From positions 310,001 through 374,000 of the forward strand of contig NZ_MBSO01000023.1 of assembly GCF_001695835.1 (NCBI RefSeq): a stretch of 64,000 bases of DNA, given 5' to 3'. The notes beneath the pieces were generated by a model. The model saw only the letters and a program-made list of their open reading frames with translations, did not search any database and was not told the DNA's origin. Positions 1-64,000 of the stretch are shown here, piece after piece; position 1 is the first letter of the stretch; each line of letters starts with the position of its first letter. The stretch is from Ensifer sp. LC11. GTDB lineage: Bacteria; Pseudomonadota; Alphaproteobacteria; Rhizobiales; Rhizobiaceae. The position numbers and the translations under genes were made by a program.

Positions 1-335
1 TGGGCATTCGCACGCAGCAAAGCGCAAAGCCGGAACTTTTCTGAGCGAGACGCCTTACCCCTTGGAGTGCGAGCCGTGCCAACCGGACACGGCAGGGATG
101 GCGAACATGGCGGTTTTTCCGGTTTCTCGCCATGGCCAACGAAACGGCAGTCGAGCGTCTTACCTGTCCGGCTCGTCTCACAGATCGGGAACATGGAGCA
201 GCCGGCGATGGATCGCCGGCAACCTTCCCATTCGGACACGCCGACGCCTTGTCACGGAACGCCCGAAGAACAGAGGGCGCAATTCGCCTTGTGACAAGTC
301 GCCTTGTGACTGGCAATCGGCGGCGCCGGAAAACA
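1..335. other. left-edge stretch without a supported gene
   Basis: Several open frames overlap here, but none has a recognisable domain, a clear ribosome-binding site or rhizobial-type protein composition. Short direct repeats of CGCCTTGTGAC lie around 286-309. The pfpI-like gene on the minus strand ends at 336. I see no gene or RNA that I can support. Confidence 0.5.
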
Positions 336-1031
336 TCAGGCCGCGAGGACGTCGCGGAGCGCCTCGCCGACACCGGTGGCCGACTGGGGATTCTGACCGG
401 TGATCAAGCGGCCATCGACAACCACCTTTGATGTCCAGTCGGGCGCCGGATGATGCGTCGCGCCGCGCTCTGCAAGCGTGCTCGCCAACAGGAACGGCAC
501 TGTCTTGTCGAGCCCGACGGCGCGCTCCTCGGAATCGGTGAAGGCGCTGACATTGCGACCGGATACGAGATAAGCGCCATCGGAGAGCTTGACGTTCACC
601 AATGCCGCCGGGCCGTGGCAGACGGCGGCGACGGCACCGCCCGCCTCGAAGATCGAACGGGTCACGCGGTCAACTGCCCTGTCTTGCGGCAGATCCCACA
701 TCGCGCCGTGACCGCCGGCAAAGAAGACGGCCGCGTAGCGGGAGGGATCGACATCATCGAGCTTGGCCGTCGTGCGAATTGCGGCGCGGAACGCTTCGTC
801 GTTCCAATAGCGGGCGTTGGTCAGGTCCTCCAAGTCAAGCCCGTCGACCGGCGGCTCCCCGCCCTTGATCGAGGCGAATTCCACGGTGATACCGGCCGCT
901 TCGAGCACCGCCAGCGGATGGGTGACCTCGCCAAGATAGAAGCCCGTCGGCTGGCCGCCGTCTCCCTTGGTGCCGTGGCTGGTGAGCACGAAGAGCACAG
1001 GCTTTTGCTGATTGGCTGTTGTGTTCGGCAT
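336..1031 (-). CDS. DJ-1/PfpI family protein (type 1 glutamine amidotransferase-like)
   Basis: This 231-residue protein has the DJ-1/PfpI fold. Family members act as glyoxalase III, deglycase, chaperone or amidase enzymes in the cytosol. It carries the nucleophile-elbow cysteine in AVCHGPAAL, and a conserved early Glu in GFYLGEVTHP of the Hsp31/glyoxalase type. The frame stays open upstream to 1124, but AGGAG lies just before tandem ATGs at 1034 and 1031. I chose the second because its spacing is better. The gene is divergent from a LysR regulator at 1153, a usual pairing in which the regulator controls its neighbour. An electrophile or aldehyde stress role is inferred from the family; the substrate is unknown. 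Confidence 0.85.
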   Translation of the reverse strand: MPNTTANQQKPVLFVLTSHGTKGDGGQPTGFYLGEVTHPLAVLEAAGITVEFASIKGGEPPVDGLDLEDLTNARYWNDEAFRAAIRTTAKLDDVDPSRYAAVFFAGGHGAMWDLPQDRAVDRVTRSIFEAGGAVAAVCHGPAALVNVKLSDGAYLVSGRNVSAFTDSEERAVGLDKTVPFLLASTLAERGATHHPAPDWTSKVVVDGRLITGQNPQSATGVGEALRDVLAA

Positions 1032-1152
1032 CATTTTCTCCTGTTTGAAGTGGCCTGACATTGCGGCCGTCGAATGATGCTGCTTATCTATTGCTTCGAT
1101 TAGCGGCGATAAATTCGCCTGCAAGGAAATGATTTGGTCCTGAAAGGCAAAG

Positions 1153-2040
1153 ATGCGCCGCTTCGATCACCTCGCCGACGTCGAGGCTTTCATTACGGTC
1201 ATGGACAAAGGGTCGATGACCGCCGGGGCCGTGGCGCTTGCGACGACGCCTTCCGTGCTGAGCCGGGCGATTACCAGGCTCGAGACGAAGCTCGGCACCC
1301 AACTGGTGCGGCGAACGACGCGGCGCATCAGCCTTACCGAAGCGGGACGCGCATACCTGGAGCAGGTGCGCTCGGCTTTCGAAACGATCGACCAAGCCGA
1401 GCGGGCAGTTCAGGGCGAAGGCGTCCTGGCCGGCAGGGTTCGCCTTAGTGCATCAACGACCTATGGCCATTTCCAGTTGCCGGAAAAGCTGACGCGCTTC
1501 GCGCTGAAACATCCGTCGGTCGCCGTCGAACTGTCGATTGCCAACCGCAACGTCGATCTCGTCGCAGAGGGTTTCGACCTGGCCATACGCCTCGGGCAGC
1601 TGCCGGACAGCGGCATGGTTGGGCGAAAGCTCGGCGACGCGCCGCTAAGGCTGGTCGCTTCGCCCGGTTACATCGCCCGGCGTGGGCTGCCGCGATCGGT
1701 GGAGGATCTCACATCCCATACGTGCCTGCCTTTCATCATGCCAAGCACCGGCCGTCCGGCCCCCTGGTTGCTGCGGGTCGACGGCACGGATGTCGATTGG
1801 ATCCCCCATGGCCCGGTCCAAGTGGAGGATGATGTGCTCGGTACCGTATCCCTGGCGGAGGCAGGCCTCGGGATTTGCCAGACCTACGATTTCGTCGTGC
1901 GCGATCGCCTGGCACGGGGCAGCCTGGTCGAGCTCCTGCCAGATTTCGGCGGCCGGTCGCGCCCCTTCTCGCTCATCTACCCGCCCCACCGCCATCTCTC
2001 GGCAGCAACGCGAGCGCTGATAGACTGCCTTCTGGAATAG
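1153..2040 (+). CDS. LysR-family transcriptional regulator
   Basis: This 295-residue protein is a full-length LysR-type regulator. The N-terminal winged helix-turn-helix covers roughly residues 1-65 (FDHLADVEAFITVMDKGSMT, then SVLSRAITRLETKLG). A substrate-binding domain of the CrgA/AaeR-like subgroup follows, with VRLSASTTYGHFQLPE at its start. AAAGG precedes the ATG at a good distance. It is transcribed away from the DJ-1/PfpI gene across about 120 bp, so it probably controls that gene and itself. The effector cannot be read from the sequence. Confidence 0.88.
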   Translation: MRRFDHLADVEAFITVMDKGSMTAGAVALATTPSVLSRAITRLETKLGTQLVRRTTRRISLTEAGRAYLEQVRSAFETIDQAERAVQGEGVLAGRVRLSASTTYGHFQLPEKLTRFALKHPSVAVELSIANRNVDLVAEGFDLAIRLGQLPDSGMVGRKLGDAPLRLVASPGYIARRGLPRSVEDLTSHTCLPFIMPSTGRPAPWLLRVDGTDVDWIPHGPVQVEDDVLGTVSLAEAGLGICQTYDFVVRDRLARGSLVELLPDFGGRSRPFSLIYPPHRHLSAATRALIDCLLE

Positions 2041-2171
2041 GCGACGAGGGACAGGCCGCCAGGCACCGCGCTCCGCCGTGCCTTCATGCGTCACGCCGGC
2101 CGAACATCGAAAACGTTTCATCCGCCGGCTCTTTCCGCCGAGTAAACCGGTCAGCCGCCGCCACGCGACCG

Positions 2172-2399
2172 TTAGGCCCGGCTTCGTGACACCGCCTGGG
2201 CCGCATCTTCGCGCTTGCCCAGATAAGGCAGCGCGAAGAGATAAAGGCCGGTCGGCAGAAGCACGGCAAGCGGCGGCAAAGGCAGATAGTAGACCCACTC
2301 GGGAAGTTCCGCCAAAGGCATGCCGGCAAAGATCGCAGCAACGGCCAAGGAGAAGAGCAGGGATGTCCAGCGATGGATTTTCCGGATGAGAGCGGTCAT
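2172..2399 (-). CDS. small membrane protein, third gene of the ArsR/SRPBCC operon
   Basis: A 75-residue protein with two hydrophobic segments, about residues 13-31 and 38-58, joined by a short proline-containing turn. It is probably an inner-membrane protein with a charged C-terminal tail. The ATG at 2399 lies 46 bp after the stop of the SRPBCC gene; the longer open frame upstream runs antisense-like through that gene and is not real. The gene ends the three-gene set arsR-like, SRPBCC, membrane protein. No function can be assigned. Confidence 0.6.
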   Translation of the reverse strand: MTALIRKIHRWTSLLFSLAVAAIFAGMPLAELPEWVYYLPLPPLAVLLPTGLYLFALPYLGKREDAAQAVSRSRA

Positions 2400-2445
2400 T
2401 TTTCGGTACCTTGAATCTGAGCAATTGTCCCGAAGCGCGGAGCGC

Positions 2446-2856
2446 TCAATCGAGTTTCGCGACGACTTCCGCCAACTGGGTGAGAAAACGCGGCCATCCG
2501 ACCGTGGCGCCCTGGAAATAGGCTTTTTGGTCCGCCGTGAAGCCGCGCTGTTCCATCCGCAGGTTCGTCCCGGTCTTTGTGGGGGCGAGCGTCCATGTGA
2601 CGACGCTGAGGAGATCCTTGGTGTCCCAGCGATAGGCAAGCGAGCGGTTTGCCTCGATCGTTTCGACCTCGCAATCGACTTGACCCCAATCGGCCGAGAG
2701 GGTGAAGCGGCGCCCGACTTCGGGGATGAAATCGTTCCTCATCAGCCATTCGGCAATCAGATGCGGTTGCGTCAGCGCACGCCAGATTTTTTCCGGCGGA
2801 TAGGGAAAGTCGCGTTCGACGACGACGGAGCGTGTTGTTTCGGTTGTTTCGGTCAT
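2446..2856 (-). CDS. SRPBCC/AHSA1-domain protein
   Basis: A 136-residue protein of the START-like SRPBCC superfamily, AHSA1 type: a cavity-forming fold that binds hydrophobic ligands or client proteins. The family start is visible in ERDFPYPPEKIWRALTQP, followed by the alternating strand pattern and the C-terminal helix with GWPRFLTQLAEVV. It overlaps the preceding ArsR-like gene by four bases (ATGA), which implies translational coupling. ArsR-SRPBCC pairs are widespread in Alphaproteobacteria; the regulator is expected to repress the pair. The ligand is unknown. Confidence 0.85.
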   Translation of the reverse strand: MTETTETTRSVVVERDFPYPPEKIWRALTQPHLIAEWLMRNDFIPEVGRRFTLSADWGQVDCEVETIEANRSLAYRWDTKDLLSVVTWTLAPTKTGTNLRMEQRGFTADQKAYFQGATVGWPRFLTQLAEVVAKLD

Positions 2857-3176
2857 TGGTCCATTCTCTTGAGAAGATCATCGAGATCGTTGAAACGGTC
2901 CTGCCAGAAGCCGGCCATTTCGGTGGTCCAGTCAACCAGGGTCGCGAGGGCTTCGCGCTTGGCGCTGTAATAGGTGTAGCGGCCCTCGTGCCGGTCGTGC
3001 ACGAGCCCTGCAGCCTTGAGGATCTTGAGATGTTTGGACACGACCGGCTGCGAAACTCCGGCATCGGCCAGCAATCCGACAACGGTCGTATCCCCTTGGC
3101 GGCAAAGGTGCTCAAAGAGCCCGCGACGTGTGGGATCGGCGAGTGCCCGGAAAACCGCATCCTGTAACTGCGACAT
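2853..3176 (-). CDS. ArsR-family transcriptional repressor
   Basis: A 107-residue winged helix-turn-helix protein filling the ArsR fold from end to end: AVFRALADPTRRGLFEHL, then the recognition helix in GVSQPVVSKHLKILKAAG and the wing in HDRHEGRYTYYS. It lacks the cysteine cluster of metal-sensing ArsR proteins, so a metal response is unlikely. It heads the operon with the SRPBCC and membrane protein genes. A perfect TTGAC-N5-GTCAA repeat 25 bp upstream of the ATG is the likely autoregulatory operator. Confidence 0.88.
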   Translation of the reverse strand: MSQLQDAVFRALADPTRRGLFEHLCRQGDTTVVGLLADAGVSQPVVSKHLKILKAAGLVHDRHEGRYTYYSAKREALATLVDWTTEMAGFWQDRFNDLDDLLKRMDQ

Positions 3177-3200
3177 ATCTCATATCCATTTGGCTATGCA

Positions 3201-3215
3201 TTGACGTATAGTCAA
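3201..3215. promoter_or_regulatory. candidate operator of the ArsR-family repressor
   Basis: A perfect inverted repeat, TTGAC-GTATA-GTCAA. It is flanked by two direct copies of TTGGCTATGC (3190-3199 and 3216-3225) spaced 26 bp apart. It lies immediately upstream of the ArsR-like gene, where an autorepressor would bind. TTGACT on the minus strand could serve as a -35 element. Confidence 0.5.
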
Positions 3216-3241
3216 TTGGCTATGCGTTTGTCAAATGCGCA

Positions 3242-3397
3242 ATGATCGAGATTTTCGCGGCCTGGGCGGATGATCGCGTGTTTCGCGACGGGCACTGGAT
3301 GTTCAAGACGGCTGACCGGGCCTTGCACAGTCTGAACTATGTGGCGGGCGGGCACTTCTACGTCATCGGCGACGCGATCGACGTATCCTCCCGATAG
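3242..3397 (+). pseudogene. possible remnant of a flavin-reductase-like gene (C-terminal end)
   Basis: A 51-codon open frame. Its translation contains HSLNYVAGGHFYVIG, which resembles the C-terminal end of flavin reductase-like FMN-binding split-barrel proteins. The frame is closed by a stop just upstream, and no N-terminal FMN-binding portion is visible. I read it as a decayed fragment. The resemblance is from memory and moderate; it could instead be a chance short frame. Confidence 0.3.
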
Positions 3398-3577
3398 GCT
3401 GATGTCTTCCGGCGCTTGAAGGCATCCGGAACGATGGCAGCGTCTGCAGGCCGGCCCATGCTCGCAGCGGACGCCCGGCGACGGGGTTCGGCTTGGAGCG
3501 ACTGACCGGCAAGAGACCGGTGCCCTGATGCAGACGCCCCAAATAGCCGGCGCGCTACCTGAAGCCGTAAACCGGCC
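3398..3577. other. intergenic stretch between the remnant and ialB-like gene
   Basis: No gene, hairpin or repeat that I can support. It probably holds the 3' end of the autotransporter-ialB transcript. Confidence 0.4.
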
Positions 3578-4117
3578 TCACGATTTCCCAGACAGCGCGA
3601 TCACCCGGTCCAGTGCCGCAGCAAAGCCTTTGAGCGACACCGAGAACGCCACGTCCTTTTCGCTGTCGCTGGCAAACGCACCGATCTTCAACGCCGTTCC
3701 TTCGCGCAGCAGCGCAACGGTCGTCTCGGTAAATGTCAGCGGCACGATGCAGCCAAACGGCAAGCAGGTGCTAAACCGGGTCGGCTTGCCGCCCGTCGCC
3801 TCGTCGACGCCAAGGGTGACGCCCTTGTCCAGGTAAAGACCGAAGGGAAGCGCAAGGCTTCCCTCGAGGCCGGCATCTTCCGCCGGCCGAAGTTCGAGCG
3901 TCAGCACATGCTGGCCGCTTTTGTGGAACTGGCGTTGCGACAGAAGGCAGTGTTTCTTCCCCTCGATCTCGACGCAGGCAACGCTCCAGTCCTCGTAAGT
4001 CTCTGAAAGCTGAGATGGTGCGGCAGACTTCTCGGTTGCCGCATCCTCCCCGTAAACAAGCGTGATGGCGACAAATGTCGCCATCAGCATGGTTGAGATC
4101 CAGACAAGCTTGCGCAT
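3578..4117 (-). CDS. invasion-associated locus B (IalB) family protein
   Basis: A 179-residue exported protein. It has an N-terminal signal peptide (about residues 1-23, hydrophobic core WISTMLMATFVAITLVYG) and then the IalB fold, with YEDWSVACVEIEGKKHCLLS and a second cysteine pair in FSTCLPFGCIVPL. IalB was named for Bartonella invasion of red cells, but the family is widespread in Rhizobiales and its role is usually unknown. Its ATG shares one base with the stop of the upstream autotransporter gene (TGATG), so the two are probably translated together. Function at the cell surface or in the periplasm is inferred. Confidence 0.85.
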   Translation of the reverse strand: MRKLVWISTMLMATFVAITLVYGEDAATEKSAAPSQLSETYEDWSVACVEIEGKKHCLLSQRQFHKSGQHVLTLELRPAEDAGLEGSLALPFGLYLDKGVTLGVDEATGGKPTRFSTCLPFGCIVPLTFTETTVALLREGTALKIGAFASDSEKDVAFSVSLKGFAAALDRVIALSGKS

Positions 4118-7100
4118 CAGAAGCGCACGTCGAGCTTGGCATCGACCGCATTCTGCGTCGTGCCGGAGCCGAACTGACCGGTATAGGTGATGCCGAGGCT
4201 TGCATTGCCGGTCAGCGCGAAGTCAATGCCGGCCTCGATGATCGCCGCATCCTCGGCGATCGGCGTTCCGGCGACCGAGAAGGCACTGCCCGTGCCGAAA
4301 GCCATCGTCGAGAACGGCGTAGTGTCGCCGAAGGCGTGCTGCCAGCCAAGCATGCCGCGCAGCTTCGCATCTGTCGTGCCGAGGCTGAGAGGAGCCGAGG
4401 CCCGAAGGCCGAGCGTCGTAAACGTCGTATCGGTCGTGTTGCTCCGGCTCGACAGCGCAGCCGCGGCACCGCGCTCGGTGAAGCCGTCGGTGTGCAGGCT
4501 GACATAGGCGAGGTTCGCGAAGGGTTCGAGCGCCACGCTCGGCAGGTCAATGCGATAACCGACTTCGCCGAATGCCTGGAAGGTTCCGGCATCATAGTCG
4601 GCCTTCAGCTGATCGGTGAAGCCCGGGAAGGCAACCGTGCGCGACGTATTGATCGAATGCCAGGTGTAAGCGAGACCAGACCGGAGCGCGACATCACCCC
4701 AGCGGCCGCCGCCGTAGACGCCAAGGTGGTAATTGTCGCTGTCGCCGCTGGCGGTGCGGCTGTCGACATCGAAGTTCGTGCGGCTATAGCCGGCCATGAT
4801 GCCAACGAGCGCACTATCCGAGACCGCCGCGTCGAAGCCGGTGACGAAACCGCCGGTCGACTGGTCGAGCGCACCGGTGTTGCCGTTGCCGTCGGTGTTG
4901 GTCCAAGAGCCGAACACCTGCCCCCAGCCGACCATCGCCGGCGGCGGGACAGCGACCGCGCTGATCGCCCCGACTGCGCCGGTCGTGACCTTGTCCTCCG
5001 GACCATAGGCCAGAACCGGCACATTCGCAGCCGCCACGTCGCCGAAGGCGTCACGAATGCGGTCGTTCGCCGCGTTGCGCAGCAGGCTGCTATCGTTGAT
5101 GAGCGCGGTTTGCGCCGAGGCATGGACTTCGCCGGACAGGAGGTCGAAGGCCCGGCGTGCCGCGTCGCCGTCCAGGATCGTCAGGGCATTGTAGAGCCCG
5201 AGCGAGGAACCGCTCTGGGCAAGCGTGTTGAGAGCAAGGGCCGTCTGCCGCTGGTTGCCGGTGGCAGCCTCACCTTCGAAGACACCGGGTTCGCCCGGCT
5301 TCGGCTCACCTGGCTTTGGCTCCTCGCCGGGCTTCGGTTCTTCGCCCGGCTTCGTACCCCCGTTCTTCACCTTGATTTTGAGATCGACCTGCCTCTCCTT
5401 CTGGTCGAGCGAGACCTCGAGGAAAGCGGATTTCGAAATGGCCTCGGCGAACTGCCCCTCGATCGCGCGGTCGGCAGTCAGGATCGTATAGGTCTGTCCG
5501 GTCTGATAGCTGGTGTTCGGATCGAGCGCCGTCACCTGAACATTGGTGCCGCTGCCGATCTTGGCGATGCCAGTGTTCTCGTTGTTTCCAATGCTCTTGA
5601 CGACAATGCGATCGGAGCGGCCGTCGCCAGCGATATCAGCTTCGTAGATCGATCCGGTCGCCATATCCAGACGGCCCATGATCGTCAGCGTGCCGGTGGA
5701 ATTGTTGCCAGGCGAAATGATCGCCTTGGAATCGATGAACGTGTCGCCGACCGTACCGGAACCACCCAATCGACCGAAAGAGGTCGAGTTCGGATCGCGG
5801 ATGCGGTTCAATTCGCCGAGTACATTCACCTCGTTGGTATAGAAGCGATCACCCTGCACCCGTCCCGTCTCGCCATCGACGATCAAAGTGCCACCACTCA
5901 CTTCGAACCGGGTCTCGCTGTAGTCCAGAGGGCCGTTATCCGGATCGTTGTCGATCGTGTCGAGGTTGCTCTTCAGCACCAGCTTGCCGCCGGAGACGTT
6001 CACCTTGCCGTAGAACTTCGTCAGGTCGCCGCTGACGATGGTCTCGCCGGAGAAATTGGTGATCGTGCCCTTGCCGCCCATGGCATTGGCGAATTCGTAG
6101 CCCGTATTCGTATGGTTGAAATTGACGTAACCCTTGCGCGGGCCGAAGTCGATCTTTGCCGAAGCGTTGACCGTGCCGGCCGCCTGCGCCTGGCGGGCGC
6201 GTGGCTCGGCAATATTGTTCAGGTCGACCTTGCCGCCGATCGTCAGATTTCCCATGCCTTCATTGTTGACGCCGCCGATGCCGGAAAGCACGATGTCGCC
6301 GCCAACCGAAAGCTTGGCGCCATTGGCGACCGAAAGGTTGGCGCGCCCGGCTTCGCCAATCGTCAGCTTGTCGGCAACCTTGAGCTCGCTGCCAGCGCCA
6401 TCGATATAGGTCTGAATGGTGTCGACGCTCTCGTCCTCGCGCAGGGTCGCAGTATTGGTCGTGACTACGGCGCCCTTCTCGATCGTGAAGCTGTCGCCAA
6501 TCTCGAAGTGACCGGTATTGATCCAGCGCGAATTCTCGCCGCTGACAAGAACCGTGCCGTTCTCAAAGGTAGCCTTGTTCGAATTGACGATACCGCCGTC
6601 CTCGATCCTGACTGCGGCGGTGTTGAGTGTCAGCGCGCCGAAGGCGACACCCAGAAAATCGGTGGTGAGCATGGAACCGGCGCCGCGCACCACGAGCGTT
6701 CCGTCACCCTCCTGGAGGGCACCGATATAGGTCTCCTTGGCGGACACCTTGCCGCCGTTTTCGACGATCAGCGTGCCCTTGCCGCCGTAAATGCCGCCCT
6801 CGAACCCGCCGATGAAAAGCACGCGGTACCCGTTCGGATTGGTATCGACAATATCCCAGGTGGATCCCGGGCCGGAGACGACGACCGTGCCGATCGATCC
6901 CTTGCTGTCAGCGATGTAGCCACCCTTGCTCGCGACGTTGGCGCCGTCCTTGATCGTCAGCGTAGCGCCCGCGGGACCACCGCGGATCACGAGATTGCCG
7001 TCGATCGTCTGGTCGCTGGACCAGGTCGTGTCGTTCGGAACGAGCAATCCGGCCGCCTTCGCCGGCGACGGCGTGAAAGCAGTGGTCGCCAGCATCATAG

Positions 7101-7179
7101 AGACGAGGCCGGCACGGCCAAGCGCGGTTGAACTCAGCAGGTTGATCCTCAAAACGTCCGCCTTCGCACAGCTATTCAA
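4117..7179 (-). CDS. autotransporter outer-membrane protein (type V secretion)
   Basis: About 1020 residues. A long extended signal sequence ending near SPAKAAG is followed by a beta-helical passenger of repeated glycine-rich strands (pectin-lyase-like, with motifs such as GTLIVENGGKVSA). A PG-rich linker with repeated KPGEEP units comes next, then a C-terminal beta-barrel of about 280 residues ending in an aromatic residue (DVRF). This is the complete classical autotransporter plan. The only in-frame ATG is at 7425, inside the divergent kinase gene, so a TTG at 7179 (after AGGGG) or 7152 is more likely. The passenger resembles adhesin-type autotransporters; the target is unknown. The ialB-like gene follows with a one-base overlap. 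Confidence 0.88.
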   Translation of the reverse strand: MNSCAKADVLRINLLSSTALGRAGLVSMMLATTAFTPSPAKAAGLLVPNDTTWSSDQTIDGNLVIRGGPAGATLTIKDGANVASKGGYIADSKGSIGTVVVSGPGSTWDIVDTNPNGYRVLFIGGFEGGIYGGKGTLIVENGGKVSAKETYIGALQEGDGTLVVRGAGSMLTTDFLGVAFGALTLNTAAVRIEDGGIVNSNKATFENGTVLVSGENSRWINTGHFEIGDSFTIEKGAVVTTNTATLREDESVDTIQTYIDGAGSELKVADKLTIGEAGRANLSVANGAKLSVGGDIVLSGIGGVNNEGMGNLTIGGKVDLNNIAEPRARQAQAAGTVNASAKIDFGPRKGYVNFNHTNTGYEFANAMGGKGTITNFSGETIVSGDLTKFYGKVNVSGGKLVLKSNLDTIDNDPDNGPLDYSETRFEVSGGTLIVDGETGRVQGDRFYTNEVNVLGELNRIRDPNSTSFGRLGGSGTVGDTFIDSKAIISPGNNSTGTLTIMGRLDMATGSIYEADIAGDGRSDRIVVKSIGNNENTGIAKIGSGTNVQVTALDPNTSYQTGQTYTILTADRAIEGQFAEAISKSAFLEVSLDQKERQVDLKIKVKNGGTKPGEEPKPGEEPKPGEPKPGEPGVFEGEAATGNQRQTALALNTLAQSGSSLGLYNALTILDGDAARRAFDLLSGEVHASAQTALINDSSLLRNAANDRIRDAFGDVAAANVPVLAYGPEDKVTTGAVGAISAVAVPPPAMVGWGQVFGSWTNTDGNGNTGALDQSTGGFVTGFDAAVSDSALVGIMAGYSRTNFDVDSRTASGDSDNYHLGVYGGGRWGDVALRSGLAYTWHSINTSRTVAFPGFTDQLKADYDAGTFQAFGEVGYRIDLPSVALEPFANLAYVSLHTDGFTERGAAAALSSRSNTTDTTFTTLGLRASAPLSLGTTDAKLRGMLGWQHAFGDTTPFSTMAFGTGSAFSVAGTPIAEDAAIIEAGIDFALTGNASLGITYTGQFGSGTTQNAVDAKLDVRF
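5286..5361 (-). repeat. PG-rich tandem repeat encoding the passenger-barrel linker
   Basis: A short tandem repeat within the autotransporter gene encoding alternating KPGEEP/KPGEP units. It separates the passenger from the barrel and is the kind of repeat whose length varies between strains. Confidence 0.7.
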
Positions 7180-7282
7180 TGTCTGCCCCTTTTCATTTGC
7201 ATTTGTCGGCGCACTCTCCCGGCCAAACCGGCAGCGCACGGGTATGGGGCGGCTATAGCAAGCCCGCGAAACGGGAGAATTC

Positions 7283-7337
7283 GGCTTTCTGCAAACGGCA
7301 AATTGCAGCGCTGAAGGGCTGTGGCTTTCTGCAAACC
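7283..7337. promoter_or_regulatory. paired direct repeats upstream of the first LytS-type kinase gene
   Basis: GGCTTTCTGCAAAC occurs at 7283-7296 and again at 7323-7336, exactly 40 bp apart and so on the same face of the helix. A near copy (GCTTTCTGCTAAC) lies at 8550-8562 before the second kinase gene. LytTR-domain regulators bind direct repeats, so these are candidate sites for the regulator at 9715. They also lie in the divergent promoter region of the autotransporter. Confidence 0.45.
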
Positions 7338-7397
7338 GCTCGTTTTCACCGATGAACGGCGATCGACAACCGCTGAGACTTGAACGATAAAACCCGC

Positions 7398-8492
7398 ATG
7401 GCGCGAGGAAATGGCACGGTATCACCTGACGAAGCGGAGTATGCCGCCGGCGTGCGCCGGGCGACCCTCTTGCTCGGTCTCCTTTACCAGTTCATGCAGT
7501 CCGTCATCAGCAACACGCTGTGGGCGTTCCTCAGTTATGATCCCATCGCAATTGCGCCGATCACCCTGATCCTGATGCTGAGCGGCACGCTGATGTCCTA
7601 CGCGATGGCCGCTGCCCTCTTCCGCTACCGGGACCGGTCCATTCTCTTCAAGCTTCTGCTTGGATCCGCCCTGTCACTCGTTGCGGCGGCCATCAATGCC
7701 GGCGTCGATTTCCTCTGTCATGGTCTGATCGCGCATGGCGATCCGGGCGACATCAACTGGACCAATGTCGGCTACACGATCATCTATTGTGTGGCGCTGT
7801 TCCATGGGTGGGCCTTTCTCTACATCGCGCTTCTCGCGACCTTCGAACTGCGCGAACGCGAGCGTCGTCTTGCCGTTACACGGGAGGAGGCCCTGACGGC
7901 GCAGATGCGGGCGTTGCGTTATCAGGTCAATCCGCACTTCCTGTTCAACACCCTGAACTCGATCGCCGGCCTGATCGAGGAAGGCTCTTCGACTGCTGCC
8001 GGCCGCATGGTGCTTTCGCTTTCCTCATTTCTGCGAACCACGCTCGAACTCGACCCGATGCAGGACGTCTGTCTCGCCGACGAACTGGCCTTGCAACTCG
8101 GCTATCTGAACATCGAGGGCGAACGCTTCTCCGACCGCATGCGTGTCAAACTCGACATAGCACCCGGCCTCGAGCAGGCGCTCGTGCCGAGCCTCATTCT
8201 CCAGCCGCTGATCGAGAATGCGGTAAAACATGGCGTCGGCCGCTCCGCAGGCGTTGTCGAAATCCTCATCAGGGCAGCAAGACAGGGCGAGACGCTTGAG
8301 CTTTCCGTCGAAAACGACCTGGCACGCGAGCCGCAGCGCGTGACGAGAATGCCTGTTGGTACCGGCACGGGGCTGAAAAATGTCGCCGACCGCATCAGGG
8401 CCCGGTTTCCCGAGGTGGGCGCCTTCATTTCCGGTCTTGTCGCGCCGCACCGCTTTCGCGCGTCGATCACCATGCCGCTGCGGATGGCATGA
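7398..8492 (+). CDS. LytS/AlgZ-type sensor histidine kinase, copy 1
   Basis: About 364 residues. Four hydrophobic segments in the first 150 residues form the membrane sensor. A short coiled linker (ELRERERRLAVTREEAL) leads to the His_kinase domain with the phospho-acceptor His in QVNPHFLFNTLNS at residue 180. An HATPase domain follows, with the N-box LIENAVKHGVG and the G-box GTGTGLKNVADRI. An in-frame TTG at 7380 is also conserved before the second copy; I chose the ATG. The gene is followed by a paralogue and one LytTR response regulator, so two kinases may feed one regulator. Confidence 0.85.
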   Translation: MARGNGTVSPDEAEYAAGVRRATLLLGLLYQFMQSVISNTLWAFLSYDPIAIAPITLILMLSGTLMSYAMAAALFRYRDRSILFKLLLGSALSLVAAAINAGVDFLCHGLIAHGDPGDINWTNVGYTIIYCVALFHGWAFLYIALLATFELRERERRLAVTREEALTAQMRALRYQVNPHFLFNTLNSIAGLIEEGSSTAAGRMVLSLSSFLRTTLELDPMQDVCLADELALQLGYLNIEGERFSDRMRVKLDIAPGLEQALVPSLILQPLIENAVKHGVGRSAGVVEILIRAARQGETLELSVENDLAREPQRVTRMPVGTGTGLKNVADRIRARFPEVGAFISGLVAPHRFRASITMPLRMA

Positions 8493-8623
8493 GACCGGAG
8501 CCGGCCCCGCGTGCCGCCAGCGGCAGGTGGCGGTGGTCGAAAGACCCGAGCTTTCTGCTAACCGCTCGATTTGGCCGACGAACGGCAATCGACATCGGCG
8601 GCCGGTTGAACGATAAAAACGGC

Positions 8624-9718
8624 ATGAAACTTGAGGATGAAGCGAAAACAGCCGACGAGAGCGCCTACATCGCCAGCGTGCAGCGCACGACTCTCTGGCT
8701 CGGTCTTCTCTATTGGTTCGTTGAATTCCTGATCAGCAGCATCCTTTGGGGCATACTCGGGATCAACCCGATCCTGTCGGCGCCCGGCAAGTTGCTCCTG
8801 ATGTGCTGCGGGATGGCTTTGTCCTATGGCATCGCCGCAGCGATCTTTGGCGTGCGGCACCAGCACATCGCTCTCAAGATCGTGGTCGGCTTCGCCGCAT
8901 CCCTTCTTGCCGCCTTCGGCAATACGGCGGTCGATTTCCTGCTGTATGTACTCATCGTTCGACCCGACCCGATCACGGTCGACTGGACGAACACCGGCTA
9001 TACGCTGGTCTACAGCATGGCGACATTTGTCGGATGGTCGTTCTTTTTCGTCGCGCTGCTCTATAGTTTCGAATTGCGCGAGCGCGAGCGCCGTCTGGCG
9101 ATCGCGCGCGAGGAGGCGCTGGCCGCGCAGATGCGAGCACTCCGCTACCAGGTCAATCCGCACTTTCTGTTCAATACGCTGAACTCCATCACCGGCCTGA
9201 TTGAAGAGGGACAGACGGACGCTGCGACGCGCATGGTGATTTCGCTGTCGAATTTTCTGCGCACGACACTGGAGCTCGACCCGTTGCACGACGTGCGGCT
9301 TGCGGACGAGCTCGCGCTGCAAGCCGGTTACCTGCACATCGAAGGTGAACGCTACTGCGACCGGATGAAACTCAGGATGGACATCGCCAATGGCCTCGAA
9401 GAGGCACTGGTGCCAAGCCTGATCCTGCAGCCGCTGATCGAGAACGCGGTCAAACATGGCGTTGGCCGTTCGCCCGACCAGGTCGAGATCGTCATCAGCG
9501 CGGCCAAGATCGGCCATGCGCTTGAGATCGCCGTTGAAAACGATATCGCAGCGGAGACGGAGAGCGGGCGGCGCCAGGCCACCGGCACCGGGATAGGCCT
9601 CAAGAATGTTGCCGATCGCGTCCAGGCTCGGTTCCCGGGCGTCGGCGCCTGCGTTTCCGGCCTCGTGGCGCCAAGGCGTTTCAGAGCAGCGATCACCATG
9701 CCCCTGAGGCTCGCATGA
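8624..9718 (+). CDS. LytS/AlgZ-type sensor histidine kinase, copy 2
   Basis: A paralogue of the preceding gene with the same plan and the same length from ATG: four membrane segments, linker ELRERERRLAIAREEAL, phospho-acceptor His in VNPHFLFNTLNSITG at residue 180, N-box LIENAVKHGVG and G-box GTGIGLKNVADRV. The membrane domain has diverged more than the kinase core, which suggests a different stimulus. Its last four bases overlap the start of the response regulator gene (ATGA), so it is translationally coupled to it. The open frame reaches back to 8489, but that part is leader DNA homologous to the leader of copy 1. Confidence 0.85.
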   Translation: MKLEDEAKTADESAYIASVQRTTLWLGLLYWFVEFLISSILWGILGINPILSAPGKLLLMCCGMALSYGIAAAIFGVRHQHIALKIVVGFAASLLAAFGNTAVDFLLYVLIVRPDPITVDWTNTGYTLVYSMATFVGWSFFFVALLYSFELRERERRLAIAREEALAAQMRALRYQVNPHFLFNTLNSITGLIEEGQTDAATRMVISLSNFLRTTLELDPLHDVRLADELALQAGYLHIEGERYCDRMKLRMDIANGLEEALVPSLILQPLIENAVKHGVGRSPDQVEIVISAAKIGHALEIAVENDIAAETESGRRQATGTGIGLKNVADRVQARFPGVGACVSGLVAPRRFRAAITMPLRLA

Positions 9719-10518
9719 ACGACATCCAGACAGCCCCTCTTTCCATTCTCGTCATCGACGACGAGCCGCTCGCCAGGCGCCGCCTGTTGCGCATTCTCGG
9801 AACAATAGCCGGGATCGAGGTGGTCGGGACGGCCGGCAATGTGCAGCAGGCCTGCGGCCTTATCGCCGAACTCCTGCCGGATGTGATCCTGCTTGATATC
9901 CAAATGCCGGGCGGCACCGGCTTTGATATCCTGGAGCAACTGGGCGACACCGCGCCTGCGGTCGTTTTTGTGACGGCCTTCGATCACTATGCCCTTCGAG
10001 CCTTCGAAGCCGCAGCCGTCGACTATGTCACCAAGCCGATCGAGTCCAACCGTTTGCGCACGGCAATCGAGCGGGCCCGTGTCGCAATCGCGGCGCGCAC
10101 CAGTGCTGAACGCGTCTTGGAACTCAATGAAACCGTGCTGGCGCTGCGGCAGGCGTTACGCAAGCGCGAAACCCAGACAGGCGACCTCTGGATCAAGTCC
10201 AGAGGAGAGTTCGTGCGGATCGCTCTCGATCGGGTCGTGCGCTTCCAGGCGGAGCGCGACTATGTCCGCATTCACGTCGAGGGTCGCTCCTACCTGCACC
10301 ACGAAAGTCTGGCTTCGCTCGAGCGCCGCCTCGATCCCGCCGAGTTTCTAAGACTTCACCGCAGCTCGATCGTGCGCCGCGACTGTATCGTGGGCCTCAA
10401 GCAGGCCCCCTTCGCCGCCCTGATAGTACTTTTGTCCGACGGCAGCGAAATCCGCGTCGGGCGTACCTATTCCCGCCACATCCGGCCGATGACCGGCGAG
10501 CGGCCGCAATCGGAGTGA
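9715..10518 (+). CDS. LytTR-family response regulator
   Basis: A 267-residue cytosolic DNA-binding regulator. The receiver domain (about 1-125) has the acidic pocket in ILVIDDEPLARRRLLRIL, the phospho-acceptor Asp61 in VILLDIQMPGG, and the conserved Lys in VDYVTKPIESNRL. A helical linker precedes the LytTR DNA-binding domain (about 165-262: VVRFQAERDYVRIHVEG, then FLRLHRSSIVRRDCI). It overlaps kinase copy 2 by four bases. Likely targets are its own operon and perhaps the divergent autotransporter, through the direct repeats at 7283 and 7323. Confidence 0.9.
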   Translation: MNDIQTAPLSILVIDDEPLARRRLLRILGTIAGIEVVGTAGNVQQACGLIAELLPDVILLDIQMPGGTGFDILEQLGDTAPAVVFVTAFDHYALRAFEAAAVDYVTKPIESNRLRTAIERARVAIAARTSAERVLELNETVLALRQALRKRETQTGDLWIKSRGEFVRIALDRVVRFQAERDYVRIHVEGRSYLHHESLASLERRLDPAEFLRLHRSSIVRRDCIVGLKQAPFAALIVLLSDGSEIRVGRTYSRHIRPMTGERPQSE

Positions 10519-10539
10519 CGTCGGTACCGGCGCCAGCGG

Positions 10540-11433
10540 CTATCTCAAGACAGCGCGCAGTCGCGGCGCGGCGAAATCGACGAAGGCTCTGAGCTTCATC
10601 GGCACCAGTCCTTGCGGAAGATAGACCAGTTGCACCGGCAGCGGCGGATGTTCGAACGTCTCCAGCAGCGGAACGAGCAGACCGTCGGAAACCGGCTGCG
10701 CCACCTGATAGGACAGCACGCGCGTCAGTCCCAGGCCGGCAATCGCCGCATCAACGGCCGATTCCGCCGTGTTGACGATCAATCGCGACCGGATCGGCGC
10801 CGTCAGCTCGCGCCCGTCCTCAAGGAACCGCCAGACATGGGCCGCCGTGACGTTTTCGAAGGTGATGCAATCATGTTCCCCAAGCTCGCTTGGATGCGCC
10901 GGCGCACCATGCCGTGAAATGTAGCCGGGGCTCGCATAGACCACCCGGCGAACCGTGCCGATCCTTGTCGCTACGAGGTTGCTGTCCGGCAGATTGCCGA
11001 TCCTGAGCGCCACGTCGATGTGGTCGTCGACGAGATTGGCGAAACGGTCGCCCAAGGCGAGCCGCATGTCGATCTCCGGATGGGCTTTCAGGAAGTCGAC
11101 AACGACGGGCAACACATGCAGGCGCCCAAAGACGATCGGCGCCGAGACTGTCAGGTCACCCTTCACCGCGCTGTATTCACCGGCCGCAACTCTTTCAGCC
11201 TCTTCGACGCGCGACAGGATCTCCTTGGCGGCCTCGATATAGGCGCGGCCAGTTTCGGTCAAAAGCACCTTGCGGTTTGTCCGGGTTATGAGCTGCGCGC
11301 CCAGATGCGCTTCGAGTTCCGAAACCTTGCGGCTGACGGTGGCGAGCGGCGTTTTGAGCTGGCGTGAGGCGGCGGAAAGGCTACCGTTTTCGACAACGGC
11401 CAGCAGAACACTCATGGCGTCGAGACGATCCAT
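10540..11433 (-). CDS. LysR-family transcriptional regulator
   Basis: A 297-residue LysR-type regulator. It starts at MDRLDAMSVLLAVVENGSLS with the recognition helix in ATVSRKVSELEAHLG, then a substrate-binding domain of the same subgroup as the regulator at 1153. The frame opens at an upstream TTG (11445), but AGGAAAG directly before the ATG at 11433 favours that start. It is divergent from the GST and flavoprotein genes at 11578-14329 and is their likely regulator. It converges on the LytTR gene with only 21 bp between the stops. Confidence 0.88.
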   Translation of the reverse strand: MDRLDAMSVLLAVVENGSLSAASRQLKTPLATVSRKVSELEAHLGAQLITRTNRKVLLTETGRAYIEAAKEILSRVEEAERVAAGEYSAVKGDLTVSAPIVFGRLHVLPVVVDFLKAHPEIDMRLALGDRFANLVDDHIDVALRIGNLPDSNLVATRIGTVRRVVYASPGYISRHGAPAHPSELGEHDCITFENVTAAHVWRFLEDGRELTAPIRSRLIVNTAESAVDAAIAGLGLTRVLSYQVAQPVSDGLLVPLLETFEHPPLPVQLVYLPQGLVPMKLRAFVDFAAPRLRAVLR

Positions 11434-11577
11434 CTTTCCTTCCAAAAATCGGGAATCAAGCTATCAGATTAGCACTCTACTGCCAAAAACTGGAAAGTCA
11501 TAGATTGCTTTCGAAGGCGGTTCATCCCGAACCTCCCGGAGGCCGCCACGGTCCTCATGCTTCGAGGTAACTCTTCC

Positions 11578-12189
11578 ATGAAACTCTATCGCCATCCCCT
11601 GTCCGGCCACTCGCACCGGGCGCAGCTCTTCCTGTCGCTGCTTGCAGTGCCGCATGAACTGATCGACGTCGACCTCAAGGCGCGGGCCCACAAGGCGCCG
11701 GACTTCCTCAAGCTCAACCCCTTCGGTCAGGTTCCGGTGCTCGACGACGACGGCACCGTCGTTGCCGACAGCAACGCCATCCTGGTCTATCTCGCCAAGA
11801 AGCTCGGCCGCATCGACTGGCTGCCGGAAGACCCGGCGTCGGCCGCCAAGGTGCAGAAATGGCTGTCTGTCGCCGCTGGCGATATCGCTTTCGGTCCGGC
11901 GGCAGCACGGCTCGTCACCGTCTTCGGCGCCAACCTGCATGCGGACGATGCAATCGCCCGGGCGCACCGCATCCTGGCGCTGATCGATGCCGAACTGGCC
12001 GGCCGCGACTTCCTTTTGGGCGCCCGGCCGACCATCGCCGACGTCGCCCTCTACAGCTACGTTTCGGCAGCACCTGAAGGCAATGTCGATCTCTCCAGCT
12101 ACGCCCATGTGCGGGCCTGGCTTGCCCGCATCGAGCGACTGCCGGGTTTCGTCGGCTTTCAGAAGACGGCCGTCGGCCTCGCCGCCTGA
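11578..12189 (+). CDS. glutathione S-transferase family protein
   Basis: A 203-residue cytosolic GST. The N-terminal thioredoxin-like half starts [20 protein letters not shown]; the Ser in SGHSH may be the catalytic residue. The glutathione-binding loop [13 protein letters not shown] and the motif [14 protein letters not shown] follow. The all-helical C-terminal half has the conserved [16 protein letters not shown] lies upstream of the ATG at 11578, so the longer frame from 11557 is not needed. It is the first gene after the divergent LysR regulator and is followed by the large reductase fusion, which suggests detoxification of an electrophile. Confidence 0.87.
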
Positions 12190-12209
12190 TCCCCACTGAT
12201 CCACCCGCC

Positions 12210-12233
12210 CCGGGGCAGATCACCCTGCCCCGG
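12210..12233 (+). other. intercistronic hairpin
   Basis: A perfect 9-bp stem, CCGGGGCAG with CTGCCCCGG, and a 6-nt loop between the GST gene and the reductase fusion. There is no U-run, so it is more likely an mRNA-stabilising or attenuating hairpin than a full terminator. Confidence 0.5.
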
Positions 12234-12262
12234 AGCTTCGTCCCAATGAGGAACCCCTGATC

Positions 12263-14329
12263 ATGCCGGACAATGCAAAAGCGAAACGACCGGATTCGCC
12301 CTGGCACGAGGGCGAACTCGCCATCCAGCGCAGCCTCGGCGTCGTCGAGCGCATGGACGCGACCGGACGCAATTTCGTCCGCACGTTCATGCCCGAGCAG
12401 CACCAGCAATTCTTCCCGATGCTGCCTTTCGCCCTGTTCGGCACCGTCGATGCCAAGGGAGACGTCTGGGCGACGATGCGCGCGGCGGCCCCGGGTTTCA
12501 TGCACGCACCCGACGCCTTGAACCTTACCGTCCGGCTGCCACGCGAGCCGGATGACCCGGCCGATGCCGGGATGGACGACGCCCACGCGATCGGCATGCT
12601 CGGCATCCAGCTCGAAACCCGCCGCCGAAACCGGCTGAACGGCGCGATCCGCCGCGACGGCGACGACGGTTTCACCATCCGTGTCCGCCAGAGCTTCGGC
12701 AACTGCCCGCAATATATCCAGCTTCGCCAGTTCGCCTTTACCCGCGACCCGCACCAGCCGGCACCGGTGCGGCCGGTTCATCGCTCCGCCCTGGACGATC
12801 GCGCCCGGGCAATCATCGCCCACGCCGACACATTCTTCGTCGCTTCCTATGTCGATCTGGACACGGGCGAACGGCAGGTCGACGTCTCGCACCGCGGCGG
12901 CAAGGCCGGCTTCGTTGAGATCGGCGAGGATGGCGTGCTGACCATCCCCGATTTCTCCGGCAACCTGTTTTTCAATACGCTCGGCAACTTCATGGTCAAT
13001 CCAAGGGCCGGATTGCTGTTTGTCGACTTTGCAACCGGCGACATGCTGCAGATGACCGGCAGCGCCGAGGTCATTCTGTCTTCGCCGGAAGTTGCCGCCT
13101 TTCAGGGAGCCGAACGCCTGTGGCGCTTCCGGCCGGAACAGGTCGTCTATCGTGAGGACGGCCTGCCGCTTCGCTTCGCCTTCGAGGACGGCGGCTGGTC
13201 GCCGAGCCTGCTGCCGACGGGTGATTGGGAACAGGCAAGGATACGCTTGCAGGCCGCAGCGCTTGCCGACACTTGGCGGCCGTTTCGCGTCGCCCGCACC
13301 GAAGAGGAAAGCGCGACGATCCGTTCGCTTTACCTCGAACCGGACGACGGCGTCGGTCTGATGGCCCATCGGGCTGGCCAACACCTGCCGATCCGGCTGA
13401 CCGCTGAAGCAGGCGGCAAACCGCTTGTCAGAAGCTACACGCTCTCTTCGGCCCCGACCGACGGCTTTTACCGCATCAGCGTCAAGCTGGATGGCGCCGC
13501 CTCGCAGTACCTGCACGGATTGAAGGCGGGCGACCGGATCGAGGCGCGGGCCCCGGCGGGCAGCTTCACGATCGACGGGACGGAGCGGCGCCCCGCCGTG
13601 CTCATCGGCGCCGGCGTCGGCATCACGCCTGTCATCGCCATGCTCAAGCACATCACCGCCGAAGGCCGCCGCAAGCGCCGATTGCGTCCGACCTGGCTGT
13701 TCCAGGCCGCCCGTTCGCTGGAAGAGCGCGCCTTCGATCGAGAAATCGCCGCCCTGGTCGAGGAAGGTCAGGGCAATATCCGCCTGGTGCGGGCACTCAG
13801 CCAGCCGGAAACGGCAAGCGAAGGACAGGACTACGATATCGCCGGTCGCATCGACATTAGCCATCTGAAGGCCACACTGCCCTTCGACGACTACGATTTC
13901 TACCTCTGCGGTCCGGCAGCTTTCACCCAGTCGCTCTATGACGGTTTGCGTGCGCTCAGCATCGCCGACGCCCGCATCCACGCCGAAGCTTTCGGCCTGT
14001 CGTCGCTGACGCGCCGACCGGACGGCGGTTCAGCGCCGGCGATAGCTGCGCCCGCCAGCGCTCCCGTCCACATCGTCTTTGCCAAATCCGCCAAGGAGGC
14101 CCGCTGGCAACCGGGCGAAGGTAGCCTGCTCGATCTTGCAGAAGCACGCGGGCTGGCACCAGACTTCGGCTGCCGCAATGGCAGCTGCGGCACGTGCAGG
14201 ACGCCGCTGCTCGAGGGGAAGGTAACCTACCCCTCGCAGCCCTCCTACCCGGTCTCCGAAGGCGAAGCGCTCATATGCTGCGCCGTACCGGCGGAAAGCG
14301 AGGAGCGCAAACTGCATCTTTCGCTCTGA
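12263..14329 (+). CDS. three-domain fusion: PNPOx-like, flavin/NAD(P)H oxidoreductase and 2Fe-2S ferredoxin
   Basis: A 688-residue protein. The first 330 residues or so resemble pyridoxamine-phosphate-oxidase-like split-barrel proteins (QQFFPMLPFALFGTVD). Residues 340-580 form a ferredoxin-NADP-reductase module with the FAD-binding RSYTLSSAP and the nucleotide-binding GAGVGITPVIAML. The C-terminal 100 residues are a plant-type 2Fe-2S domain with Cys637, Cys642, Cys645 and a Cys at 672/673. Electrons would pass from NAD(P)H to FAD to the cluster, perhaps to the flavin of the first domain. The fusion is known from proteobacterial genomes but its substrate is not established. It is probably co-transcribed with the GST gene. 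Confidence 0.85.
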   Translation: MPDNAKAKRPDSPWHEGELAIQRSLGVVERMDATGRNFVRTFMPEQHQQFFPMLPFALFGTVDAKGDVWATMRAAAPGFMHAPDALNLTVRLPREPDDPADAGMDDAHAIGMLGIQLETRRRNRLNGAIRRDGDDGFTIRVRQSFGNCPQYIQLRQFAFTRDPHQPAPVRPVHRSALDDRARAIIAHADTFFVASYVDLDTGERQVDVSHRGGKAGFVEIGEDGVLTIPDFSGNLFFNTLGNFMVNPRAGLLFVDFATGDMLQMTGSAEVILSSPEVAAFQGAERLWRFRPEQVVYREDGLPLRFAFEDGGWSPSLLPTGDWEQARIRLQAAALADTWRPFRVARTEEESATIRSLYLEPDDGVGLMAHRAGQHLPIRLTAEAGGKPLVRSYTLSSAPTDGFYRISVKLDGAASQYLHGLKAGDRIEARAPAGSFTIDGTERRPAVLIGAGVGITPVIAMLKHITAEGRRKRRLRPTWLFQAARSLEERAFDREIAALVEEGQGNIRLVRALSQPETASEGQDYDIAGRIDISHLKATLPFDDYDFYLCGPAAFTQSLYDGLRALSIADARIHAEAFGLSSLTRRPDGGSAPAIAAPASAPVHIVFAKSAKEARWQPGEGSLLDLAEARGLAPDFGCRNGSCGTCRTPLLEGKVTYPSQPSYPVSEGEALICCAVPAESEERKLHLSL

Positions 14330-14393
14330 GCCCTGGTTCGGCTATTGGTGGTGCACCACATTGTCAGGCGACGTCAGCCGTCCGGGATGCACC

Positions 14394-15614
14394 ATGAACA
14401 ACGAACAGATCCGCGATATCGTGCTGTGGCTTTCCGAACAGGGCCTGAAAGGCCTGGACGAGCCGGAGCTGTTTGCCGGCTTCTGCGAGCAATGTCGCGC
14501 CGCCGGCCTTAACCTGGCGCGCGCGCTCGGACTGATCGACACTCTGCATCCGGAATTCGAGGGTCGTGCCTTCCAGTGGAACGATGAAAGCGAGATCACG
14601 CCGGAGGTCATTCAGTACGGCTCGACGACCACGGGCGATGCATTGCTGAACTGGCAGAACTCGATCTTCTACCACATGCTTTGCGATCGAACGGCTGAGC
14701 GCCGCATTCGGCTCTCCGCCGATGAGGGGACCAAGTACAACATACTGGACAAGCTGAAAGACGAAGGCCATACCGACTGCGTCAGCATGATCCACCATTT
14801 CACCGACCAGGGCCGCGTCGGCGAAATGGATTGCTTCTATTCCTATTGGACCACGCGAAGCGAAGACGGGTTCAGCGACGACGACATCGCGGCACTCCGG
14901 ATCCTGCTGCCGACCCTTGCACTGGCGGTGAAGACCGGCTCATGCGTGCGCATCATCGGCACGCTCGCGGACGTCTATCTCGGCGCCGACGCCGGTCAGC
15001 GCGTGGTCAAGGGCAGCATCGCCCGAGGCTCGGCCGAGCGGATCGAAACGGTCATGTGGTTTTCGGACCTGCGCGGCTACACGCGCATCTCCGACACCGC
15101 GGCACCCGACGAGATCATTCCCCTCCTCAACGACTATTCGGGAACCGTGATCACGGCCGTTCAAGACCACGGCGGCAGCGTGCTGAAGCTGATCGGCGAT
15201 GGGGTGCTGGCGATCTTCAATGCCGAAGATCCTGCCGTTGCCTGCGCCAATGCGATCGGCGCGGAGCGGCAATTGCGGCGCATGCTGGTCGAGCTCAACG
15301 CCCGCCGGCAAGAGGCAGGCAAGCCGGTCACGGATGTCTATCTCGGCTTGCACATCGGTGAAGTCTTCTACGGCAACATCGGCAGCCAGACGCGTCTCGA
15401 CTTCACCGTCGTCGGCCCGGCTGTCAACGAGGTCAGCCGCATCTCGTCCATGTGCCGGTCTGTCGAGCGGCACATGATCATGTCGTCAGATTTCGTCGAG
15501 GCATGCCCGCCGGCTGAGCGGGCCCATGCCGTCTCGCTCGGCCGCTTTGCGTTGCGCGGCATCGCCAAGGCGAAGGAGCTGTTTACCTGGGATCCGGAAC
15601 TGCCGGTGAGCTGA
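14394..15614 (+). CDS. class III adenylate/guanylate cyclase
   Basis: About 406 residues, soluble. A roughly 210-residue N-terminal region of unknown ligand is followed by a class III catalytic domain. The two metal-binding aspartates lie in VMWFSDLRGYTRIS and LKLIGDGVLAIF, and the transition-state region in GLHIGEVFYGNIGSQTRLDFTVVGPAVNE. Rhizobia carry many such cyclases. The frame opens upstream at a TTG (14361), but the ATG at 14394 gives the natural N-terminus. A paralogue with the same architecture lies at 33285-34526. The product (cAMP or cGMP) cannot be settled by reading. Confidence 0.88.
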   Translation: MNNEQIRDIVLWLSEQGLKGLDEPELFAGFCEQCRAAGLNLARALGLIDTLHPEFEGRAFQWNDESEITPEVIQYGSTTTGDALLNWQNSIFYHMLCDRTAERRIRLSADEGTKYNILDKLKDEGHTDCVSMIHHFTDQGRVGEMDCFYSYWTTRSEDGFSDDDIAALRILLPTLALAVKTGSCVRIIGTLADVYLGADAGQRVVKGSIARGSAERIETVMWFSDLRGYTRISDTAAPDEIIPLLNDYSGTVITAVQDHGGSVLKLIGDGVLAIFNAEDPAVACANAIGAERQLRRMLVELNARRQEAGKPVTDVYLGLHIGEVFYGNIGSQTRLDFTVVGPAVNEVSRISSMCRSVERHMIMSSDFVEACPPAERAHAVSLGRFALRGIAKAKELFTWDPELPVS

Positions 15615-15617
15615 CGG

Positions 15618-15917
15618 CTACTGGCTCATCGCGCCGGCGGAAAGGCGGGACAGATGACGGTGCTGCAGTTCGGCCTGCACCTCGTCCTGGAAGACGAGCA
15701 CCTGCTGGCGCACCTCGTCTTCGCAACACCCGCAGGCAAATAGCTCGTCTGCAAGAGTGCGGCAGCGGCGGCGCCAGAATTGCAGCGCTTCGGCACCGTG
15801 CAAATCCTCTAGCTCGGCGGCAGCGCTGCGGATGGCATGCAATCTCCTGACCACCGGAAACGGAACGATTGTGCTCGCACTGGTTTCCGTGGCATCCACC
15901 GATTGATTGCCTGCCAT
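15618..15917 (-). CDS. DUF6074-type small protein
   Basis: A protein of about 99 residues. It has the pattern of a rhizobial DUF6074 family: PFPVVRRLHAIRSAAAEL, ALQFWRRRCRTLADELFACG, then VLVFQDEVQAELQHRH. A pair of cysteines (CGCCEDE) stands in the middle. The frame runs on to 16046, but the conserved region and usual family length fit a start at 15917 (or 15947). It converges on the cyclase gene with 3 bp between the stops. No function is known. Confidence 0.6.
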   Translation of the reverse strand: MAGNQSVDATETSASTIVPFPVVRRLHAIRSAAAELEDLHGAEALQFWRRRCRTLADELFACGCCEDEVRQQVLVFQDEVQAELQHRHLSRLSAGAMSQ

Positions 15918-16252
15918 TGTCTCATTCGCCCCCTGGACTTCGTGCATTGACGCGAACGCACGAAGACGCCCTACGCATACGGATATCGAGCGCTTGTTCG
16001 GCTTCCGGTGTCCCCAACCGGAGGCGGATCGCTCTGCTGATTCCATTTCTACGAAGCCTATGGTTAACGTTTCCTTCCCTTCAGTACCGAAGTGAGCCGA
16101 TTGCGTGTCGCGGCGTGCGAGACAGCGGCCACGTCACGCGAACGACACGCTTTTCCGCTTTTCTGGGTTGGTTTCGACCTGAAAACATGACATTAAAAAT
16201 CATCTTTCTATGAGCGCCCCAGGGCGCGCCCGCCCCCAGTGAGTGCACGTGC
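15918..16252. other. intergenic region between DUF6074 gene and ABC exporter
   Basis: This 335-bp stretch is more AT-rich than its surroundings in the 16030-16210 part and must hold the divergent promoters of the two flanking genes. A 10-codon open frame (16210-16242) precedes the exporter start. No RNA gene was recognised. Confidence 0.4.
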
Positions 16253-17971
16253 ATGCTGAAGCGTTTCTTCGCGTTCTACCGCCCCTACCGTGGCCTGTTC
16301 ATCCTCGACTTCTCCTGCGCGGTCCTTTCGGGCCTGCTCGAACTCGGCTTCCCGATCGCGGTAAAGCTGTTCGTCGACCAGTTGCTTCCGAGCCAGGAAT
16401 GGACGCTGATCCTGCTCTCGTCGGTCGGGCTGCTCCTCGTCTACCTGCTCAACACCGGCCTGATGGCGACGGTCACCTACTGGGGCCACATGCTCGGCAT
16501 CAATATCGAGACGGACATGCGACGCATGGCCTTCGACCATATGCAGAAACTCTCCTTCTCGTTCTTCGACAACCAGAAAACCGGCCACCTCGTCGGGCGG
16601 CTGACCAAGGATCTCGAAGAAATCGGCGAGGTCGCGCATCACGGGCCGGAGGATCTGTTCATCGCCGTCATGACCTTCATCGGCGCGCTGATATTGATGC
16701 TGATGGTCCATTGGCAACTGGCGCTGATCACGGCCGCCGTCGTGCCGCTCACCGCCTGGGTCACCAGCCGCTACGGTGGGCGCATGACGCGGAATTTCCG
16801 CAATCTCTATGGCCGGGTCGGTGATTTCAACGCGCGGATCGAAGAGAATGTCGGCGGCATGCGCGTGGTCCAGGCCTTTGCCAACGAGGCGCACGAACGC
16901 AATTTGTTCGAAACCGACAACCAGAACTATCGCCGCACCAAGCTTGAGGCTTACCGCATCATGGCCGCCAGCACGTCGCTCAGCTACATGAGCATGCGGC
17001 TGACGCAACTGATCGTCATGATCACCGGCTGCTATTTCGTGCTGACGGGCGAACTGACAAATGGTGGTTTCGTCAGCTTCCTGCTGTTGGTCGGTGTCTT
17101 CTTCCGGCCGGTCGAGAAGATCAACTCGGTGATCGAGACCTACCCGAAGGGCATTGCCGGCTTCAAACGCTTCCTTGAGCTCATGGAAACCGAGCCCGAT
17201 ATCGAGGACCGCCCTGGTGCGACCGCCGTTGCCGGTCTCAAGGGCGATATCCGCTACAGCAATGTCACGTTTGGCTACAGCACCGAGAAGCCGATCATCC
17301 AGAACATCGACCTGACGATCCATGCCGGAGAGACGATCGCCTTCGTCGGCCCGTCAGGCGCCGGCAAGACGACGATCTGCTCGCTGCTGCCGCGCTTTTA
17401 CGAGGTCAGCGAAGGCGCGATCACCGTTGACGGCACCGATATCCGCGACATCACCCTTTCGTCGCTGCGCGGCCAGATTGGCATCGTCCAGCAGGATGTC
17501 TTCCTCTTTGCCGGCACCATTCGCGACAACATCGCCTATGGGCGGCTCGGCGCGAGCGAAGCCGATATCCTGGACGCAGCGCGGCGCGCCAAGCTTGACG
17601 ACATGATTGCCGCCCTCCCCGACGGCATGGACACCATGATCGGCGAACGCGGCGTGAAACTTTCCGGCGGGCAGAAGCAAAGGCTGGCGATCGCCCGCAT
17701 GTTCCTGAAGAACCCGGCAATCCTCATTCTCGACGAGGCAACCTCGGCGCTCGACACCGAAACAGAACGGGCGATCCAGCAGTCGCTTGCGGAACTTTCG
17801 AAGGGCAGGACGACGCTGATCATCGCGCACCGGCTGGCCACCATCCGCGATGCCGACCGCATCGTCGTCGTCGACGGCAGCGGCATTCGCGAACAGGGGC
17901 CGCACGCAACGCTGCTCGCCGCCAAGGGCGCCTATAGCCGTCTCTACCACGCCCAGGCGAGCACCGGCTGA
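16253..17971 (+). CDS. ABC transporter, fused permease and ATP-binding (exporter type)
   Basis: A 572-residue half-transporter of the MsbA/LmrA exporter type. The membrane domain occupies about residues 1-300 with six hydrophobic segments, starting MLKRFFAFYRPYRGLFILDF. The nucleotide-binding domain contains Walker A GPSGAGKTT, the Q-loop in IGIVQQDVFLFAGTIRDNI, signature LSGGQKQRLAIAR, Walker B ILILDEATSALD and the switch His in IIAHRLATI. It would work as a homodimer in the inner membrane. The exported substrate (lipid, peptide or drug) is not predictable, and no partner gene is adjacent. Confidence 0.9.
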   Translation: MLKRFFAFYRPYRGLFILDFSCAVLSGLLELGFPIAVKLFVDQLLPSQEWTLILLSSVGLLLVYLLNTGLMATVTYWGHMLGINIETDMRRMAFDHMQKLSFSFFDNQKTGHLVGRLTKDLEEIGEVAHHGPEDLFIAVMTFIGALILMLMVHWQLALITAAVVPLTAWVTSRYGGRMTRNFRNLYGRVGDFNARIEENVGGMRVVQAFANEAHERNLFETDNQNYRRTKLEAYRIMAASTSLSYMSMRLTQLIVMITGCYFVLTGELTNGGFVSFLLLVGVFFRPVEKINSVIETYPKGIAGFKRFLELMETEPDIEDRPGATAVAGLKGDIRYSNVTFGYSTEKPIIQNIDLTIHAGETIAFVGPSGAGKTTICSLLPRFYEVSEGAITVDGTDIRDITLSSLRGQIGIVQQDVFLFAGTIRDNIAYGRLGASEADILDAARRAKLDDMIAALPDGMDTMIGERGVKLSGGQKQRLAIARMFLKNPAILILDEATSALDTETERAIQQSLAELSKGRTTLIIAHRLATIRDADRIVVVDGSGIREQGPHATLLAAKGAYSRLYHAQASTG

Positions 17972-18069
17972 TCGAAGCGGCAGGCGCGCAAGCATTGCAT
18001 GTACGATGAGGGGGCGATACGAACGAAACCACTTGCCCCTGCCCTTCTCTCGACAGCCCGACGCGCCCC

Positions 18070-19632
18070 ATGAACACTTCGACCTTCGCCGCCCTCGAAC
18101 GCGCCCTTGCCGCTCTGCCGCAGGATTATCCCGGTCCGGGCGGCGTTGCCGGCGTGGTCAAGGATGGCGAGGTCGTGATGCAGCGCGCTTGGGGCTATGC
18201 CGATCTCACGGCCCGTAAGCCGATGACCGCCGCGACGCGGATGCCGATCTGCTCGATTACCAAGCAACTGACCTGCGCCGTTCTGCTGGACGCCGTCGGC
18301 GAGCCGGCAAAGCTCGATCACGCACTCGACGCCTATCTGCCCCTTCTCGTAGGCAAGCGCCCGACCGTCGCCCATCTCTGTCACAACCAGTCCGGGCTGC
18401 GTGACTACTGGGCGCTGACCGTGCTGCAGGGCGCCAAGCATGATGGCGTCTTTCGTCGCGAAGACGCCCGTCCGCTTCTGTCCCGGGCGCGCTCGACCCA
18501 TTTCAAACCGGGCACCCGCTATTCCTATTCCAACGGCAATTTCCGCATTCTTGCCGACCTCATCGAAGAGCATACGGGCCGTTCGATGGCGGAGCTGTAT
18601 CAGCGCACTGTCTTCGATCCGGCGGGCATGCAGACCGCTGCGCTGACTCCGGACACAAGCCTGCCACCCGACGGCATCGCCGGCTACGAGGGCAACGAGA
18701 CATCAGGCTATTTCGAAGCGGTCAACCGCATCTACTGGGCGGGTGACGCCGGCGTCTCCGCTTCGCTCGACGACATGCTGGCCTGGGAATGTTTCATCGA
18801 CCGAACGCGCGAGGACGCGGACGGCCTCTATCGCCGCCTGTCGGCACCGCAGACCTATGCCGATGGACGACCAGCCCATTACGGCTTCGGCCTTGCGCAC
18901 GATGTGATCGGCAACGCAGCGATCACCGGCCACGGTGGCGCCCTGCGCGGCTTTCGCAGCCGCAGGCTCTACGCGCCCGTCGAACGCCTCTCCGTCGTGG
19001 TGATGTTCAATCACGAGGCCGATGCGCATGCCGCCGCAACGGCGCTGATGAAGGTGGCACTTGGTCACAGCGACGCCGACATCAAACCGGGAACTTGGGA
19101 GACACGAAGCTTCGGCAGTTATCTGGATTCGGAGACCGGCCTTGCACTCGTCGCGAGCCCTCTTGGATCCTCCCGCCTGGCATTGCATTTCGCCACGTCT
19201 CCAGAGACGCTTGCGATCGGCGCGGATGGCGTCGCCCGGTCGCCCGCAGCGACACTCGCGCGCGACGGCGCCACGCTAAGCATGGAGCGGACAAGAGAAA
19301 ATCTGGCCGTCTCCGCCGAGCGTGTGTCCGGAGCCGCCCTCCCCGATATCGCCGGCCGGTACCATCAGGGTGAACTCGACGCCCATCTCGACATCGTTTC
19401 CACCGATGGCGTTTTCTATGCCGGCTTCGACGGCTCGCTCGGCACCGGCGCCATGCACGCCATGCGACCGCTGGCTGAAGACCTGTGGCTGCTTCGCTGC
19501 AAACGGTCGATGGATGCGCCGGCACCGGGTGACTGGACCGTGCGCGTCCGGCGCGACGCAGAAGGCAAGGTGGCTGGGCTGACGATCGGCTGCTGGCTCG
19601 CCCGGCTGATCGACTACGCCAAGATCAACTGA
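18070..19632 (+). CDS. dap: D-aminopeptidase (serine hydrolase, beta-lactamase fold)
   Basis: A 520-residue protein that matches, in length and throughout its sequence as I remember it, the D-aminopeptidase of Ochrobactrum anthropi. That enzyme releases N-terminal D-amino acids such as D-Ala from peptides and amides. The N-terminal penicillin-recognising domain carries the catalytic SxxK as SITKQ near residue 62, the YSN-type motif in YSYSNGNFRI, and HGG in TGHGGALRG. Two C-terminal eight-stranded barrels follow (GSYLDSETGL and DIAGRYHQGELDAHLD). No signal peptide is seen, so it is probably cytosolic. It stands alone between the ABC exporter and a pseudouridine synthase. Confidence 0.88.
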   Translation: MNTSTFAALERALAALPQDYPGPGGVAGVVKDGEVVMQRAWGYADLTARKPMTAATRMPICSITKQLTCAVLLDAVGEPAKLDHALDAYLPLLVGKRPTVAHLCHNQSGLRDYWALTVLQGAKHDGVFRREDARPLLSRARSTHFKPGTRYSYSNGNFRILADLIEEHTGRSMAELYQRTVFDPAGMQTAALTPDTSLPPDGIAGYEGNETSGYFEAVNRIYWAGDAGVSASLDDMLAWECFIDRTREDADGLYRRLSAPQTYADGRPAHYGFGLAHDVIGNAAITGHGGALRGFRSRRLYAPVERLSVVVMFNHEADAHAAATALMKVALGHSDADIKPGTWETRSFGSYLDSETGLALVASPLGSSRLALHFATSPETLAIGADGVARSPAATLARDGATLSMERTRENLAVSAERVSGAALPDIAGRYHQGELDAHLDIVSTDGVFYAGFDGSLGTGAMHAMRPLAEDLWLLRCKRSMDAPAPGDWTVRVRRDAEGKVAGLTIGCWLARLIDYAKIN

Positions 19633-19693
19633 TGGCATGCCGGTTTGGCGGATATGCTAGGGACAGGGCGCAATTGAGCCGAAAGAAACGAGC

Positions 19694-20482
19694 GTGAAGC
19701 AGAAGCGACCAACAGGCACACGAGAGATTGGTCGCCGACGGACCGAAGGCGACACCGGCAAACGGGTGACCATTGCCCGGGCGCTGTCCAAGCTCGGATA
19801 CTGCTCGCGCACGCAGGCGGAAAAACTCGTGCTCGAAGGGCGCGTCAGCATTGGCGGACGCAAGACGATGGACCTCTCGCAATGGGTGGATATCGACAAG
19901 GATCGCATCACTGTCGACGGCACCGCGGTCCTTGCGGAGGCGAAAATCTACCTGATGCTGAACAAGCCGCGCGGCCTCGTCACCACGCGACACGACCCGG
20001 AGGGACGGCCGACGGTTTTCGATTGCCTCGAAGGCATCGACCCCACGTTCCTGTCCCCCGTCGGTCGCCTCGACAAGGCGAGCGAGGGCCTGCTCCTTTT
20101 CACCAATGACACGGTGCTCGCCCAACGCCTGCTCGATCCCGAAACCCATCTCGGCAAGATCTATCATGTGCAGATTGCCGGGCAGATCGACGACGGCCAA
20201 CTCGCACGCATGATCGCCGGCATCGAGGAGGGTGGCGAGACGCTCAGCGCCGCCCGCGCGGCCCATTTGAGAAGTGGTGACAAGAACACGTGGATCGAAG
20301 TGGAACTCCAAGAGGGGCGCAACCGGCAGATCCGGCGCATGCTCGACGCGCTCGGTTTCGAGGTCCTGCGGCTGCTGCGGGTTTCGATCGGGACGATTGC
20401 TCTTGGGGATTTGCCAAAGGGCGCGACACGCGCGCTTACGGCCGACGAAATCGCCTATCTGCGGCAACGCACGGGCGCCTGA
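19694..20482 (+). CDS. RsuA/RluE-family pseudouridine synthase
   Basis: A 262-residue rRNA-modifying enzyme. An N-terminal S4 RNA-binding domain (about 27-75: [20 protein letters not shown]) is followed by the catalytic domain, with [20 protein letters not shown] and the catalytic Asp in [18 protein letters not shown]. The C-terminal part has [15 protein letters not shown]. The start appears to be GTG. It isomerises one uridine in 23S or 16S rRNA; the target position cannot be told. Finding such a housekeeping-type gene near a repABC origin is compatible with a chromid. Confidence 0.88.
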
Positions 20483-20515
20483 ACGTCCGGGCCAATGCGT
20501 AGATGGCCCCGCGAT

Positions 20516-20531
20516 GGGTGGAATTCCACCC
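20516..20531. terminator. palindromic hairpin after the pseudouridine synthase gene
   Basis: The perfect palindrome GGGTGGAATTCCACCC folds into a 6-bp stem with an AATT loop. It stands 33 bp after the stop and ahead of the tctC promoter region. It has no U-run. It could be a terminator-like element or an operator for the transporter operon. Confidence 0.4.
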
Positions 20532-20709
20532 ACGCGATCACGCCCATGTTTCCAAATCCACCCAAACGCACGCCGAGCGCCTGACAAATGCATAGGCCCG
20601 CGCGCTTAAGCCATTGTCTATGTTAAGGTTGCATTTGCAAATGGGGCATCCAGGACCGGCGTGGGAGGAAACCTTGCCGGCTGGCCGATATTTCATCCGG
20701 GAGGAAAAG

Positions 20710-21687
20710 ATGAAAACCCTCAACGCCTTGCTCGGCGCCGTCGCCGCCCTTTCCATATTTGCCGTTTCCGCAAACGCCCAGACCTACCCCGAGCGGTCGA
20801 TCACTATGGTGGTACCGTTCTCTGCCGGCGGCCCGACGGACACGGTTGCACGCCTCGTTGCCGAATCCATGTCCAAGGATCTCGGTCAGCAGATTATCGT
20901 CGAGAACGTCGGCGGTGCCGGCGGCACCCTCGGTGCCGGTCGTGTCGCCCAGGCCGATCCGGATGGCTACACGGTTCTGCTCCACCACATCGGCATGGCA
21001 ACCAGCGCCACGCTCTACCGCAAGCTTGCCTATGACACGCTGAACGCCTTCGAATATGTCGGTCTCGTCACCGAGGTGCCGATGACGATCGTCGCCCGCA
21101 AGGACCTCGAGCCGGCCGATCTGAAGGGCCTCGTCGAATACGTCAAGGCGAACAAGGACACCGTCACCGTTGCCAATGCCGGCATCGGCGCCGCCTCGCA
21201 TCTTTGCGGCATGATGTTCATGAGCGCCATCGAAACGCCGCTGACGACCGTGCCTTACAAGGGCACCGGCCCGGCAATGACCGATCTGCTCGGTGGTCAG
21301 GTCGATATCATGTGCGACCAGACGACCAACACCACGAAGCAGATCCAGGGCGGCACGATCAAGGCTTACGCCGTCACCTCGCCGGAACGCCTCAAGGTTT
21401 TCCCGGACCTGCCGACGACCGCCGAAGGCGGCCTGCCGAACCTGCAGGTCGGCATCTGGCATGGCGTCTACACACCCAAAGGCACACCGGCCGAAGTGAA
21501 CGAGCGCCTGTCGAAGGCGCTTCAGGTCGCTCTGAAGGACCCGAACGTCGTCGCGCGCTTCGGTGAACTTGGCACCGAACCCTCGTCGGATGCCGACGCC
21601 ACCCCGGCTGCATTGAAGGCCAAGCTTGAAGGCGAGATCACCCGCTGGAAGCCGGTGATCGAAGCGGCCGGCCAGTACGCCGACTGA
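20710..21687 (+). CDS. tctC: tripartite tricarboxylate transporter, periplasmic binding protein (TctC family)
   Basis: A 325-residue Bug/TctC receptor. The signal peptide is MKTLNALLGAVAALSIFAV ending at ANAQ, followed by the mature start TYPERSITMVVPFSAGGPTD, the canonical family opening. GGVGGAGG-type and PYKGTGPAMTDLLGGQVD motifs follow. GGGAGGAAAAG directly precedes the ATG at 20710, so the longer frame from 20614 is rejected. It binds a carboxylate in the periplasm and passes it to TctBA, encoded just downstream. The ligand is uncertain since the family is broad. Confidence 0.9.
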   Translation: MKTLNALLGAVAALSIFAVSANAQTYPERSITMVVPFSAGGPTDTVARLVAESMSKDLGQQIIVENVGGAGGTLGAGRVAQADPDGYTVLLHHIGMATSATLYRKLAYDTLNAFEYVGLVTEVPMTIVARKDLEPADLKGLVEYVKANKDTVTVANAGIGAASHLCGMMFMSAIETPLTTVPYKGTGPAMTDLLGGQVDIMCDQTTNTTKQIQGGTIKAYAVTSPERLKVFPDLPTTAEGGLPNLQVGIWHGVYTPKGTPAEVNERLSKALQVALKDPNVVARFGELGTEPSSDADATPAALKAKLEGEITRWKPVIEAAGQYAD

Positions 21688-21701
21688 TCCCTTATCCGTC
21701 G

Positions 21702-21733
21702 CGCCGCGCTCTGATCGTTTTCCGAGCGCGGCG
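21702..21733 (+). terminator. hairpin after tctC
   Basis: A 10-bp perfect stem, CGCCGCGCTC with GAGCGCGGCG, and a 12-nt loop, 14 nt after the tctC stop. Such hairpins often follow binding-protein genes and raise their expression relative to the permeases downstream. No strong U-run follows. Confidence 0.6.
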
Positions 21734-21794
21734 GTTCTGACATGGGATGATGCTCGCGGCGGTGCCATGACAGGCCCAAGCGCCGGCAACACCG

Positions 21795-21810
21795 GTTGAC
21801 AGCTGTCAAC
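21795..21810. repeat. 16-mer palindrome, type A copy 1 (candidate parS)
   Basis: A perfect GTTGACAGCTGTCAAC in the gap between tctC and tctB. It is one of five identical copies in the replication zone and fits GTT-N4-GC-N4-AAC, the form reported for repABC centromere sites. It is the outermost copy, about 6.3 kb beyond the end of repC. Confidence 0.75.
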
Positions 21811-21915
21811 GCGACATCGCCCAATGTGCGAACCCGGCGAGAGCCGGCAATGCCAATGCGGGAGGCCCGTCAACGCCTCGGCCCGGCTACCCCGCCAGCA
21901 ACACATGGGGACACG

Positions 21916-22377
21916 ATGAAGTCACTCTCCTTCGACACCACCAATGCGCTCTGCGGCGGCATCCTGACGGCGGTCGGGTTGTTCTTCGCCTGGCAAGCCT
22001 TCAACCTCGAGCTCGGCACGGCCTTTCGCATGGGGCCTGGCTATTTCCCACTTTTGCTCGCGATCATCCTCACACTTCTCGGCATCGTGATCCTCGTGCA
22101 ATCCGCCCGCGTCCGGGGCGAGCCAATCGGCGCGATCGCTCTGCGTGGCATGATCTTCATCCTGCCGGCACCGGTCTTTTTCGGCCTGACCGTCCGTGGC
22201 CTTGGCTTCGTACCGGCGCTATTCTTCACCGCCCTTATCGCGTGCTTTGCCTCGGGCCGGATGAAACCGCTCATGGCGCTTGCACTGTCGGCGGCGTTGA
22301 CCGCTTTCTCGGTCGCGGTGTTCAGCTACGGATTGGGCCTTCCCTTCCAGCGCTTCGGCCCCTGGGTCCAGTTTTAG
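21916..22377 (+). CDS. tctB: tripartite tricarboxylate transporter small membrane subunit (TctB)
   Basis: A 153-residue DUF1468/TctB protein with four hydrophobic segments and the family motif GTAFRMGPGYFPLLL after the first segment. It forms the small membrane subunit alongside TctA. The ATG at 21916 gives the natural N-terminus; the open frame upstream runs through the palindrome at 21795. It is followed after 10 bp by tctA. Confidence 0.88.
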   Translation: MKSLSFDTTNALCGGILTAVGLFFAWQAFNLELGTAFRMGPGYFPLLLAIILTLLGIVILVQSARVRGEPIGAIALRGMIFILPAPVFFGLTVRGLGFVPALFFTALIACFASGRMKPLMALALSAALTAFSVAVFSYGLGLPFQRFGPWVQF

Positions 22378-22387
22378 GAGACGCGTG

Positions 22388-23893
22388 ATGGAACTCTTCA
22401 GCAATCTCGCGCTCGGCTTTGCGACCGCCGCTTCTCCGGCCAATTTGCTCTTCTGCCTGATCGGCGTTTTGCTCGGCACCTTGATCGGCGTGTTGCCCGG
22501 CATCGGCGCCACGGCGACCATCGCCATGCTGCTGCCGATCACCTTCCAGCTTGAGCCCGTCTCCTCGCTGATCATGCTCGCCGGCATCTACTACGGCGCG
22601 CAGTATGGCGGCTCGACCACAGCGATCCTGATCAACATGCCGGGCGAATCCTCCTCGGCAGTTACTGCGATCGACGGCTACCAGATGGCGCGCAAGGGCC
22701 GCGCCGGCGCAGCACTGGCGATCGCCGCCCTCGGTTCGTTCTTCGCCGGCACCGTCTCGACCTTCCTCGTCGCTGTGTTTGCGCCGCCTCTGACCGAGAT
22801 AGCCCTAAAATTCGGCGCCGCCGAATACTTCTCGCTGATGATCGTCGGTCTCGTCTCCTCGATCGCGCTCGCGCACGGGTCGATCGTCAAGGCTCTGGCC
22901 ATGGTCGCCCTCGGCCTGTTGCTCGGCCTCGTCGGCACCGACATCTATTCGGGCACGCCCCGCTTCACGCTCGGCATCCGGGAATATGCCGACGGCCTGA
23001 ACTTCGTGGCTCTCGCGGTCGGCGTTTTCGGCATCGCCGAAATCCTGCGCAATCTTGAGAACGAACGCACCCGTGAGGTGCTGATGGCCAGGGTTACCGA
23101 CCTGATGCCGACCCGCGACGACTTCAAGCGCATGTTCGCGCCGGTCGTGCGTGGCACCATCATCGGCTCCGCGCTCGGCATCCTGCCGGGCGGAGGCGCG
23201 ATCCTCGCAGCTTTCGCCTCCTATACGGTGGAGAAGCGCGTTTCGGATCGACCGGAAGAATTCGGTCACGGCGCCATCGCCGGCGTTGCGGGTCCGGAAA
23301 GCGCCAACAATGCCGGCGCACAGACCTCGTTCATTCCGCTGCTGACACTCGGCATTCCCGCCAATCCGGTCATGGCGCTGATGATCGGCGCGATGATCAT
23401 CCAGGGCATCGTGCCGGGCCCGAACGTTGCGAGCGAGCAGCCTGCGCTCTTCTGGGGCATCATCGCCTCGATGTGGATCGGCAACCTGATGCTGGTGGTC
23501 TTGAACCTGCCGCTGATCGGGCTCTGGGTGAAACTGCTGAAGATCCCCTATTACGTGCTGTTCCCGATCATCATGGCCTTCTGCTCGATCGGCGTCTACA
23601 GCGTCAACTCCAACGTCTACGACCTCTATGCCGTCGCCTTCTTCGGCCTGGTCGGTTACCTGCTGTTGAAGCTGCGCTGCGAGCCGGCGCCACTGCTGCT
23701 TGGTTTCGTGCTCGGGCCACTGCTGGAAGAAAACCTTCGCCGCGCCATGATCCTGTCGCGCGGTGACCCAACCACATTCGTCACCCGCCCGATCAGCGCG
23801 ATCCTGCTCTCGATCGCAGCGCTGGTGCTCGTTGTGGTGTTCCTGCCGAGCGTGAAAGCCAAGCGCCGGGAGGTTTTTGTCGAGGAGGATTGA
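22388..23893 (+). CDS. tctA: tripartite tricarboxylate transporter large membrane subunit (TctA)
   Basis: A 501-residue polytopic membrane protein with about 11-12 hydrophobic segments and the TctA signatures GVLPGIGATATIAMLLP and ALGILPGGGAILAAF, plus YYGAQYGGSTTAILINMPGE. It forms the secondary-active core that moves the carboxylate with an ion gradient. AGGAG lies 8 nt before the ATG; a GTG three bases earlier is also possible. It is the last gene of the tctCBA operon. Confidence 0.92.
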   Translation: MELFSNLALGFATAASPANLLFCLIGVLLGTLIGVLPGIGATATIAMLLPITFQLEPVSSLIMLAGIYYGAQYGGSTTAILINMPGESSSAVTAIDGYQMARKGRAGAALAIAALGSFFAGTVSTFLVAVFAPPLTEIALKFGAAEYFSLMIVGLVSSIALAHGSIVKALAMVALGLLLGLVGTDIYSGTPRFTLGIREYADGLNFVALAVGVFGIAEILRNLENERTREVLMARVTDLMPTRDDFKRMFAPVVRGTIIGSALGILPGGGAILAAFASYTVEKRVSDRPEEFGHGAIAGVAGPESANNAGAQTSFIPLLTLGIPANPVMALMIGAMIIQGIVPGPNVASEQPALFWGIIASMWIGNLMLVVLNLPLIGLWVKLLKIPYYVLFPIIMAFCSIGVYSVNSNVYDLYAVAFFGLVGYLLLKLRCEPAPLLLGFVLGPLLEENLRRAMILSRGDPTTFVTRPISAILLSIAALVLVVVFLPSVKAKRREVFVEED

Positions 23894-23942
23894 TTCTGCC
23901 CGCCATTTTTGTGATAAAAACAATATAAATCAATAGTTTAAT

Positions 23943-23972
23943 ACGCCGTGCGCCCGACCGGACGCACGGCGT
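23943..23972 (+). terminator. hairpin terminator after tctA
   Basis: A perfect 10-bp stem, ACGCCGTGCG with CGCACGGCGT, and a 10-nt loop, followed by TCTCG. It lies in an AT-rich gap after tctA and is the likely end of the tct operon. Confidence 0.6.
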
Positions 23973-24068
23973 TCTCGTGACTGCGGCATTCTGCCCCTGC
24001 GCGGTTTGCCACATTGAGCTTTGTCAAGCTGCTCGCCTATCTCTGCATCATCGGACAAGCAGGTCAGG

Positions 24069-24479
24069 ATGGGCACAGAGGCGATGACGCGCCGCACCAA
24101 AGCGAGATGGACCGGAGCGCTGCGCACCCTGTGCGCCGTGGCGCTTTTCCTGCTCGGCTTCGCCCATCTCGGGCCAGCGCTTGCCGCACCTCGGCCGGCC
24201 GCCGAACTTGCCCTCTATGCCCTCCCCGATGGCTCTTTGCCGGATATCTGTCAGACCGCAACCGGCGAAGACGGCACGGAAAAGCCTGCTCACAAACATG
24301 TCTGCAGCGCCTGTCGGTTCTTCTGGGCATTGTTACCCGCCCCGCACGACACGGTCGGGGAACCCTTGCAAGCAAGCCGCTCGCCCATAATTACGGAGCG
24401 GGTGGCTCGTTCGACGCCGCAGTTTCACTCGCCAAACGCCAGTCCGCGGGGACCGCCGCAACGCATCGCTCGGCCCTGA
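24069..24479 (+). CDS. DUF2946-like exported small protein
   Basis: About 136 residues. A basic N-terminus and a hydrophobic signal segment (ALRTLCAVALFLLGFAHLG, ending ALAAP) are followed by a metal-site-like HKHVCSACRFFWALLP and a C-terminal PRGPP, as in DUF2946 proteins. ATGs at 24069 and 24084 are both possible; the spacing of AGG favours 24069. Some DUF2946 genes are linked to copper or other metal uptake, but no such gene is adjacent, so the function is open. Confidence 0.5.
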   Translation: MGTEAMTRRTKARWTGALRTLCAVALFLLGFAHLGPALAAPRPAAELALYALPDGSLPDICQTATGEDGTEKPAHKHVCSACRFFWALLPAPHDTVGEPLQASRSPIITERVARSTPQFHSPNASPRGPPQRIARP

Positions 24480-24485
24480 ACCTCT

Positions 24486-24501
24486 GTTGACAGCTGTCAA
24501 C
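24486..24501. repeat. 16-mer palindrome, type A copy 2 (candidate parS)
   Basis: A perfect GTTGACAGCTGTCAAC, 6 bp after the stop of the DUF2946-like gene and 68 bp before the likely start of the Crp/Fnr-type regulator. Since TTGAC-N4-GTCAA also resembles a Crp/Fnr box, a regulatory role at this copy is the main alternative. Confidence 0.7.
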
Positions 24502-24569
24502 ATCTTGCTTCGATGACGGATGCCACCAGGGCGCGACGCCGCCTTGCATCCGCAACGCGGACGTCTTTC

Positions 24570-25268
24570 ATGCCTGAGACCCAATTCACAGCCGCTCAAC
24601 TTGCGGTTCCTCCTCGCACGTCGTCAATAAGGTCGCCTCGCCCAGTCGTGCGAAGCCGCATTGTCGGCGAAAACCACACACTGCTTTATGAAGGCGGCCG
24701 CAACCGCTCGCTCTACCGCGTCGTTGACGGCTGTGTCGTTCTCTCCCAGCTGCTTGACGACGGACGGCGGCAGATCACGGACGTGCTCGGCCCGGGCCGG
24801 CTTTTCGGCTTCACGGTCGATGGCCGCAACATTGCCACGGCCGAGACGCTGAGCGTTGCACGCATCGAGCCCCTGGGCGATGCCGACCTCAATGCGGACG
24901 ACCCGGCTATCGCCCGTGAACTGAAGGCGACGCTCCACCGGATGCAAGCACATGCCACATTGCTCGGCCGCAAGACTGCCAGCGAAAAGGTTGCCAGTGC
25001 GCTGGTCGAACTGGCTCGTTTGTTCAACCGGGCTGCCCGCAACGGTGCCCCTGCCCGGCTGAGTTTCCATCTTCACCTCACACGCGCCGACCTGGCGGAT
25101 TGGTTGGGCCTCACGGTCGAAACCGTCAGCCGTTGCCTCAATCGTTTCAAGCGCGAAGGCCTGATTGATTTCAGCCATCCGAAAACCATGCGGGTGCTTG
25201 ACCCTGAACGCCTTGACGCGACCGCCGGCTTCAGCCGCCAGCGCGCCAATGACGCCGCGCGTCCGTAA
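24570..25268 (+). CDS. Crp/Fnr-family transcriptional regulator
   Basis: About 232 residues. The N-terminal cyclic-nucleotide-binding-type beta-roll (about 35-115) includes LYRVVDGCVVLSQLLDDGRR and VLGPGRLFGF. A dimer helix and a C-terminal winged helix-turn-helix follow, with LTRADLADWLGLTVETVSRC. The N-terminal cysteine cluster of oxygen-sensing Fnr is absent, so it is FixK-like or senses another signal. The HTH resembles FixK/FnrN. The frame opens at 24513, only 11 bp after a 16-mer palindrome and without a ribosome site, so the ATG at 24570 is preferred. Confidence 0.8.
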   Translation: MPETQFTAAQLAVPPRTSSIRSPRPVVRSRIVGENHTLLYEGGRNRSLYRVVDGCVVLSQLLDDGRRQITDVLGPGRLFGFTVDGRNIATAETLSVARIEPLGDADLNADDPAIARELKATLHRMQAHATLLGRKTASEKVASALVELARLFNRAARNGAPARLSFHLHLTRADLADWLGLTVETVSRCLNRFKREGLIDFSHPKTMRVLDPERLDATAGFSRQRANDAARP

Positions 25269-25329
25269 AAATGAATGTACCGGAGCCGATCCGTTTCCCC
25301 TCACGGATCGCCCAAGAAAGGGAAAACCA

Positions 25330-25545
25330 ATGATCGCCAGACTCGTCTATCACGTGCCGGTATTCGGCTGGATGCTGAAGGAGGCCGTGCAAGGATCGCA
25401 AACGGCCAAGGTGCTGTTTCTGATCAATTGCGCCTTGATCTGGCTGCTTGCAATCGTCGCCTTCGGCTATCCGGCCATCATTATTCCGGCACTGATCCTC
25501 GTGCCTGTCATCTTCGCGCTTTTGATCTTGATCACCACGGGCTGA
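25330..25545 (+). CDS. small two-helix membrane protein
   Basis: A 71-residue protein with an amphipathic start (MIARLVYHVPVFGWMLKEAV) and two hydrophobic segments (about 28-45 and 48-69). AAAGGGAAAA precedes the ATG well. It lies 61 bp after the Crp/Fnr-type regulator gene and is probably co-transcribed with it. I do not recognise a family. Confidence 0.6.
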   Translation: MIARLVYHVPVFGWMLKEAVQGSQTAKVLFLINCALIWLLAIVAFGYPAIIIPALILVPVIFALLILITTG

Positions 25546-25602
25546 GGCGACGCCGCTTTCGTTCGATCACAACCAAGGGGATGCGGTCGCTTCGCCGTCG
25601 TC

Positions 25603-26772
25603 TTACAACACACCCCAGCCGCGGTAGCGCCCGCGGCCGGTCATTTCGCGAATGCCGAGTTCACGCACCAGGTTGAGCGCGCCGCGCGGCGTCACGCCGA
25701 CATGCCGGGCAACAAGAGCCGCAGAGACAATCGGCCGCGACAGAACAAGCTCGATCAGCGCCGGCAGGCTGCTGTTGGAACGGCGATCGCGAATGCGCAT
25801 CTCCATCTGGGTCTTTGCGAGAGAGAGCCGATCGAGTTCCTTGAGGCCCAGTTCCGCTGTCACCGTCATCGCTTCCAGAAAGGCGCTCCACCGGGTGAGC
25901 GCATCTTGCGACCGCCGCCGTTCATACCGGACCGTCTTCAGGCCGGTGTTAAAGACAAGCAGATGCGATGTGACCTTACCCCGTGATCGCAAATAGGCGC
26001 TGACCAGCAGCGCACCCAGCCAATGCTGGCGACGCAGTGGTTCCTTCCGGTCCCAGGCATCGAAGAGCAAGGTGGCGCCGAGGCAAGGCGGCAACTGATC
26101 CGCCGCAGCGATTGTCTGGCGCCAATCATCAAGGCGCGCCTCCTCGTCCCATTCCTCGTCAAAGAGCAGACCCAACTGCCCGAGGGGCTCCTGAGCCGTT
26201 GCAAGGGCTGCCCGCTCGGCGACGTCAAGGGCATCCTGTTTGTGGGCGTCAAGCAGATGCTGCGAGCGAGCGATCGCCGCATCGATGGCCGCAAACTCGG
26301 CTGCCATCGGATTGTCTTCCGGTTGCCCGTCCGCCTCGACCTCGGGCCCAGGATCTGAACCGGCGGCCGTGTGAGGCGCTTCCGGGCGCGTTTTGGTTAG
26401 CATCCCGCCGCTATCCGCAGCCGCAAGCTGTTCGCCTCTGAGCGCCGCGATCCCCTGGCTGGACAAGGCCCAGGCAGGCTCCGCCAGCCAGATGCGGCGA
26501 CGAGCCCGCAGCACGGAATGAGCAATGGTCAATTCATGTGTCGGTGCACGGGCATCCATATGCGCATCGTGCAGAACAAGGTCCTCGACGTGCACGAGCT
26601 CGCCTGCGACCCACAGAGCCGCGGCGGCATCGAAAAAGTGGCCGCGTTCTCGATAGCCTTCTTCGACCGCGTGGCGGTTCGTGCGTTCGTCGAGCCGCGC
26701 CAACGCGTCCTCGGCCGAAATCATCAAGGGAATCAAGGCTGGATGGAAAGGATCAGGGGTCTGGTATCGCAT
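25603..26772 (-). CDS. RHE_PE00001-type plasmid protein (DUF1612 plus helix-turn-helix)
   Basis: A 389-residue protein of a family common near repABC origins and elsewhere on rhizobial plasmids. The N-terminal part begins SAEDALARLDERTNRHAVEE. The centre holds RARRRIWLAEPAWALSSQGI and the DUF1612-type segment around LPPCLGATLLFDAWD. The C-terminal helix-turn-helix lies in IVSAALVARHVGVTPRGALN. It is likely a DNA-binding protein. Its role in plasmid biology is not established; the position beside repABC supports its identity, not its function. Confidence 0.8.
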   Translation of the reverse strand: MRYQTPDPFHPALIPLMISAEDALARLDERTNRHAVEEGYRERGHFFDAAAALWVAGELVHVEDLVLHDAHMDARAPTHELTIAHSVLRARRRIWLAEPAWALSSQGIAALRGEQLAAADSGGMLTKTRPEAPHTAAGSDPGPEVEADGQPEDNPMAAEFAAIDAAIARSQHLLDAHKQDALDVAERAALATAQEPLGQLGLLFDEEWDEEARLDDWRQTIAAADQLPPCLGATLLFDAWDRKEPLRRQHWLGALLVSAYLRSRGKVTSHLLVFNTGLKTVRYERRRSQDALTRWSAFLEAMTVTAELGLKELDRLSLAKTQMEMRIRDRRSNSSLPALIELVLSRPIVSAALVARHVGVTPRGALNLVRELGIREMTGRGRYRGWGVL

Positions 26773-27142
26773 TTCGAACTAAGAGTGTTGCGGCGGATAC
26801 GGAACGTAACACGATATTCATTTCGGTCACAGGTGGAAGATTTCTGGCTGGATCGCGGGGGAATGCGGGTTCACAGAAAAGCGCGGCGGCCACCATCAAG
26901 GCGGCTCAGCAAATGGATATCCCCGATGTAACCGCTTCCTCAGGATCTTCCAGGGCAGGGGCCGCAGAACTCACTATCCTGCCCCGGATAGTTGGTCACG
27001 TAAGCTGCCGATCGGGTCACCCACCTCGGCTCTGTCGGCGAGTACAGGCGTTGGCACGTTGACAGCTGTCAACTCCGGCAATGCCCAGGCGACGGACTTG
27101 GCGTTGTCGGACACGGGACCCGGATCTGGTTGGCGCCTTGCG
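26773..27142. other. intergenic region with type A palindrome copy 3
   Basis: A 370-bp gap. It contains the 16-mer palindrome at 27058-27073 and a 7-bp hairpin (GGGCAGG/CCTGCCC, about 26953-26984). It should hold the promoter of the RHE_PE00001-type gene. No gene is supported. Confidence 0.45.
27058..27073. repeat. 16-mer palindrome, type A copy 3 (candidate parS)
   Basis: A perfect GTTGACAGCTGTCAAC, 70 bp beyond the stop of the P-loop kinase gene and 286 bp upstream of the RHE_PE00001-type start. Confidence 0.75.
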
Positions 27143-27652
27143 CTACGCAGTGCGCTCGGCACGGACAATTTCATCAAGAATGGTCTGTGCAGCGGCCTCT
27201 GCTGTTTCGGTGTTCGAAACCACAAGACCGAGCGTCCCCAGATTTCGCGAAAGCGCGTTAAATGTAGCCAACACGGTGTCGCCCAATCTATCCCTCCCTT
27301 CGCGCGTGGCCTCCCGGTGAATGATTTGGTCAACCGGCGCCCAGAGCGTAAAGACATGAACCGATGCGTTTGAAGGAAGTCCCCGGCGAAAGATTGCGAG
27401 CTTCTCCGCGCCTTCGAAAACATAGTCGAACAGGACGCGTGGGGCGCCCATGTCCAGATAGCTCGTGGTAAGCGCGGCCGCCGCTCTGTAGGTTGAGCCA
27501 GCCCCCAGGTGGTCACGGGCATCAGGCGGCGCGAATTGGCGCAAAACGTCGCCAGAGATGTTGATCGTACCGGCTTGGCGTTGCGCAAGCATACGGCACA
27601 CCGTGGTCTTGCCGACACCCGCAGGCCCATTGACAATAACGACTTGCGCCAT
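27143..27652 (-). CDS. P-loop nucleoside/small-molecule kinase-like ATPase
   Basis: A 169-residue single-domain P-loop protein. Walker A is GPAGVGKTT near the N-terminus (MAQVVIVNGPAGVGKTT), and ISGDVLRQFAPPDARDH follows where small-molecule kinases bind their acceptor. A lid-like basic stretch (HREATREGRDRLGDT) sits later. The fold is that of shikimate/gluconate/AAA_33-type kinases. The ATG at 27652 is preferred over the longer frame from 27715, with GGGAG upstream. It lies between two type A palindromes, about 500 bp from the end of repC. The substrate is unknown. Confidence 0.75.
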   Translation of the reverse strand: MAQVVIVNGPAGVGKTTVCRMLAQRQAGTINISGDVLRQFAPPDARDHLGAGSTYRAAAALTTSYLDMGAPRVLFDYVFEGAEKLAIFRRGLPSNASVHVFTLWAPVDQIIHREATREGRDRLGDTVLATFNALSRNLGTLGLVVSNTETAEAAAQTILDEIVRAERTA

Positions 27653-28156
27653 CGGCTGCTTTCTCCCTCGATGGTTTTCTATGGAGCTTCCAACTTTAAC
27701 AGCATCGCTGTGCAATCCAGCGGCTCCCCTTGAACTTCTGTAGGCAAGGGGAGGGCACTATCCGCCAACGTCGTTGACAGCTGTCAACCAGCCGCAGAGG
27801 CTGCGTTCATCGAGGCTTAAAACCGTCACGAAAAACGCTCTGCTTGAACCGAAATCGGGTATATTCCTGCGTCGACAACGTCAATCTTAGGGATCGCTGA
27901 CGACCGTCGCCGAGGGCATTTTCAGCTCGCGTCCGCGAGACGGAACCAAACAGCCCCCTTCCTTCCGAAAGGGCTAGAAACAGCAATGTTTTCTGAGAGA
28001 TGGCGAGGCTTCAAAAACAACCCGGGGCATGATGATAACGTAAAGATATCAACGAATCCCTTCGCCCATAGTGTCCCTCATTTTCCCCTCGCAAACAAGC
28101 GCGCGACAATCTTCCAAGACCGTGGCCCGCAGCAGCAAAGGGCGTGCGGATCTCGT
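27653..28156. other. gap downstream of repC with type A palindrome copy 4
   Basis: A 500-bp gap between the kinase start and the end of repC. It contains the 16-mer palindrome at 27773-27788 and an AT-rich part at 27830-28070. The sequence around 27950-27973 could form a weak hairpin (AGCCC/GGGCT) on either strand that might end the repABC transcript. No coding sequence is supported. Confidence 0.45.
27773..27788. repeat. 16-mer palindrome, type A copy 4 (candidate parS)
   Basis: A perfect GTTGACAGCTGTCAAC, 368 bp past the end of repC. Of the five type A copies it is the closest to the repABC operon on its downstream side, a position where parS has been mapped in some repABC plasmids. Confidence 0.78.
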
Positions 28157-29443
28157 CTATGAACTCATCGCTGTGCCTCCCGCCTGGGCACGCAGCCGCG
28201 CAGACAGCATCGCCGAGACCGTGAACGACTGGCCTCTTGCCCGCCGTGTCAGATCACGCAGATACCCGCCTGCAGAATGAATGTGTTCCGATCGTTCGAG
28301 AAGGCATGCAAGGACGGTCGCAGTCGTTTCGGGACCAAGGGTGGCGCAAGCGTCGTCGTAGGCATCAGGGCTGATCCCGAGCATGGTTTTGACCACGACC
28401 GCTGCCGATAGCAGGTCACGCCAAGTGTCGATACGGCCGCACGGTCCATAATCACGGATCTGCGGGCAGGCTTTGAGCACGACCGGCAGCGCATTTAGCG
28501 GGTTTTGCGCCGGCGGTGGCAACCGCTGTCGGTTCTGAGTTGGCGGATCCTCCGCAAGCTGGCTTCTCAACAGATGTTTCCGCGACCGTTCTTCATCCTG
28601 AAGCTGACGCGAAAACTCGGCTTCAGCCTTTTCACAAGCGGCTTCAGATTCAGAAAGATTATCGGATTCTGAACTCTGTATGTGCCGCTCATTTTGGCGT
28701 TCATTGCCGACCGTATTTTGTGTTTTTAGAAGTGTTTCCAGGCGATTAGTCAGGTCGTCGCGCAGTGCGGCGAGAATGTCCAACGCTCGAACCACTTCGG
28801 CGATCAGCGGTTTGCGCGAAAGAGCCCGATAGACGGCCTGGCACTGCATCTCCGCCTCATCCGCGTAGACAAAATCCGACTGGCGCAGGAGCTCGACAAG
28901 TTTCGCGACGTCACGGCGGCAAAGGCTCAACCGTTCGCGCATCACCTGCAGATAGCGGCGATCAGCTTCCAAGCGTGCTGCTTCAGCTTCGATTTCGGCC
29001 GCGCGGGCAAGCAGCGGTGCAAGGTCGAAGCCGAACGCTTGTCCGATGGCGCCTTTGCGGTCGCGGCGAGCGTAACGCTTGCCGTTGGGGCTATCGCGCC
29101 GCAGGATGAGACCGGCGTCGATAAGCGCTGTGAGGTGCCGCCGGAGTGTCGTTTCGGCCATGCCGTGCGTTCGCAAGGAAAGCTGCGCATTGGATGGAAA
29201 CACGACGAGACCGTTTGCGACGTCCAGTTCGGTCCTTGGATAAAATGACAGCAGTGCGTTCAACACGGCAAGCGAACGATCGGAAACCCCAAGGCTCGCC
29301 TTGGCGACACAAATCGTTCGAAACAATTTCCATTTGTCGACGCTCCCATCGTCGACGGCCGGAGCGCTGGAAAGTTGGCACGCCAACATCCCAAGCGTCA
29401 TCGACCGCCGCCCGAAGGGCGTCGTGACAATCCCACGATCCAT
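28157..29443 (-). CDS. repC: plasmid replication initiator RepC
   Basis: A 428-residue RepC, the initiator of repABC replicons. The N-terminus is the family hallmark (GIVTTPFGRRSMTLGMLACQ), followed by a winged-helix region (NAQLSLRTHGMAETTLRRHL) and a long helical middle. The C-terminal part has CPQIRDYGPCGRI and the conserved RAAGGYLRDLT-like segment (HSAGGYLRDLTRRA). RepC binds the origin, which in this family lies inside the repC coding region, so this gene probably also contains oriV. AGGTGAA precedes the ATG. The 155-bp leader to repB carries the antisense RNA that limits its expression. Confidence 0.95.
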   Translation of the reverse strand: MDRGIVTTPFGRRSMTLGMLACQLSSAPAVDDGSVDKWKLFRTICVAKASLGVSDRSLAVLNALLSFYPRTELDVANGLVVFPSNAQLSLRTHGMAETTLRRHLTALIDAGLILRRDSPNGKRYARRDRKGAIGQAFGFDLAPLLARAAEIEAEAARLEADRRYLQVMRERLSLCRRDVAKLVELLRQSDFVYADEAEMQCQAVYRALSRKPLIAEVVRALDILAALRDDLTNRLETLLKTQNTVGNERQNERHIQSSESDNLSESEAACEKAEAEFSRQLQDEERSRKHLLRSQLAEDPPTQNRQRLPPPAQNPLNALPVVLKACPQIRDYGPCGRIDTWRDLLSAAVVVKTMLGISPDAYDDACATLGPETTATVLACLLERSEHIHSAGGYLRDLTRRARGQSFTVSAMLSARLRAQAGGTAMSS

Positions 29444-29502
29444 TTTTCTTCACCTTTTCCAAGGCAAAAGAAATCCGTTCGCCGAAACGACGTTGAAAAC
29501 TC

Positions 29503-29531
29503 TTGACACCGATTCGCGGAAATGGGATTCT
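29503..29531 (+). promoter_or_regulatory. promoter of the repABC antisense RNA
   Basis: TTGACA at 29503-29508, a 17-bp spacer and GATTCT at 29526-29531, on the strand opposite repC. This is a strong -35 with a weaker -10, placed just where the repABC counter-transcript starts in studied plasmids. Confidence 0.6.
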
Positions 29532-29537
29532 CTAGTT

Positions 29538-29590
29538 GCTACACGAGAGAAGGGTTTCCGCAGCGCTAGTCGTTCGGAAGCCTTTTTCTT
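29538..29590 (+). ncRNA. repABC counter-transcribed antisense RNA (inc-alpha)
   Basis: A predicted transcript of about 50-55 nt in the repB-repC gap, opposite in sense to repC. It ends in an 8-bp stem (GGTTTCCG at 29553-29560, CGGAAGCC at 29575-29582, 14-nt loop) followed by TTTTTCTTTT. In repABC plasmids this RNA pairs with the repC leader, lowers RepC levels and sets copy number and incompatibility. Position, strand, promoter and terminator all fit; the exact 5' end is inferred. Confidence 0.7.
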
Positions 29591-29592
29591 TT
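29553..29592 (+). terminator. Rho-independent terminator of the antisense RNA
   Basis: An 8-bp GC-rich stem with one U-G pair, a 14-nt loop and a run of T residues from 29583. It serves the short plus-strand RNA in the repB-repC gap. Confidence 0.7.
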
Positions 29593-29598
29593 GCTCTG

Positions 29599-30600
29599 TT
29601 AGTCTCCTGTTTCCTCTTGATATTCGAGGTACAGAGATTTGAGCCTCTGCCTCACGAAATCTGCAAAGCCCGGTGCCGCCTTCGTGCTGAAGGCGAGCGT
29701 CGTTCCGCTGTCTGTTTCACGGATCCGGACCGGGGTTGTCCTGTCGGGCGCTACCCAAGGGATTGCCTTGGCACGGACCCTGGAGGCGCTCAGATACGCG
29801 CACAATGCATCAAAGCGCTGATCGCTCGTCGCCTCCTGGAATTTCTTTCCTTGCATGAAGGTGCTTGCGGCCTCGGGTTTGCCGGTCGGATCGAGCAACT
29901 CGGCAAGCTCGAACCAACGGCGTCGACCGATCGATGGCGCCGGGCCGATGGCTTCGATAATGGTAATCGGTAGCCGGCGAATGACCGTGATCATCTTCGA
30001 AAGAGCGGCCTTGTCGACGCCGAGCGCTGACATGATGATCTCACGCGAAAAACCGCGATCCTCAAGACGGGTGGCAAAGAGCGATCGTTCGATGAAAGAG
30101 AGGTCGGCGCGGGCGTTGTTTTCCTGCCCTTGCGAGACGACCAGCTGCTCATCGTTGAGGTCGCGAACAACGGCGCGGACCTTGCCGCCGATTTCGCGGG
30201 CGGCCGCAAGCCGCCGGTGGCCGTAGGCGACCTGATAACGGCCATCGGCGGTCGGGTGCGGCCGCACCAGGATCGGGACCTGTTGTCCGTGCTCGCGAAT
30301 CTGCGCTGCCAGGCTCAATTGCGCATCCGCCGCAACACCGAGGCGATCGGCGACGAAGGACGCATCGACGAGCGCTGGGTCGAGCTCGACGACAGCAAGG
30401 CCCTCGGCGAGTTGTCGTTCCAGCTCCTGGGCGCGTTCAACCTTCTGCGTAATGTTCGACAGCGATCGGGTGATGCCGCCGACGGTTGTCGGTGAACGAG
30501 TAGCCGCATTCAGCCCTGCAATCGGTCGATCGGTGGCGACGCGCTCGACATCCGCATCGATGGAGTCGTCTGAAATGCCGATCAGGTTCTTGCGGGCCAT
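29599..30600 (-). CDS. repB: plasmid partition protein RepB (ParB-like)
   Basis: A 333-residue ParB-family protein of the RepB type. The N-terminal MARKNLIGISDD opening is typical. The ParB nuclease-like domain carries LAAQIREHGQQVPILVRPHP and YGHRRLAAAREIG, with the box in SQGQENNARADLSFIERSLFA. A helix-turn-helix lies in EIIMSALGVDKAALSKMITV, and a C-terminal RepB-specific region follows. It binds parS and works with RepA to segregate the replicon. It lies 3 bp after repA. The 16-mer palindromes around the operon are its most likely targets. Confidence 0.95.
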   Translation of the reverse strand: MARKNLIGISDDSIDADVERVATDRPIAGLNAATRSPTTVGGITRSLSNITQKVERAQELERQLAEGLAVVELDPALVDASFVADRLGVAADAQLSLAAQIREHGQQVPILVRPHPTADGRYQVAYGHRRLAAAREIGGKVRAVVRDLNDEQLVVSQGQENNARADLSFIERSLFATRLEDRGFSREIIMSALGVDKAALSKMITVIRRLPITIIEAIGPAPSIGRRRWFELAELLDPTGKPEAASTFMQGKKFQEATSDQRFDALCAYLSASRVRAKAIPWVAPDRTTPVRIRETDSGTTLAFSTKAAPGFADFVRQRLKSLYLEYQEETGD

Positions 30601-30603
30601 GGA

Positions 30604-31803
30604 TTACTTCCTCCCCCAGACCTTGCGGACCAGGTCCTCGATCTCGCCATTGACGAGGTTGAGCGAATCCATGGCGCGATCATAGGTGCCGCGGACAAAT
30701 TGGGAGCGCTCGACCTCGTAGAGCGTTTGCTTGGTCACGCCGGCGTCGGAAATGGCGGTCGACTTCACCATGGCATTCTGCAGCATGCGATTGCCGAAAA
30801 TGGCGCGCATAAAGCCAGTCATCTGGCTTTGAGGACCATCATTCGGCTCAAATCGGGTTCCGAGATAGCGCATCCAGTCGTAGCTGGTTCGACCGCCGGC
30901 CTTCTCGACCACGCTCATCAACTCGCTCGTCATCGACAGGAACTGCGACATCGACATCACGTCGAGCATCTGCGGATGCACGGTGATCAAAACCGAGGTT
31001 GCGGCACAAAGGGCCGACATGGTGAGAAAGCCGAGCTGTGGGGGGCAGTCGATAACGACGATGTCGTAGAAGCTTTCGATTTCCGCCAGCACGTCGCCGA
31101 TGCGGGCGAAGAAGAGGGTTTCCGCCGCCCCACCGGTCATCATCGCCTTCGGCGTCTCATGCTCGAACTCCATGAGCTCGAGATTGCCGGGAATGAGATG
31201 CAGATTGGCGGTGTAGGTGGACCGGACAATGTCGGTAATGGCGCGCGGAGCGTCATAGCGGATCGCTCCATAGAGCGTCTCGCCTTCGCCGACATCCAGT
31301 TCCGGCTGATGGCCGAAAAGGGCTGAGAGTGAGGCCTGCGGATCGAGGTCGATCGCGAGCGTTCGGTAGCCGCGAAGCGCCAGATATTGAGCAAGATGGG
31401 CCGATGTCGTTGTCTTTGCCGACCCGCCCTTGAAATTCATGACCGACAGGACCTGCAGCTTTTCGTCGCCACGCCGGTGCGGGATGTACTTGCCGGATTT
31501 TCCGCCTTCGTCGAGAACGCGGCGGATGCGTTCGATATCGTCGATCGCGTACATGCGCCGACCGTTTGACAACGGCGCCGGGCCATGGCCCTCTGAGGCC
31601 ACTTGCCTGAGATAGCCTTCGCCGATTCCGATGAATGCGGCTGCTTCGGCAGGGCTGAAAAGGCGCATTGCCTTTTGCGCTTGTGGGGGGAAGATTTTCT
31701 TTTGATGCTGTTGCAGCTGATGCGCAAGTTCCAAAGCGTCGGCAGCCAGAAGCGTCGGCAGATGCTCCTGTACGTCCTCGCCTTGAATTTTCTGTTGCAA
31801 CAT
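30604..31803 (-). CDS. repA: plasmid partition ATPase RepA (ParA-like)
   Basis: A protein of about 399 residues. The N-terminal helix-turn-helix region (FSPAEAAAFIGIGEGYLRQV) serves autorepression. The deviant Walker A KGGSAKTTTSAHLAQYLALRG, with its signature lysine, is followed by the ParA motifs AIDLDPQASLSALFG and DIVVIDCPPQLGFLT. ATP-driven RepA moves RepB-parS complexes and represses the repABC promoter. The frame opens at 31836; ATG 31803 gives the usual family length, but 31836 cannot be excluded. It is the first gene of the minus-strand operon. Confidence 0.95.
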   Translation of the reverse strand: MLQQKIQGEDVQEHLPTLLAADALELAHQLQQHQKKIFPPQAQKAMRLFSPAEAAAFIGIGEGYLRQVASEGHGPAPLSNGRRMYAIDDIERIRRVLDEGGKSGKYIPHRRGDEKLQVLSVMNFKGGSAKTTTSAHLAQYLALRGYRTLAIDLDPQASLSALFGHQPELDVGEGETLYGAIRYDAPRAITDIVRSTYTANLHLIPGNLELMEFEHETPKAMMTGGAAETLFFARIGDVLAEIESFYDIVVIDCPPQLGFLTMSALCAATSVLITVHPQMLDVMSMSQFLSMTSELMSVVEKAGGRTSYDWMRYLGTRFEPNDGPQSQMTGFMRAIFGNRMLQNAMVKSTAISDAGVTKQTLYEVERSQFVRGTYDRAMDSLNLVNGEIEDLVRKVWGRK

Positions 31804-31859
31804 CGATATCCCCGAAAACTGCGCAAAAATCGTCATATCCGGACAATATGCGCAGATGC

Positions 31860-31889
31860 ACTATGCTCCGATTCGGAGCGGTTTTACAA
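31860..31889 (-). promoter_or_regulatory. likely repA promoter with operator in the spacer
   Basis: On the minus strand, TTGTAA (31889-31884), an 18-bp spacer and CATAGT (31865-31860). The spacer is filled by the inverted repeat GCTCCGA-A-TCGGAGC (31879-31865). Repeats in this place are typical autorepression operators, here presumably for RepA with or without RepB. A second perfect palindrome, CTCTAATTAGAG, lies farther up at 32007-32018. Confidence 0.5.
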
Positions 31890-31942
31890 ATGCATAGCGA
31901 TTTGCGCCGATGTCCCGCGGTGGCGACTGGAGGGGAGCTGAA

Positions 31943-31958
31943 GTTGTCCGCGGACAAC
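31943..31958. repeat. 16-mer palindrome, type B copy 1
   Basis: A perfect GTTGTCCGCGGACAAC (18 bp with the flanking A and T), 140 bp upstream of the repA start. It also fits GTT-N4-GC-N4-AAC but has a different core from the five type A copies. It may be a second parS-like class, or an operator of the neighbouring GntR-type regulator. Confidence 0.7.
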
Positions 31959-32100
31959 TCCAGCAATGGGACACGCCGCGGCGACGATCTCGATACGACC
32001 GGATATCTCTAATTAGAGCATAGAATTTATAGACTATTGACGGCTGGCTTGATTGTGTCACGATTGTGTCGATCAACGACGTGACGCGAGAAGGTTCGTT

Positions 32101-32286
32101 ATGTTCTATCTTGGTGGAATGACCCTCGGTTACCTTGCGCCGCCTCCGCCAAAGGCGACGAAGGCAATACGGCAGCCACGAACGGAGGTCGAACCGACGA
32201 CGGCTGACAACGCCGCGTGCGAAGAATCCGACCGCGATCAGGAATGGGCACGCGCTTTTCTCACGCCCTGGCACCTCCTGTACTGA
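32101..32286 (+). CDS. possible 61-residue protein between repA and the HutC-like gene
   Basis: A short open frame, MFYLGGMTLGYLAPPPPKAT onward, with GAAGG six bases before the ATG. It lies between the type B palindrome at 31943 and the type A palindrome at 32328, in the same direction as the HutC-like gene. There is no domain. The ribosome site is the only support, and an antisense frame also exists. Confidence 0.3.
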   Translation: MFYLGGMTLGYLAPPPPKATKAIRQPRTEVEPTTADNAACEESDRDQEWARAFLTPWHLLY

Positions 32287-32327
32287 TCCGTGCCAGTTTG
32301 CCCGCGTGAGGCGCTGGCGGCGCTGGC

Positions 32328-32343
32328 GTTGACAGCTGTCAAC
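32328..32343. repeat. 16-mer palindrome, type A copy 5 (candidate parS)
   Basis: A perfect GTTGACAGCTGTCAAC, 85 bp upstream of the HutC-like start and about 525 bp upstream of the repA start. It is the only type A copy on the repA side of the operon. Confidence 0.75.
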
Positions 32344-32428
32344 ATCGTCGACGGATGCCGTCGTGGAAAAGCGTGTTTCAGCGAGAGAAGGGCTGTTTCG
32401 CGGCCGCGAATTGATTAAGTTCGCTGTC

Positions 32429-33205
32429 ATGGACACCAAGCAAGACCAAACCGTTTCAGATGAGACACAGGGAGCCGTTGCCGATCAAGGGCAACCCTTG
32501 TCGCTGCACCAGCGCATTCTCGGCGACGTCGAAGGGCGTATCCTTTCAGGGGAATGGCCGCCGGGGCACCGCATCCCCTTCGAGCACGAATTGACCGAGC
32601 AATATGATTGCTCGCGGATGACCGTGAACAAGGCGCTGACGGAACTCGTCAAGCGAGGACTGATCGAGCGTCGACGCAAGTCCGGGAGCTATGTCACGTT
32701 TCCGCAGGTTCAGTCCGCCGTCATGGAGATCCACGACGTCAAGCTCGAGGTTCAATCGTTAGGCCTCGATTACAGCTTCCGGCTGGACGAGCGAAGGGTG
32801 CGCAAGGTCGAGGGGAGGGACGTCGAACGGTTGGATCTTCCCGCGTCGGCAAAGCTGCTGGAGTTAACATGTCGGCATTTTGCCGGCAGCCGTCCTTTCT
32901 GTTTCGAGGAGCGGCTGATCAGCCTTTCGGCCGTGCCGGAAGCAGAGGCGGAACTGTTCGAGACGTCGGCACCCGGTTCGTGGCTGCTCGGCAAGGTGCC
33001 GTGGAGCACGGCCGAACACCGCATTCGCGCCGTCGCGGCCAACAAGTCGGCAGCACAAGCGCTCGATATTTCCACCGGCACCGCCTGCCTGGTGATCGAG
33101 CGGCGCACCTGGAGCGGTCGCGCGCCGGTCACGCATGTGCGCCTGACCTATCCCGGCGATCGTCATGAACTCGTCGCGCAATTCGCACCGAGCCCAATCG
33201 GCTAG
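32429..33205 (+). CDS. GntR-family regulator, HutC (histidine utilisation repressor) type
   Basis: A 258-residue regulator. The N-terminal GntR winged helix lies at about residues 24-92 (LHQRILGDVEGRILSGEWPP, then CSRMTVNKALTELVKRG). A UTRA effector domain follows with CRHFAGSRPFCFEERLI, VPWSTAEHRIRAV and GTACLVIERRTW, closely like HutC. HutC represses histidine breakdown and responds to urocanate. No hut enzyme gene is present in the window, so the ligand is open. It stands beside repA, between two type B palindromes, and has a type A palindrome in its leader. Confidence 0.85.
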   Translation: MDTKQDQTVSDETQGAVADQGQPLSLHQRILGDVEGRILSGEWPPGHRIPFEHELTEQYDCSRMTVNKALTELVKRGLIERRRKSGSYVTFPQVQSAVMEIHDVKLEVQSLGLDYSFRLDERRVRKVEGRDVERLDLPASAKLLELTCRHFAGSRPFCFEERLISLSAVPEAEAELFETSAPGSWLLGKVPWSTAEHRIRAVAANKSAAQALDISTGTACLVIERRTWSGRAPVTHVRLTYPGDRHELVAQFAPSPIG

Positions 33206-33228
33206 CCAACTGCGCCTGATGCGCGGTA

Positions 33229-33244
33229 GTTGTCCGCGGACAAC
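33229..33244. repeat. 16-mer palindrome, type B copy 2
   Basis: A perfect GTTGTCCGCGGACAAC (18 bp with flanks), identical to the copy at 31943. It lies 23 bp after the stop of the HutC-like gene, in the short gap to the convergent cyclase gene. Confidence 0.7.
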
Positions 33245-33284
33245 TACCTGCTTTTCAAGATCGTGACCGGGCTGGCGGACGGTC

Positions 33285-34526
33285 TTATCCCGCGACCACC
33301 CGCAAGGTCGGCGCCGGGCCGTCGCCGGAAAAGGCGTAGACGTCGATGGGCTCGCCAATCCCTCTTACCGGATAGGGGCCGAGATGCTCCATGCTCGACG
33401 CGCAGCCGGCCAATTCCACGAAGGCCCGCGACAAGAGCACCGGACGTTTGGTTTCCTTGGTCAGGCTCTCGAGCCGGGAGGCGATGTTGACGGCGGGACC
33501 GATGACGGTGAAATCCAGCCGGCGGCGCGAGCCGATGTTGCCGTACATCACGTCACCGACATGGACGCCTATCCCATAACCGAGCGGCTCCCTGCCCTTG
33601 GCGAGGTTGTCCTTGTTGAGGAGGGCGATGGCCGCCTCGGCTTCGCGGATCGCCTGCAGCAGGTTTTCCGCCGCTTCCGGCTTGCTGAGCGGAAAGATTG
33701 CCAGCAGCCCGTCGCCCATGAATTTGAGGATCTCACCGCCATGGCGTTCGATCGGTTCCGACATCGCGTCGAAATAGGCGTTGAGCAGATCGATCACGTC
33801 GTCGCGTGGCCAGAGGTCGGACAGTTTGGTGAAATTTCTGAGGTCGCAGATCAGGATCGCAGCACTGACCGTGACGCCACTGCCGCGTGTCGTGGCGCCA
33901 GCGAGGATCTGTTCACTCGCATGTGGCCCGACATAGGTCTCAAGCAGCGTTCGCACGAAACGATTCTTGAGCCGGATTTCGCTGACCAGTGCCAGAGCGG
34001 GCAGGAGATCCTGAAGAAAGGCGATATGCTCATCCTCGAAGCCACCTTTGCGATCGGTGGTGAAGGTCACCACATGGCGTTTGCCGAGCGTGTGCTCGAG
34101 CGGCCAGGCGATATATTCGGTCAGTCCTTCGGCCTGCAAGTCGACATAGAGCGAGTTCTGCGCGTCCTCTTCTGTCAGAACCTCCAGGTTGGTGCGAACT
34201 TCCGTCGCGCCCTCGTGGATCAGATAAAGCGGGCTCTTGAGGTAGACTGCGGTGTTCCGCGTACCATAGTCGTAAAGGTCAATCTCGGCTTCCGTAAGAC
34301 CTCTGCGCCATAAGATGCGGGCTCCGAGCCATTGCGGATGGTTGATCCGGAAATGCAGCGTTGCGCGCGCAACCGGCACTCCGGCCGCCACAAGCCGCTC
34401 GCACATCTCGACAAGGATGTTGTCGATGAAGCGCTGGTTGCGCGTTTCGATGATCAGCCAGTCGAGCACGCTCCTGCGCCGGACCGGCCAGCTGCCTTCC
34501 TCAAGTGAAGGTGAGGGGTTCTGCAT
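33285..34526 (-). CDS. class III adenylate/guanylate cyclase
   Basis: A 413-residue soluble cyclase, paralogous to the one at 14394. An N-terminal region of about 200 residues ending LLPALALVSEIRLKNRFVR precedes the catalytic domain. The metal-binding aspartates lie in AILICDLRNFTKLSD and LKFMGDGLLAIF, followed by GVHVGDVMYGNIGSRRRLDF. GGAGAA lies before the ATG at 34526; the frame up to 34595 is not needed. The product is probably cAMP, but this is not proven by reading. Confidence 0.87.
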   Translation of the reverse strand: MQNPSPSLEEGSWPVRRRSVLDWLIIETRNQRFIDNILVEMCERLVAAGVPVARATLHFRINHPQWLGARILWRRGLTEAEIDLYDYGTRNTAVYLKSPLYLIHEGATEVRTNLEVLTEEDAQNSLYVDLQAEGLTEYIAWPLEHTLGKRHVVTFTTDRKGGFEDEHIAFLQDLLPALALVSEIRLKNRFVRTLLETYVGPHASEQILAGATTRGSGVTVSAAILICDLRNFTKLSDLWPRDDVIDLLNAYFDAMSEPIERHGGEILKFMGDGLLAIFPLSKPEAAENLLQAIREAEAAIALLNKDNLAKGREPLGYGIGVHVGDVMYGNIGSRRRLDFTVIGPAVNIASRLESLTKETKRPVLLSRAFVELAGCASSMEHLGPYPVRGIGEPIDVYAFSGDGPAPTLRVVAG

Positions 34527-34682
34527 TGCTGTTCTCCATGACGGTCGAACGGGTGAACTGTGCGTGAACCGAACGGTCACGATGTCTCGCAGCAAATGTG
34601 GAGCAACGGTAGCGCCTTGATAAGGGGGTACCTGAAAAGCTTTTGATAAAGTTGGGGAACGGTCTGTTGGTCCCGTGTTCTG

Positions 34683-36152
34683 TCAGGCGGGCGCGCGCGC
34701 CGCGCCGTTCGCCGGCTGATTATGGGCGAGAAGCGGCAATTGCAGACGAACCCGGGTACCCCGCCACGCACCCACAAGAATATCGATACGGCCGCCGTGA
34801 AGGCGTGCGATCTCGCGGGCGAGGTTGAGCCCGAGCCCGGCGCCGGTGGAACGCGGGCGCAGCCGATAGAAGGGTTCGAACACCCGCTCCCTTTCCGCCG
34901 CCGGAATACCCGGCCCGTCGTCGTGAATTTCCAGGCCACCCTCTGCATTCACCAGCACGGTGATCGTGCCAGTGCCACCGCCATGCTCGATGGCATTGCG
35001 CAGGAGGTTGGCGGCAGCCTGCTCGATCTGCCGCGGCCGAGCGTTGACCTGCGCCACTGGTACTGTCGCTTCGAACGCCAATTCGTAGCCGGCTTCGAAT
35101 GCGAGCGGAGCGAAATCGGCCGCCATGTTTTTTGCGAGGGCGACAAGATCCACCGTCTCAGGCGCGCCACTTGCATGTTCGAGCACCTGCCGGTCGAGCA
35201 ACTGCTGGGCGAGATGCGACAGGCGCTCGATATCGAGCCTCAGGCGCGTGCTTTCGGCATCTTCCTGCAACAGTTCGGCGCGGGTTCGCAGGATGGCAAT
35301 CGGCGTGCGCAATTCATGGGCCGCGTCGGTCAGGAAGCGGTTGCGTTGGTCGTATCCTTCGCCAAGCCGCGCCAGCGCCCTGTTGAAGGCGCGCACCAAT
35401 GGAGCGACTTCCGCCGGCACCTTTTCGGTTTCAAGCTGGACGGCCCGGTTGTCGATATCGATGCGCCCGGCCTGGTCGGCGGTCGAGACGAGGCTGGCAA
35501 GCGAACGGCGGACGACGGCGGGCGTCGTCACCAGCGTCGCCACGCCCATTACCAGAACGATGGGCAGCAGGAAGCAAAGGACAAGCAGCGCGACCGACGG
35601 CACGACCTCGGTCCAGGTCGTCGTGCCGTCGATGTCGCGTGCCACGTCGATATTGATATGGATCTGCATGTCCAAGGGGCCGCCGTCGCGGCGAGATGAA
35701 ACGGTCGAAGTGATGATCTGGACCCGGCCCGCATCCGTTTCGACATTCCGTAAGACAGCGTCCGGCAGGGTGCCGCCGTCGGGAAAAAGCAATGTCGCGC
35801 CGTCCACGCGTTGAAGCAGGTTTCCACCGCTCTCGGCATAGGGCGACGGAACGTCTCCCTGTCGCAGCAGCTGACCGGCGGCGTCCCGGATGACAAACCA
35901 GAGATTGGGGTAGGACTGGCGAAGGTCGACGAGCTCTTCGGTCTGCCGCACCGTCAAGGCGCCGTTCGCATCGCGCCCGAGCGCCTGTTCCAGGGCGTCC
36001 AGCGCGGCCTCGTTTTCGACGACGAGGCGCGGCTGAATGATGAAAAGTGTCCCCAGTAGCAGGCCGACGAACACGAAGAGCGTTGCGACCTGAAGCAGGA
36101 TCAGCCGCCGCACCAGTATCCATTGCAGGGAGCGAGGCCGGGTCCGGGTCAT
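34683..36152 (-). CDS. sensor histidine kinase (EnvZ/OmpR-type partner)
   Basis: A 489-residue membrane kinase. TM1 spans about 13-35, then a periplasmic domain of about 150 residues, then TM2 around 190-212. A HAMP-like linker leads to the HisKA box (FLTDAAHELRTPIAILRTRA), the HATPase N-box NLLRNAIEHGGG, the G1 box HDDGPGIP and the G2 region STGAGLGLNLAREIA. The ATG overlaps the stop of the response regulator gene by four bases, so both proteins are made together. The stimulus is unknown. Confidence 0.9.
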   Translation of the reverse strand: MTRTRPRSLQWILVRRLILLQVATLFVFVGLLLGTLFIIQPRLVVENEAALDALEQALGRDANGALTVRQTEELVDLRQSYPNLWFVIRDAAGQLLRQGDVPSPYAESGGNLLQRVDGATLLFPDGGTLPDAVLRNVETDAGRVQIITSTVSSRRDGGPLDMQIHINIDVARDIDGTTTWTEVVPSVALLVLCFLLPIVLVMGVATLVTTPAVVRRSLASLVSTADQAGRIDIDNRAVQLETEKVPAEVAPLVRAFNRALARLGEGYDQRNRFLTDAAHELRTPIAILRTRAELLQEDAESTRLRLDIERLSHLAQQLLDRQVLEHASGAPETVDLVALAKNMAADFAPLAFEAGYELAFEATVPVAQVNARPRQIEQAAANLLRNAIEHGGGTGTITVLVNAEGGLEIHDDGPGIPAAERERVFEPFYRLRPRSTGAGLGLNLAREIARLHGGRIDILVGAWRGTRVRLQLPLLAHNQPANGAARAPA

Positions 36153-36823
36153 GCCGTCGCGCGCAGGAGATAGCCGAGGTTGCGGATGGCCCTGATCTCG
36201 ACCCCGGCGCTCACGTCGTCGAGCTTGCGGCGCAGGCGTGAAAGGTGGGAGTCGAGTGCATTGGACTCGATTTCGTCTTCCATGGCGTAGACCGATTCCT
36301 CCAGCGTCGTGCGCAGAACGGTCCGGCCGGGGCGCCGCATCAGAGCCTCGAGCGCGAGGCGCTCCCGCCGCAAGAGATCGAGCGGCTTGTCGTCCACGGC
36401 TGCCTCGCGATGGCGAAAATCATAGGTGAGACGCCCGACCCGGATCTGCTCCGATTTCAGCGAAACCGGTCGCCGGGCAAGCGCCCGCAATCGGGCCATC
36501 AGTTCCTCGACGGCAAAGGGCTTGGCGAGATAGTCGTCGGCACCGGCATCAAGGCCGGTAACCCGGTCGTTGATCGACCCCAACGCCGTCAGCATCAGGA
36601 TCGGTGCCTCCACGCCGAGGGCCCGCAGTTTCGGAATGAGGTCCAGACCCTCCCCATCGGGCAGCCGGCGATCGAGCACCACGACGTCATAGGGCCAGAG
36701 TTCGGCGACGGCCTCGGCGTCGGCGAGCGTTGCAACGTGGTCGACGATCACCTGGCGCCGCGCCAAAGCGGCCTTCAGTGCCGAGACCATCTCCGGTTCG
36801 TCTTCCAGCAGCAGGATGCGCAT
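36149..36823 (-). CDS. OmpR/PhoB-family response regulator
   Basis: A 224-residue regulator. The receiver domain has the acidic pair in LLLEDEPEMV, the phospho-acceptor Asp in VVVLDRRLPDGEGL and the Lys in DDYLAKPFAVEELM. The winged-helix output domain ends with IESNALDSHLSRLRRKLDDV and IRNLGYLLRA. It comes first in a two-gene operon with the kinase at 34683. Confidence 0.92.
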   Translation of the reverse strand: MRILLLEDEPEMVSALKAALARRQVIVDHVATLADAEAVAELWPYDVVVLDRRLPDGEGLDLIPKLRALGVEAPILMLTALGSINDRVTGLDAGADDYLAKPFAVEELMARLRALARRPVSLKSEQIRVGRLTYDFRHREAAVDDKPLDLLRRERLALEALMRRPGRTVLRTTLEESVYAMEDEIESNALDSHLSRLRRKLDDVSAGVEIRAIRNLGYLLRATA

Positions 36824-36895
36824 GCAAGTGCTCCCTCTTCGACCGGCATCGACATGGGCCGCCGGTCCGTCATTGCGCCCGCCCGGTCCGAGGCG

Positions 36896-37276
36896 TCATT
36901 CGCATTCCAGTTTCGGCTGACGGAAGTTGGTGATGTACCAGCGGCCGTGCTGCATGCGCGCGTAGAAGGTGTAGAAACATTCCTGCTCTTCGACGTAGCC
37001 CGGTGTCGAGTATTCCTCGTAGCGCATTCCGCGCCGGGTGTCTCTGATTTCGCCACTGGACGTGCCGGACACCACATTCGTCGAGATCTTGCGCCATTGA
37101 TAGGCCCTCTCGTTCCAGCCAAGATCAAGGACGTTGGTGGGCGGGCCGTAGTCGATGATGACGGATTCGACCGGCTGCCCGATGTAGTTTTTCATCGTAT
37201 CGGATGCGCAACTGGCAAGGAAAATGGTGGCGGCGGCAAGGCAAGTAAGGGCGCGACGGCCTTTGCTGAAGAACAT
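36896..37276 (-). CDS. small lipoprotein
   Basis: A 126-residue protein with a lipoprotein signal peptide: a basic start, hydrophobic core TCLAAATIFLA and lipobox LASC. The mature part (YIGQPVESVIIDYGPPTNVLDLG, and the ECFYTFYARM segment with cysteine) resembles small rhizobial outer-membrane lipoproteins of unknown role. The ATG at 37276 fits the signal peptide; the frame from 37354 is too long. It lies upstream of the response regulator gene on the same strand. Confidence 0.65.
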   Translation of the reverse strand: MFFSKGRRALTCLAAATIFLASCASDTMKNYIGQPVESVIIDYGPPTNVLDLGWNERAYQWRKISTNVVSGTSSGEIRDTRRGMRYEEYSTPGYVEEQECFYTFYARMQHGRWYITNFRQPKLECE

Positions 37277-37500
37277 GAGGGCTCTCGGTCTCTTCCACGG
37301 CGTCGCGCATACCCATGAACGCGCGCAGGCCGTCGTGGTGTTGATTGCCTGCATCGCGGATCCACTGCGAATCCAAGGCGATCAAGCGATAGACCGGCAG
37401 CTAAAGCGTCAAGATTACAGGAACATTGCGCGGAAGCCCGGCGTGGTCTGCGGCGACCGTTCTTTGGTAAGAACCCGGGCGGGAAAGCAATCAGGGCTCG

Positions 37501-37812
37501 TCAGGCAGCGCGGTCTGCAGGTCTCCCGGACGCCGGTGCCTTGGGATCCGCTGCGTATATCAGGCCCGGCTGTACGATCCATTCGCCGGGCCGCAGCGCC
37601 AATACGTCGAAACCGCCACTTGGCAGCCGTGGCGCAACGCCGACGAAGCGGTAGCGCAAACCATCGTGGTCGATCACCATCTCGCGAATTGGCTGGCCGG
37701 CGAGGAAGCCGATCACGGCGCCTTCCTGTTGGATATCCGCCAGCACAAAATACTCGGTCGGCAAGCGGCGGCTCGCCTTGGCGGTGAGTTTGAACCCGTT
37801 CTTGAATTTCAT
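37501..37812 (-). CDS. hypothetical protein of about 103 residues
   Basis: A basic N-terminus (MKFKNGFKLTAKASRRLPTE) precedes a compact beta-rich sequence with MVIDHDGLRYRFVGVAPRLP. No signal peptide or recognisable domain is present. Coding is supported by the clean open frame and amino acid composition. It stands alone between the lipoprotein and EAL genes. Confidence 0.55.
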   Translation of the reverse strand: MKFKNGFKLTAKASRRLPTEYFVLADIQQEGAVIGFLAGQPIREMVIDHDGLRYRFVGVAPRLPSGGFDVLALRPGEWIVQPGLIYAADPKAPASGRPADRAA

Positions 37813-38186
37813 TGTCTTGCTCGTTGTGGGCCGCTTCTATGGAGCCGGACAGGGCCGGTGCCGATCAACGCCTGTACTCTTTTGAATTCTAACGGTCCTG
37901 GGGCCGCGCGGCTGATATCCCGCTGGCGGAGGTCAGGCCAATGACTGCAACGGTGAACCGTGCCGCGTGCCCGGTTGCGTTCCGGACGACGCGGCGCGTC
38001 TCAAGCCATCGAAAAGCGGCGTCATGAAGGCAGGCACCGGAATGGCGCACCCGGCTCTGTCTTCATCGGCGGCGACACTGCCTTCCATTCTCAGATGGAG
38101 CCACGGATCGATGTCTGAAATCGCTTGGGAAAGTAGCGCGGCGGCATAAGGAAAACGTCAGGTCGCGCAGGAAGCTTCGTGCGTCG
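37813..38186. other. intergenic stretch
   Basis: A 374-bp gap between the 103-residue protein and the EAL-domain gene. A 60-codon plus-strand frame (37967-38149) has no ribosome site or family. I see nothing else that can be supported. Confidence 0.4.
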
Positions 38187-38966
38187 TCAGCACAGCATCA
38201 CATTTCGGGCGGCGTGGGGTGCGCCTCCAAACAGCGGGGTCAGCGTCGGTTCGGACAGCAGAAACCCTTGAACGTGGCTTGCGCCGGCTGCCCGCGCGGT
38301 TTCGAATTGTTCATAAGTTTCAACGCCTTCGACAACCACGACCGGGGCGACGCAAGTTGCGAGACCAACCATGTGCAAGAGGAAGCGCTTTGCCTCGCTG
38401 CGGCCGAGCCTCAGAAAGAAGCCGTCGATCTTCACGATGTCGACGGGTAGGGACAAAAGCGCCTCCGGGGTGGAGAACCCGGTTCCAAAGTCGTCGACGG
38501 CAACCCGGTAGCCGAGATCGCGCAGAGCTTGAAGAAATTTGCCTGCGGCCGGGTGGGCGGAAATCGGCAGACTTTCCGTCAGCTCGAGCACGAGGCGAGG
38601 GGCAAGCCATGCATTTGCAAACAAAAGATCGAAGAGAAGCGCCCTGTTGCGCTCGTCGGAAATGTTCGCGGCGGAAATGTTGCAGCCGAGATCACCGGAT
38701 GGGTGGCACGCCAGCCAATCAAAGGCGAGGGCGAGCATATGCCGGTCAAGTGCCGCGACGCGGCCGGTCGCCTCCAGATAGCCGATGAACTCGCTGGCCG
38801 TCATGATCTCGCCATCCGGTTTGACGAGCCGCCCCAGACATTCCGAGTAAAGGACCTGGCCGACATCGGTGACGCAATTGACGTGTTGGAGCGAAAAGCC
38901 GACCCGGCCGTGCTTTGCCGCATGGTCGAAAACGTCAAGAACGCGATCGTACATCTGGAGATCCAA
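38187..38966 (-). CDS. stand-alone EAL-domain protein (c-di-GMP phosphodiesterase-like)
   Basis: A 259-residue protein made of a single EAL domain. The signature reads ECL instead of EAL (YSECLGRL), but the other active-site residues are visible: Asn in CNISAANI, Glu in VLELTES, the metal-binding DDFGTGFS, Lys in VDIVKIDGFF, Glu in VVVEGVET and Gln in HVQGFLLSEP. It may therefore still cleave c-di-GMP. There is no membrane segment or sensory domain. It lies next to the glycine-rich exported protein on the same strand. Confidence 0.85.
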   Translation of the reverse strand: MDLQMYDRVLDVFDHAAKHGRVGFSLQHVNCVTDVGQVLYSECLGRLVKPDGEIMTASEFIGYLEATGRVAALDRHMLALAFDWLACHPSGDLGCNISAANISDERNRALLFDLLFANAWLAPRLVLELTESLPISAHPAAGKFLQALRDLGYRVAVDDFGTGFSTPEALLSLPVDIVKIDGFFLRLGRSEAKRFLLHMVGLATCVAPVVVVEGVETYEQFETARAAGASHVQGFLLSEPTLTPLFGGAPHAARNVMLC

Positions 38967-39028
38967 GAGATTGGCCCGAAGCCGGTTGTGCGGCCGGCGG
39001 CCGCACCCGGCCGCCGGTCGTTCGTTCT

Positions 39029-39778
39029 TTATTGTGCCGGCTCGGCTTCGGGGTCGACGGCTTCAGGGTCGTCGACGTCGACGTCCAAAGCCGGTGGCGG
39101 AAGCGTGTTGCGGATATCATCGATCTTGCCGATTGCCGGCCCGACGCCGAGAATGCCCTTGGCTTCATCGACCATGTCGTCGGTGACCACACCATCCTTG
39201 GTGAAGCTGGCAAGCGCCTCGCGCAGAGCTTCGTCACTCAGCGCCGGATCCGTGGGGATTGCGTCGACGCCATTCTCGGCCTCGAATTCCGCATAGGCGA
39301 TCGCATAGGCCGAAACCGCAGCCATCTTTGGGTCATTCGAGTTGAGGTAGGCATGATAATTACGGTTGAGCGAGCGGAAGCCTGGAGTGGGCCCAGGCGT
39401 GACGACCGGATCAAGCAGCGGGTCCGAGACCACAGGAGCCGATTTGGCGACCTTTTCGGTCTTGGCCGGCTTGGAGGTCTTTGCCTTGCTGCTGGATTTC
39501 TGCGACCGGTGGAGCGATTTTCCACCGGACTTGTCGCTTTTCGTTCCCTTGCTTGCGCGCGTATTGTCGGATTTTCCGTGGGCGGAACCACCGTCACGGT
39601 TGCTGCCGTGACCGCCGCCGTTGCCACCGCCATTGCCGCCTCCTCCGCCGCCGCCGCCACCGCCGTTACCGTCCTTGGCGTAAGCGGCGTCAATCGGCCA
39701 AAGGGTACCGCCCGCCAAGGGCGCGACCGCCAGCGTCAGAGCCATCATGCTCCGGGCGACGATTTTTTTGATAGCCAT
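39029..39778 (-). CDS. exported glycine-rich protein
   Basis: A 249-residue protein. The signal peptide is MAIKKIVARSMMALTLAVAP ending near AAYAKD. A run of glycines with Asn, Ser and His follows, then a Lys/Ser-rich basic tract, and then a folded C-terminal part with FRSLNRNYHAYLNSND and an acidic tail (VDVDDPEAVDPEAEPAQ). GGAG precedes the ATG at 39778. A second glycine-rich exported protein lies at 42233; the two flank a NarL-type two-component system. I do not recognise the family; an envelope or surface role is inferred. Confidence 0.65.
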   Translation of the reverse strand: MAIKKIVARSMMALTLAVAPLAGGTLWPIDAAYAKDGNGGGGGGGGGGNGGGNGGGHGSNRDGGSAHGKSDNTRASKGTKSDKSGGKSLHRSQKSSSKAKTSKPAKTEKVAKSAPVVSDPLLDPVVTPGPTPGFRSLNRNYHAYLNSNDPKMAAVSAYAIAYAEFEAENGVDAIPTDPALSDEALREALASFTKDGVVTDDMVDEAKGILGVGPAIGKIDDIRNTLPPPALDVDVDDPEAVDPEAEPAQ

Positions 39779-39959
39779 AGGGATCTCCATGTATTCAACG
39801 TCTTGCTTCCCTTCGCGGACCGAGGGAGCCGGTTTTGATTTGGCGAGGATATCGTTGGGCGGAAACCGGTGCCATCGGCCCCCGACCATTGCTGCCCTGC
39901 CTAGGACTTAGGTCTGAGCAAAGGGCCTCAAAGGTCCGACCGGGAGGGCAACCGGGGCG

Positions 39960-41438
39960 ATGCGATTGACCGTCCTTTGGGAGTGGTTAGGGTGGCGCGG
40001 CCTTGCTACAATCGTCGCGCCGCACGCGAGCCGGCGGCCCGATCCGAGAGACCTGGTGCACGTCAACAAACTCATCACCCGCTGGAATTCTCAATCTCTC
40101 GCCACGCAGTTCCTGCTCATCGGGGGCGTGGTCGCTGCTGGCGCCATGCTTTTGGTCGGCGCCTTCGTTTCCAACCGCATCGAGGATGCGGTGACGCAAA
40201 ACTCTGCCGCAACGACGGCACTCTATGTCGACAGCGTGATCGCGCCGCTATTGCCTGACATGCAGAAGAACGAGGTGCTCGACGAGACCGTTGCGCGCGC
40301 GCTCGACGAGACGCTCGGCCAGGGCGCGCTCGGCGATCGGTTGCTGACGTTCCGGCTCTGGCGGGCTGATGGCACCGTGCTTTACTCAAACGATCAGGCG
40401 ACAATCGGCAAGAAGGCCGAGCTTGGGGATGAGTTGCATATGGCGTTCTCCGGCAAGATGGTCGCGCGTTTCGACCAGGCGGGAGATGTCGGGGAAGGGC
40501 GGGCCGGTACGCCGGCGCTCGCAATCTACAATCCGGTGCTGCAGCCCTGGTCCGGGCAGGTGGTCGCCGTCTCGGAGTTTCATGAAGTCGCCAACGATTT
40601 TCAGCAGAGCCTCAACCGGGCTCGTCTTCATACCTGGCTGGCGGTTGCCGCCTTCACGCTTGCCTTCTTCGTCATCCTGTCGGCCATCGTCCTGCGCGGA
40701 AGCAAGACGATCGAGAGCCAGCGCCATGCTCTCAAGCAGCGCGTCGACGAGCTTTCGGCATTGCTTGCGCAGAACGAGACCTTGCGCGGCCGCCTCCAAC
40801 GGGCGTCCCAGCGCACGACGGCGCTGAACGAGAGTTATCTGAGGCGGATCGGCGCCGATCTGCACGACGGTCCCGCACAACTCGTAGCCTATGCGTCTCT
40901 GCGGCTGGACAGCGAGGCCCTGAGGAACAACCGAACTCCGGCTGCCGTCCGCCAGCGCGAGGTTGACGCGATCAGGGCGCGCCTCGACGAGGCAATGCAG
41001 GAAATCAGGACGATCTGCGGAGGCCTGGTCCTGCCGCAGATCGAAGCGGCCGGGCTTTCCGAAATTCTGCAGCGCAGCGTCAAGGCCCATCAACAGCGCA
41101 CGGGCTCGGCCGTCGAACTTTCCTTGACCAATCCTCCCGACCGCCTGTCACAGGCCGCGAAGATCTGCATATACCGTTTCGTGCAGGAGACGCTCAACAA
41201 TGGGTTTCGCCATGCCGACGGCGTCGGCCAACGGGTCGCGCAGTGGGTGGATGGCGATCGCGTCACGATCGAGGTCGCCGATGCCGGTCCCGGTTTCGAT
41301 CCGGACAAGGTTCAACCGGCCAGTCTCGGTCTTGCGGGCCTGAGGGAACGGATCGAAAGTCTTGGCGGAACATTCGAACTTATTGTCGATGCCAGCGGGA
41401 CGACCGTTCGCATGACCACCAGCATCAAGGAGATTTGA
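39960..41438 (+). CDS. NarX/DegS-type sensor histidine kinase
   Basis: A 492-residue membrane kinase. Two membrane segments (about 50-70 and 223-245) enclose an extracytoplasmic domain. A coiled-coil linker leads to the HisKA_3 box with the phospho-acceptor His near residue 302 ([14 protein letters not shown]) and a HATPase domain ([33 protein letters not shown]). The response regulator starts 5 bp downstream. It is divergent from the glycine-rich protein gene at 39778. Confidence 0.88.
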
Positions 41439-41443
41439 CGATC

Positions 41444-42088
41444 ATGGTGACAGGAATACGCGTTGCCGTCGTTGATGATCATCCCTTGTTTCGCGAGGGG
41501 GTCACCCGGAGCCTGTCGGAAATCGACGGGTTCGAGATCGTCGCGGAGGGCAGTTCGAAGGATGATGCGGTCAGGATTGCCGGCTCGCTCGGGCCGGACG
41601 TGATGCTGATGGACATATCGATGCCCGGTGGCGGGCTTGAGGCGATACCGGCAATTCTCGACATTGCTCCGTCACAGAAGATCATCATGCTCACCGTTTC
41701 TGAAGACGGCGACGACGTAACGGTGGCGCTCGACCGCGGCGCCACCGGCTATGTGCTCAAAGGGGTCGGCGCGACAGCGCTCGCCGACGTGATCCGCACG
41801 GTCGCTGCCGGCGAACGCTACGTGGCGCCTACTCTGTCCGCCAAGCTTCTTTCCAGCCGAAACGGCCCGGCCGCATCCGGCAAATCCGGCCTCGTTGCCA
41901 GTCTCACCCCTCGGGAAAAAGAGGTTCTGCACTTGGTGGCGGCGGGTATGAGCAACAAGCATGTCGCAATCGAACTGGATCTGCAGGAAAAGACGGTAAA
42001 GCACCACATGACGCAGATCATGACAAAACTGGGCGTCGCCAACCGCACCGAGGCGGCCATGGTGCTGCGCGATTCACGCGAGGCATAA
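41444..42088 (+). CDS. NarL/FixJ-family response regulator
   Basis: A 214-residue regulator. The receiver domain has [14 protein letters not shown], the phospho-acceptor Asp in [12 protein letters not shown] and the Lys in [10 protein letters not shown] LuxR-type helix-turn-helix lies at the C-terminus ([40 protein letters not shown]). AAGGAG overlaps the end of the kinase gene. The glycine-rich protein genes on both sides are plausible targets, by position only. Confidence 0.92.
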
Positions 42089-42232
42089 CGCAATTTCGCG
42101 GAGAATCCGCAACGCGCTCTGACCTTTGGCGTTTACGGTCGGCCGGGTCGCTTTCGCTGCACTGACTGCTGCGAAAGCGACGGAGCCAACATTTGATGCT
42201 CTGGGTGGAAGTGTTCGACTGAACGCCTGGCG

Positions 42233-42694
42233 CTAGGGCGCGAGCGACTGCAGGCGTTGAATGTCGGCTGATGTCGCGCGGCGATCAATGATGGTGCGCC
42301 CGCGTGCATCCTTCATGATGTAGCGCCCCTTTCTGATCACTTCACTGATGCCGCCCTTGTGGCGAACGCCCACGTCACCGTCATCGTCCAGGCCGATTGA
42401 AGCGCGCGACGCTTTCGAGTTGCCGCCGGAACGATTGCCGCTTGAGCTGCTGTTTCCCTTCCCTCCACTGTTGCCACCACCGCTGTTGCCACCGCCGTTG
42501 CCGCCTCCGCCACTGCTACCGCCACCGCCGTTTCCGCCGCCTCCACCATTACTCCCTCCGCCTTCGTTCTTGGCAAGGGCAACGGTCTCGGTGACTGCGA
42601 TCCCGTCGGCGGTTACGGTGAGCCGGTAAGGCAAGCTGGTCGCCAATAGAAAAACCGCCGCCCAGAAGAGTGCGGTAAAAAACGTTCGGGGCAT
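42233..42694 (-). CDS. second exported glycine-rich protein
   Basis: About 153 residues. An N-terminal hydrophobic signal or anchor (TFFTALFWAAVFLLATSLPY) is followed by a tract of GGGG units separated by Asn and Ser. The conserved-looking C-terminal domain contains GVRHKGGISEVIRKGRYIMKD and TIIDRRATSADIQRL. The start is uncertain: ATG 42694, or TTG 42706. It is convergent with the NarL-type regulator and shares the overall plan of the protein at 39029. Confidence 0.6.
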   Translation of the reverse strand: MPRTFFTALFWAAVFLLATSLPYRLTVTADGIAVTETVALAKNEGGGSNGGGGGNGGGGSSGGGGNGGGNSGGGNSGGKGNSSSSGNRSGGNSKASRASIGLDDDGDVGVRHKGGISEVIRKGRYIMKDARGRTIIDRRATSADIQRLQSLAP

Positions 42695-43132
42695 GGCGAT
42701 GCTCAAACCTCTGGGATCCCATTTGCGCGCCCGGCAGACGCGGCCCGTCGCCGGTTTGGCGACAGGAAAGCTCGACTTTGCCCACGGCCGGCATGAGCAG
42801 TCAACGTGTGTCTGACGCGATCGGCCGGGACCGGACCTTTCCCCGAGTGCGGCCAGACATTCGTCGGAGCTTCATAGGACCAAGGTCCGTGGTTGCAGAT
42901 CCGGGTCCGGCTGGTGTCCGCCGCTTCGTTGTACGAGGAGCGGAGCAATCCGCCAGGGCCGCGAATTTACGGTATGCTGATTATATCGTTTCATTTGGCC
43001 ATATTCTCGACACCGAGATCGGTGACGTCTCCCGGTAAGCTGGGAAACACCCGGCGCTCATCGAGCGCCCGCCCTTGCGTCTTGTTCGGGATGCGGGGGC
43101 GGGCGTTTTGCGCCTATCGAAAGTTCATTCAC
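42695..43132. other. leader/intergenic region with a strong hairpin
   Basis: This gap of more than 400 bp contains the divergent promoters of the glycine-rich protein and the membrane protein genes. It also has a 9-bp stem (CGCCCGCCC 43066-43074, GGGCGGGCG 43097-43105) followed by TTTT. The hairpin looks like a plus-strand terminator, so an unannotated small RNA may be encoded upstream of it (roughly 42950-43110). Confidence 0.4.
43066..43109 (+). terminator. terminator-like hairpin upstream of the membrane protein gene
   Basis: A 9-bp GC stem with a 22-nt loop and a four-T tail. It lies just upstream of the likely start at 43133 and overlaps an alternative ATG at 43091, which argues against that start. 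It could end a small RNA or attenuate the downstream gene. Confidence 0.45.
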
Positions 43133-44281
43133 TTGTCACACGACAATCCGCCCGGGCATGTCAAGAAACGAATTGTGCTGCATTTCCCTGGCTTCGAACC
43201 GCTGGATGCCGCCAAGCATCAGGCGCGTTACCAGCGATCAGCGCTGAAGACCGCCAAGCTGCAGGACTTCGCCGTCCAGGTAGGGACCGTGCATGCCGAT
43301 GGGCGCAACCGCTATTTCGACGTCGAGAGCGAAGGTCCCGACTGGCAGACGGCGAGCCGGGTCTACATGTTCGACCACGACGACCTTGTGAGAAATCTGA
43401 ACGACCGACCGACGCTAACGAGAATGGCCACCGGTTTCCTGAGCGCGGCTCGGGTCGTATGGGAAGGTGGCGCGCTGGCCTACTTTCGCCATGCGTGGCG
43501 CTTCGGTCTGTTCTTCGTCTTTCCGTTTTTGCTGGTGATCATCGGGCTGGCCCTGAGTGTGCTGATCGGCACGGCGCCCTATTGGCTGGCGCTCGAGCCA
43601 TCGTTGCTGGTCCTGAGCGCGATTGTCGCCTACCTGGTGTTCTTCAAGCTCTTTCTTCCTTGGTCGGAACGGTGGCATACCTTGCATCTCTTTGCCGATT
43701 GGGAACTGGCCGTTGCCGTGGCAAGCCTGGAAAAACCCTATTTCAAGCAATGGGCTGAGGATTGCGCAGCATCGGTTCGAATTGCCCTTGAAGAGCCCGC
43801 CGACGAATATGTGATCAGCTCCCACAGCATGGGATCCAGTATCGCCGCACAGGTGATCGGCGCGTTGGTCGAGAGGGAGCCTGGCCTGTTCGAGGGCAAG
43901 CGCGTCGTTTTCGTCACGCTCGGCGGAGCGATCCTGCAATGTGCGCTGCTGCGTTGCGCCGACGTCCTGCGGGCCCGTGTCGGTGCCATTGCCCGCGTCA
44001 GGGACATCTTCTGGTTCGACGTGCAATGCCTGACAGACGCGATCAATTTCTATCGATGCCAGGTCGTCGCGCTGACGGGACATCACGATGCACCGCAGCC
44101 GCCGATCGTTTTCATCCGGGTCAAGCACCTGCTTTCCCCGGAGCGCTATCGCCGGATAAGGCGCGACTTCCTTCGGGTGCATCGCCAGTATGTGCTTGAT
44201 GCCGATGTTCCCGCGAGTTTCGATTTCACGATGATGACTGCCGGGCCGCTGCCGGCGGCATCCTTTGCCAGCCCTTCGTGA
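43133..44281 (+). CDS. membrane protein with alpha/beta-hydrolase-like segment
   Basis: About 382 residues from a TTG start (an ATG at 43091 is in frame). The N-terminal part reads KKRIVLHFPGFEPLDAAKHQ, where the hydrolase oxyanion strand would be. Two hydrophobic segments lie in the middle (FFVFPFLLVIIGLALSVLIG and LLVLSAIVAYLVFF). A nucleophile-elbow-like YVISSHSMGSSIAAQVIG follows: Ser-His-Ser-Met-Gly rather than Gly-x-Ser-x-Gly. Later come WFDVQCLTDAINFY and a basic C-terminus. It probably faces the cytosol from the inner membrane. Esterase activity is only a suggestion. Confidence 0.65.
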   Translation: MSHDNPPGHVKKRIVLHFPGFEPLDAAKHQARYQRSALKTAKLQDFAVQVGTVHADGRNRYFDVESEGPDWQTASRVYMFDHDDLVRNLNDRPTLTRMATGFLSAARVVWEGGALAYFRHAWRFGLFFVFPFLLVIIGLALSVLIGTAPYWLALEPSLLVLSAIVAYLVFFKLFLPWSERWHTLHLFADWELAVAVASLEKPYFKQWAEDCAASVRIALEEPADEYVISSHSMGSSIAAQVIGALVEREPGLFEGKRVVFVTLGGAILQCALLRCADVLRARVGAIARVRDIFWFDVQCLTDAINFYRCQVVALTGHHDAPQPPIVFIRVKHLLSPERYRRIRRDFLRVHRQYVLDADVPASFDFTMMTAGPLPAASFASPS

Positions 44282-44317
44282 GGTTGCCCAATTCGTCATC
44301 GGTGCCGGAGCGGAGAC

Positions 44318-44337
44318 AGCCCGGCCAAGGCCGGGCT
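44318..44337. terminator. bidirectional hairpin between convergent genes
   Basis: A perfect 9-bp stem, AGCCCGGCC and GGCCGGGCT, separated by AA. It lies between the convergent membrane protein and ABC ATPase genes. It is symmetric and could end transcripts from both sides, although no long T-run is present. Confidence 0.6.
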
Positions 44338-44365
44338 GATATCGTGACTCGCGTGCGCGGGCGTC

Positions 44366-45448
44366 TCATGGCTTTCGCAGGGACAGTCCGCTTTCCCGAT
44401 CGAACAGGTGCAGGCTTTCCGGCCCGAACGTGAAGGAGACCGCGTCGCCGGGCTTCGGGCAGGCGCTGGCCTTGACCAGGGCACCGATCTCCTTGTCGGC
44501 GAAAAGGAACGTCACCAGCGCGTCATTGCCGTGAAATTCGACGAGATCCGCGGTGCCAGAGAGTCGGTTTGTCCCCGTTGCCGCAGGCTGCAGGTCGGCG
44601 GGGCGAATGCCAAGCACCAGTTTCTGCAGATGGTGCAGGGCGAACTTTCCTTCCGGGATCGAGAAATTGCCGCCGGCAGTGCGCAACAGCCAACCACCTT
44701 CGGTTTTCTCGGCGGTGACGTCGATGAAGTTCATGTTGGGCGTGCCGATGAAACCGGCGACGAAAAGGGTGCGCGGGCGCTCGTAGATCTCGGCGGGCGT
44801 GCCGACCTGCTCGATCGCGCCGCCCTTCATCAGGACGATCCGGTCGGCAAGCGTCATCGCCTCCAGCTGGTCATGCGTCACATAGATCGTCGTGGTCTTC
44901 AGCTTCTGGTGCAGGCGCGCGATCTCGACACGCATGTGGTTTCGGAGTTTCGCATCGAGATTGGAAAGCGGCTCGTCGAAGAGGAAGACGCGCGGCGTCT
45001 TGATCATGGCGCGGGCGATGGCGACGCGCTGCTGTTGCCCGCCCGACAGCTCGGTCGGCTTGCGGGTGAGATAGGGGTCGAGCCCGAGCGTTGCTGCGAC
45101 AGCACGAATGCGGGTGTCGATCTCCGCCTTCGGCACCTTCATGCGCTTCAGCCCGAAGGCGATGTTGTCGTAGATCGTCATGTGCGGGTAGAGCGCATAG
45201 TTCTGGAAGACCATGGCGACGCCGCGGTCGCGCGGCGGCAGGTCGTTGACCGTCCGCCCGCCGATCGAGACGCTGCCGCCGGAAATGTCTTCAAGACCGG
45301 CGATCATGCGCAGCAGGGTGGACTTGCCGCAGCCGGAAGGTCCGAGAAACACGATGAATTCATGATCGTCGACATCGAGGTTGAAACCCTTGATGACGTC
45401 AACGGCGCCGTATTGCTTGTCGACATTGGAGCAGACGATGTTCGCCAT
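44366..45448 (-). CDS. sugar/polyol ABC transporter ATP-binding protein (MalK/UgpC/SmoK type)
   Basis: A 360-residue ATPase. Walker A is [16 protein letters not shown], the Q-loop is in [16 protein letters not shown], the signature is [16 protein letters not shown], Walker B is [16 protein letters not shown] and the switch His is in [15 protein letters not shown]. The C-terminal OB-type regulatory domain of MalK proteins is present (about residues 240-360). It powers the two permeases encoded at 46531-48218 and is the last gene of the operon. Confidence 0.92.
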
Positions 45449-45451
45449 GGC

Positions 45452-46498
45452 TCAATCCTTCCCACTGTCCATGAGGATCTGCAGCTTGATGTCCGTCGGC
45501 CGCGCCGAGGCCGCGCGCTCAAACGCCTTGATGCTCTCCGAAAACCGAAAGGTCTCGGTGATCAGCGGCTTCAGGTCGACCTTGCCGGACGCAATCAGTT
45601 GCAGGGCGCGGTCGAAGATGTTGGCGTAGCGGAACACCGTCTCGATGCGGACCTCCTTCGAGATCGCTGCGGGCACATCGAACTGGACGGTTTCGACCGG
45701 CAGCCCGACCAGCACCACGGCACCGCCCGGGCGAGTGAGATCGAAGATGCCGGAGAAGGCCTTGGCGCTGCCGCTCGCCTCGAAGACCACATCGGCGCCC
45801 CAGCCATCGGTCTCCGTGCCTATGACATCGGCAAAGGGGCGCTCGGCGATATTGACCGGGGTGATGCCCGGATACTGTGCTGCGATCGCCAGCTTCTCGG
45901 CGCTGAAGTCGGAGATGAACACACGGCTGCAGCCGCCGGCAAGGGCGGCCAGCGCCACCATGATGCCAATCGGGCCGCAGCCGATGACGGCGGCGACGTC
46001 GCCGGGCGCGATCCGTGCGCGGGCGGCCGCCTGCATGCCGATGGCGAAGGGCTCGACCATCGCGCCTTCGGCAAAGGAGACGTTGTCGGCAAGCTTGTAG
46101 GTGAAGGCAGCGGGATGAATGACGAAGGGGGCAAGCACACCGTGCACCGGGGGCGTCGCCCAGAAACGCACCTTGGGATCGACATTGTAGATGCCGAGCT
46201 TGGAGGCGCGGGAAGTAAGATCGGGAACACCCGGCTCCATGCAGACGCGGTCACCGACTGCAAGGGTTTCGACTTTGCTGCCGACCGCGACGACGGTGCC
46301 GGCCGCCTCGTGTCCCAGCACCATCGGCTCGCGCACCACATAGGGGCCAATGGCGCCGTGGGTGTAATAGTGCACATCACTGCCGCAGACGCCGACCGTG
46401 TGGATGGCGATCTTGACGTCATCCGGGCCGAGTTCGAGAGGGAGATCGATTTCCCTGAGCGCGAGCTTGCCTTTTTGCTCGAGGACCAACGCTTGCAT
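45452..46498 (-). CDS. zinc-dependent polyol (xylitol/sorbitol-type) dehydrogenase
   Basis: A 348-residue medium-chain dehydrogenase. The catalytic zinc region reads [17 protein letters not shown] and [16 protein letters not shown], followed by [19 protein letters not shown], typical of the xylitol/sorbitol dehydrogenase branch without the four structural-zinc cysteines. The nucleotide-binding fold has [19 protein letters not shown] and a Ser-Asp pair after the second strand, as in NAD-preferring members. It would oxidise the polyol brought in by the flanking ABC transporter to a ketose. It lies 3 bp before the ATPase gene. Confidence 0.88.
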
Positions 46499-46530
46499 GA
46501 AGGATTTTCCTTGTCTTCAGTGTTTTGGTT

Positions 46531-47355
46531 TCATTGGGTCTTGCGCTTGAAGGCGCTGTTGAGCATGCCGCTTAGGACCCCGATAAAGAGGAGCGGCGGG
46601 ATGGAGAGAAGCACGACGGAGGCGTTGAGAATGCCCCAGGGCACGTCGCGGCCGAGCTGGGTCAGTTCCGAGGCGACGATTGGCAGCGTCTTGGCATCCG
46701 ACGTCGTCAGCATCAGCGCGATCAGGAACTCGTTCCAGACGAGCACGAAGGCAAAGGCGACGGCACCGATCAGCGAGCGCAGCGCAATCGGCAGCGCGAT
46801 GAGGAAGAAGATTGCATAGGGGCCATAGCCATCGACGCGGGCAGCCTCTTCGACTTCCTTCGGCACGCGGGCAAAGGCGGGAACGCTGAGCCAGATGATG
46901 GTCGCGAGCGTCAGCAGCGAATAGGTGACGATCATCGACAGGCGGGTGTCGTAGAGACCGAAATCGAGCCAGATCACCATCAGAGGGATGGCGATCGCCA
47001 CCGGCGGCAGGAAGCGCAGCGACAGAACGAAGAACTGAATATCGCGCGACCAGCGGTTGGGATAACGCGCGATCGCATAGGCCGCGGGCAGGCCGAGAGC
47101 CGCACCGATCAGCACCGCAGCACCCGAGATCAGCAGCGAATTGACGAGACCGGCAAAGACGCTTTCACGGCCGAGCACATAGGCGAAGTTGTCGAGCGTC
47201 GGCTCGAAGATGAAGAGCGGTGTCGGCGTGACGATGTCGACGCGGTTCTTGAAGGCGTTGAGCGCCGTCCAGAACATCGGAAAGACGGCGGAGAAGGCAG
47301 CGAGGCCAAGGATCAGCCGGCCAATGAGGCGGCCAAGGGTGTGGGTGGCCATCAC
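46531..47355 (-). CDS. sugar/polyol ABC transporter permease (MalG type)
   Basis: A 274-residue inner-membrane protein with six hydrophobic segments. The EAA loop for ATPase contact lies in EVEEAARVDGYGPYAIFFLI, about 90 residues from the C-terminus. It pairs with the MalF-type permease, whose stop overlaps its start by four bases. Confidence 0.92.
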   Translation of the reverse strand: MMATHTLGRLIGRLILGLAAFSAVFPMFWTALNAFKNRVDIVTPTPLFIFEPTLDNFAYVLGRESVFAGLVNSLLISGAAVLIGAALGLPAAYAIARYPNRWSRDIQFFVLSLRFLPPVAIAIPLMVIWLDFGLYDTRLSMIVTYSLLTLATIIWLSVPAFARVPKEVEEAARVDGYGPYAIFFLIALPIALRSLIGAVAFAFVLVWNEFLIALMLTTSDAKTLPIVASELTQLGRDVPWGILNASVVLLSIPPLLFIGVLSGMLNSAFKRKTQ

Positions 47356-48218
47356 TGAACCCTCTTCCAGATGAAGGTAAAGGCGATCGAGGTGGCGATC
47401 ATCATCAGAACGGCCATGCTGGAGGCGTAGGAGATGCGGCCGGACTCGATGAAGCCTTGCGAAAAGGCGTACATGTCGAGCGTTTCGGTCGCGATGCCGG
47501 GGCCGCCGCGGGTCATGACGTAGATCAGGTCAAAGGCGCGCAGCGACTCGATCATCTTGACGAAAGCGAGCGAGATCAGCGGCGCCTTCAGCATCGGTAG
47601 CGCGATGAACGCATAGATCTCCCAGGTGCGGGCATGGTCGAGCCGTGCCGCCTCGAACGGTTGCGGCGGAAGTGTCTCCAGGAGTTTCAGCACGATGACG
47701 GCGAAGAACAGCCCCCATTGCCAGACGTCCACCAGCGCAACGGTCGCGAGCGCCGTTGCCGGATTGGAGAGCAGGTCGAGCGGCTCACCGGTGATCGCCT
47801 TGTAAGGGTAGGTCGCGATGCCATAGAGCGGATGAAAGGCGAACTTCCAGACGAAGGCGGCCGAAACGCGCGGCAGGATCACCGGCACCAGGAACAGCAG
47901 CGCCAGCAGATTGCGCGCGCGCGGCGACACGCATTCGAACAGCAGGATGCCCAAGCCGATGGCGATCAGAAGCGTCATGCCGACCGTCACCGCTTCCCAG
48001 GTCAGAGAGACGCCGATGGCATTGACGAAACGCCGGTCCGAGAACAGGTCGATATAGTTGGCGAAACCGATCAGGCTGCCGTCGGGACGGCTGAGCTCCC
48101 GGTTTTGGAAGGAGATGTAGATCGCGTAGGCCGTCGGCACGAGGGCGAGAACGGCAAGGATCCCCATCGCCGGGGTGAGGAATACCGCCGGCAGGCTGTT
48201 TTTCTGCTTCATGGTCAT
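47352..48218 (-). CDS. sugar/polyol ABC transporter permease (MalF type)
   Basis: A 288-residue inner-membrane permease with six hydrophobic segments, and the EAA loop in PQPFEAARLDHARTWEIYAF. The opening (PAVFLTPAMGILAVLALVPT) is typical of carbohydrate transporters of the SmoF/LacF group. It overlaps the MalG-type gene by four bases. Confidence 0.92.
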   Translation of the reverse strand: MTMKQKNSLPAVFLTPAMGILAVLALVPTAYAIYISFQNRELSRPDGSLIGFANYIDLFSDRRFVNAIGVSLTWEAVTVGMTLLIAIGLGILLFECVSPRARNLLALLFLVPVILPRVSAAFVWKFAFHPLYGIATYPYKAITGEPLDLLSNPATALATVALVDVWQWGLFFAVIVLKLLETLPPQPFEAARLDHARTWEIYAFIALPMLKAPLISLAFVKMIESLRAFDLIYVMTRGGPGIATETLDMYAFSQGFIESGRISYASSMAVLMMIATSIAFTFIWKRVQ

Positions 48219-48256
48219 GACGTCCTACGGCTGAGGCGATGCGCTCCCGATGGTGC

Positions 48257-48289
48257 GGGCCACCGGCGGCAGACGCCGACCGATGGCCC
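48257..48289 (-). other. intercistronic hairpin after the binding-protein gene
   Basis: GGGCCA (48257-48262) pairs with TGGCCC (48284-48289), with an inner CGGC/GCCG stem. It lies in the 87-bp gap between the binding protein and permease genes, where hairpins commonly stabilise the abundant upstream mRNA. Confidence 0.45.
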
Positions 48290-48305
48290 CTTGGGAGGAA
48301 GCGGC

Positions 48306-49583
48306 TTACTGGCTGCGGGCAACCAGGTCCTTGGCAAAACCGTCGAGCTCGTCGAGGCCTTCCTTGATGTCGCTGCGCGTCCCGGTGATCAGTTCTTCGA
48401 GGATGATGCCCCAGCGATCGCCAAGATCAGGCCATTGCGGGCTCTGCCAGAAATTGACGGCGGTGACCTTACCGGTGTCTGCAAGCGCCTGACCGAGATC
48501 GGGACCATAGAGCTCGGCGAATTTCGGGCTGGTCATGATGCTGGTGCGGTTGAGTTCGCTGAACTGGTTGGCTTCAAGCCGCCGCGCCTCGTTTTCCTTC
48601 GAGGTCGCCCAGGCGATGAAGAGACCGGCGCAGGCCCTGGAAGCCTCATCCCTGTTGGCCTTGGCGCCGATCGCCAGACCATGGCCGTAGCCACCGCCCG
48701 TCAGCGGTGCCGGCGGTGGCAGGTAGCCGACCTTGCCGGCAACCTTCGAGGACTTCGGATCGATCGCCATGCCGACGAGCGGCGTGGACTCGATCAGCAT
48801 TGCCACCTGACCGGATGTGAAGGCGCCGACCGCCTCGTCCCAGCCGCCGGTCTGGCTGCCCGGTGCCGAATATTTGAACAGTTCGAGATAGGTCTCGGTC
48901 GCCTTGACCGCCTGCTCGCCGTCGAAGACGGGCGTCTTGCCGTCGAACCAGTTGCCACCGAACCCTTTGAAGAAGGGCATCCAGCGCCAGACATTGGCGC
49001 CCGAGCCGCGCTGACCGCGCAGCGCCGTGCCGTAAATGCCCTGGTCGGGCTGGTTGAGCTTCTTCACCGCGGCGACGTATTCGTCGAGCGTCTTCGGCGG
49101 CGCGATGCCGGCCGCCTCGAGCAGGTCCTTGCGGTAGACCATCAGGTCGCCGCCGCCGGTGATCGGCGCGAACCAGACCTTGCCGTCATAGGTGGCGACC
49201 TTCTGCCGGCCGGGATCGAAGTCGGCATAGTCGTAGTCTGCGGGATAATAGTCCATCAGCGGCGCGACCCAGCCGGCGGACGCAAAGAGCGCCACATTGG
49301 CCTCGTCGATGTAATAGACGTTGTACTTGCCGATGGTCGAGGCGTCGGCCTTGGTCTTGGCGCGCCGGTCGTTTTCGTTGAGATAGTCGATCTCGAAGGA
49401 TGCGCCGCCGGAAAGCGTCTCGAATTCGGACTTGTAGTCTTCAAGCAGCGTCAGGCCGTCGCGCGGCTGGGCCAGCACCTTGATCGTGCCGGAGCATTCG
49501 GCCGCGACCGCCAGCGTCGTCAGGCCGGTGGAAAAAAGGCATGCGAAGGCAATGCTCGAAACGAGCGTCTTGGCTTTTGTCAT
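48306..49583 (-). CDS. sugar/polyol ABC transporter periplasmic binding protein
   Basis: A 425-residue extracellular solute-binding protein (family 1). The signal peptide is MTKAKTLVSSIAFACLFSTG, ending AVAAE. The mature part starts CSGTIKVLAQPRDGL and shows FAPITGGGDLMVYRKDLLEA, typical of polyol and oligosaccharide receptors, and PLTGGGYGHGLAIGAKAN. It is the first structural gene of the operon and captures the substrate in the periplasm. The linked dehydrogenase suggests a sugar alcohol. Confidence 0.9.
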   Translation of the reverse strand: MTKAKTLVSSIAFACLFSTGLTTLAVAAECSGTIKVLAQPRDGLTLLEDYKSEFETLSGGASFEIDYLNENDRRAKTKADASTIGKYNVYYIDEANVALFASAGWVAPLMDYYPADYDYADFDPGRQKVATYDGKVWFAPITGGGDLMVYRKDLLEAAGIAPPKTLDEYVAAVKKLNQPDQGIYGTALRGQRGSGANVWRWMPFFKGFGGNWFDGKTPVFDGEQAVKATETYLELFKYSAPGSQTGGWDEAVGAFTSGQVAMLIESTPLVGMAIDPKSSKVAGKVGYLPPPAPLTGGGYGHGLAIGAKANRDEASRACAGLFIAWATSKENEARRLEANQFSELNRTSIMTSPKFAELYGPDLGQALADTGKVTAVNFWQSPQWPDLGDRWGIILEELITGTRSDIKEGLDELDGFAKDLVARSQ

Positions 49584-49868
49584 TGTGAAAAGACCTCCCC
49601 AGGTCTGCGATGCGCGCCGGATACTCCTCAGACCCAGTGCGTTTTCCCGATAGCGAACCGTTTCGCTGGGGTTGATGATAGGCCTTGTGGCTCGCGGAAC
49701 TAGCGTGCGTGATGCGGTGATTCTATACTTTCATGCAACATTCTACCCACATCGAACTATTTGCAGCGCAGCAAATGCAAGGATTCATTGTTGCTGTCTG
49801 AAAAGCGCGCTTGCAGCATGTCGCGCAAAAGCGGGCAGCGGGTTTCCGTTAACGCGATTCGATGCGCC
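49584..49868. promoter_or_regulatory. regulatory gap between AraC regulator and polyol operon
   Basis: A 285-bp gap, AT-rich around 49715-49770, that must contain the promoter of the transporter operon. The AraC-type regulator encoded just upstream probably binds here. No clear paired half-sites could be assigned by eye. Confidence 0.45.
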
Positions 49869-50801
49869 TCAGGAACGGGACGTTCGTCGTTGGCTGGTCA
49901 GCCGCCGATAGGCCGATGGCGTCATCTTGTGCTGGCGCAGGAAGGTGCGGTTGAAATTGGAGATGTTGAGGTAGCCGACTTCGAAGCAGATGTCGGTGAC
50001 CGGCATGTCGGTCTCTGCCAGCAGCTTGCAGGCCTGCCAGATCCTCAGCTTGTTGACGTGGTCGGTGAAGGTGTTGCCGGTGTTCTTCTTGAAGAAGCGG
50101 GAAAACGCCGTTTCGCTCATGCCGGCGCGCCTGGCGAGATCAGCAAGATGGATGTCGGTGGCGATGTTTTCGTAGATGTAGGCAAGCGCGCCGCGCAGCA
50201 CGTCGAGCGATTGCTGGTCGAGTTCCGGCGCGAATTCAGGCGAGGAGAGCAGCTCGTACTCCTCGGTGTTCATGAGAAGGTCCAGAAGCTGGATGAAGAG
50301 CGAGAAGCGCGAGAGACCTTTCAAGTCTCCCATGCGCTCGATCAGCTCGGCGCCCCTGGTGCGCGCTTCTCCATGAAACACGAGGCCGCGTTCGGCACGG
50401 GCGAAAAAGGTTTCGAGTTCGGCGAATTCCGGCAAGGCGTCGGTGATCTCGCGCATCCGGTCCGGGTGGAACTGGATGACGATATCGCGCCCTTCGATGA
50501 TTTCGTCGGGTTCGGTGACCGTCACCCAGTCATGCGGCAGGTTGCTGCCGATGACCGTAAGGTAGCCTGGACCGAACTGGCCGATATGATCGCCGACGAA
50601 GGCAAGGCCCGAGGCGTTGCGGATGAGATGGATCTCGATCTCCGGATGGAAGTTCCAGACATTCCGCTCCCAAGGGTAGTTGTCGAGGCGCCAGAGAAAC
50701 GTCTCGTTGACGCCGGTCACGATGTGCTCGAAGGTCGGCGGGTTGGTCGCGAGCGAAGCGGGTTTGGCCGGCGCGCGCCTCGAGCTTCGCGCCGTGCTCA
50801 T
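49869..50801 (-). CDS. AraC-family transcriptional regulator
   Basis: A 310-residue regulator. The N-terminal cupin-like ligand domain (about 30-150, with NFHPEIEIHLIRNASGLAFV and IVIQFHPDRM) is followed by an AraC double helix-turn-helix in the last 100 residues (LADLARRAGMSETAFSRFFK, then VTDICFEVGYLNISNFNRTF). It lies directly upstream of the polyol operon on the same strand and is its likely activator, responding to the transported sugar alcohol or its product. Confidence 0.9.
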   Translation of the reverse strand: MSTARSSRRAPAKPASLATNPPTFEHIVTGVNETFLWRLDNYPWERNVWNFHPEIEIHLIRNASGLAFVGDHIGQFGPGYLTVIGSNLPHDWVTVTEPDEIIEGRDIVIQFHPDRMREITDALPEFAELETFFARAERGLVFHGEARTRGAELIERMGDLKGLSRFSLFIQLLDLLMNTEEYELLSSPEFAPELDQQSLDVLRGALAYIYENIATDIHLADLARRAGMSETAFSRFFKKNTGNTFTDHVNKLRIWQACKLLAETDMPVTDICFEVGYLNISNFNRTFLRQHKMTPSAYRRLTSQRRTSRS

Positions 50802-50840
50802 TGCCTGGTCTCTTTTCGCGAAATGCCGATCGTCGCCTCC

Positions 50841-52073
<1,233 letters not shown>

Positions 52074-52193
52074 GAGCGGGATCCAATGCTGGTGGGCGTG
52101 GAATCGCTATACTCCCGCGGCATGATTTCTCAAAATCGGATTTCGATCGCAATGTCGTGTCGAAGCACGTCGCTGGCCTGTTTGGCGGATGCT

Positions 52194-52472
52194 TCAGCGG
52201 TCTTCGCGTGTGTGCCAGATGCGCAGTATATGGATCGCCGTCTGTTGGATCTCATAGCGCATCTCGTAGTGCCCAACGAGCAGTCGGCGAACTTCGCGGG
52301 GCGCAAATTCATCCAGCCGTTCGCCGAGACGGGGCTGCTCGATCAGTCGGGTAGGGGCGGCAACGAGCGATTGGACCGTTCGGGCGGCCGCCTTTCTGTT
52401 CACCGGGGAGAGAAACTCGAAAAGGCGCGACAGATCGGACAGCGCCTTTTTCGTCCATTTCAGCTCCATCAT
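52194..52472 (-). CDS. RelE/ParE-type toxin
   Basis: A 92-residue protein of the RelE/ParE fold (MELKWTKKALSDLSRLFEFL, then RRLLVGHYEMRYEI and ILRIWHTREDR at the end). The C-terminal HTRED pattern is typical of ParE-like toxins, which act on gyrase; RelE-like members cut mRNA. It overlaps the antitoxin gene by four bases. A plasmid-stabilising role is plausible on this repABC replicon. Confidence 0.87.
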   Translation of the reverse strand: MMELKWTKKALSDLSRLFEFLSPVNRKAAARTVQSLVAAPTRLIEQPRLGERLDEFAPREVRRLLVGHYEMRYEIQQTAIHILRIWHTREDR

Positions 52473-52729
52473 TGCGGAACGGAAAGCGGCGTGTCGCCAT
52501 CGAGGCTGTCTGCCCAGGCCTGTACGGCCTGATGATCGATGACACTTCCGGCATCGACGTCAGCCAGCGCTTCGAGCGTTAACCGGCGCCGCTCTTCCTC
52601 CTGGTCAACCCAGGCTGCAAGTGCCTGCTTGATGATCCAGCCGCGCGGTCTCTCCAGACGGGCGGCGAGCTGGTCGACCTTCTCCGCAAGCGGTAACGGG
52701 ACATGTGCGGTCAGCACTTTCGTTTCCAT
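52469..52729 (-). CDS. ribbon-helix-helix antitoxin
   Basis: An 86-residue protein. The N-terminal ribbon-helix-helix (KVLTAHVPLPLAEKVDQLAA, then RPRGWIIKQALAAWVDQEEE) is followed by an acidic C-terminal tail that would wrap the toxin. It is the first gene of the pair. A perfect inverted repeat with 15-bp arms starts 13 bp upstream of its ATG and is the likely autorepression operator. Confidence 0.87.
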   Translation of the reverse strand: METKVLTAHVPLPLAEKVDQLAARLERPRGWIIKQALAAWVDQEEERRRLTLEALADVDAGSVIDHQAVQAWADSLDGDTPLSVPQ

Positions 52730-52741
52730 ATGCGTCTCCTG

Positions 52742-52776
52742 TAATCAGAATTAATCATACCGATTAATTCTGATTA
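52742..52776. promoter_or_regulatory. toxin-antitoxin operator (15-bp perfect inverted repeat)
   Basis: TAATCAGAATTAATC (52742-52756) and its exact complement (52762-52776) are separated by ATACC. It is very AT-rich against a GC-rich background and lies directly upstream of the antitoxin gene. Ribbon-helix-helix antitoxins bind such repeats to repress their own operon. Confidence 0.75.
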
Positions 52777-52830
52777 AGTCGATGCCGGTTCCGATCGAGC
52801 ACAATAAACGATGCCGGGTCGCGCCACCGC

Positions 52831-53631
52831 TCAGTAGGGTCCTGAAGCGCCGGTCTCTGCCTTGGTATTTGTGAACTCCGCAGCCAGGCGCGAGGTTGCG
52901 CCAACCAAAAGCCCCACATCGTTGCCGACGGCGACGAAGGTGGCGCCGAGCTCGAGATAGCGTCGCGCCAACGCTTGGTCGGAGGTGAGTATTCCGGCCG
53001 CCTTTCCGTGCGACTGGATGCGCTTAAGCGCCGTCTCGACCGCCGCCTGCACCTCCGGCGCGCCCGGTTTGCCGAGAAATCCCATGTCGGCGGCAAGGTC
53101 CGCCGGGCCGATGAAGACGCCGTCGACGCCGTCTGTCGCGGCGATCTCGTCGAGAGCGCCGAGGCCGGTGCGGCTTTCGATCTGCAGGAGCAGGCAGATC
53201 TCGTCATTGGCCGTCTGCAGGTAGTCCGGAATGCGGTTGAAGGCCGATGCCCGGGCAAGCGCGGCACCGACACCGCGCACACCGTGGGGCGGGTAGCGCA
53301 CGGCCCGCACCAGCGCGCGGGCCTGCTCGGCACTTTCGACCATCGGCACCAGCAGCGTCTGTGCGCCGATGTCGAGGATCTGCTTGATCATCCAGGTCTC
53401 ACCGGCAGGCGGGCGGACGATGGCATGGCTCGGCGAGCCTGCGAGCGCCTGAAGCTGGGCTGCCAGCAGCGGCACATCGTTTGGCGCATGTTCGGCATCG
53501 AGCAGCAGCCAGTCGAAACCGGCGCCGCCGCAGACCTCGGCCGTATAGGGATTGGCAAGCGCAAGCCAGAGCCCGATCTGCGGACGTTTCTCGGAGAGAG
53601 CTTGTTTGAACGGATTGCGCGGAGCGGGCAT
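52831..53631 (-). CDS. hpaI: 4-hydroxy-2-oxoheptanedioate aldolase
   Basis: A 266-residue class II pyruvate aldolase. It shows [20 protein letters not shown], the metal and catalytic region [11 protein letters not shown], and the conserved [32 protein letters not shown] and [17 protein letters not shown]. It splits 4-hydroxy-2-oxoheptane-1,7-dioate into pyruvate and succinate semialdehyde, the last step of homoprotocatechuate breakdown. AGGA precedes the ATG at 53631; the frame continues far upstream only as a shadow of hpaH. It is the last gene of the hpa operon. Confidence 0.92.
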
Positions 53632-53639
53632 GAGCGGTC

Positions 53640-54443
53640 CTATTCGAAGAAGCAGCTGACGGTGCCGGAGGGTCCGAAATCGGCAACGATGGTATCGCCA
53701 TGGCGCGCCTCGACCGGGCGGATGAAGGAGCCGGCAAGCACGATCTGCCCGGCCTGGATGCGGTCTCCGTAGAGTGACAGACGATTGGCGAGCCAGGCGA
53801 TGCCGCGGGCCGGATGGTTGAGCACACCGGCGCCAAGCCCGGTCTCTTCCACCTCGGCATTGCGCGAGACGATCGCGCCCATCCAGCGCATGTCGATCGC
53901 GTCGGGCCGCATCTGCCGGCCGCCAAGCACGATGCCGGCATTGGCGGCATTGTCGGAGATGGTGTCGACGATGGTGCGCGCCTCCCTGGTTTCCGGGTCG
54001 ATGCGGAGAATGCGGGTGTCGAGGATTTCGAGCGCCGGCGTCACATAGTCCGTGGCGTTGAGCACGTCGAAGACGGTGACGTTTGGACCGGCAAGCGATG
54101 CCTTCATCACGAAGGCGATCTCGGCCTCGATGCGCGGCTGAATGAAGCGGTCGCCCGGAATGCGTGCGCCGTCCTCGAACAGCATGTCGTCGAACAGCAC
54201 GCCGGAATCGGGGATGTCGATGTTCAGCGCATATTGCATCGCCTTGGAGGTGAGGCCGATCTTCCACCCGATCACCCGGCGCCCCCTGGCGATCTTCTGC
54301 TTCACCCAGGCGGCCTGCACCGCATAGGCGTCGTCCATGGTCATGTCGGGGTGCTTGAGCGACAGCAGTCCGGTCTGGACGCGTTCGCGTTCGGCGGCGT
54401 CGAGTGCTGCTGCCGCCGCCTCGATCTGGGTCTTGTCGAGCAT
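53640..54443 (-). CDS. hpaH: 2-oxo-hept-4-ene-1,7-dioate hydratase
   Basis: A 267-residue hydratase of the fumarylacetoacetase-related MhpD/HpaH family, with [20 protein letters not shown], the metal-site region [20 protein letters not shown], and [20 protein letters not shown]. It adds water to 2-oxo-hept-4-ene-1,7-dioate to give the HpaI substrate. It is 3 bp after the FAH-type gene and 8 bp before hpaI. Confidence 0.92.
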
Positions 54444-54446
54444 GGT

Positions 54447-55316
54447 TCAAGCCTCGTCGGCGACAGGGTTGATGAGGGTGCCGATGCCTTCGGCCTCGAC
54501 CTCGACGATATCGCCGGGCTTCAGCCAGATTGGCGGATTGAAACGGGCGCCGGCGCCGGTCGGCGTGCCGGTGACGATGACGTCGCCGGGAACCAGCGTC
54601 GTAAAGGTCGAGACGTAGTTGATGATCTTGCGGAAGGAAAAGATCATCCGGCTGGTGCGGTCCTGCTGGCGCACCTCACCGTTCACCCGCGTTTCGAGCC
54701 CGATGTCGGCAAGCTGGCCCTCATCGGTGAAGGGGACCAGCCAGGGGCCGATCGAGCCGGTGCGATCGAAGTTCTTGCCCTGGGTGACGTTGAACTTGGC
54801 GTGGCGCACCCAGTCGCGGATTGTGCCTTCGTTTGAGAGCGACAGCGCGGCGATGTGATCGAGTGCTGACGCCTCGGGAATGCGGCGGCCGCCCTTGCCG
54901 ATAACGATGACGATCTCGCCTTCATAGTCGAGCTGCGGGCTTTCCGGTGGGCGGATCAGCGGTTGCCCATGCCCGGTAAAGGAGCGCGGGAAGCGGATGA
55001 ACAGCGACGGATTCGCGGGTGCCGCCTGGCCGTCCTTGTACTCTTCGTTGCGGTCGGGAAAGTTGACGCCGACGCAGATGATCTTCTCCGGTGCCGGCAC
55101 CGGAATTTCGTAGCGGATGTCGTCGAGCGAGATGTCGGCCGCCATTCCGGCTGCTTCATCGGCAAGCCGGGCAAGGGCGCCGGCTTCGATCACTTCACGC
55201 AACGTCGGAAAGGCTGTTCCATGTCGAGTTGAAAGATCCACCAGGCCGTTACCGGCGACAAGACCGTAGCCGTGTCTGCCATCGGACGAAAAGCTAACAA
55301 ATCGGGGATGGCTCAT
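54447..55316 (-). CDS. hpaG: fumarylacetoacetate-hydrolase-family isomerase/decarboxylase (HpaG-like)
   Basis: A 289-residue single FAH domain. [14 protein letters not shown] and the metal-binding [18 protein letters not shown] are followed by [18 protein letters not shown] and [14 protein letters not shown]. By position it should act as 5-oxopent-3-ene-1,2,5-tricarboxylate decarboxylase and 2-hydroxyhepta-2,4-diene-dioate isomerase. E. coli HpaG has two such domains in tandem; here there is one. It overlaps the decarboxylase gene by four bases. Confidence 0.85.
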
Positions 55317-56749
55317 TTGGCGGTTTCCGTTCCATTCCGGTGTGTGTTCAGCGCGGCAGCGACTTCGGTGATGACGTCGAAGGCGGTTTCCGCATCCTCC
55401 TCCGTCATGTCGAACTGGCCGGCCTGGAAGCGGATCGCGACGCGGCCATCGACACGGGTCTGCGTCAGGTAAATGCGGCCGTCATCGTTGATCGCATTGA
55501 CCAGCGCGATATTGTGGGCGTCTGCATCTCCTGATGTGCGATGGCGAAACGAAAACAGCGACAACATCGGCTTAGTGACGATCTCGAAATCCTTGTGCCC
55601 GGCCAGCCGTTCCGCCAGTTGCTCCGACCAGCGGACATGGTTGCGGATCATTGTCTGCAGACCGGAGAGCCCATGGAAGCGCAACAGGAACCAGAGTTTC
55701 AGCGCCCGGAAGCGCCGTCCGAGTGGGATCGTCCATTCGGAATAATTGATGATGCCGTCGCGGCCGTGGGTCTTCAGATATTCTGGTTGGATCGCCAGCG
55801 TTTTGACGAGATCATCCGGGCTACGGATGAAATGCGCCGAGCAGTCGAATTGCGCGCCCAGCCATTTGTGCGGATTGAAGACGACGGAGTCCGCCTTCTC
55901 GACCCCGGCCCAGAGTTCGCGGAACTCTTCGCAGATCATTGCGGCACCGGCCCAGGCGGCGTCGACATGGACGTAGAGGCCGTGCGCATGCGCGACCCGC
56001 ACCACCTCGGCGATGTCGTCGCAGGCGCCGGTGCTGGTGCCGCCGGTACAGGCGATCACGCCCGCGGGCAGCAGGCCTGCCGCCTTGTCTCTGATAATGG
56101 CCGCTTCGAGCGCGCTTGCGTCCATCGCTCGGCGCGGCCCTTGCGCCGGGATGCGCACGAGGTTTTCATCGCCGATGCCGGACACCCAGATTGCCCGGTC
56201 GATCGAGGTATGAACTTGATCGGAAGAGTAGATGCGCAACTGCGGCTGGCTGGCGAGCCCTTTTTTGTTGCCCTGCCAACCAAGCGCCTTTTCGCGCATG
56301 ACCAGCACGGCAGACAGCGTCGCTGAAGAGGCCGAATCCTGGATCACGCCGGAGAAGCCGTCGGGCAGGCCGATCGCCTGGCGCAGCCAGTCGATCACCT
56401 TTGTCTCAAGCTCGGTTGCAGCCGGTGAGGTCTGCCAGAGCATGCATTGCGCCGCCATGGCGGTGACGAGATATTCGGCGACGACGGAGACTGGTGCCGC
56501 ATTCGCCGGGAAATAGGCGAAGAAGCGCGGATGCTGCCAATGGGTCATGCCCGGCAGGATGATCGTCTCGAAGTCCTCGAAGATCGCCTGCATGTCCTCG
56601 CCCGTCTGCGGCGGCCGCGACGGTATCTGGGCGGCAATCGCGCCCGGTGCCGTCTGTGCCCGCACTGGCCGGTCGCGCAGCGACGCGCGATAGTCCGCAC
56701 CCCATTGCGCCGCCTTCAGCGACCATTCGCCGAAACTTTTCTGATCCAT
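55313..56749 (-). CDS. aromatic L-amino acid decarboxylase family (PLP)
   Basis: A 478-residue group II PLP decarboxylase. The opening (ILPGMTHWQHPRFFAYFPAN) is that of DOPA/tyrosine/tryptophan decarboxylases. The cofactor-binding region has CTGGTSTGACDDI and VDAAWAGAAMICEEF, and the PLP lysine is in NPHKWLGAQFDCS. It removes the carboxyl group of an aromatic amino acid to give the amine. Its place inside the hpa operon, coupled to hpaG by a four-base overlap, suggests that DOPA or tyrosine is channelled toward 3,4-dihydroxyphenylacetate. The specific substrate is an inference. Confidence 0.88.
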   Translation of the reverse strand: MDQKSFGEWSLKAAQWGADYRASLRDRPVRAQTAPGAIAAQIPSRPPQTGEDMQAIFEDFETIILPGMTHWQHPRFFAYFPANAAPVSVVAEYLVTAMAAQCMLWQTSPAATELETKVIDWLRQAIGLPDGFSGVIQDSASSATLSAVLVMREKALGWQGNKKGLASQPQLRIYSSDQVHTSIDRAIWVSGIGDENLVRIPAQGPRRAMDASALEAAIIRDKAAGLLPAGVIACTGGTSTGACDDIAEVVRVAHAHGLYVHVDAAWAGAAMICEEFRELWAGVEKADSVVFNPHKWLGAQFDCSAHFIRSPDDLVKTLAIQPEYLKTHGRDGIINYSEWTIPLGRRFRALKLWFLLRFHGLSGLQTMIRNHVRWSEQLAERLAGHKDFEIVTKPMLSLFSFRHRTSGDADAHNIALVNAINDDGRIYLTQTRVDGRVAIRFQAGQFDMTEEDAETAFDVITEVAAALNTHRNGTETAK

Positions 56750-56801
56750 CTGCGTCCTCCCGCCTGCTCTCTGGCTCTACCTGATCCTTGTCGCCAAACC
56801 A

Positions 56802-57782
56802 TCAAGGCGCGACGATCGGTTGGGCCTTCAGGATCGAGTTACGGATCTCGGCTCCGGCAAAAGTGCTGCCTTCCTCGAACCAGGATTTTGGCGCCGGTGC
56901 GCCCCAGAGCGTCTGGCGCTGCGGATCCTTCAGGTCCCATTTGATCGGTTCGAGATCCGGGTCGACCGTCTGATAGTCCGAGCAGTAGATCTCGATGCGG
57001 TGGCCGTCCGGATCGCGGACGTAGAGGAAGAAGGCGTTGGAGATGCCGTGGCGGCCGGGGCCGCGCTCGATATTGGCGAGCCACCCGGAGGTCGACATCA
57101 GGTCCAAGAGGTCGATGATGTTGAGTGGCGTCGGCACCCAGAAGGCGGTGTGATGCAGGCGCGGCCCGCGACCATTGGTAAAGGCGATGTCGTGCACGCC
57201 ACCCTTGCGGTGGGTCCAGGCAGCCCAGAGGCGCCCGGTCTCCTCATCGGCGGTGTACTCCGTTACCCGGAAACCGATCTCGTTGTAGAAGGCGACCGCC
57301 TCGTCGACATTGGGCGAGAAGCAGTTGAAGTGGTCGATGCGCAGCGGCTTCACGCCGCGATAGAGGGCATACTGCTGATGGATCGGCGGCAGGCGGTCCA
57401 TCTTCGAATAGAACTCGAGCGGAATGCCCTGCGGGTCGCGCGTGCGGAAAGTCCTCGCCTGGTAGGGGCGCTCGATCCACTCGACCGGCAGATCCTTTCC
57501 CTTGAAGAAATGCGCCGCCTTTTCGAGATCTTCGTCGCCATAGACCTTGAAGCCCAGGTCACGAGCCTCGGCAGTCGCCGCCTTCTTCAGAATGATGCAG
57601 TGGTGACCGCGTTCCTCCATGGCCCTGAGATAGATCGTATCCGTCGTCTCGTCGGTGACCTGCAGGCCGAGCACATCCACATAGAAGGCGCGCGATTTGG
57701 CGAGATCGGTGACCGCGAGCTCCACATGGCTCAGCCGCACGATGTTGAAGGGCGGGTAGAGGTTCGGTTTCGGCAAGGGCAT
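56802..57782 (-). CDS. hpaD: 3,4-dihydroxyphenylacetate 2,3-dioxygenase (homoprotocatechuate dioxygenase)
   Basis: A 326-residue extradiol ring-cleavage enzyme of the vicinal-oxygen-chelate type. The N-terminal module is VRLSHVELAVTDLAKSRAFY. The catalytic module supplies the metal ligands in RIDHFNCFSPNVDEAV (His), RLHHTAFWVPTPL (His) and HRIEIYCSDYQT (Glu). It opens the ring of homoprotocatechuate next to the hydroxyls. GGAGGAGA precedes the ATG at 57782. It lies 31 bp after hpaE. Confidence 0.92.
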   Translation of the reverse strand: MPLPKPNLYPPFNIVRLSHVELAVTDLAKSRAFYVDVLGLQVTDETTDTIYLRAMEERGHHCIILKKAATAEARDLGFKVYGDEDLEKAAHFFKGKDLPVEWIERPYQARTFRTRDPQGIPLEFYSKMDRLPPIHQQYALYRGVKPLRIDHFNCFSPNVDEAVAFYNEIGFRVTEYTADEETGRLWAAWTHRKGGVHDIAFTNGRGPRLHHTAFWVPTPLNIIDLLDLMSTSGWLANIERGPGRHGISNAFFLYVRDPDGHRIEIYCSDYQTVDPDLEPIKWDLKDPQRQTLWGAPAPKSWFEEGSTFAGAEIRNSILKAQPIVAP

Positions 57783-57813
57783 TGAGTCTCCTCCAGATGT
57801 TCTGCCAGCGCGC

Positions 57814-59331
<1,518 letters not shown>

Positions 59332-59394
59332 GGTGTTCTCCGATGCTGGCACAGACTTGCGTCGCGCGCTGCTGTCTTTGGGGAGGGGCCGCGC

Positions 59395-59787
59395 TCAGCC
59401 TTTGTTGGCGCGCAGCCGGGGGTGAATGGCGTTTTTCTTCCAGCTCAGCTCCGGATCGATCTCGCGGATCTCCAGACTGAGGGCGAAATGCGGTGTGACG
59501 AAAAGCTGCGAAAGCTCATCGCTTGCGGCTTTGAAGATCGCGTCTCCGGTCGCCTTCTTCTCAGCCTCGGTGCGGCCGCGGCCAATGCGGAAGGACATGT
59601 CGATGAAGCCGTTCTCCGGCAAAAGGTCCGCGATCGCATAGTTGCTGCAACGGATCGTGCGCACCCTGACGGCGCCGAGTTCGAAGAGGCCGGTGCCGAG
59701 GATGGTCTCGTGCATCGTGCGGCACAGCTTTGCAAAGTCGACGCGGTCGTCGAGATTGCCAGAATATTCGATTGTCAGATGCGGCAT
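59395..59787 (-). CDS. hpaF: 5-carboxymethyl-2-hydroxymuconate delta-isomerase
   Basis: A 130-residue protein of the CHMI/tautomerase superfamily. After the initiator Met comes Pro (MPHLTIEYSGNL), the catalytic N-terminal proline once processed; the rest matches CHMI with MHETILGTGLFELGAVRVRT. It shifts the double bond of the ring-cleavage acid. It is the first gene of the minus-strand hpa operon, divergent from hpaR. Confidence 0.88.
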   Translation of the reverse strand: MPHLTIEYSGNLDDRVDFAKLCRTMHETILGTGLFELGAVRVRTIRCSNYAIADLLPENGFIDMSFRIGRGRTEAEKKATGDAIFKAASDELSQLFVTPHFALSLEIREIDPELSWKKNAIHPRLRANKG

Positions 59788-59814
59788 CTTTCCTCCCGAT
59801 GCGCTCTCATATAT

Positions 59815-59826
59815 TTAACACGTTAA
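59815..59826. promoter_or_regulatory. candidate HpaR operator
   Basis: The inverted repeat TTAAC-AC-GTTAA lies in an AT-rich stretch of the 108-bp hpaF-hpaR gap, 28 bp upstream of hpaF. MarR-family regulators such as HpaR bind short palindromes of this kind. Confidence 0.5.
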
Positions 59827-59895
59827 CAAAATTGTCGGCGGTGTCAAGCAACTCGCTTTCAGCACTTGAGCCTGCCAATTGCAGAACGATAAAAA

Positions 59896-60384
59896 ATGTC
59901 CGATAGAACGCCCATGAGCCGCGAGAAAACCCCTGCTGACCTTGGCCACGACGCCCTGTTGCCGCACAATACGCGCCGATCGCTGCCGATTGCCCTGTTG
60001 CGGGCACGCGAAGCGGTCATGGCCCATTTCCGCCCGATGTTGGCGCGCCATGACATCACCGAGCAGCAATGGCGGGTGATCCGTATCCTTGCAGAGGCAG
60101 GTCGGGTCGATGCGTCCGAGATGGCCGACAAGGCGTTCATCCTGGCGCCGAGCCTGACGCGCATCATCCGTTCGCTCGAAGAGCGCGGCCTGATCACCAA
60201 GCACAAGGACGCCGACGACGGCCGGCGTGTGCTCTTGGAAATTGCGCCCGAGGGCATGCGGGTGATCGCAGATGTCAGCCCGGAAAGCCGGGCGATCTAC
60301 GAGGAACTCGAGACCCGTTACGGCCGCGAGCGGGTCGAGGTCCTGCTCGACATGCTGGACGAACTCGCGGGCCTCAACGACTGA
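59896..60384 (+). CDS. hpaR: homoprotocatechuate operon regulator, MarR family
   Basis: A 162-residue MarR repressor. The winged helix-turn-helix includes HDITEQQWRVIRILAEAG, DASEMADKAFILAPSLTRII and the wing KHKDADDGRRVLLEI; RRSLPIALLRAREAVMAHFR is the usual HpaR start. It is divergent from hpaF and should repress the hpa operon until 3,4-dihydroxyphenylacetate or a related acid is present. Confidence 0.9.
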   Translation: MSDRTPMSREKTPADLGHDALLPHNTRRSLPIALLRAREAVMAHFRPMLARHDITEQQWRVIRILAEAGRVDASEMADKAFILAPSLTRIIRSLEERGLITKHKDADDGRRVLLEIAPEGMRVIADVSPESRAIYEELETRYGRERVEVLLDMLDELAGLND

Positions 60385-60404
60385 GCGTTTCTGGCTCCCG
60401 GTCA

Positions 60405-61415
60405 TCATGTGAAGCCCAGCTCGTTGGCAAGCGCCAGCGTCTCGTCGGCGTAGCGCAGGACGCGCTCGCCGGACCCCGGCAGTTCCGGCCGAGCGGCGAA
60501 CCAGCCGATGTAAGTGAGGCTGCGAAGCACGAGAAACAGCGGCAGGCTGGAGAGTGCTGCATCGGTAAGGGCGCGCCGGCTGCGATAGCCGGCAATCAGG
60601 GCGGCCGCGATGGTTTCATAGGCCGGTTCGCGCCGGTTCTTCAAAAGGGCGGTGGCGATGTCGAAGAGGCGAAAACCGTGGCCCGCGTCGTCGAAATCGA
60701 TAAAAGTGACGCCCCGCTCGTCGACGAGCACATTCTCGCGAACGAGGTCCGCATGGATAAGCCCGAAATCCTTAGCCGGAGTCGGCAGCGTCGCCAGGTG
60801 CTGCCTGAGATCATGACGCAGTGCCGAAAGCGCTGTTGCTTGCGCAGGCGGCAAAACCGCGCAATCCCAGAAGCGCCCCCACAATGGCCGAGACCCGAGG
60901 AGGCCTTCCCCGTCCCAGGCGGCGCGCCAGAAGCCGTCGGGCGGCGTCCAGCGATCGGCAAGATTGTGCATCTCGGCCATGGATGCGCCGAGCTCCGAAA
61001 ATATCCTGACGAGTCTTTGAGGCGCGAGGGACAGCGGTTTGCCGCTTTCGCCGAGCGGTTCTCCATCCATCCAGTTGATGACATCGGCGTGCTGCGTGCC
61101 AAATTCTCCTTCCGCCGGCAGGGCGACAAGCAGCCGTCCGTCCTCGGTGGAGATCGGCTGCGGCACTGCAAGACCGCCATTGTTGAGCGCCGCCATCCAC
61201 AGCAGTTCCGAATGCAGTGCTTCGGCGCTGTGGTAGCCCGCGCGGTGAAGTCGCAGCGCCGCCGGGCGACCATCCGCCAGGTGGACGCGAAACACCGCGT
61301 TCTCGCGGTACTTCAGCAGTTCCGGCTTTTGGTCGGTGACGCCCCAACAGGCGAGCGCTTGTCGTGCGCGTTCGTCAAGCGCGTCACGAAAGGGTTTTGG
61401 CAGGTTCGCCGACAT
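60405..61415 (-). CDS. APH-fold small-molecule kinase (hydroxylysine/homoserine kinase-like)
   Basis: A 336-residue aminoglycoside-phosphotransferase-type kinase. The N-lobe has YRENAVFRVHLADGRPAALR. The catalytic loop is GLIHADLVRENVLVDERG with the Brenner Asp, followed by the metal Asp in VTFIDFDDAGHGFRLFDIAT. The ATG at 61415 is 7 bp after the stop of the phospho-lyase-like gene. That linkage recalls the mammalian pair of hydroxylysine kinase and phosphohydroxylysine phospho-lyase. A hydroxylated amine or amino acid substrate is therefore proposed, not shown. Confidence 0.8.
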   Translation of the reverse strand: MSANLPKPFRDALDERARQALACWGVTDQKPELLKYRENAVFRVHLADGRPAALRLHRAGYHSAEALHSELLWMAALNNGGLAVPQPISTEDGRLLVALPAEGEFGTQHADVINWMDGEPLGESGKPLSLAPQRLVRIFSELGASMAEMHNLADRWTPPDGFWRAAWDGEGLLGSRPLWGRFWDCAVLPPAQATALSALRHDLRQHLATLPTPAKDFGLIHADLVRENVLVDERGVTFIDFDDAGHGFRLFDIATALLKNRREPAYETIAAALIAGYRSRRALTDAALSSLPLFLVLRSLTYIGWFAARPELPGSGERVLRYADETLALANELGFT

Positions 61416-61422
61416 CGACCGC

Positions 61423-62706
61423 TCACAGACCCGCAAGCACGTCGTCGAGCGTCGACAGCATGAAATCGGCATTGTCGCGGGTAAACGGCATCGGCGGGCG
61501 GATCTTCGTGGTGCACTGGTGGATACCGAGCTTACCCATCAGCACGCCGCGGTCGCGCATGTCGTTGATCACCTTGGTCGCGAGCGCGCTCGCCGGCGTC
61601 TTCTCGTGGCGGTCAGTGACGAGTTCCGCGCCGAAGAACAGACCGCTGCCCCTGATGTCGCCGATTACCCCGTGTTTCTCCGCGAGCCGAGCGAGACCGG
61701 CCTTGGCATAGGCGCCGACATTGGCGGCGTTCTCGATCAGCTTTTCGTCTTCGATCACGTCGAGCACCGCCATCGCTGCGGCGCAGGAGACCGGATTGCC
61801 GCCGAAGGTGTTGAAGTAACGGAACGCCTTGCGGAAGGCGTTCAGCGTGTCAGCACCCGCCACCACGCCGCCGATCGGGTGGCCGTTGCCCATCGGCTTT
61901 CCAAGCGTGACGATATCGGGAACGATGCCCGCTTTCTGATGTCCCCACATATGCCCGCCCGTCCGGCCGAAACCCGGCTGGACTTCGTCGGCGATGACGA
62001 GGCCGCCCGCTCTTCTGACCGCGGCGACGGCGCCGGCGAGAAAGCCGGAGGGCAGCTCCGGAAATCCTTCGTTGGCGAAGAACGGGTCGATGATCAGCGC
62101 CGAGAAACCGTGGGGGCTTTGCTGCAGGGAGGCGATCGCTTCTTCCACCTTGGCGGTGAAGGCGGCGGCAAAGGTATCACCTGGCTCGCCGCCGAGCGGC
62201 CGGTAGCTGTCGGGCGCCGGCACGTGGCGGACATGGCCGCCGAAGCCGCCGACCGGCGGCATGCGGGTCGAAAGCTGCGATACGGCCGCGGTGTTGCCGT
62301 GATAGGTGTGATCGGTGGCGATCACCCCGGTCCTGCCGGTCACGGCCTGGGCCATGCGCAGCGCCACGTCATTGGCCTCGCTTCCCGTGCAGGTCAGGAT
62401 CGCGGTGTCGAGGCTTTCGTCGAAGGTCGCCGTCAGCCGCTCGACATAGTCGAGAATGCCTTCGTGCAGATAGCGCGTGTGGGTGTTGAGCATCGATGCC
62501 TGCCGGGCGATCGCCTCGGTCACCCGCGGATGGCAATGGCCGACATGCGGCACATTGTTGTAGCAGTCGAGATAGCGGCGGCCGTCGGCGTCGAAGAGCC
62601 AGATGCCTTCACCGCGCACGAGATGCACCGGTTCCTCGTAGAAGAGCGACATGTTGCGCCCGAGCAGCCGCTCGCGGCGCGCTATCAGATCCGCGTTGTC
62701 GGCCAT
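61423..62706 (-). CDS. class III PLP enzyme of the phospho-lyase (AGXT2L/ETNPPL-like) type
   Basis: A 427-residue aminotransferase-fold protein. YLDCYNNVPHVGHCHP, LNTHTRYLHEGILDY, FNTFGGNPVSCAAAMAV and IGDIRGSGLFFGAELV closely follow animal ethanolamine-phosphate and phosphohydroxylysine phospho-lyases. The PLP lysine is in TLGKPMGNGHPIGG and the cofactor Asp in VIADEVQPGFGRTG. Such enzymes remove phosphate and ammonia from a phosphorylated amino-alcohol. The kinase gene lies 7 bp downstream and could supply that phosphoester. Ordinary transamination remains possible. Confidence 0.85.
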   Translation of the reverse strand: MADNADLIARRERLLGRNMSLFYEEPVHLVRGEGIWLFDADGRRYLDCYNNVPHVGHCHPRVTEAIARQASMLNTHTRYLHEGILDYVERLTATFDESLDTAILTCTGSEANDVALRMAQAVTGRTGVIATDHTYHGNTAAVSQLSTRMPPVGGFGGHVRHVPAPDSYRPLGGEPGDTFAAAFTAKVEEAIASLQQSPHGFSALIIDPFFANEGFPELPSGFLAGAVAAVRRAGGLVIADEVQPGFGRTGGHMWGHQKAGIVPDIVTLGKPMGNGHPIGGVVAGADTLNAFRKAFRYFNTFGGNPVSCAAAMAVLDVIEDEKLIENAANVGAYAKAGLARLAEKHGVIGDIRGSGLFFGAELVTDRHEKTPASALATKVINDMRDRGVLMGKLGIHQCTTKIRPPMPFTRDNADFMLSTLDDVLAGL

Positions 62707-62710
62707 GCTA

Positions 62711-64000
62711 TCATCCCCGCGCCGCAGTGAGGCCGGCGTCGAGGGCCGTCAGAATGCGGGTGACGTCGCTGGCGGTGATGACCAGTGGCGGCGACAGGAT
62801 GACGTTGGCACCTGAGGTCCTGACCATGACGCCGGCGTCATAGGTCGCGTCCTGGATTTTCTGCACAACATCCTTCGCGGCACCCGTCTTCTTCTCCCGA
62901 TTGGAGACGAGCTCGATCGCGCACATCAGCCCCTTGCCGCGCACGTCGCCGATCAATTCGTGCCGGTCCTTAAGCGCTTCGAGACCGGCGATCAGTTCCT
63001 TGCCGCGCGCGCCGGCATTGGCCGCCACGTTCTGCTTGCGGGTTTCCTTCAATGTCGCGAGCGCTGCCGCCGCGCCGACCGGGTGGCCGGAGTAAGTGTA
63101 GCCATGGCCGATCGATCCAGCCGCGGTGCGGTTGCTCTCGAACACTTCCGCTACCTTGTCGGCGATCATCACGGCGCCGAAGGGATAGTAGCCGTTGGTG
63201 ATCGCCTTGGCGGTCGACATGAAATCCGGCTTCACGCCAAAGAGACGCGAGCCGGTCCAGGCGCCGGTGCGGCCGAAGGCGGTGATCACCTCGTCGGCGA
63301 TCAGGAGAATGCCGTGCCGGTCGCAGATATCGCGCATCAGCGGCATGAAGGTCTCGTGCGGCACGATGACGCCGCCGGCGCCAAGCACCGGCTCCATGAT
63401 CAGCGCCGCGATCGTGTCGGCCCCCTGGAAAGCGATCTCGTCTTCGAAGAGCCGGGCGATCGCCTTGGCGACAACCGCGCCATCGGTCGTGTCGGACGGG
63501 TTGCGATAGGTGTAGGGCGCCGGCAGATGAAAGACGCCGGGCAGCAAGGGCTCATAGTTGCGCCGGAAATTGGCGTTGCCATTGACCGAGGCGCCGCCGA
63601 AATGGGTGCCGTGGTAGCCCTTCTTCAGCGCGACGAACTTGGTGCGCTCTGGCTGGCCGTTGAGCTTGTGGTACTGGCGGGCGAGCCGCAGGCAGGTCTC
63701 GACGGAATCCGAGCCACCCGAAGTGAAGAACGAGCGGGTGAGCCCATCCTCGCGGAACCATTCGGCGAGCTCGTAGGAAAGCTCGATCAGCGGCGAATTG
63801 GTGGTGCCGCGAAAGGTCGAATAATAGGGCAGCTCGTCGAGCTGGCGGCGGATCGCCTCCTTCACCGGTTCGCAGGAATAGCCGAGATTGACGTTCCAGA
63901 GGCCGCCGACCGCATCGAGCACCTTTTTGCCGTGGATATCGACGATCTCGACGCCTTCGCCGGCATTGATGATGCGCGGCGGCGTCGCCTGCATCTCGGC
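62711..64000 (-). CDS. class III (omega-type) aminotransferase, cut by the window edge
   Basis: At least 429 residues are visible; the N-terminal 25-35 residues usual in the family lie beyond position 64000. Family motifs are GKKVLDAVGGLWNVNLGYSC, SGGSDSVETCLRLARQYH, the cofactor Asp in LLIADEVITAFGRTG and the PLP lysine in STAKAITNGYYPFGAVM. It would transfer an amino group between an amine or beta/omega-amino acid and pyruvate or another oxoacid. Its stop is 4 bp from the start of the phospho-lyase-like gene, so the three genes at 60405-64000 form one operon. Confidence 0.88.
   Translation of the reverse strand, partial: AEMQATPPRIINAGEGVEIVDIHGKKVLDAVGGLWNVNLGYSCEPVKEAIRRQLDELPYYSTFRGTTNSPLIELSYELAEWFREDGLTRSFFTSGGSDSVETCLRLARQYHKLNGQPERTKFVALKKGYHGTHFGGASVNGNANFRRNYEPLLPGVFHLPAPYTYRNPSDTTDGAVVAKAIARLFEDEIAFQGADTIAALIMEPVLGAGGVIVPHETFMPLMRDICDRHGILLIADEVITAFGRTGAWTGSRLFGVKPDFMSTAKAITNGYYPFGAVMIADKVAEVFESNRTAAGSIGHGYTYSGHPVGAAAALATLKETRKQNVAANAGARGKELIAGLEALKDRHELIGDVRGKGLMCAIELVSNREKKTGAAKDVVQKIQDATYDAGVMVRTSGANVILSPPLVITASDVTRILTALDAGLTAARG

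Follow-up and report, generated by a model that had tools for sequence, protein, structure and literature searches.

Two classes of parS-like palindromes interleave around an Ensifer repABC origin, one of them probably served by a distant orphan RepAB pair

Which partition protein reads the palindromes that are scattered around the repABC operon of Ensifer sp. LC11? Five identical 16-mers, called type A here, had been noticed in an initial annotation and read as the dispersed, multi-site centromere of that operon, with the adjoining RepB (RepB1) tacitly taken as their reader. We followed this up in the window (the whole 64-kb stretch of DNA analysed), across the draft genome and among relatives. 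Origins of repABC replicons lie inside repC (PMC9040568). The operon and the type A sites are placed in the window as follows.

30604..31836, minus strand: repA (RepA1), ParA-type ATPase (TIGR03453, 631 bits)
29599..30600, minus strand: repB (RepB1), ParB-type protein (TIGR03454, 395 bits)
28157..29443, minus strand: repC, replication initiator (NF040974, 478 bits)
21795..21810, no strand: type A palindrome GTTGACAGCTGTCAAC, tctC/tctB gap
24486..24501, no strand: type A palindrome, gap between tctA and a Crp-family gene
27058..27073, no strand: type A palindrome, gap between the DUF1612/HTH_13 gene and an AAA_33 gene
27773..27788, no strand: type A palindrome, gap between the AAA_33 gene and the repC 3' end
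32328..32343, no strand: type A palindrome, gap between repA and hutC

All five copies have 0 mismatches, and no sixth match occurs in the 64-kb window even when up to three mismatches are allowed. Only 0.12 matches are expected from shuffling, and none of 100 shuffles contained five or more. The annotation's coordinates, its placing of every copy between genes (judged here from ORF and family tables), the absence of further copies in the 64 kb and its argument against chance all held up. It had also proposed counting the 16-mer genome-wide; our scan of 6,217,212 bp in 73 contigs found five copies, all in the window's cluster, and 0 matches to the reversed-pattern control, so that density is not equal across the genome.

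The annotation had overlooked a second palindrome, type B, which lies among these sites together with further features that bear on the question.

31943..31958, no strand: type B palindrome GTTGTCCGCGGACAAC, starting 107 bp 5' of the repA start
33229..33244, no strand: second type B palindrome, 3' of hutC
31820..31854, no strand: TGCGCA motif pair (31820-31825 and 31849-31854), a conserved block in a 12-locus alignment
32363..33205, plus strand: HutC/GntR-family regulator, between the two B sites and adjoining an A site
25603..26772, minus strand: RHE_PE00001-family protein (DUF1612 + HTH_13, by family profiles), a rival candidate for binding the A sites

These are the only two type B copies in the whole genome, the one at 33229 sitting within a perfect 24-bp palindrome (33225-33248), and the type A copies, spread over 10.5 kb, are interleaved with them. 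The A and B half-sites have six of eight bases in common and differ at two, and all seven sites (five A, two B) fit GTTNNCNGCNGNNAAC, the Cevallos consensus for repABC parS as quoted in PMC9040568. A genome-wide count of this general form gives 14 places, and its reversed control gives 10; only seven of the 14 are perfect palindromes, all of them in the A/B cluster. The A 16-mer is also the parS of Paracoccus aminophilus plasmid pAMI4, where it is gel-shifted by pAMI4 RepB and where a role of the 3parS locus in incompatibility and stability has been demonstrated (PMC9040568). The consensus fit and this identity bear out the repABC parS form named in the annotation.

The arrangement is kept throughout the genus. 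Each of 16 genomes has three to five A copies and one or two B copies in a single cluster on one contig, the confinement expected of parS; the totals are 69 A and 25 B copies, and reversed-pattern controls for both give 0. In alignments of syntenic loci the 16-mers are 92-100% identical at the seven sites and their flanks 32-71%. For type A the values for 16-mer and flanks are 100% and 71% at 21795 (at the same syntenic place in L005, L006, L020, L021 and L022), 100% and 59% at 24486 (6 loci), 98% and 32% at 27058 (6 loci), 92% and 38% at 27773 (6 loci), and 97.5% and 40% at 32328 (5 loci; absent from that place in L021); for type B they are 100% and 36% at 31943 (8 loci) and 100% and 32% at 33229 (6 loci). 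Conservation of the 16-mers while their flanks drift indicates that they are under selection. Nothing was found in favour of a cluster arising by chance or surviving as an inert relic repeat, and this reading is effectively refuted by the shuffles, by retention of the cluster in 16 of 16 genomes and by 16-mer conservation far exceeding that of the flanks.

We then asked which RepB proteins accompany each class. Among RepB1 relatives we compared 80 loci, 28 from Ensifer/Sinorhizobium and 52 from elsewhere, with up to 10 kb on each side. Both A and B are present in all 28 Ensifer/Sinorhizobium loci. Outside the group, A is found within that distance in 0 of 52 loci, perfect B in 14, and a related palindrome in 35 of the remaining 38; B or its relatives lie upstream of repA or inside repB. 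B and its variants thus appear to go with RepB1, and the site at 31943 is probably the parS of the operon's own RepB. As a main reading of B, a HutC/GntR operator was rejected because B persists upstream of repA in loci with no HutC match (L049, L050 and L051). Nor do we favour B as the RepA operator: the TGCGCA pair, a candidate for that role that would be separate from the B site, is conserved nearer repA, and the same or related palindromes occur inside repB in other genera.

Type A keeps different company. We examined 19 places with A outside Ensifer/Sinorhizobium, from 18 of the 34 genomes that have it. Fourteen have repA-repB-repC in the stretch examined, and in all 14, loci picked for having A, the RepB belongs to one clade, here RepB2 (SH-aLRT 100). 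Not every RepB2-type repABC locus uses A in cis: L231, L232, L240 and L243, which were not picked for A, show no perfect copy in the stretches examined, and L230 and L244 have a one-mismatch copy only. Outside Ensifer/Sinorhizobium, A nonetheless appears to go with the RepB2 clade.

The window's draft genome has a member of this clade on another contig (C3), an orphan repA-repB pair that we call RepAB2. It pairs a ParA-type ATPase (TIGR03453) with a ParB-type protein (TIGR03454); both profile matches exceed the cut-off, as do those to the domains PF13614, PF02195 (ParB_N) and PF07506 (RepB). The genome encodes only four ParB_N proteins, one of them on contig C23; its second repABC, on C14, has no GTT-N4-GC-N4-AAC palindrome in the surrounding 35 kb, so nothing points to it as the owner of either class. 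RepB2 was found without internal stops in 16 of 16 genus genomes, on the same contig as the A cluster in nine and on different draft contigs in seven, the window's own included. Among plasmid records, all 60 of the best-listed RepB1 matches also have a RepB2-type match distant from repABC: 56 are themselves among the best 60 RepB2 records, with the two 119-464 kb apart, and for the remaining four the match was found in further listings. The pair is intact and under selection, with dN/dS of 0.03-0.05 for repA2 and 0.10-0.15 for repB2 (four comparisons each; 0.03-0.15 overall), and in all 60 plasmid records it shares the replicon with repABC. It is no complete repABC operon, since no RepC match lies beside it in any of the 12 Ensifer/Sinorhizobium copies checked (L030, L223-L229, L233-L235 and L237). 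Confined as it is, the A cluster lies far from these likely cognate genes.

RepAB2 also seems to bear traces of A. The sequence GTTGACACCTGTCAAC, one mismatch from A, is kept near the repB2 start in all seven Sinorhizobium copies examined, and is identical in six compared copies whose flanks are 53% identical. At the 3' end of repA a perfect A lies in frame in four of 14 cis loci, and the three orphans compared have a 4-mismatch version there. Plasmid pHAMBI1141a of Neorhizobium galegae, which joins the 14 loci as a case of A in cis, looks like an intermediate state: the repB gene of its repABC1 contains B, and a separate repAB2 at 115 kb, for which no repC was found, is immediately preceded by three perfect A sites. 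On S. meliloti pSymB (NC_003078), A occurs at 53,601 and 54,646 and B at 58,913; repAB2 lies at 1,611,544-1,613,796, with the one-mismatch copy inside repB2 at 1,612,854. In the literature text available we found no published knock-out of this pair in S. meliloti; the pSymB deletion 635,940-869,645 misses it, and the smaller deletions 1,256,503-1,307,752 and 1,529,711-1,572,422 also fall outside it.

Could RepB1 simply read both classes, with A serving mainly partition and B the repA promoter? The idea was natural at first because both palindromes fit one consensus. In its favour, the half-sites agree at six of eight bases, and A surrounds repABC1 in all 28 in-clade loci. Moreover, pAMI4 RepB, the one protein shown to bind A in the literature text available, falls outside the RepB2 clade in our tree (on a long branch of unsure placement) and binds A in vitro (PMC9040568); a RepB from outside the clade can therefore read A, and RepB1 might do so as well. 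At the residues separating RepB1 from RepB2, pAMI4 RepB is RepB2-like at 7, RepB1-like at 6 and neither at 14. We downgraded this explanation to an unlikely one because A in other genera adjoins RepB2-type repABC (14 of 14 repABC neighbours). Also against it are the 0 of 52 outside RepB1-clade loci with A, the presence of RepB2 in all 16 genus genomes, and the RepAB2 pairs with A-type sites of their own in Sinorhizobium and N. galegae. Of the centromere originally proposed, the dispersed, multi-site part stands, being intergenic, in one region and genus-wide, but assignment to the local RepB probably does not: the RepB1 clade uses the B family and, outside Ensifer/Sinorhizobium, A tracks the other clade.

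Two further gene families track A as well, which counts against assigning it to RepAB2. A DUF1612 gene is found near 27 of the 28 A-bearing loci (the stretch for the remaining one is incomplete) versus 6 of 52 without A, and HutC near 25 of the 28 in-clade loci versus 0 of 52 others. The A sites might then be operators of a travelling regulator, the RHE_PE00001-family DUF1612/HTH_13 protein or HutC, unrelated to partition. We regard this as very improbable: the genes neighbouring A sites vary between species while the 16-mer stays constant, 16 of the 19 examined A stretches outside the group have no DUF1612 or HutC match, and RepB binds the identical 16-mer in pAMI4 (PMC9040568).

Considering the sites, their conservation, their co-occurrence with intact and selected repAB2 genes, and the phylogeny, we think it probable that this pSymB-type origin is served by two ParABS systems, RepAB1 acting on B and orphan RepAB2 on A. 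The first would be the local repABC operon, with the B sites at 31943 and 33229 as its centromere; the second would be RepAB2, without repC, with the five dispersed A sites as its own. RepB2 dimers would load onto A, and RepA2 would move the RepB2-bound sites, so that both systems would act at one origin region despite the tens to hundreds of kb that separate it from the repAB2 genes. In the simplest history, an ancestral cointegrate or a captured second repABC later lost repC, and parS sites of the system so reduced became established beside the surviving origin.

Parts of this arrangement have precedents. Plasmid pAMI4 resembles the window in its identical 16-mer and in carrying multiple parS copies some 11.5 kb away from repC (PMC9040568); it has, however, one RepB serving one site class and its extra sites in a single 2-kb non-coding locus, whereas in the window A spreads over 10.5 kb between genes, a second class is interleaved and the likely cognate repAB lies elsewhere. 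Plasmid pNCHU2750a, whose repABC is RepB2-type by best match, has two perfect A copies (91064 and 92006) some 87 kb downstream of repC, and its remote parS appears in Fig. 4 of PMC9040568. It is a precedent for a centromere far from its own genes, but its repC is beside repAB, while the window's pair lacks repC and has its sites around another system's origin. The S. meliloti pSymA repABC likewise has a multi-site centromere on a large rhizobial replicon, with six parS (PMC9040568, PMC13274422); these lie upstream of its own repA, and the available descriptions include no second partition pair. A composite 259-kb Martelella plasmid carries two repABC modules on one replicon (PMC5613091), both functional according to the title, unlike the second system here, which is repAB only. 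Within the literature text available, we found the A 16-mer only in PMC9040568 and the B 16-mer nowhere, and no account of a second pSymB repAB that has A for a site. An earlier description might exist in MacLellan 2006, Koper 2016 or Cevallos 2008.

More broadly, we lean towards the view that two unlike ParABS systems, their centromeres interleaved at one origin, segregate pSymB-type chromids, a captured RepAB2 having been re-aimed at the host origin, where it acts on two to five A sites over a distance of tens to hundreds of kb. The pSymB of S. meliloti serves as a model chromid. Its repABC operon is named as the replication and segregation machinery in the pSymB-removal paper (PMC4207669), and pSymB has a late place in the replicon order (PMC6090056). 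If the two-system reading is true, a second conserved partition pair whose own centromere is near the origin would alter the interpretation of pSymB segregation, of its incompatibility and of this late place, and scattered parS-like palindromes would be explained. Neighbouring RepB1 and RepB2 complexes could link control of the operon with clustering of origins and the order of segregation. The comparison also suggests which site each of two RepB clades reads: A for RepB2, the B family for RepB1. The pair would be a natural example of a partition system that has survived its source replicon, and its retention without a replication gene could be a step from plasmid to chromosome-like replicon.

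The initial annotation had read five identical 16-mer palindromes around repABC as a probable dispersed centromere, tacitly that of the neighbouring operon. Class A (GTTGACAGCTGTCAAC) is perfect at all five coordinates, the 64-kb window holds no further copy even with up to three mismatches, and shuffles of the window predict 0.12 matches against the five observed; identity, confinement and departure from chance were thus all borne out. Across the entire genome (6,217,212 bp, 73 contigs) there are exactly five copies of A, all in the window (contig C23, 310001-374000). A second class, B (GTTGTCCGCGGACAAC), has the same general form and occurs nowhere else in the genome besides its two sites. 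That form, GTTNNCNGCNGNNAAC, is found at 14 genomic places versus 10 for the reversed control, and only the seven A and B sites among the 14 are perfect palindromes.

21795, 24486, 27058, 27773 and 32328: palindrome A, five perfect copies
31943 and 33229: palindrome B
28157-29443, minus strand: repC, textbook repABC protein
29599-30600, minus strand: repB, textbook repABC protein
30604-31836, minus strand: repA, textbook repABC protein

The A sites flank repABC on both sides, with the majority on the repC side; the B site at 31943 begins 107 bp 5' of repA and that at 33229 lies 3' of hutC. By DNA comparison (280 plasmid records matching), the region groups with Ensifer and Sinorhizobium megaplasmids of the pSymB type, the top five records showing 82-83% identity across 83-85% of 7 kb; on S. 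meliloti 1021 pSymB, A lies at 53,601 and 54,646 and B at 58,913. All 16 genus genomes carry both classes, each as one cluster on one contig: 3-5 A per genome (69 in total) and 1-2 B (25 in total), with 0 for either reversed control. At the seven orthologous sites the 16-mer is 92-100% identical versus 32-71% for the 20-nt flanks (5-8 loci each). Imperfect copies occur in five loci (L005, L006, L019, L020 and L021), each with one or two sites altered at one or two bases; L021 lacks the fifth A site, and B but not A was seen in L024 and L025, which are cut at the record end. At L005:17221 (Ensifer adhaerens E-60), A is changed symmetrically to GTTGCCAGCTGGCAAC with the palindrome kept, possibly a compensated change. 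The B 16-mer 5' of repA is invariant across 12 aligned replicons amid little-conserved surroundings, a count that is partly by choice because four of the 12 were retrieved via the B pattern. A distinct conserved block, marked by two TGCGCA motifs, lies closer to repA and would be a likelier RepA operator than the B site. The parS of this genome's second repABC (contig C14, 57001-92000; L028, L029) probably takes a different form, as no GTT-N4-GC-N4-AAC palindrome occurs in 35 kb there.

We compared RepB1, the RepB of the window's operon, with the best 80 of 492 relatives, including as much as 10 kb of sequence to either side. All 28 Ensifer and Sinorhizobium loci in this set (RepB identity at least 69%) have B shortly before repA, as a close doublet in 11, and all 28 carry A. 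Within the same distance, A is present in none of the other 52, which lie outside these genera. Perfect B occurs in 14 of those 52, and 35 of the remaining 38 have a related palindrome or near-palindrome 5' of repA, within repB at about +743, or at both places, where L106, L107, L118 and L131 carry the same variant; in L092, L096 and L099 none was found. The B family therefore follows RepB1. The position at about +743 of the repB coding sequence is fixed (L103, L106-L109, L111-L118 and others) and occupied in many Rhizobium and Neorhizobium loci, some of whose palindromes differ from the repA-upstream form. Class B can be dispersed too: Neorhizobium alkalisoli (L098) has three B sites at -3656, -2014 and -1359 from repB, spanning 2.3 kb.

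The A sites probably do not belong to RepB1. The genome has a second candidate, an orphan repA-repB pair (repAB2) on contig C3.

C3:86173-87432: RepA2, intact RepA-family protein
C3:87420-88508: RepB2, intact RepB-family protein
L030:9779-12703 (C3, just 3' of repB2), L223:3998-6838 and L245:8240-10846: FtsK/SpoIIIE-type translocase

RepB2 is free of internal stops in all 16 genus genomes, and the pair is under purifying selection (dN/dS 0.03-0.05 for repA2, 0.10-0.15 for repB2); no RepC match was found beside repAB2 in the 12 Ensifer and Sinorhizobium copies checked. RepB2 shares a contig with the A cluster in nine of the 16 (G001, G003, G005-G010, G014), from about 38 kb (G014) up to 713 kb (G005) away, and lies on a separate contig in seven. 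Fifty-six of the 60 best RepB1 plasmid records, many of them S. meliloti strains, are also among the 60 best for RepB2, with the two genes 119-464 kb apart (median 127 kb); the remaining four (NC_017326, NZ_CP065022, NZ_CP121660, NZ_CP133152) have a RepB2-type match, bringing co-occurrence to 60/60. Among the repAB2 copies checked, the five from Ensifer have an FtsK/SpoIIIE-type DNA translocase gene next to the pair, and in S. meliloti this gene is about 1 kb upstream of it; a functional link with segregation is possible.

Beyond the in-group, A tracks relatives of RepB2. Among the matches listed, A occurs in 39 of 199 genomes of the family, five of them Ensifer or Sinorhizobium (G000, the window's own, G001, G009, G060 and G152; in the last two A adjoins RepB1). 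We sampled 19 A places from 18 of the other 34. The stretch fetched at 14 of them includes repA-repB-repC (in L143 the contig ends within repC), and RepB is nearest to RepB2 in 14/14, a count conditioned on A, for which the loci were chosen. At the other five, the full operon is not in the stretch: L148 and L161 have a RepB2-type repB about 70 and 142 kb away on the same contig, L156 shares a contig with L155, in L154 the sole rep sequence is a RepA fragment at the contig edge, and L149 has no rep gene, that genome's RepB2-type lying on a different contig. In a quick 127-protein RepB tree (no bootstrap, SH-aLRT support, long branches flagged), a single RepB2 clade of 37 rows (SH-aLRT 100) unites the 14 cis-A loci, 20 orphan-type proteins and L195, L198 and L199, in which repC turned out to adjoin. 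The RepB1 clade stands apart (88 rows, SH-aLRT 98), its 32 rows with A forming one branch (SH-aLRT 95). In L196 (G076:C4), a RepB2-type frame has one internal TGA, which looks like decay; A sites lie on a different contig by a RepA fragment.

Sequence traces also tie repAB2 to A. In all seven Sinorhizobium copies fetched, GTTGACACCTGTCAAC, one mismatch from A, lies in repB2 about 100 bp from the start. It is invariant at every base in six copies compared whereas the coding flanks are 53% identical, so protein constraint alone would explain it poorly. Five Ensifer repB2 genes (L030, L225, L229, L233, L234) lack the site. Perfect A lies in frame at the repA 3' end in four of 14 cis loci (L143-L146); this end has one to seven mismatches in the other ten and four in three orphans compared. 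Neorhizobium galegae pHAMBI1141a, retrieved through RepB similarity rather than A, carries B within the repB of a repABC1 at position 1, and at 115 kb a pair that is repAB2 by best match, with three perfect A sites up to 1.8 kb upstream and no RepC match within 20 kb: two systems on one chromid, the second centromere still adjoining its genes. On pNCHU2750a, whose remote parS locus is shown in PMC9040568, the repABC is RepB2-type by best match, and two perfect A sites lie at 91,064 and 92,006; an annotated ftsK lies about 40 kb from this repABC.

Other results weigh against assigning A to RepB2. The RepB of Paracoccus aminophilus plasmid pAMI4 bound A in gel shifts, according to PMC9040568, yet falls outside the RepB2 clade on this tree, where it is a long branch of unsure place, so A binding is not private to RepB2; at columns separating RepB1 from RepB2 it is RepB2-like at 7, RepB1-like at 6 and neither at 14. 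Four RepB2-type repABC stretches found via protein similarity (L231, L232, L240, L243) have no A nearby, and two (L230, L244) have only a copy with one mismatch. Two gene families also accompany A: among RepB1 loci, DUF1612 is near 27/28 with A versus 6/52 without, and HutC near 25/28 versus 0/52. The DUF1612 protein that accompanies A-bearing repABC loci is of the RHE_PE00001 family and possibly a third player:

25603-26772: RHE_PE00001-family protein (DUF1612 + HTH_13)

The multi-site centromere thus holds up at the level of observation and probably of function, and its assignment to the local RepB is probably wrong. ParB-type proteins load at parS and spread, and ParA-type ATPases move them. 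Beyond the conservation of sites and genes, we infer that RepB1 would load at B, next to the promoter of its own operon, and that RepB2 would load at the A sites flanking repC, the gene within which PMC9040568 locates repABC origins. A single origin would then have two dissimilar complexes around it in the space of 11.5 kb, and dispersal of the sites would broaden the loading zone. The components are all of known kinds. Their arrangement, which we did not find in the literature searched although it may have been described before, is an orphan repAB whose probable centromere lies at the origin of another system, interleaved with the sites of that system, and it is conserved across Ensifer and Sinorhizobium; RepAB2 re-aimed in this way would act at the origin irrespective of the location of its own genes.
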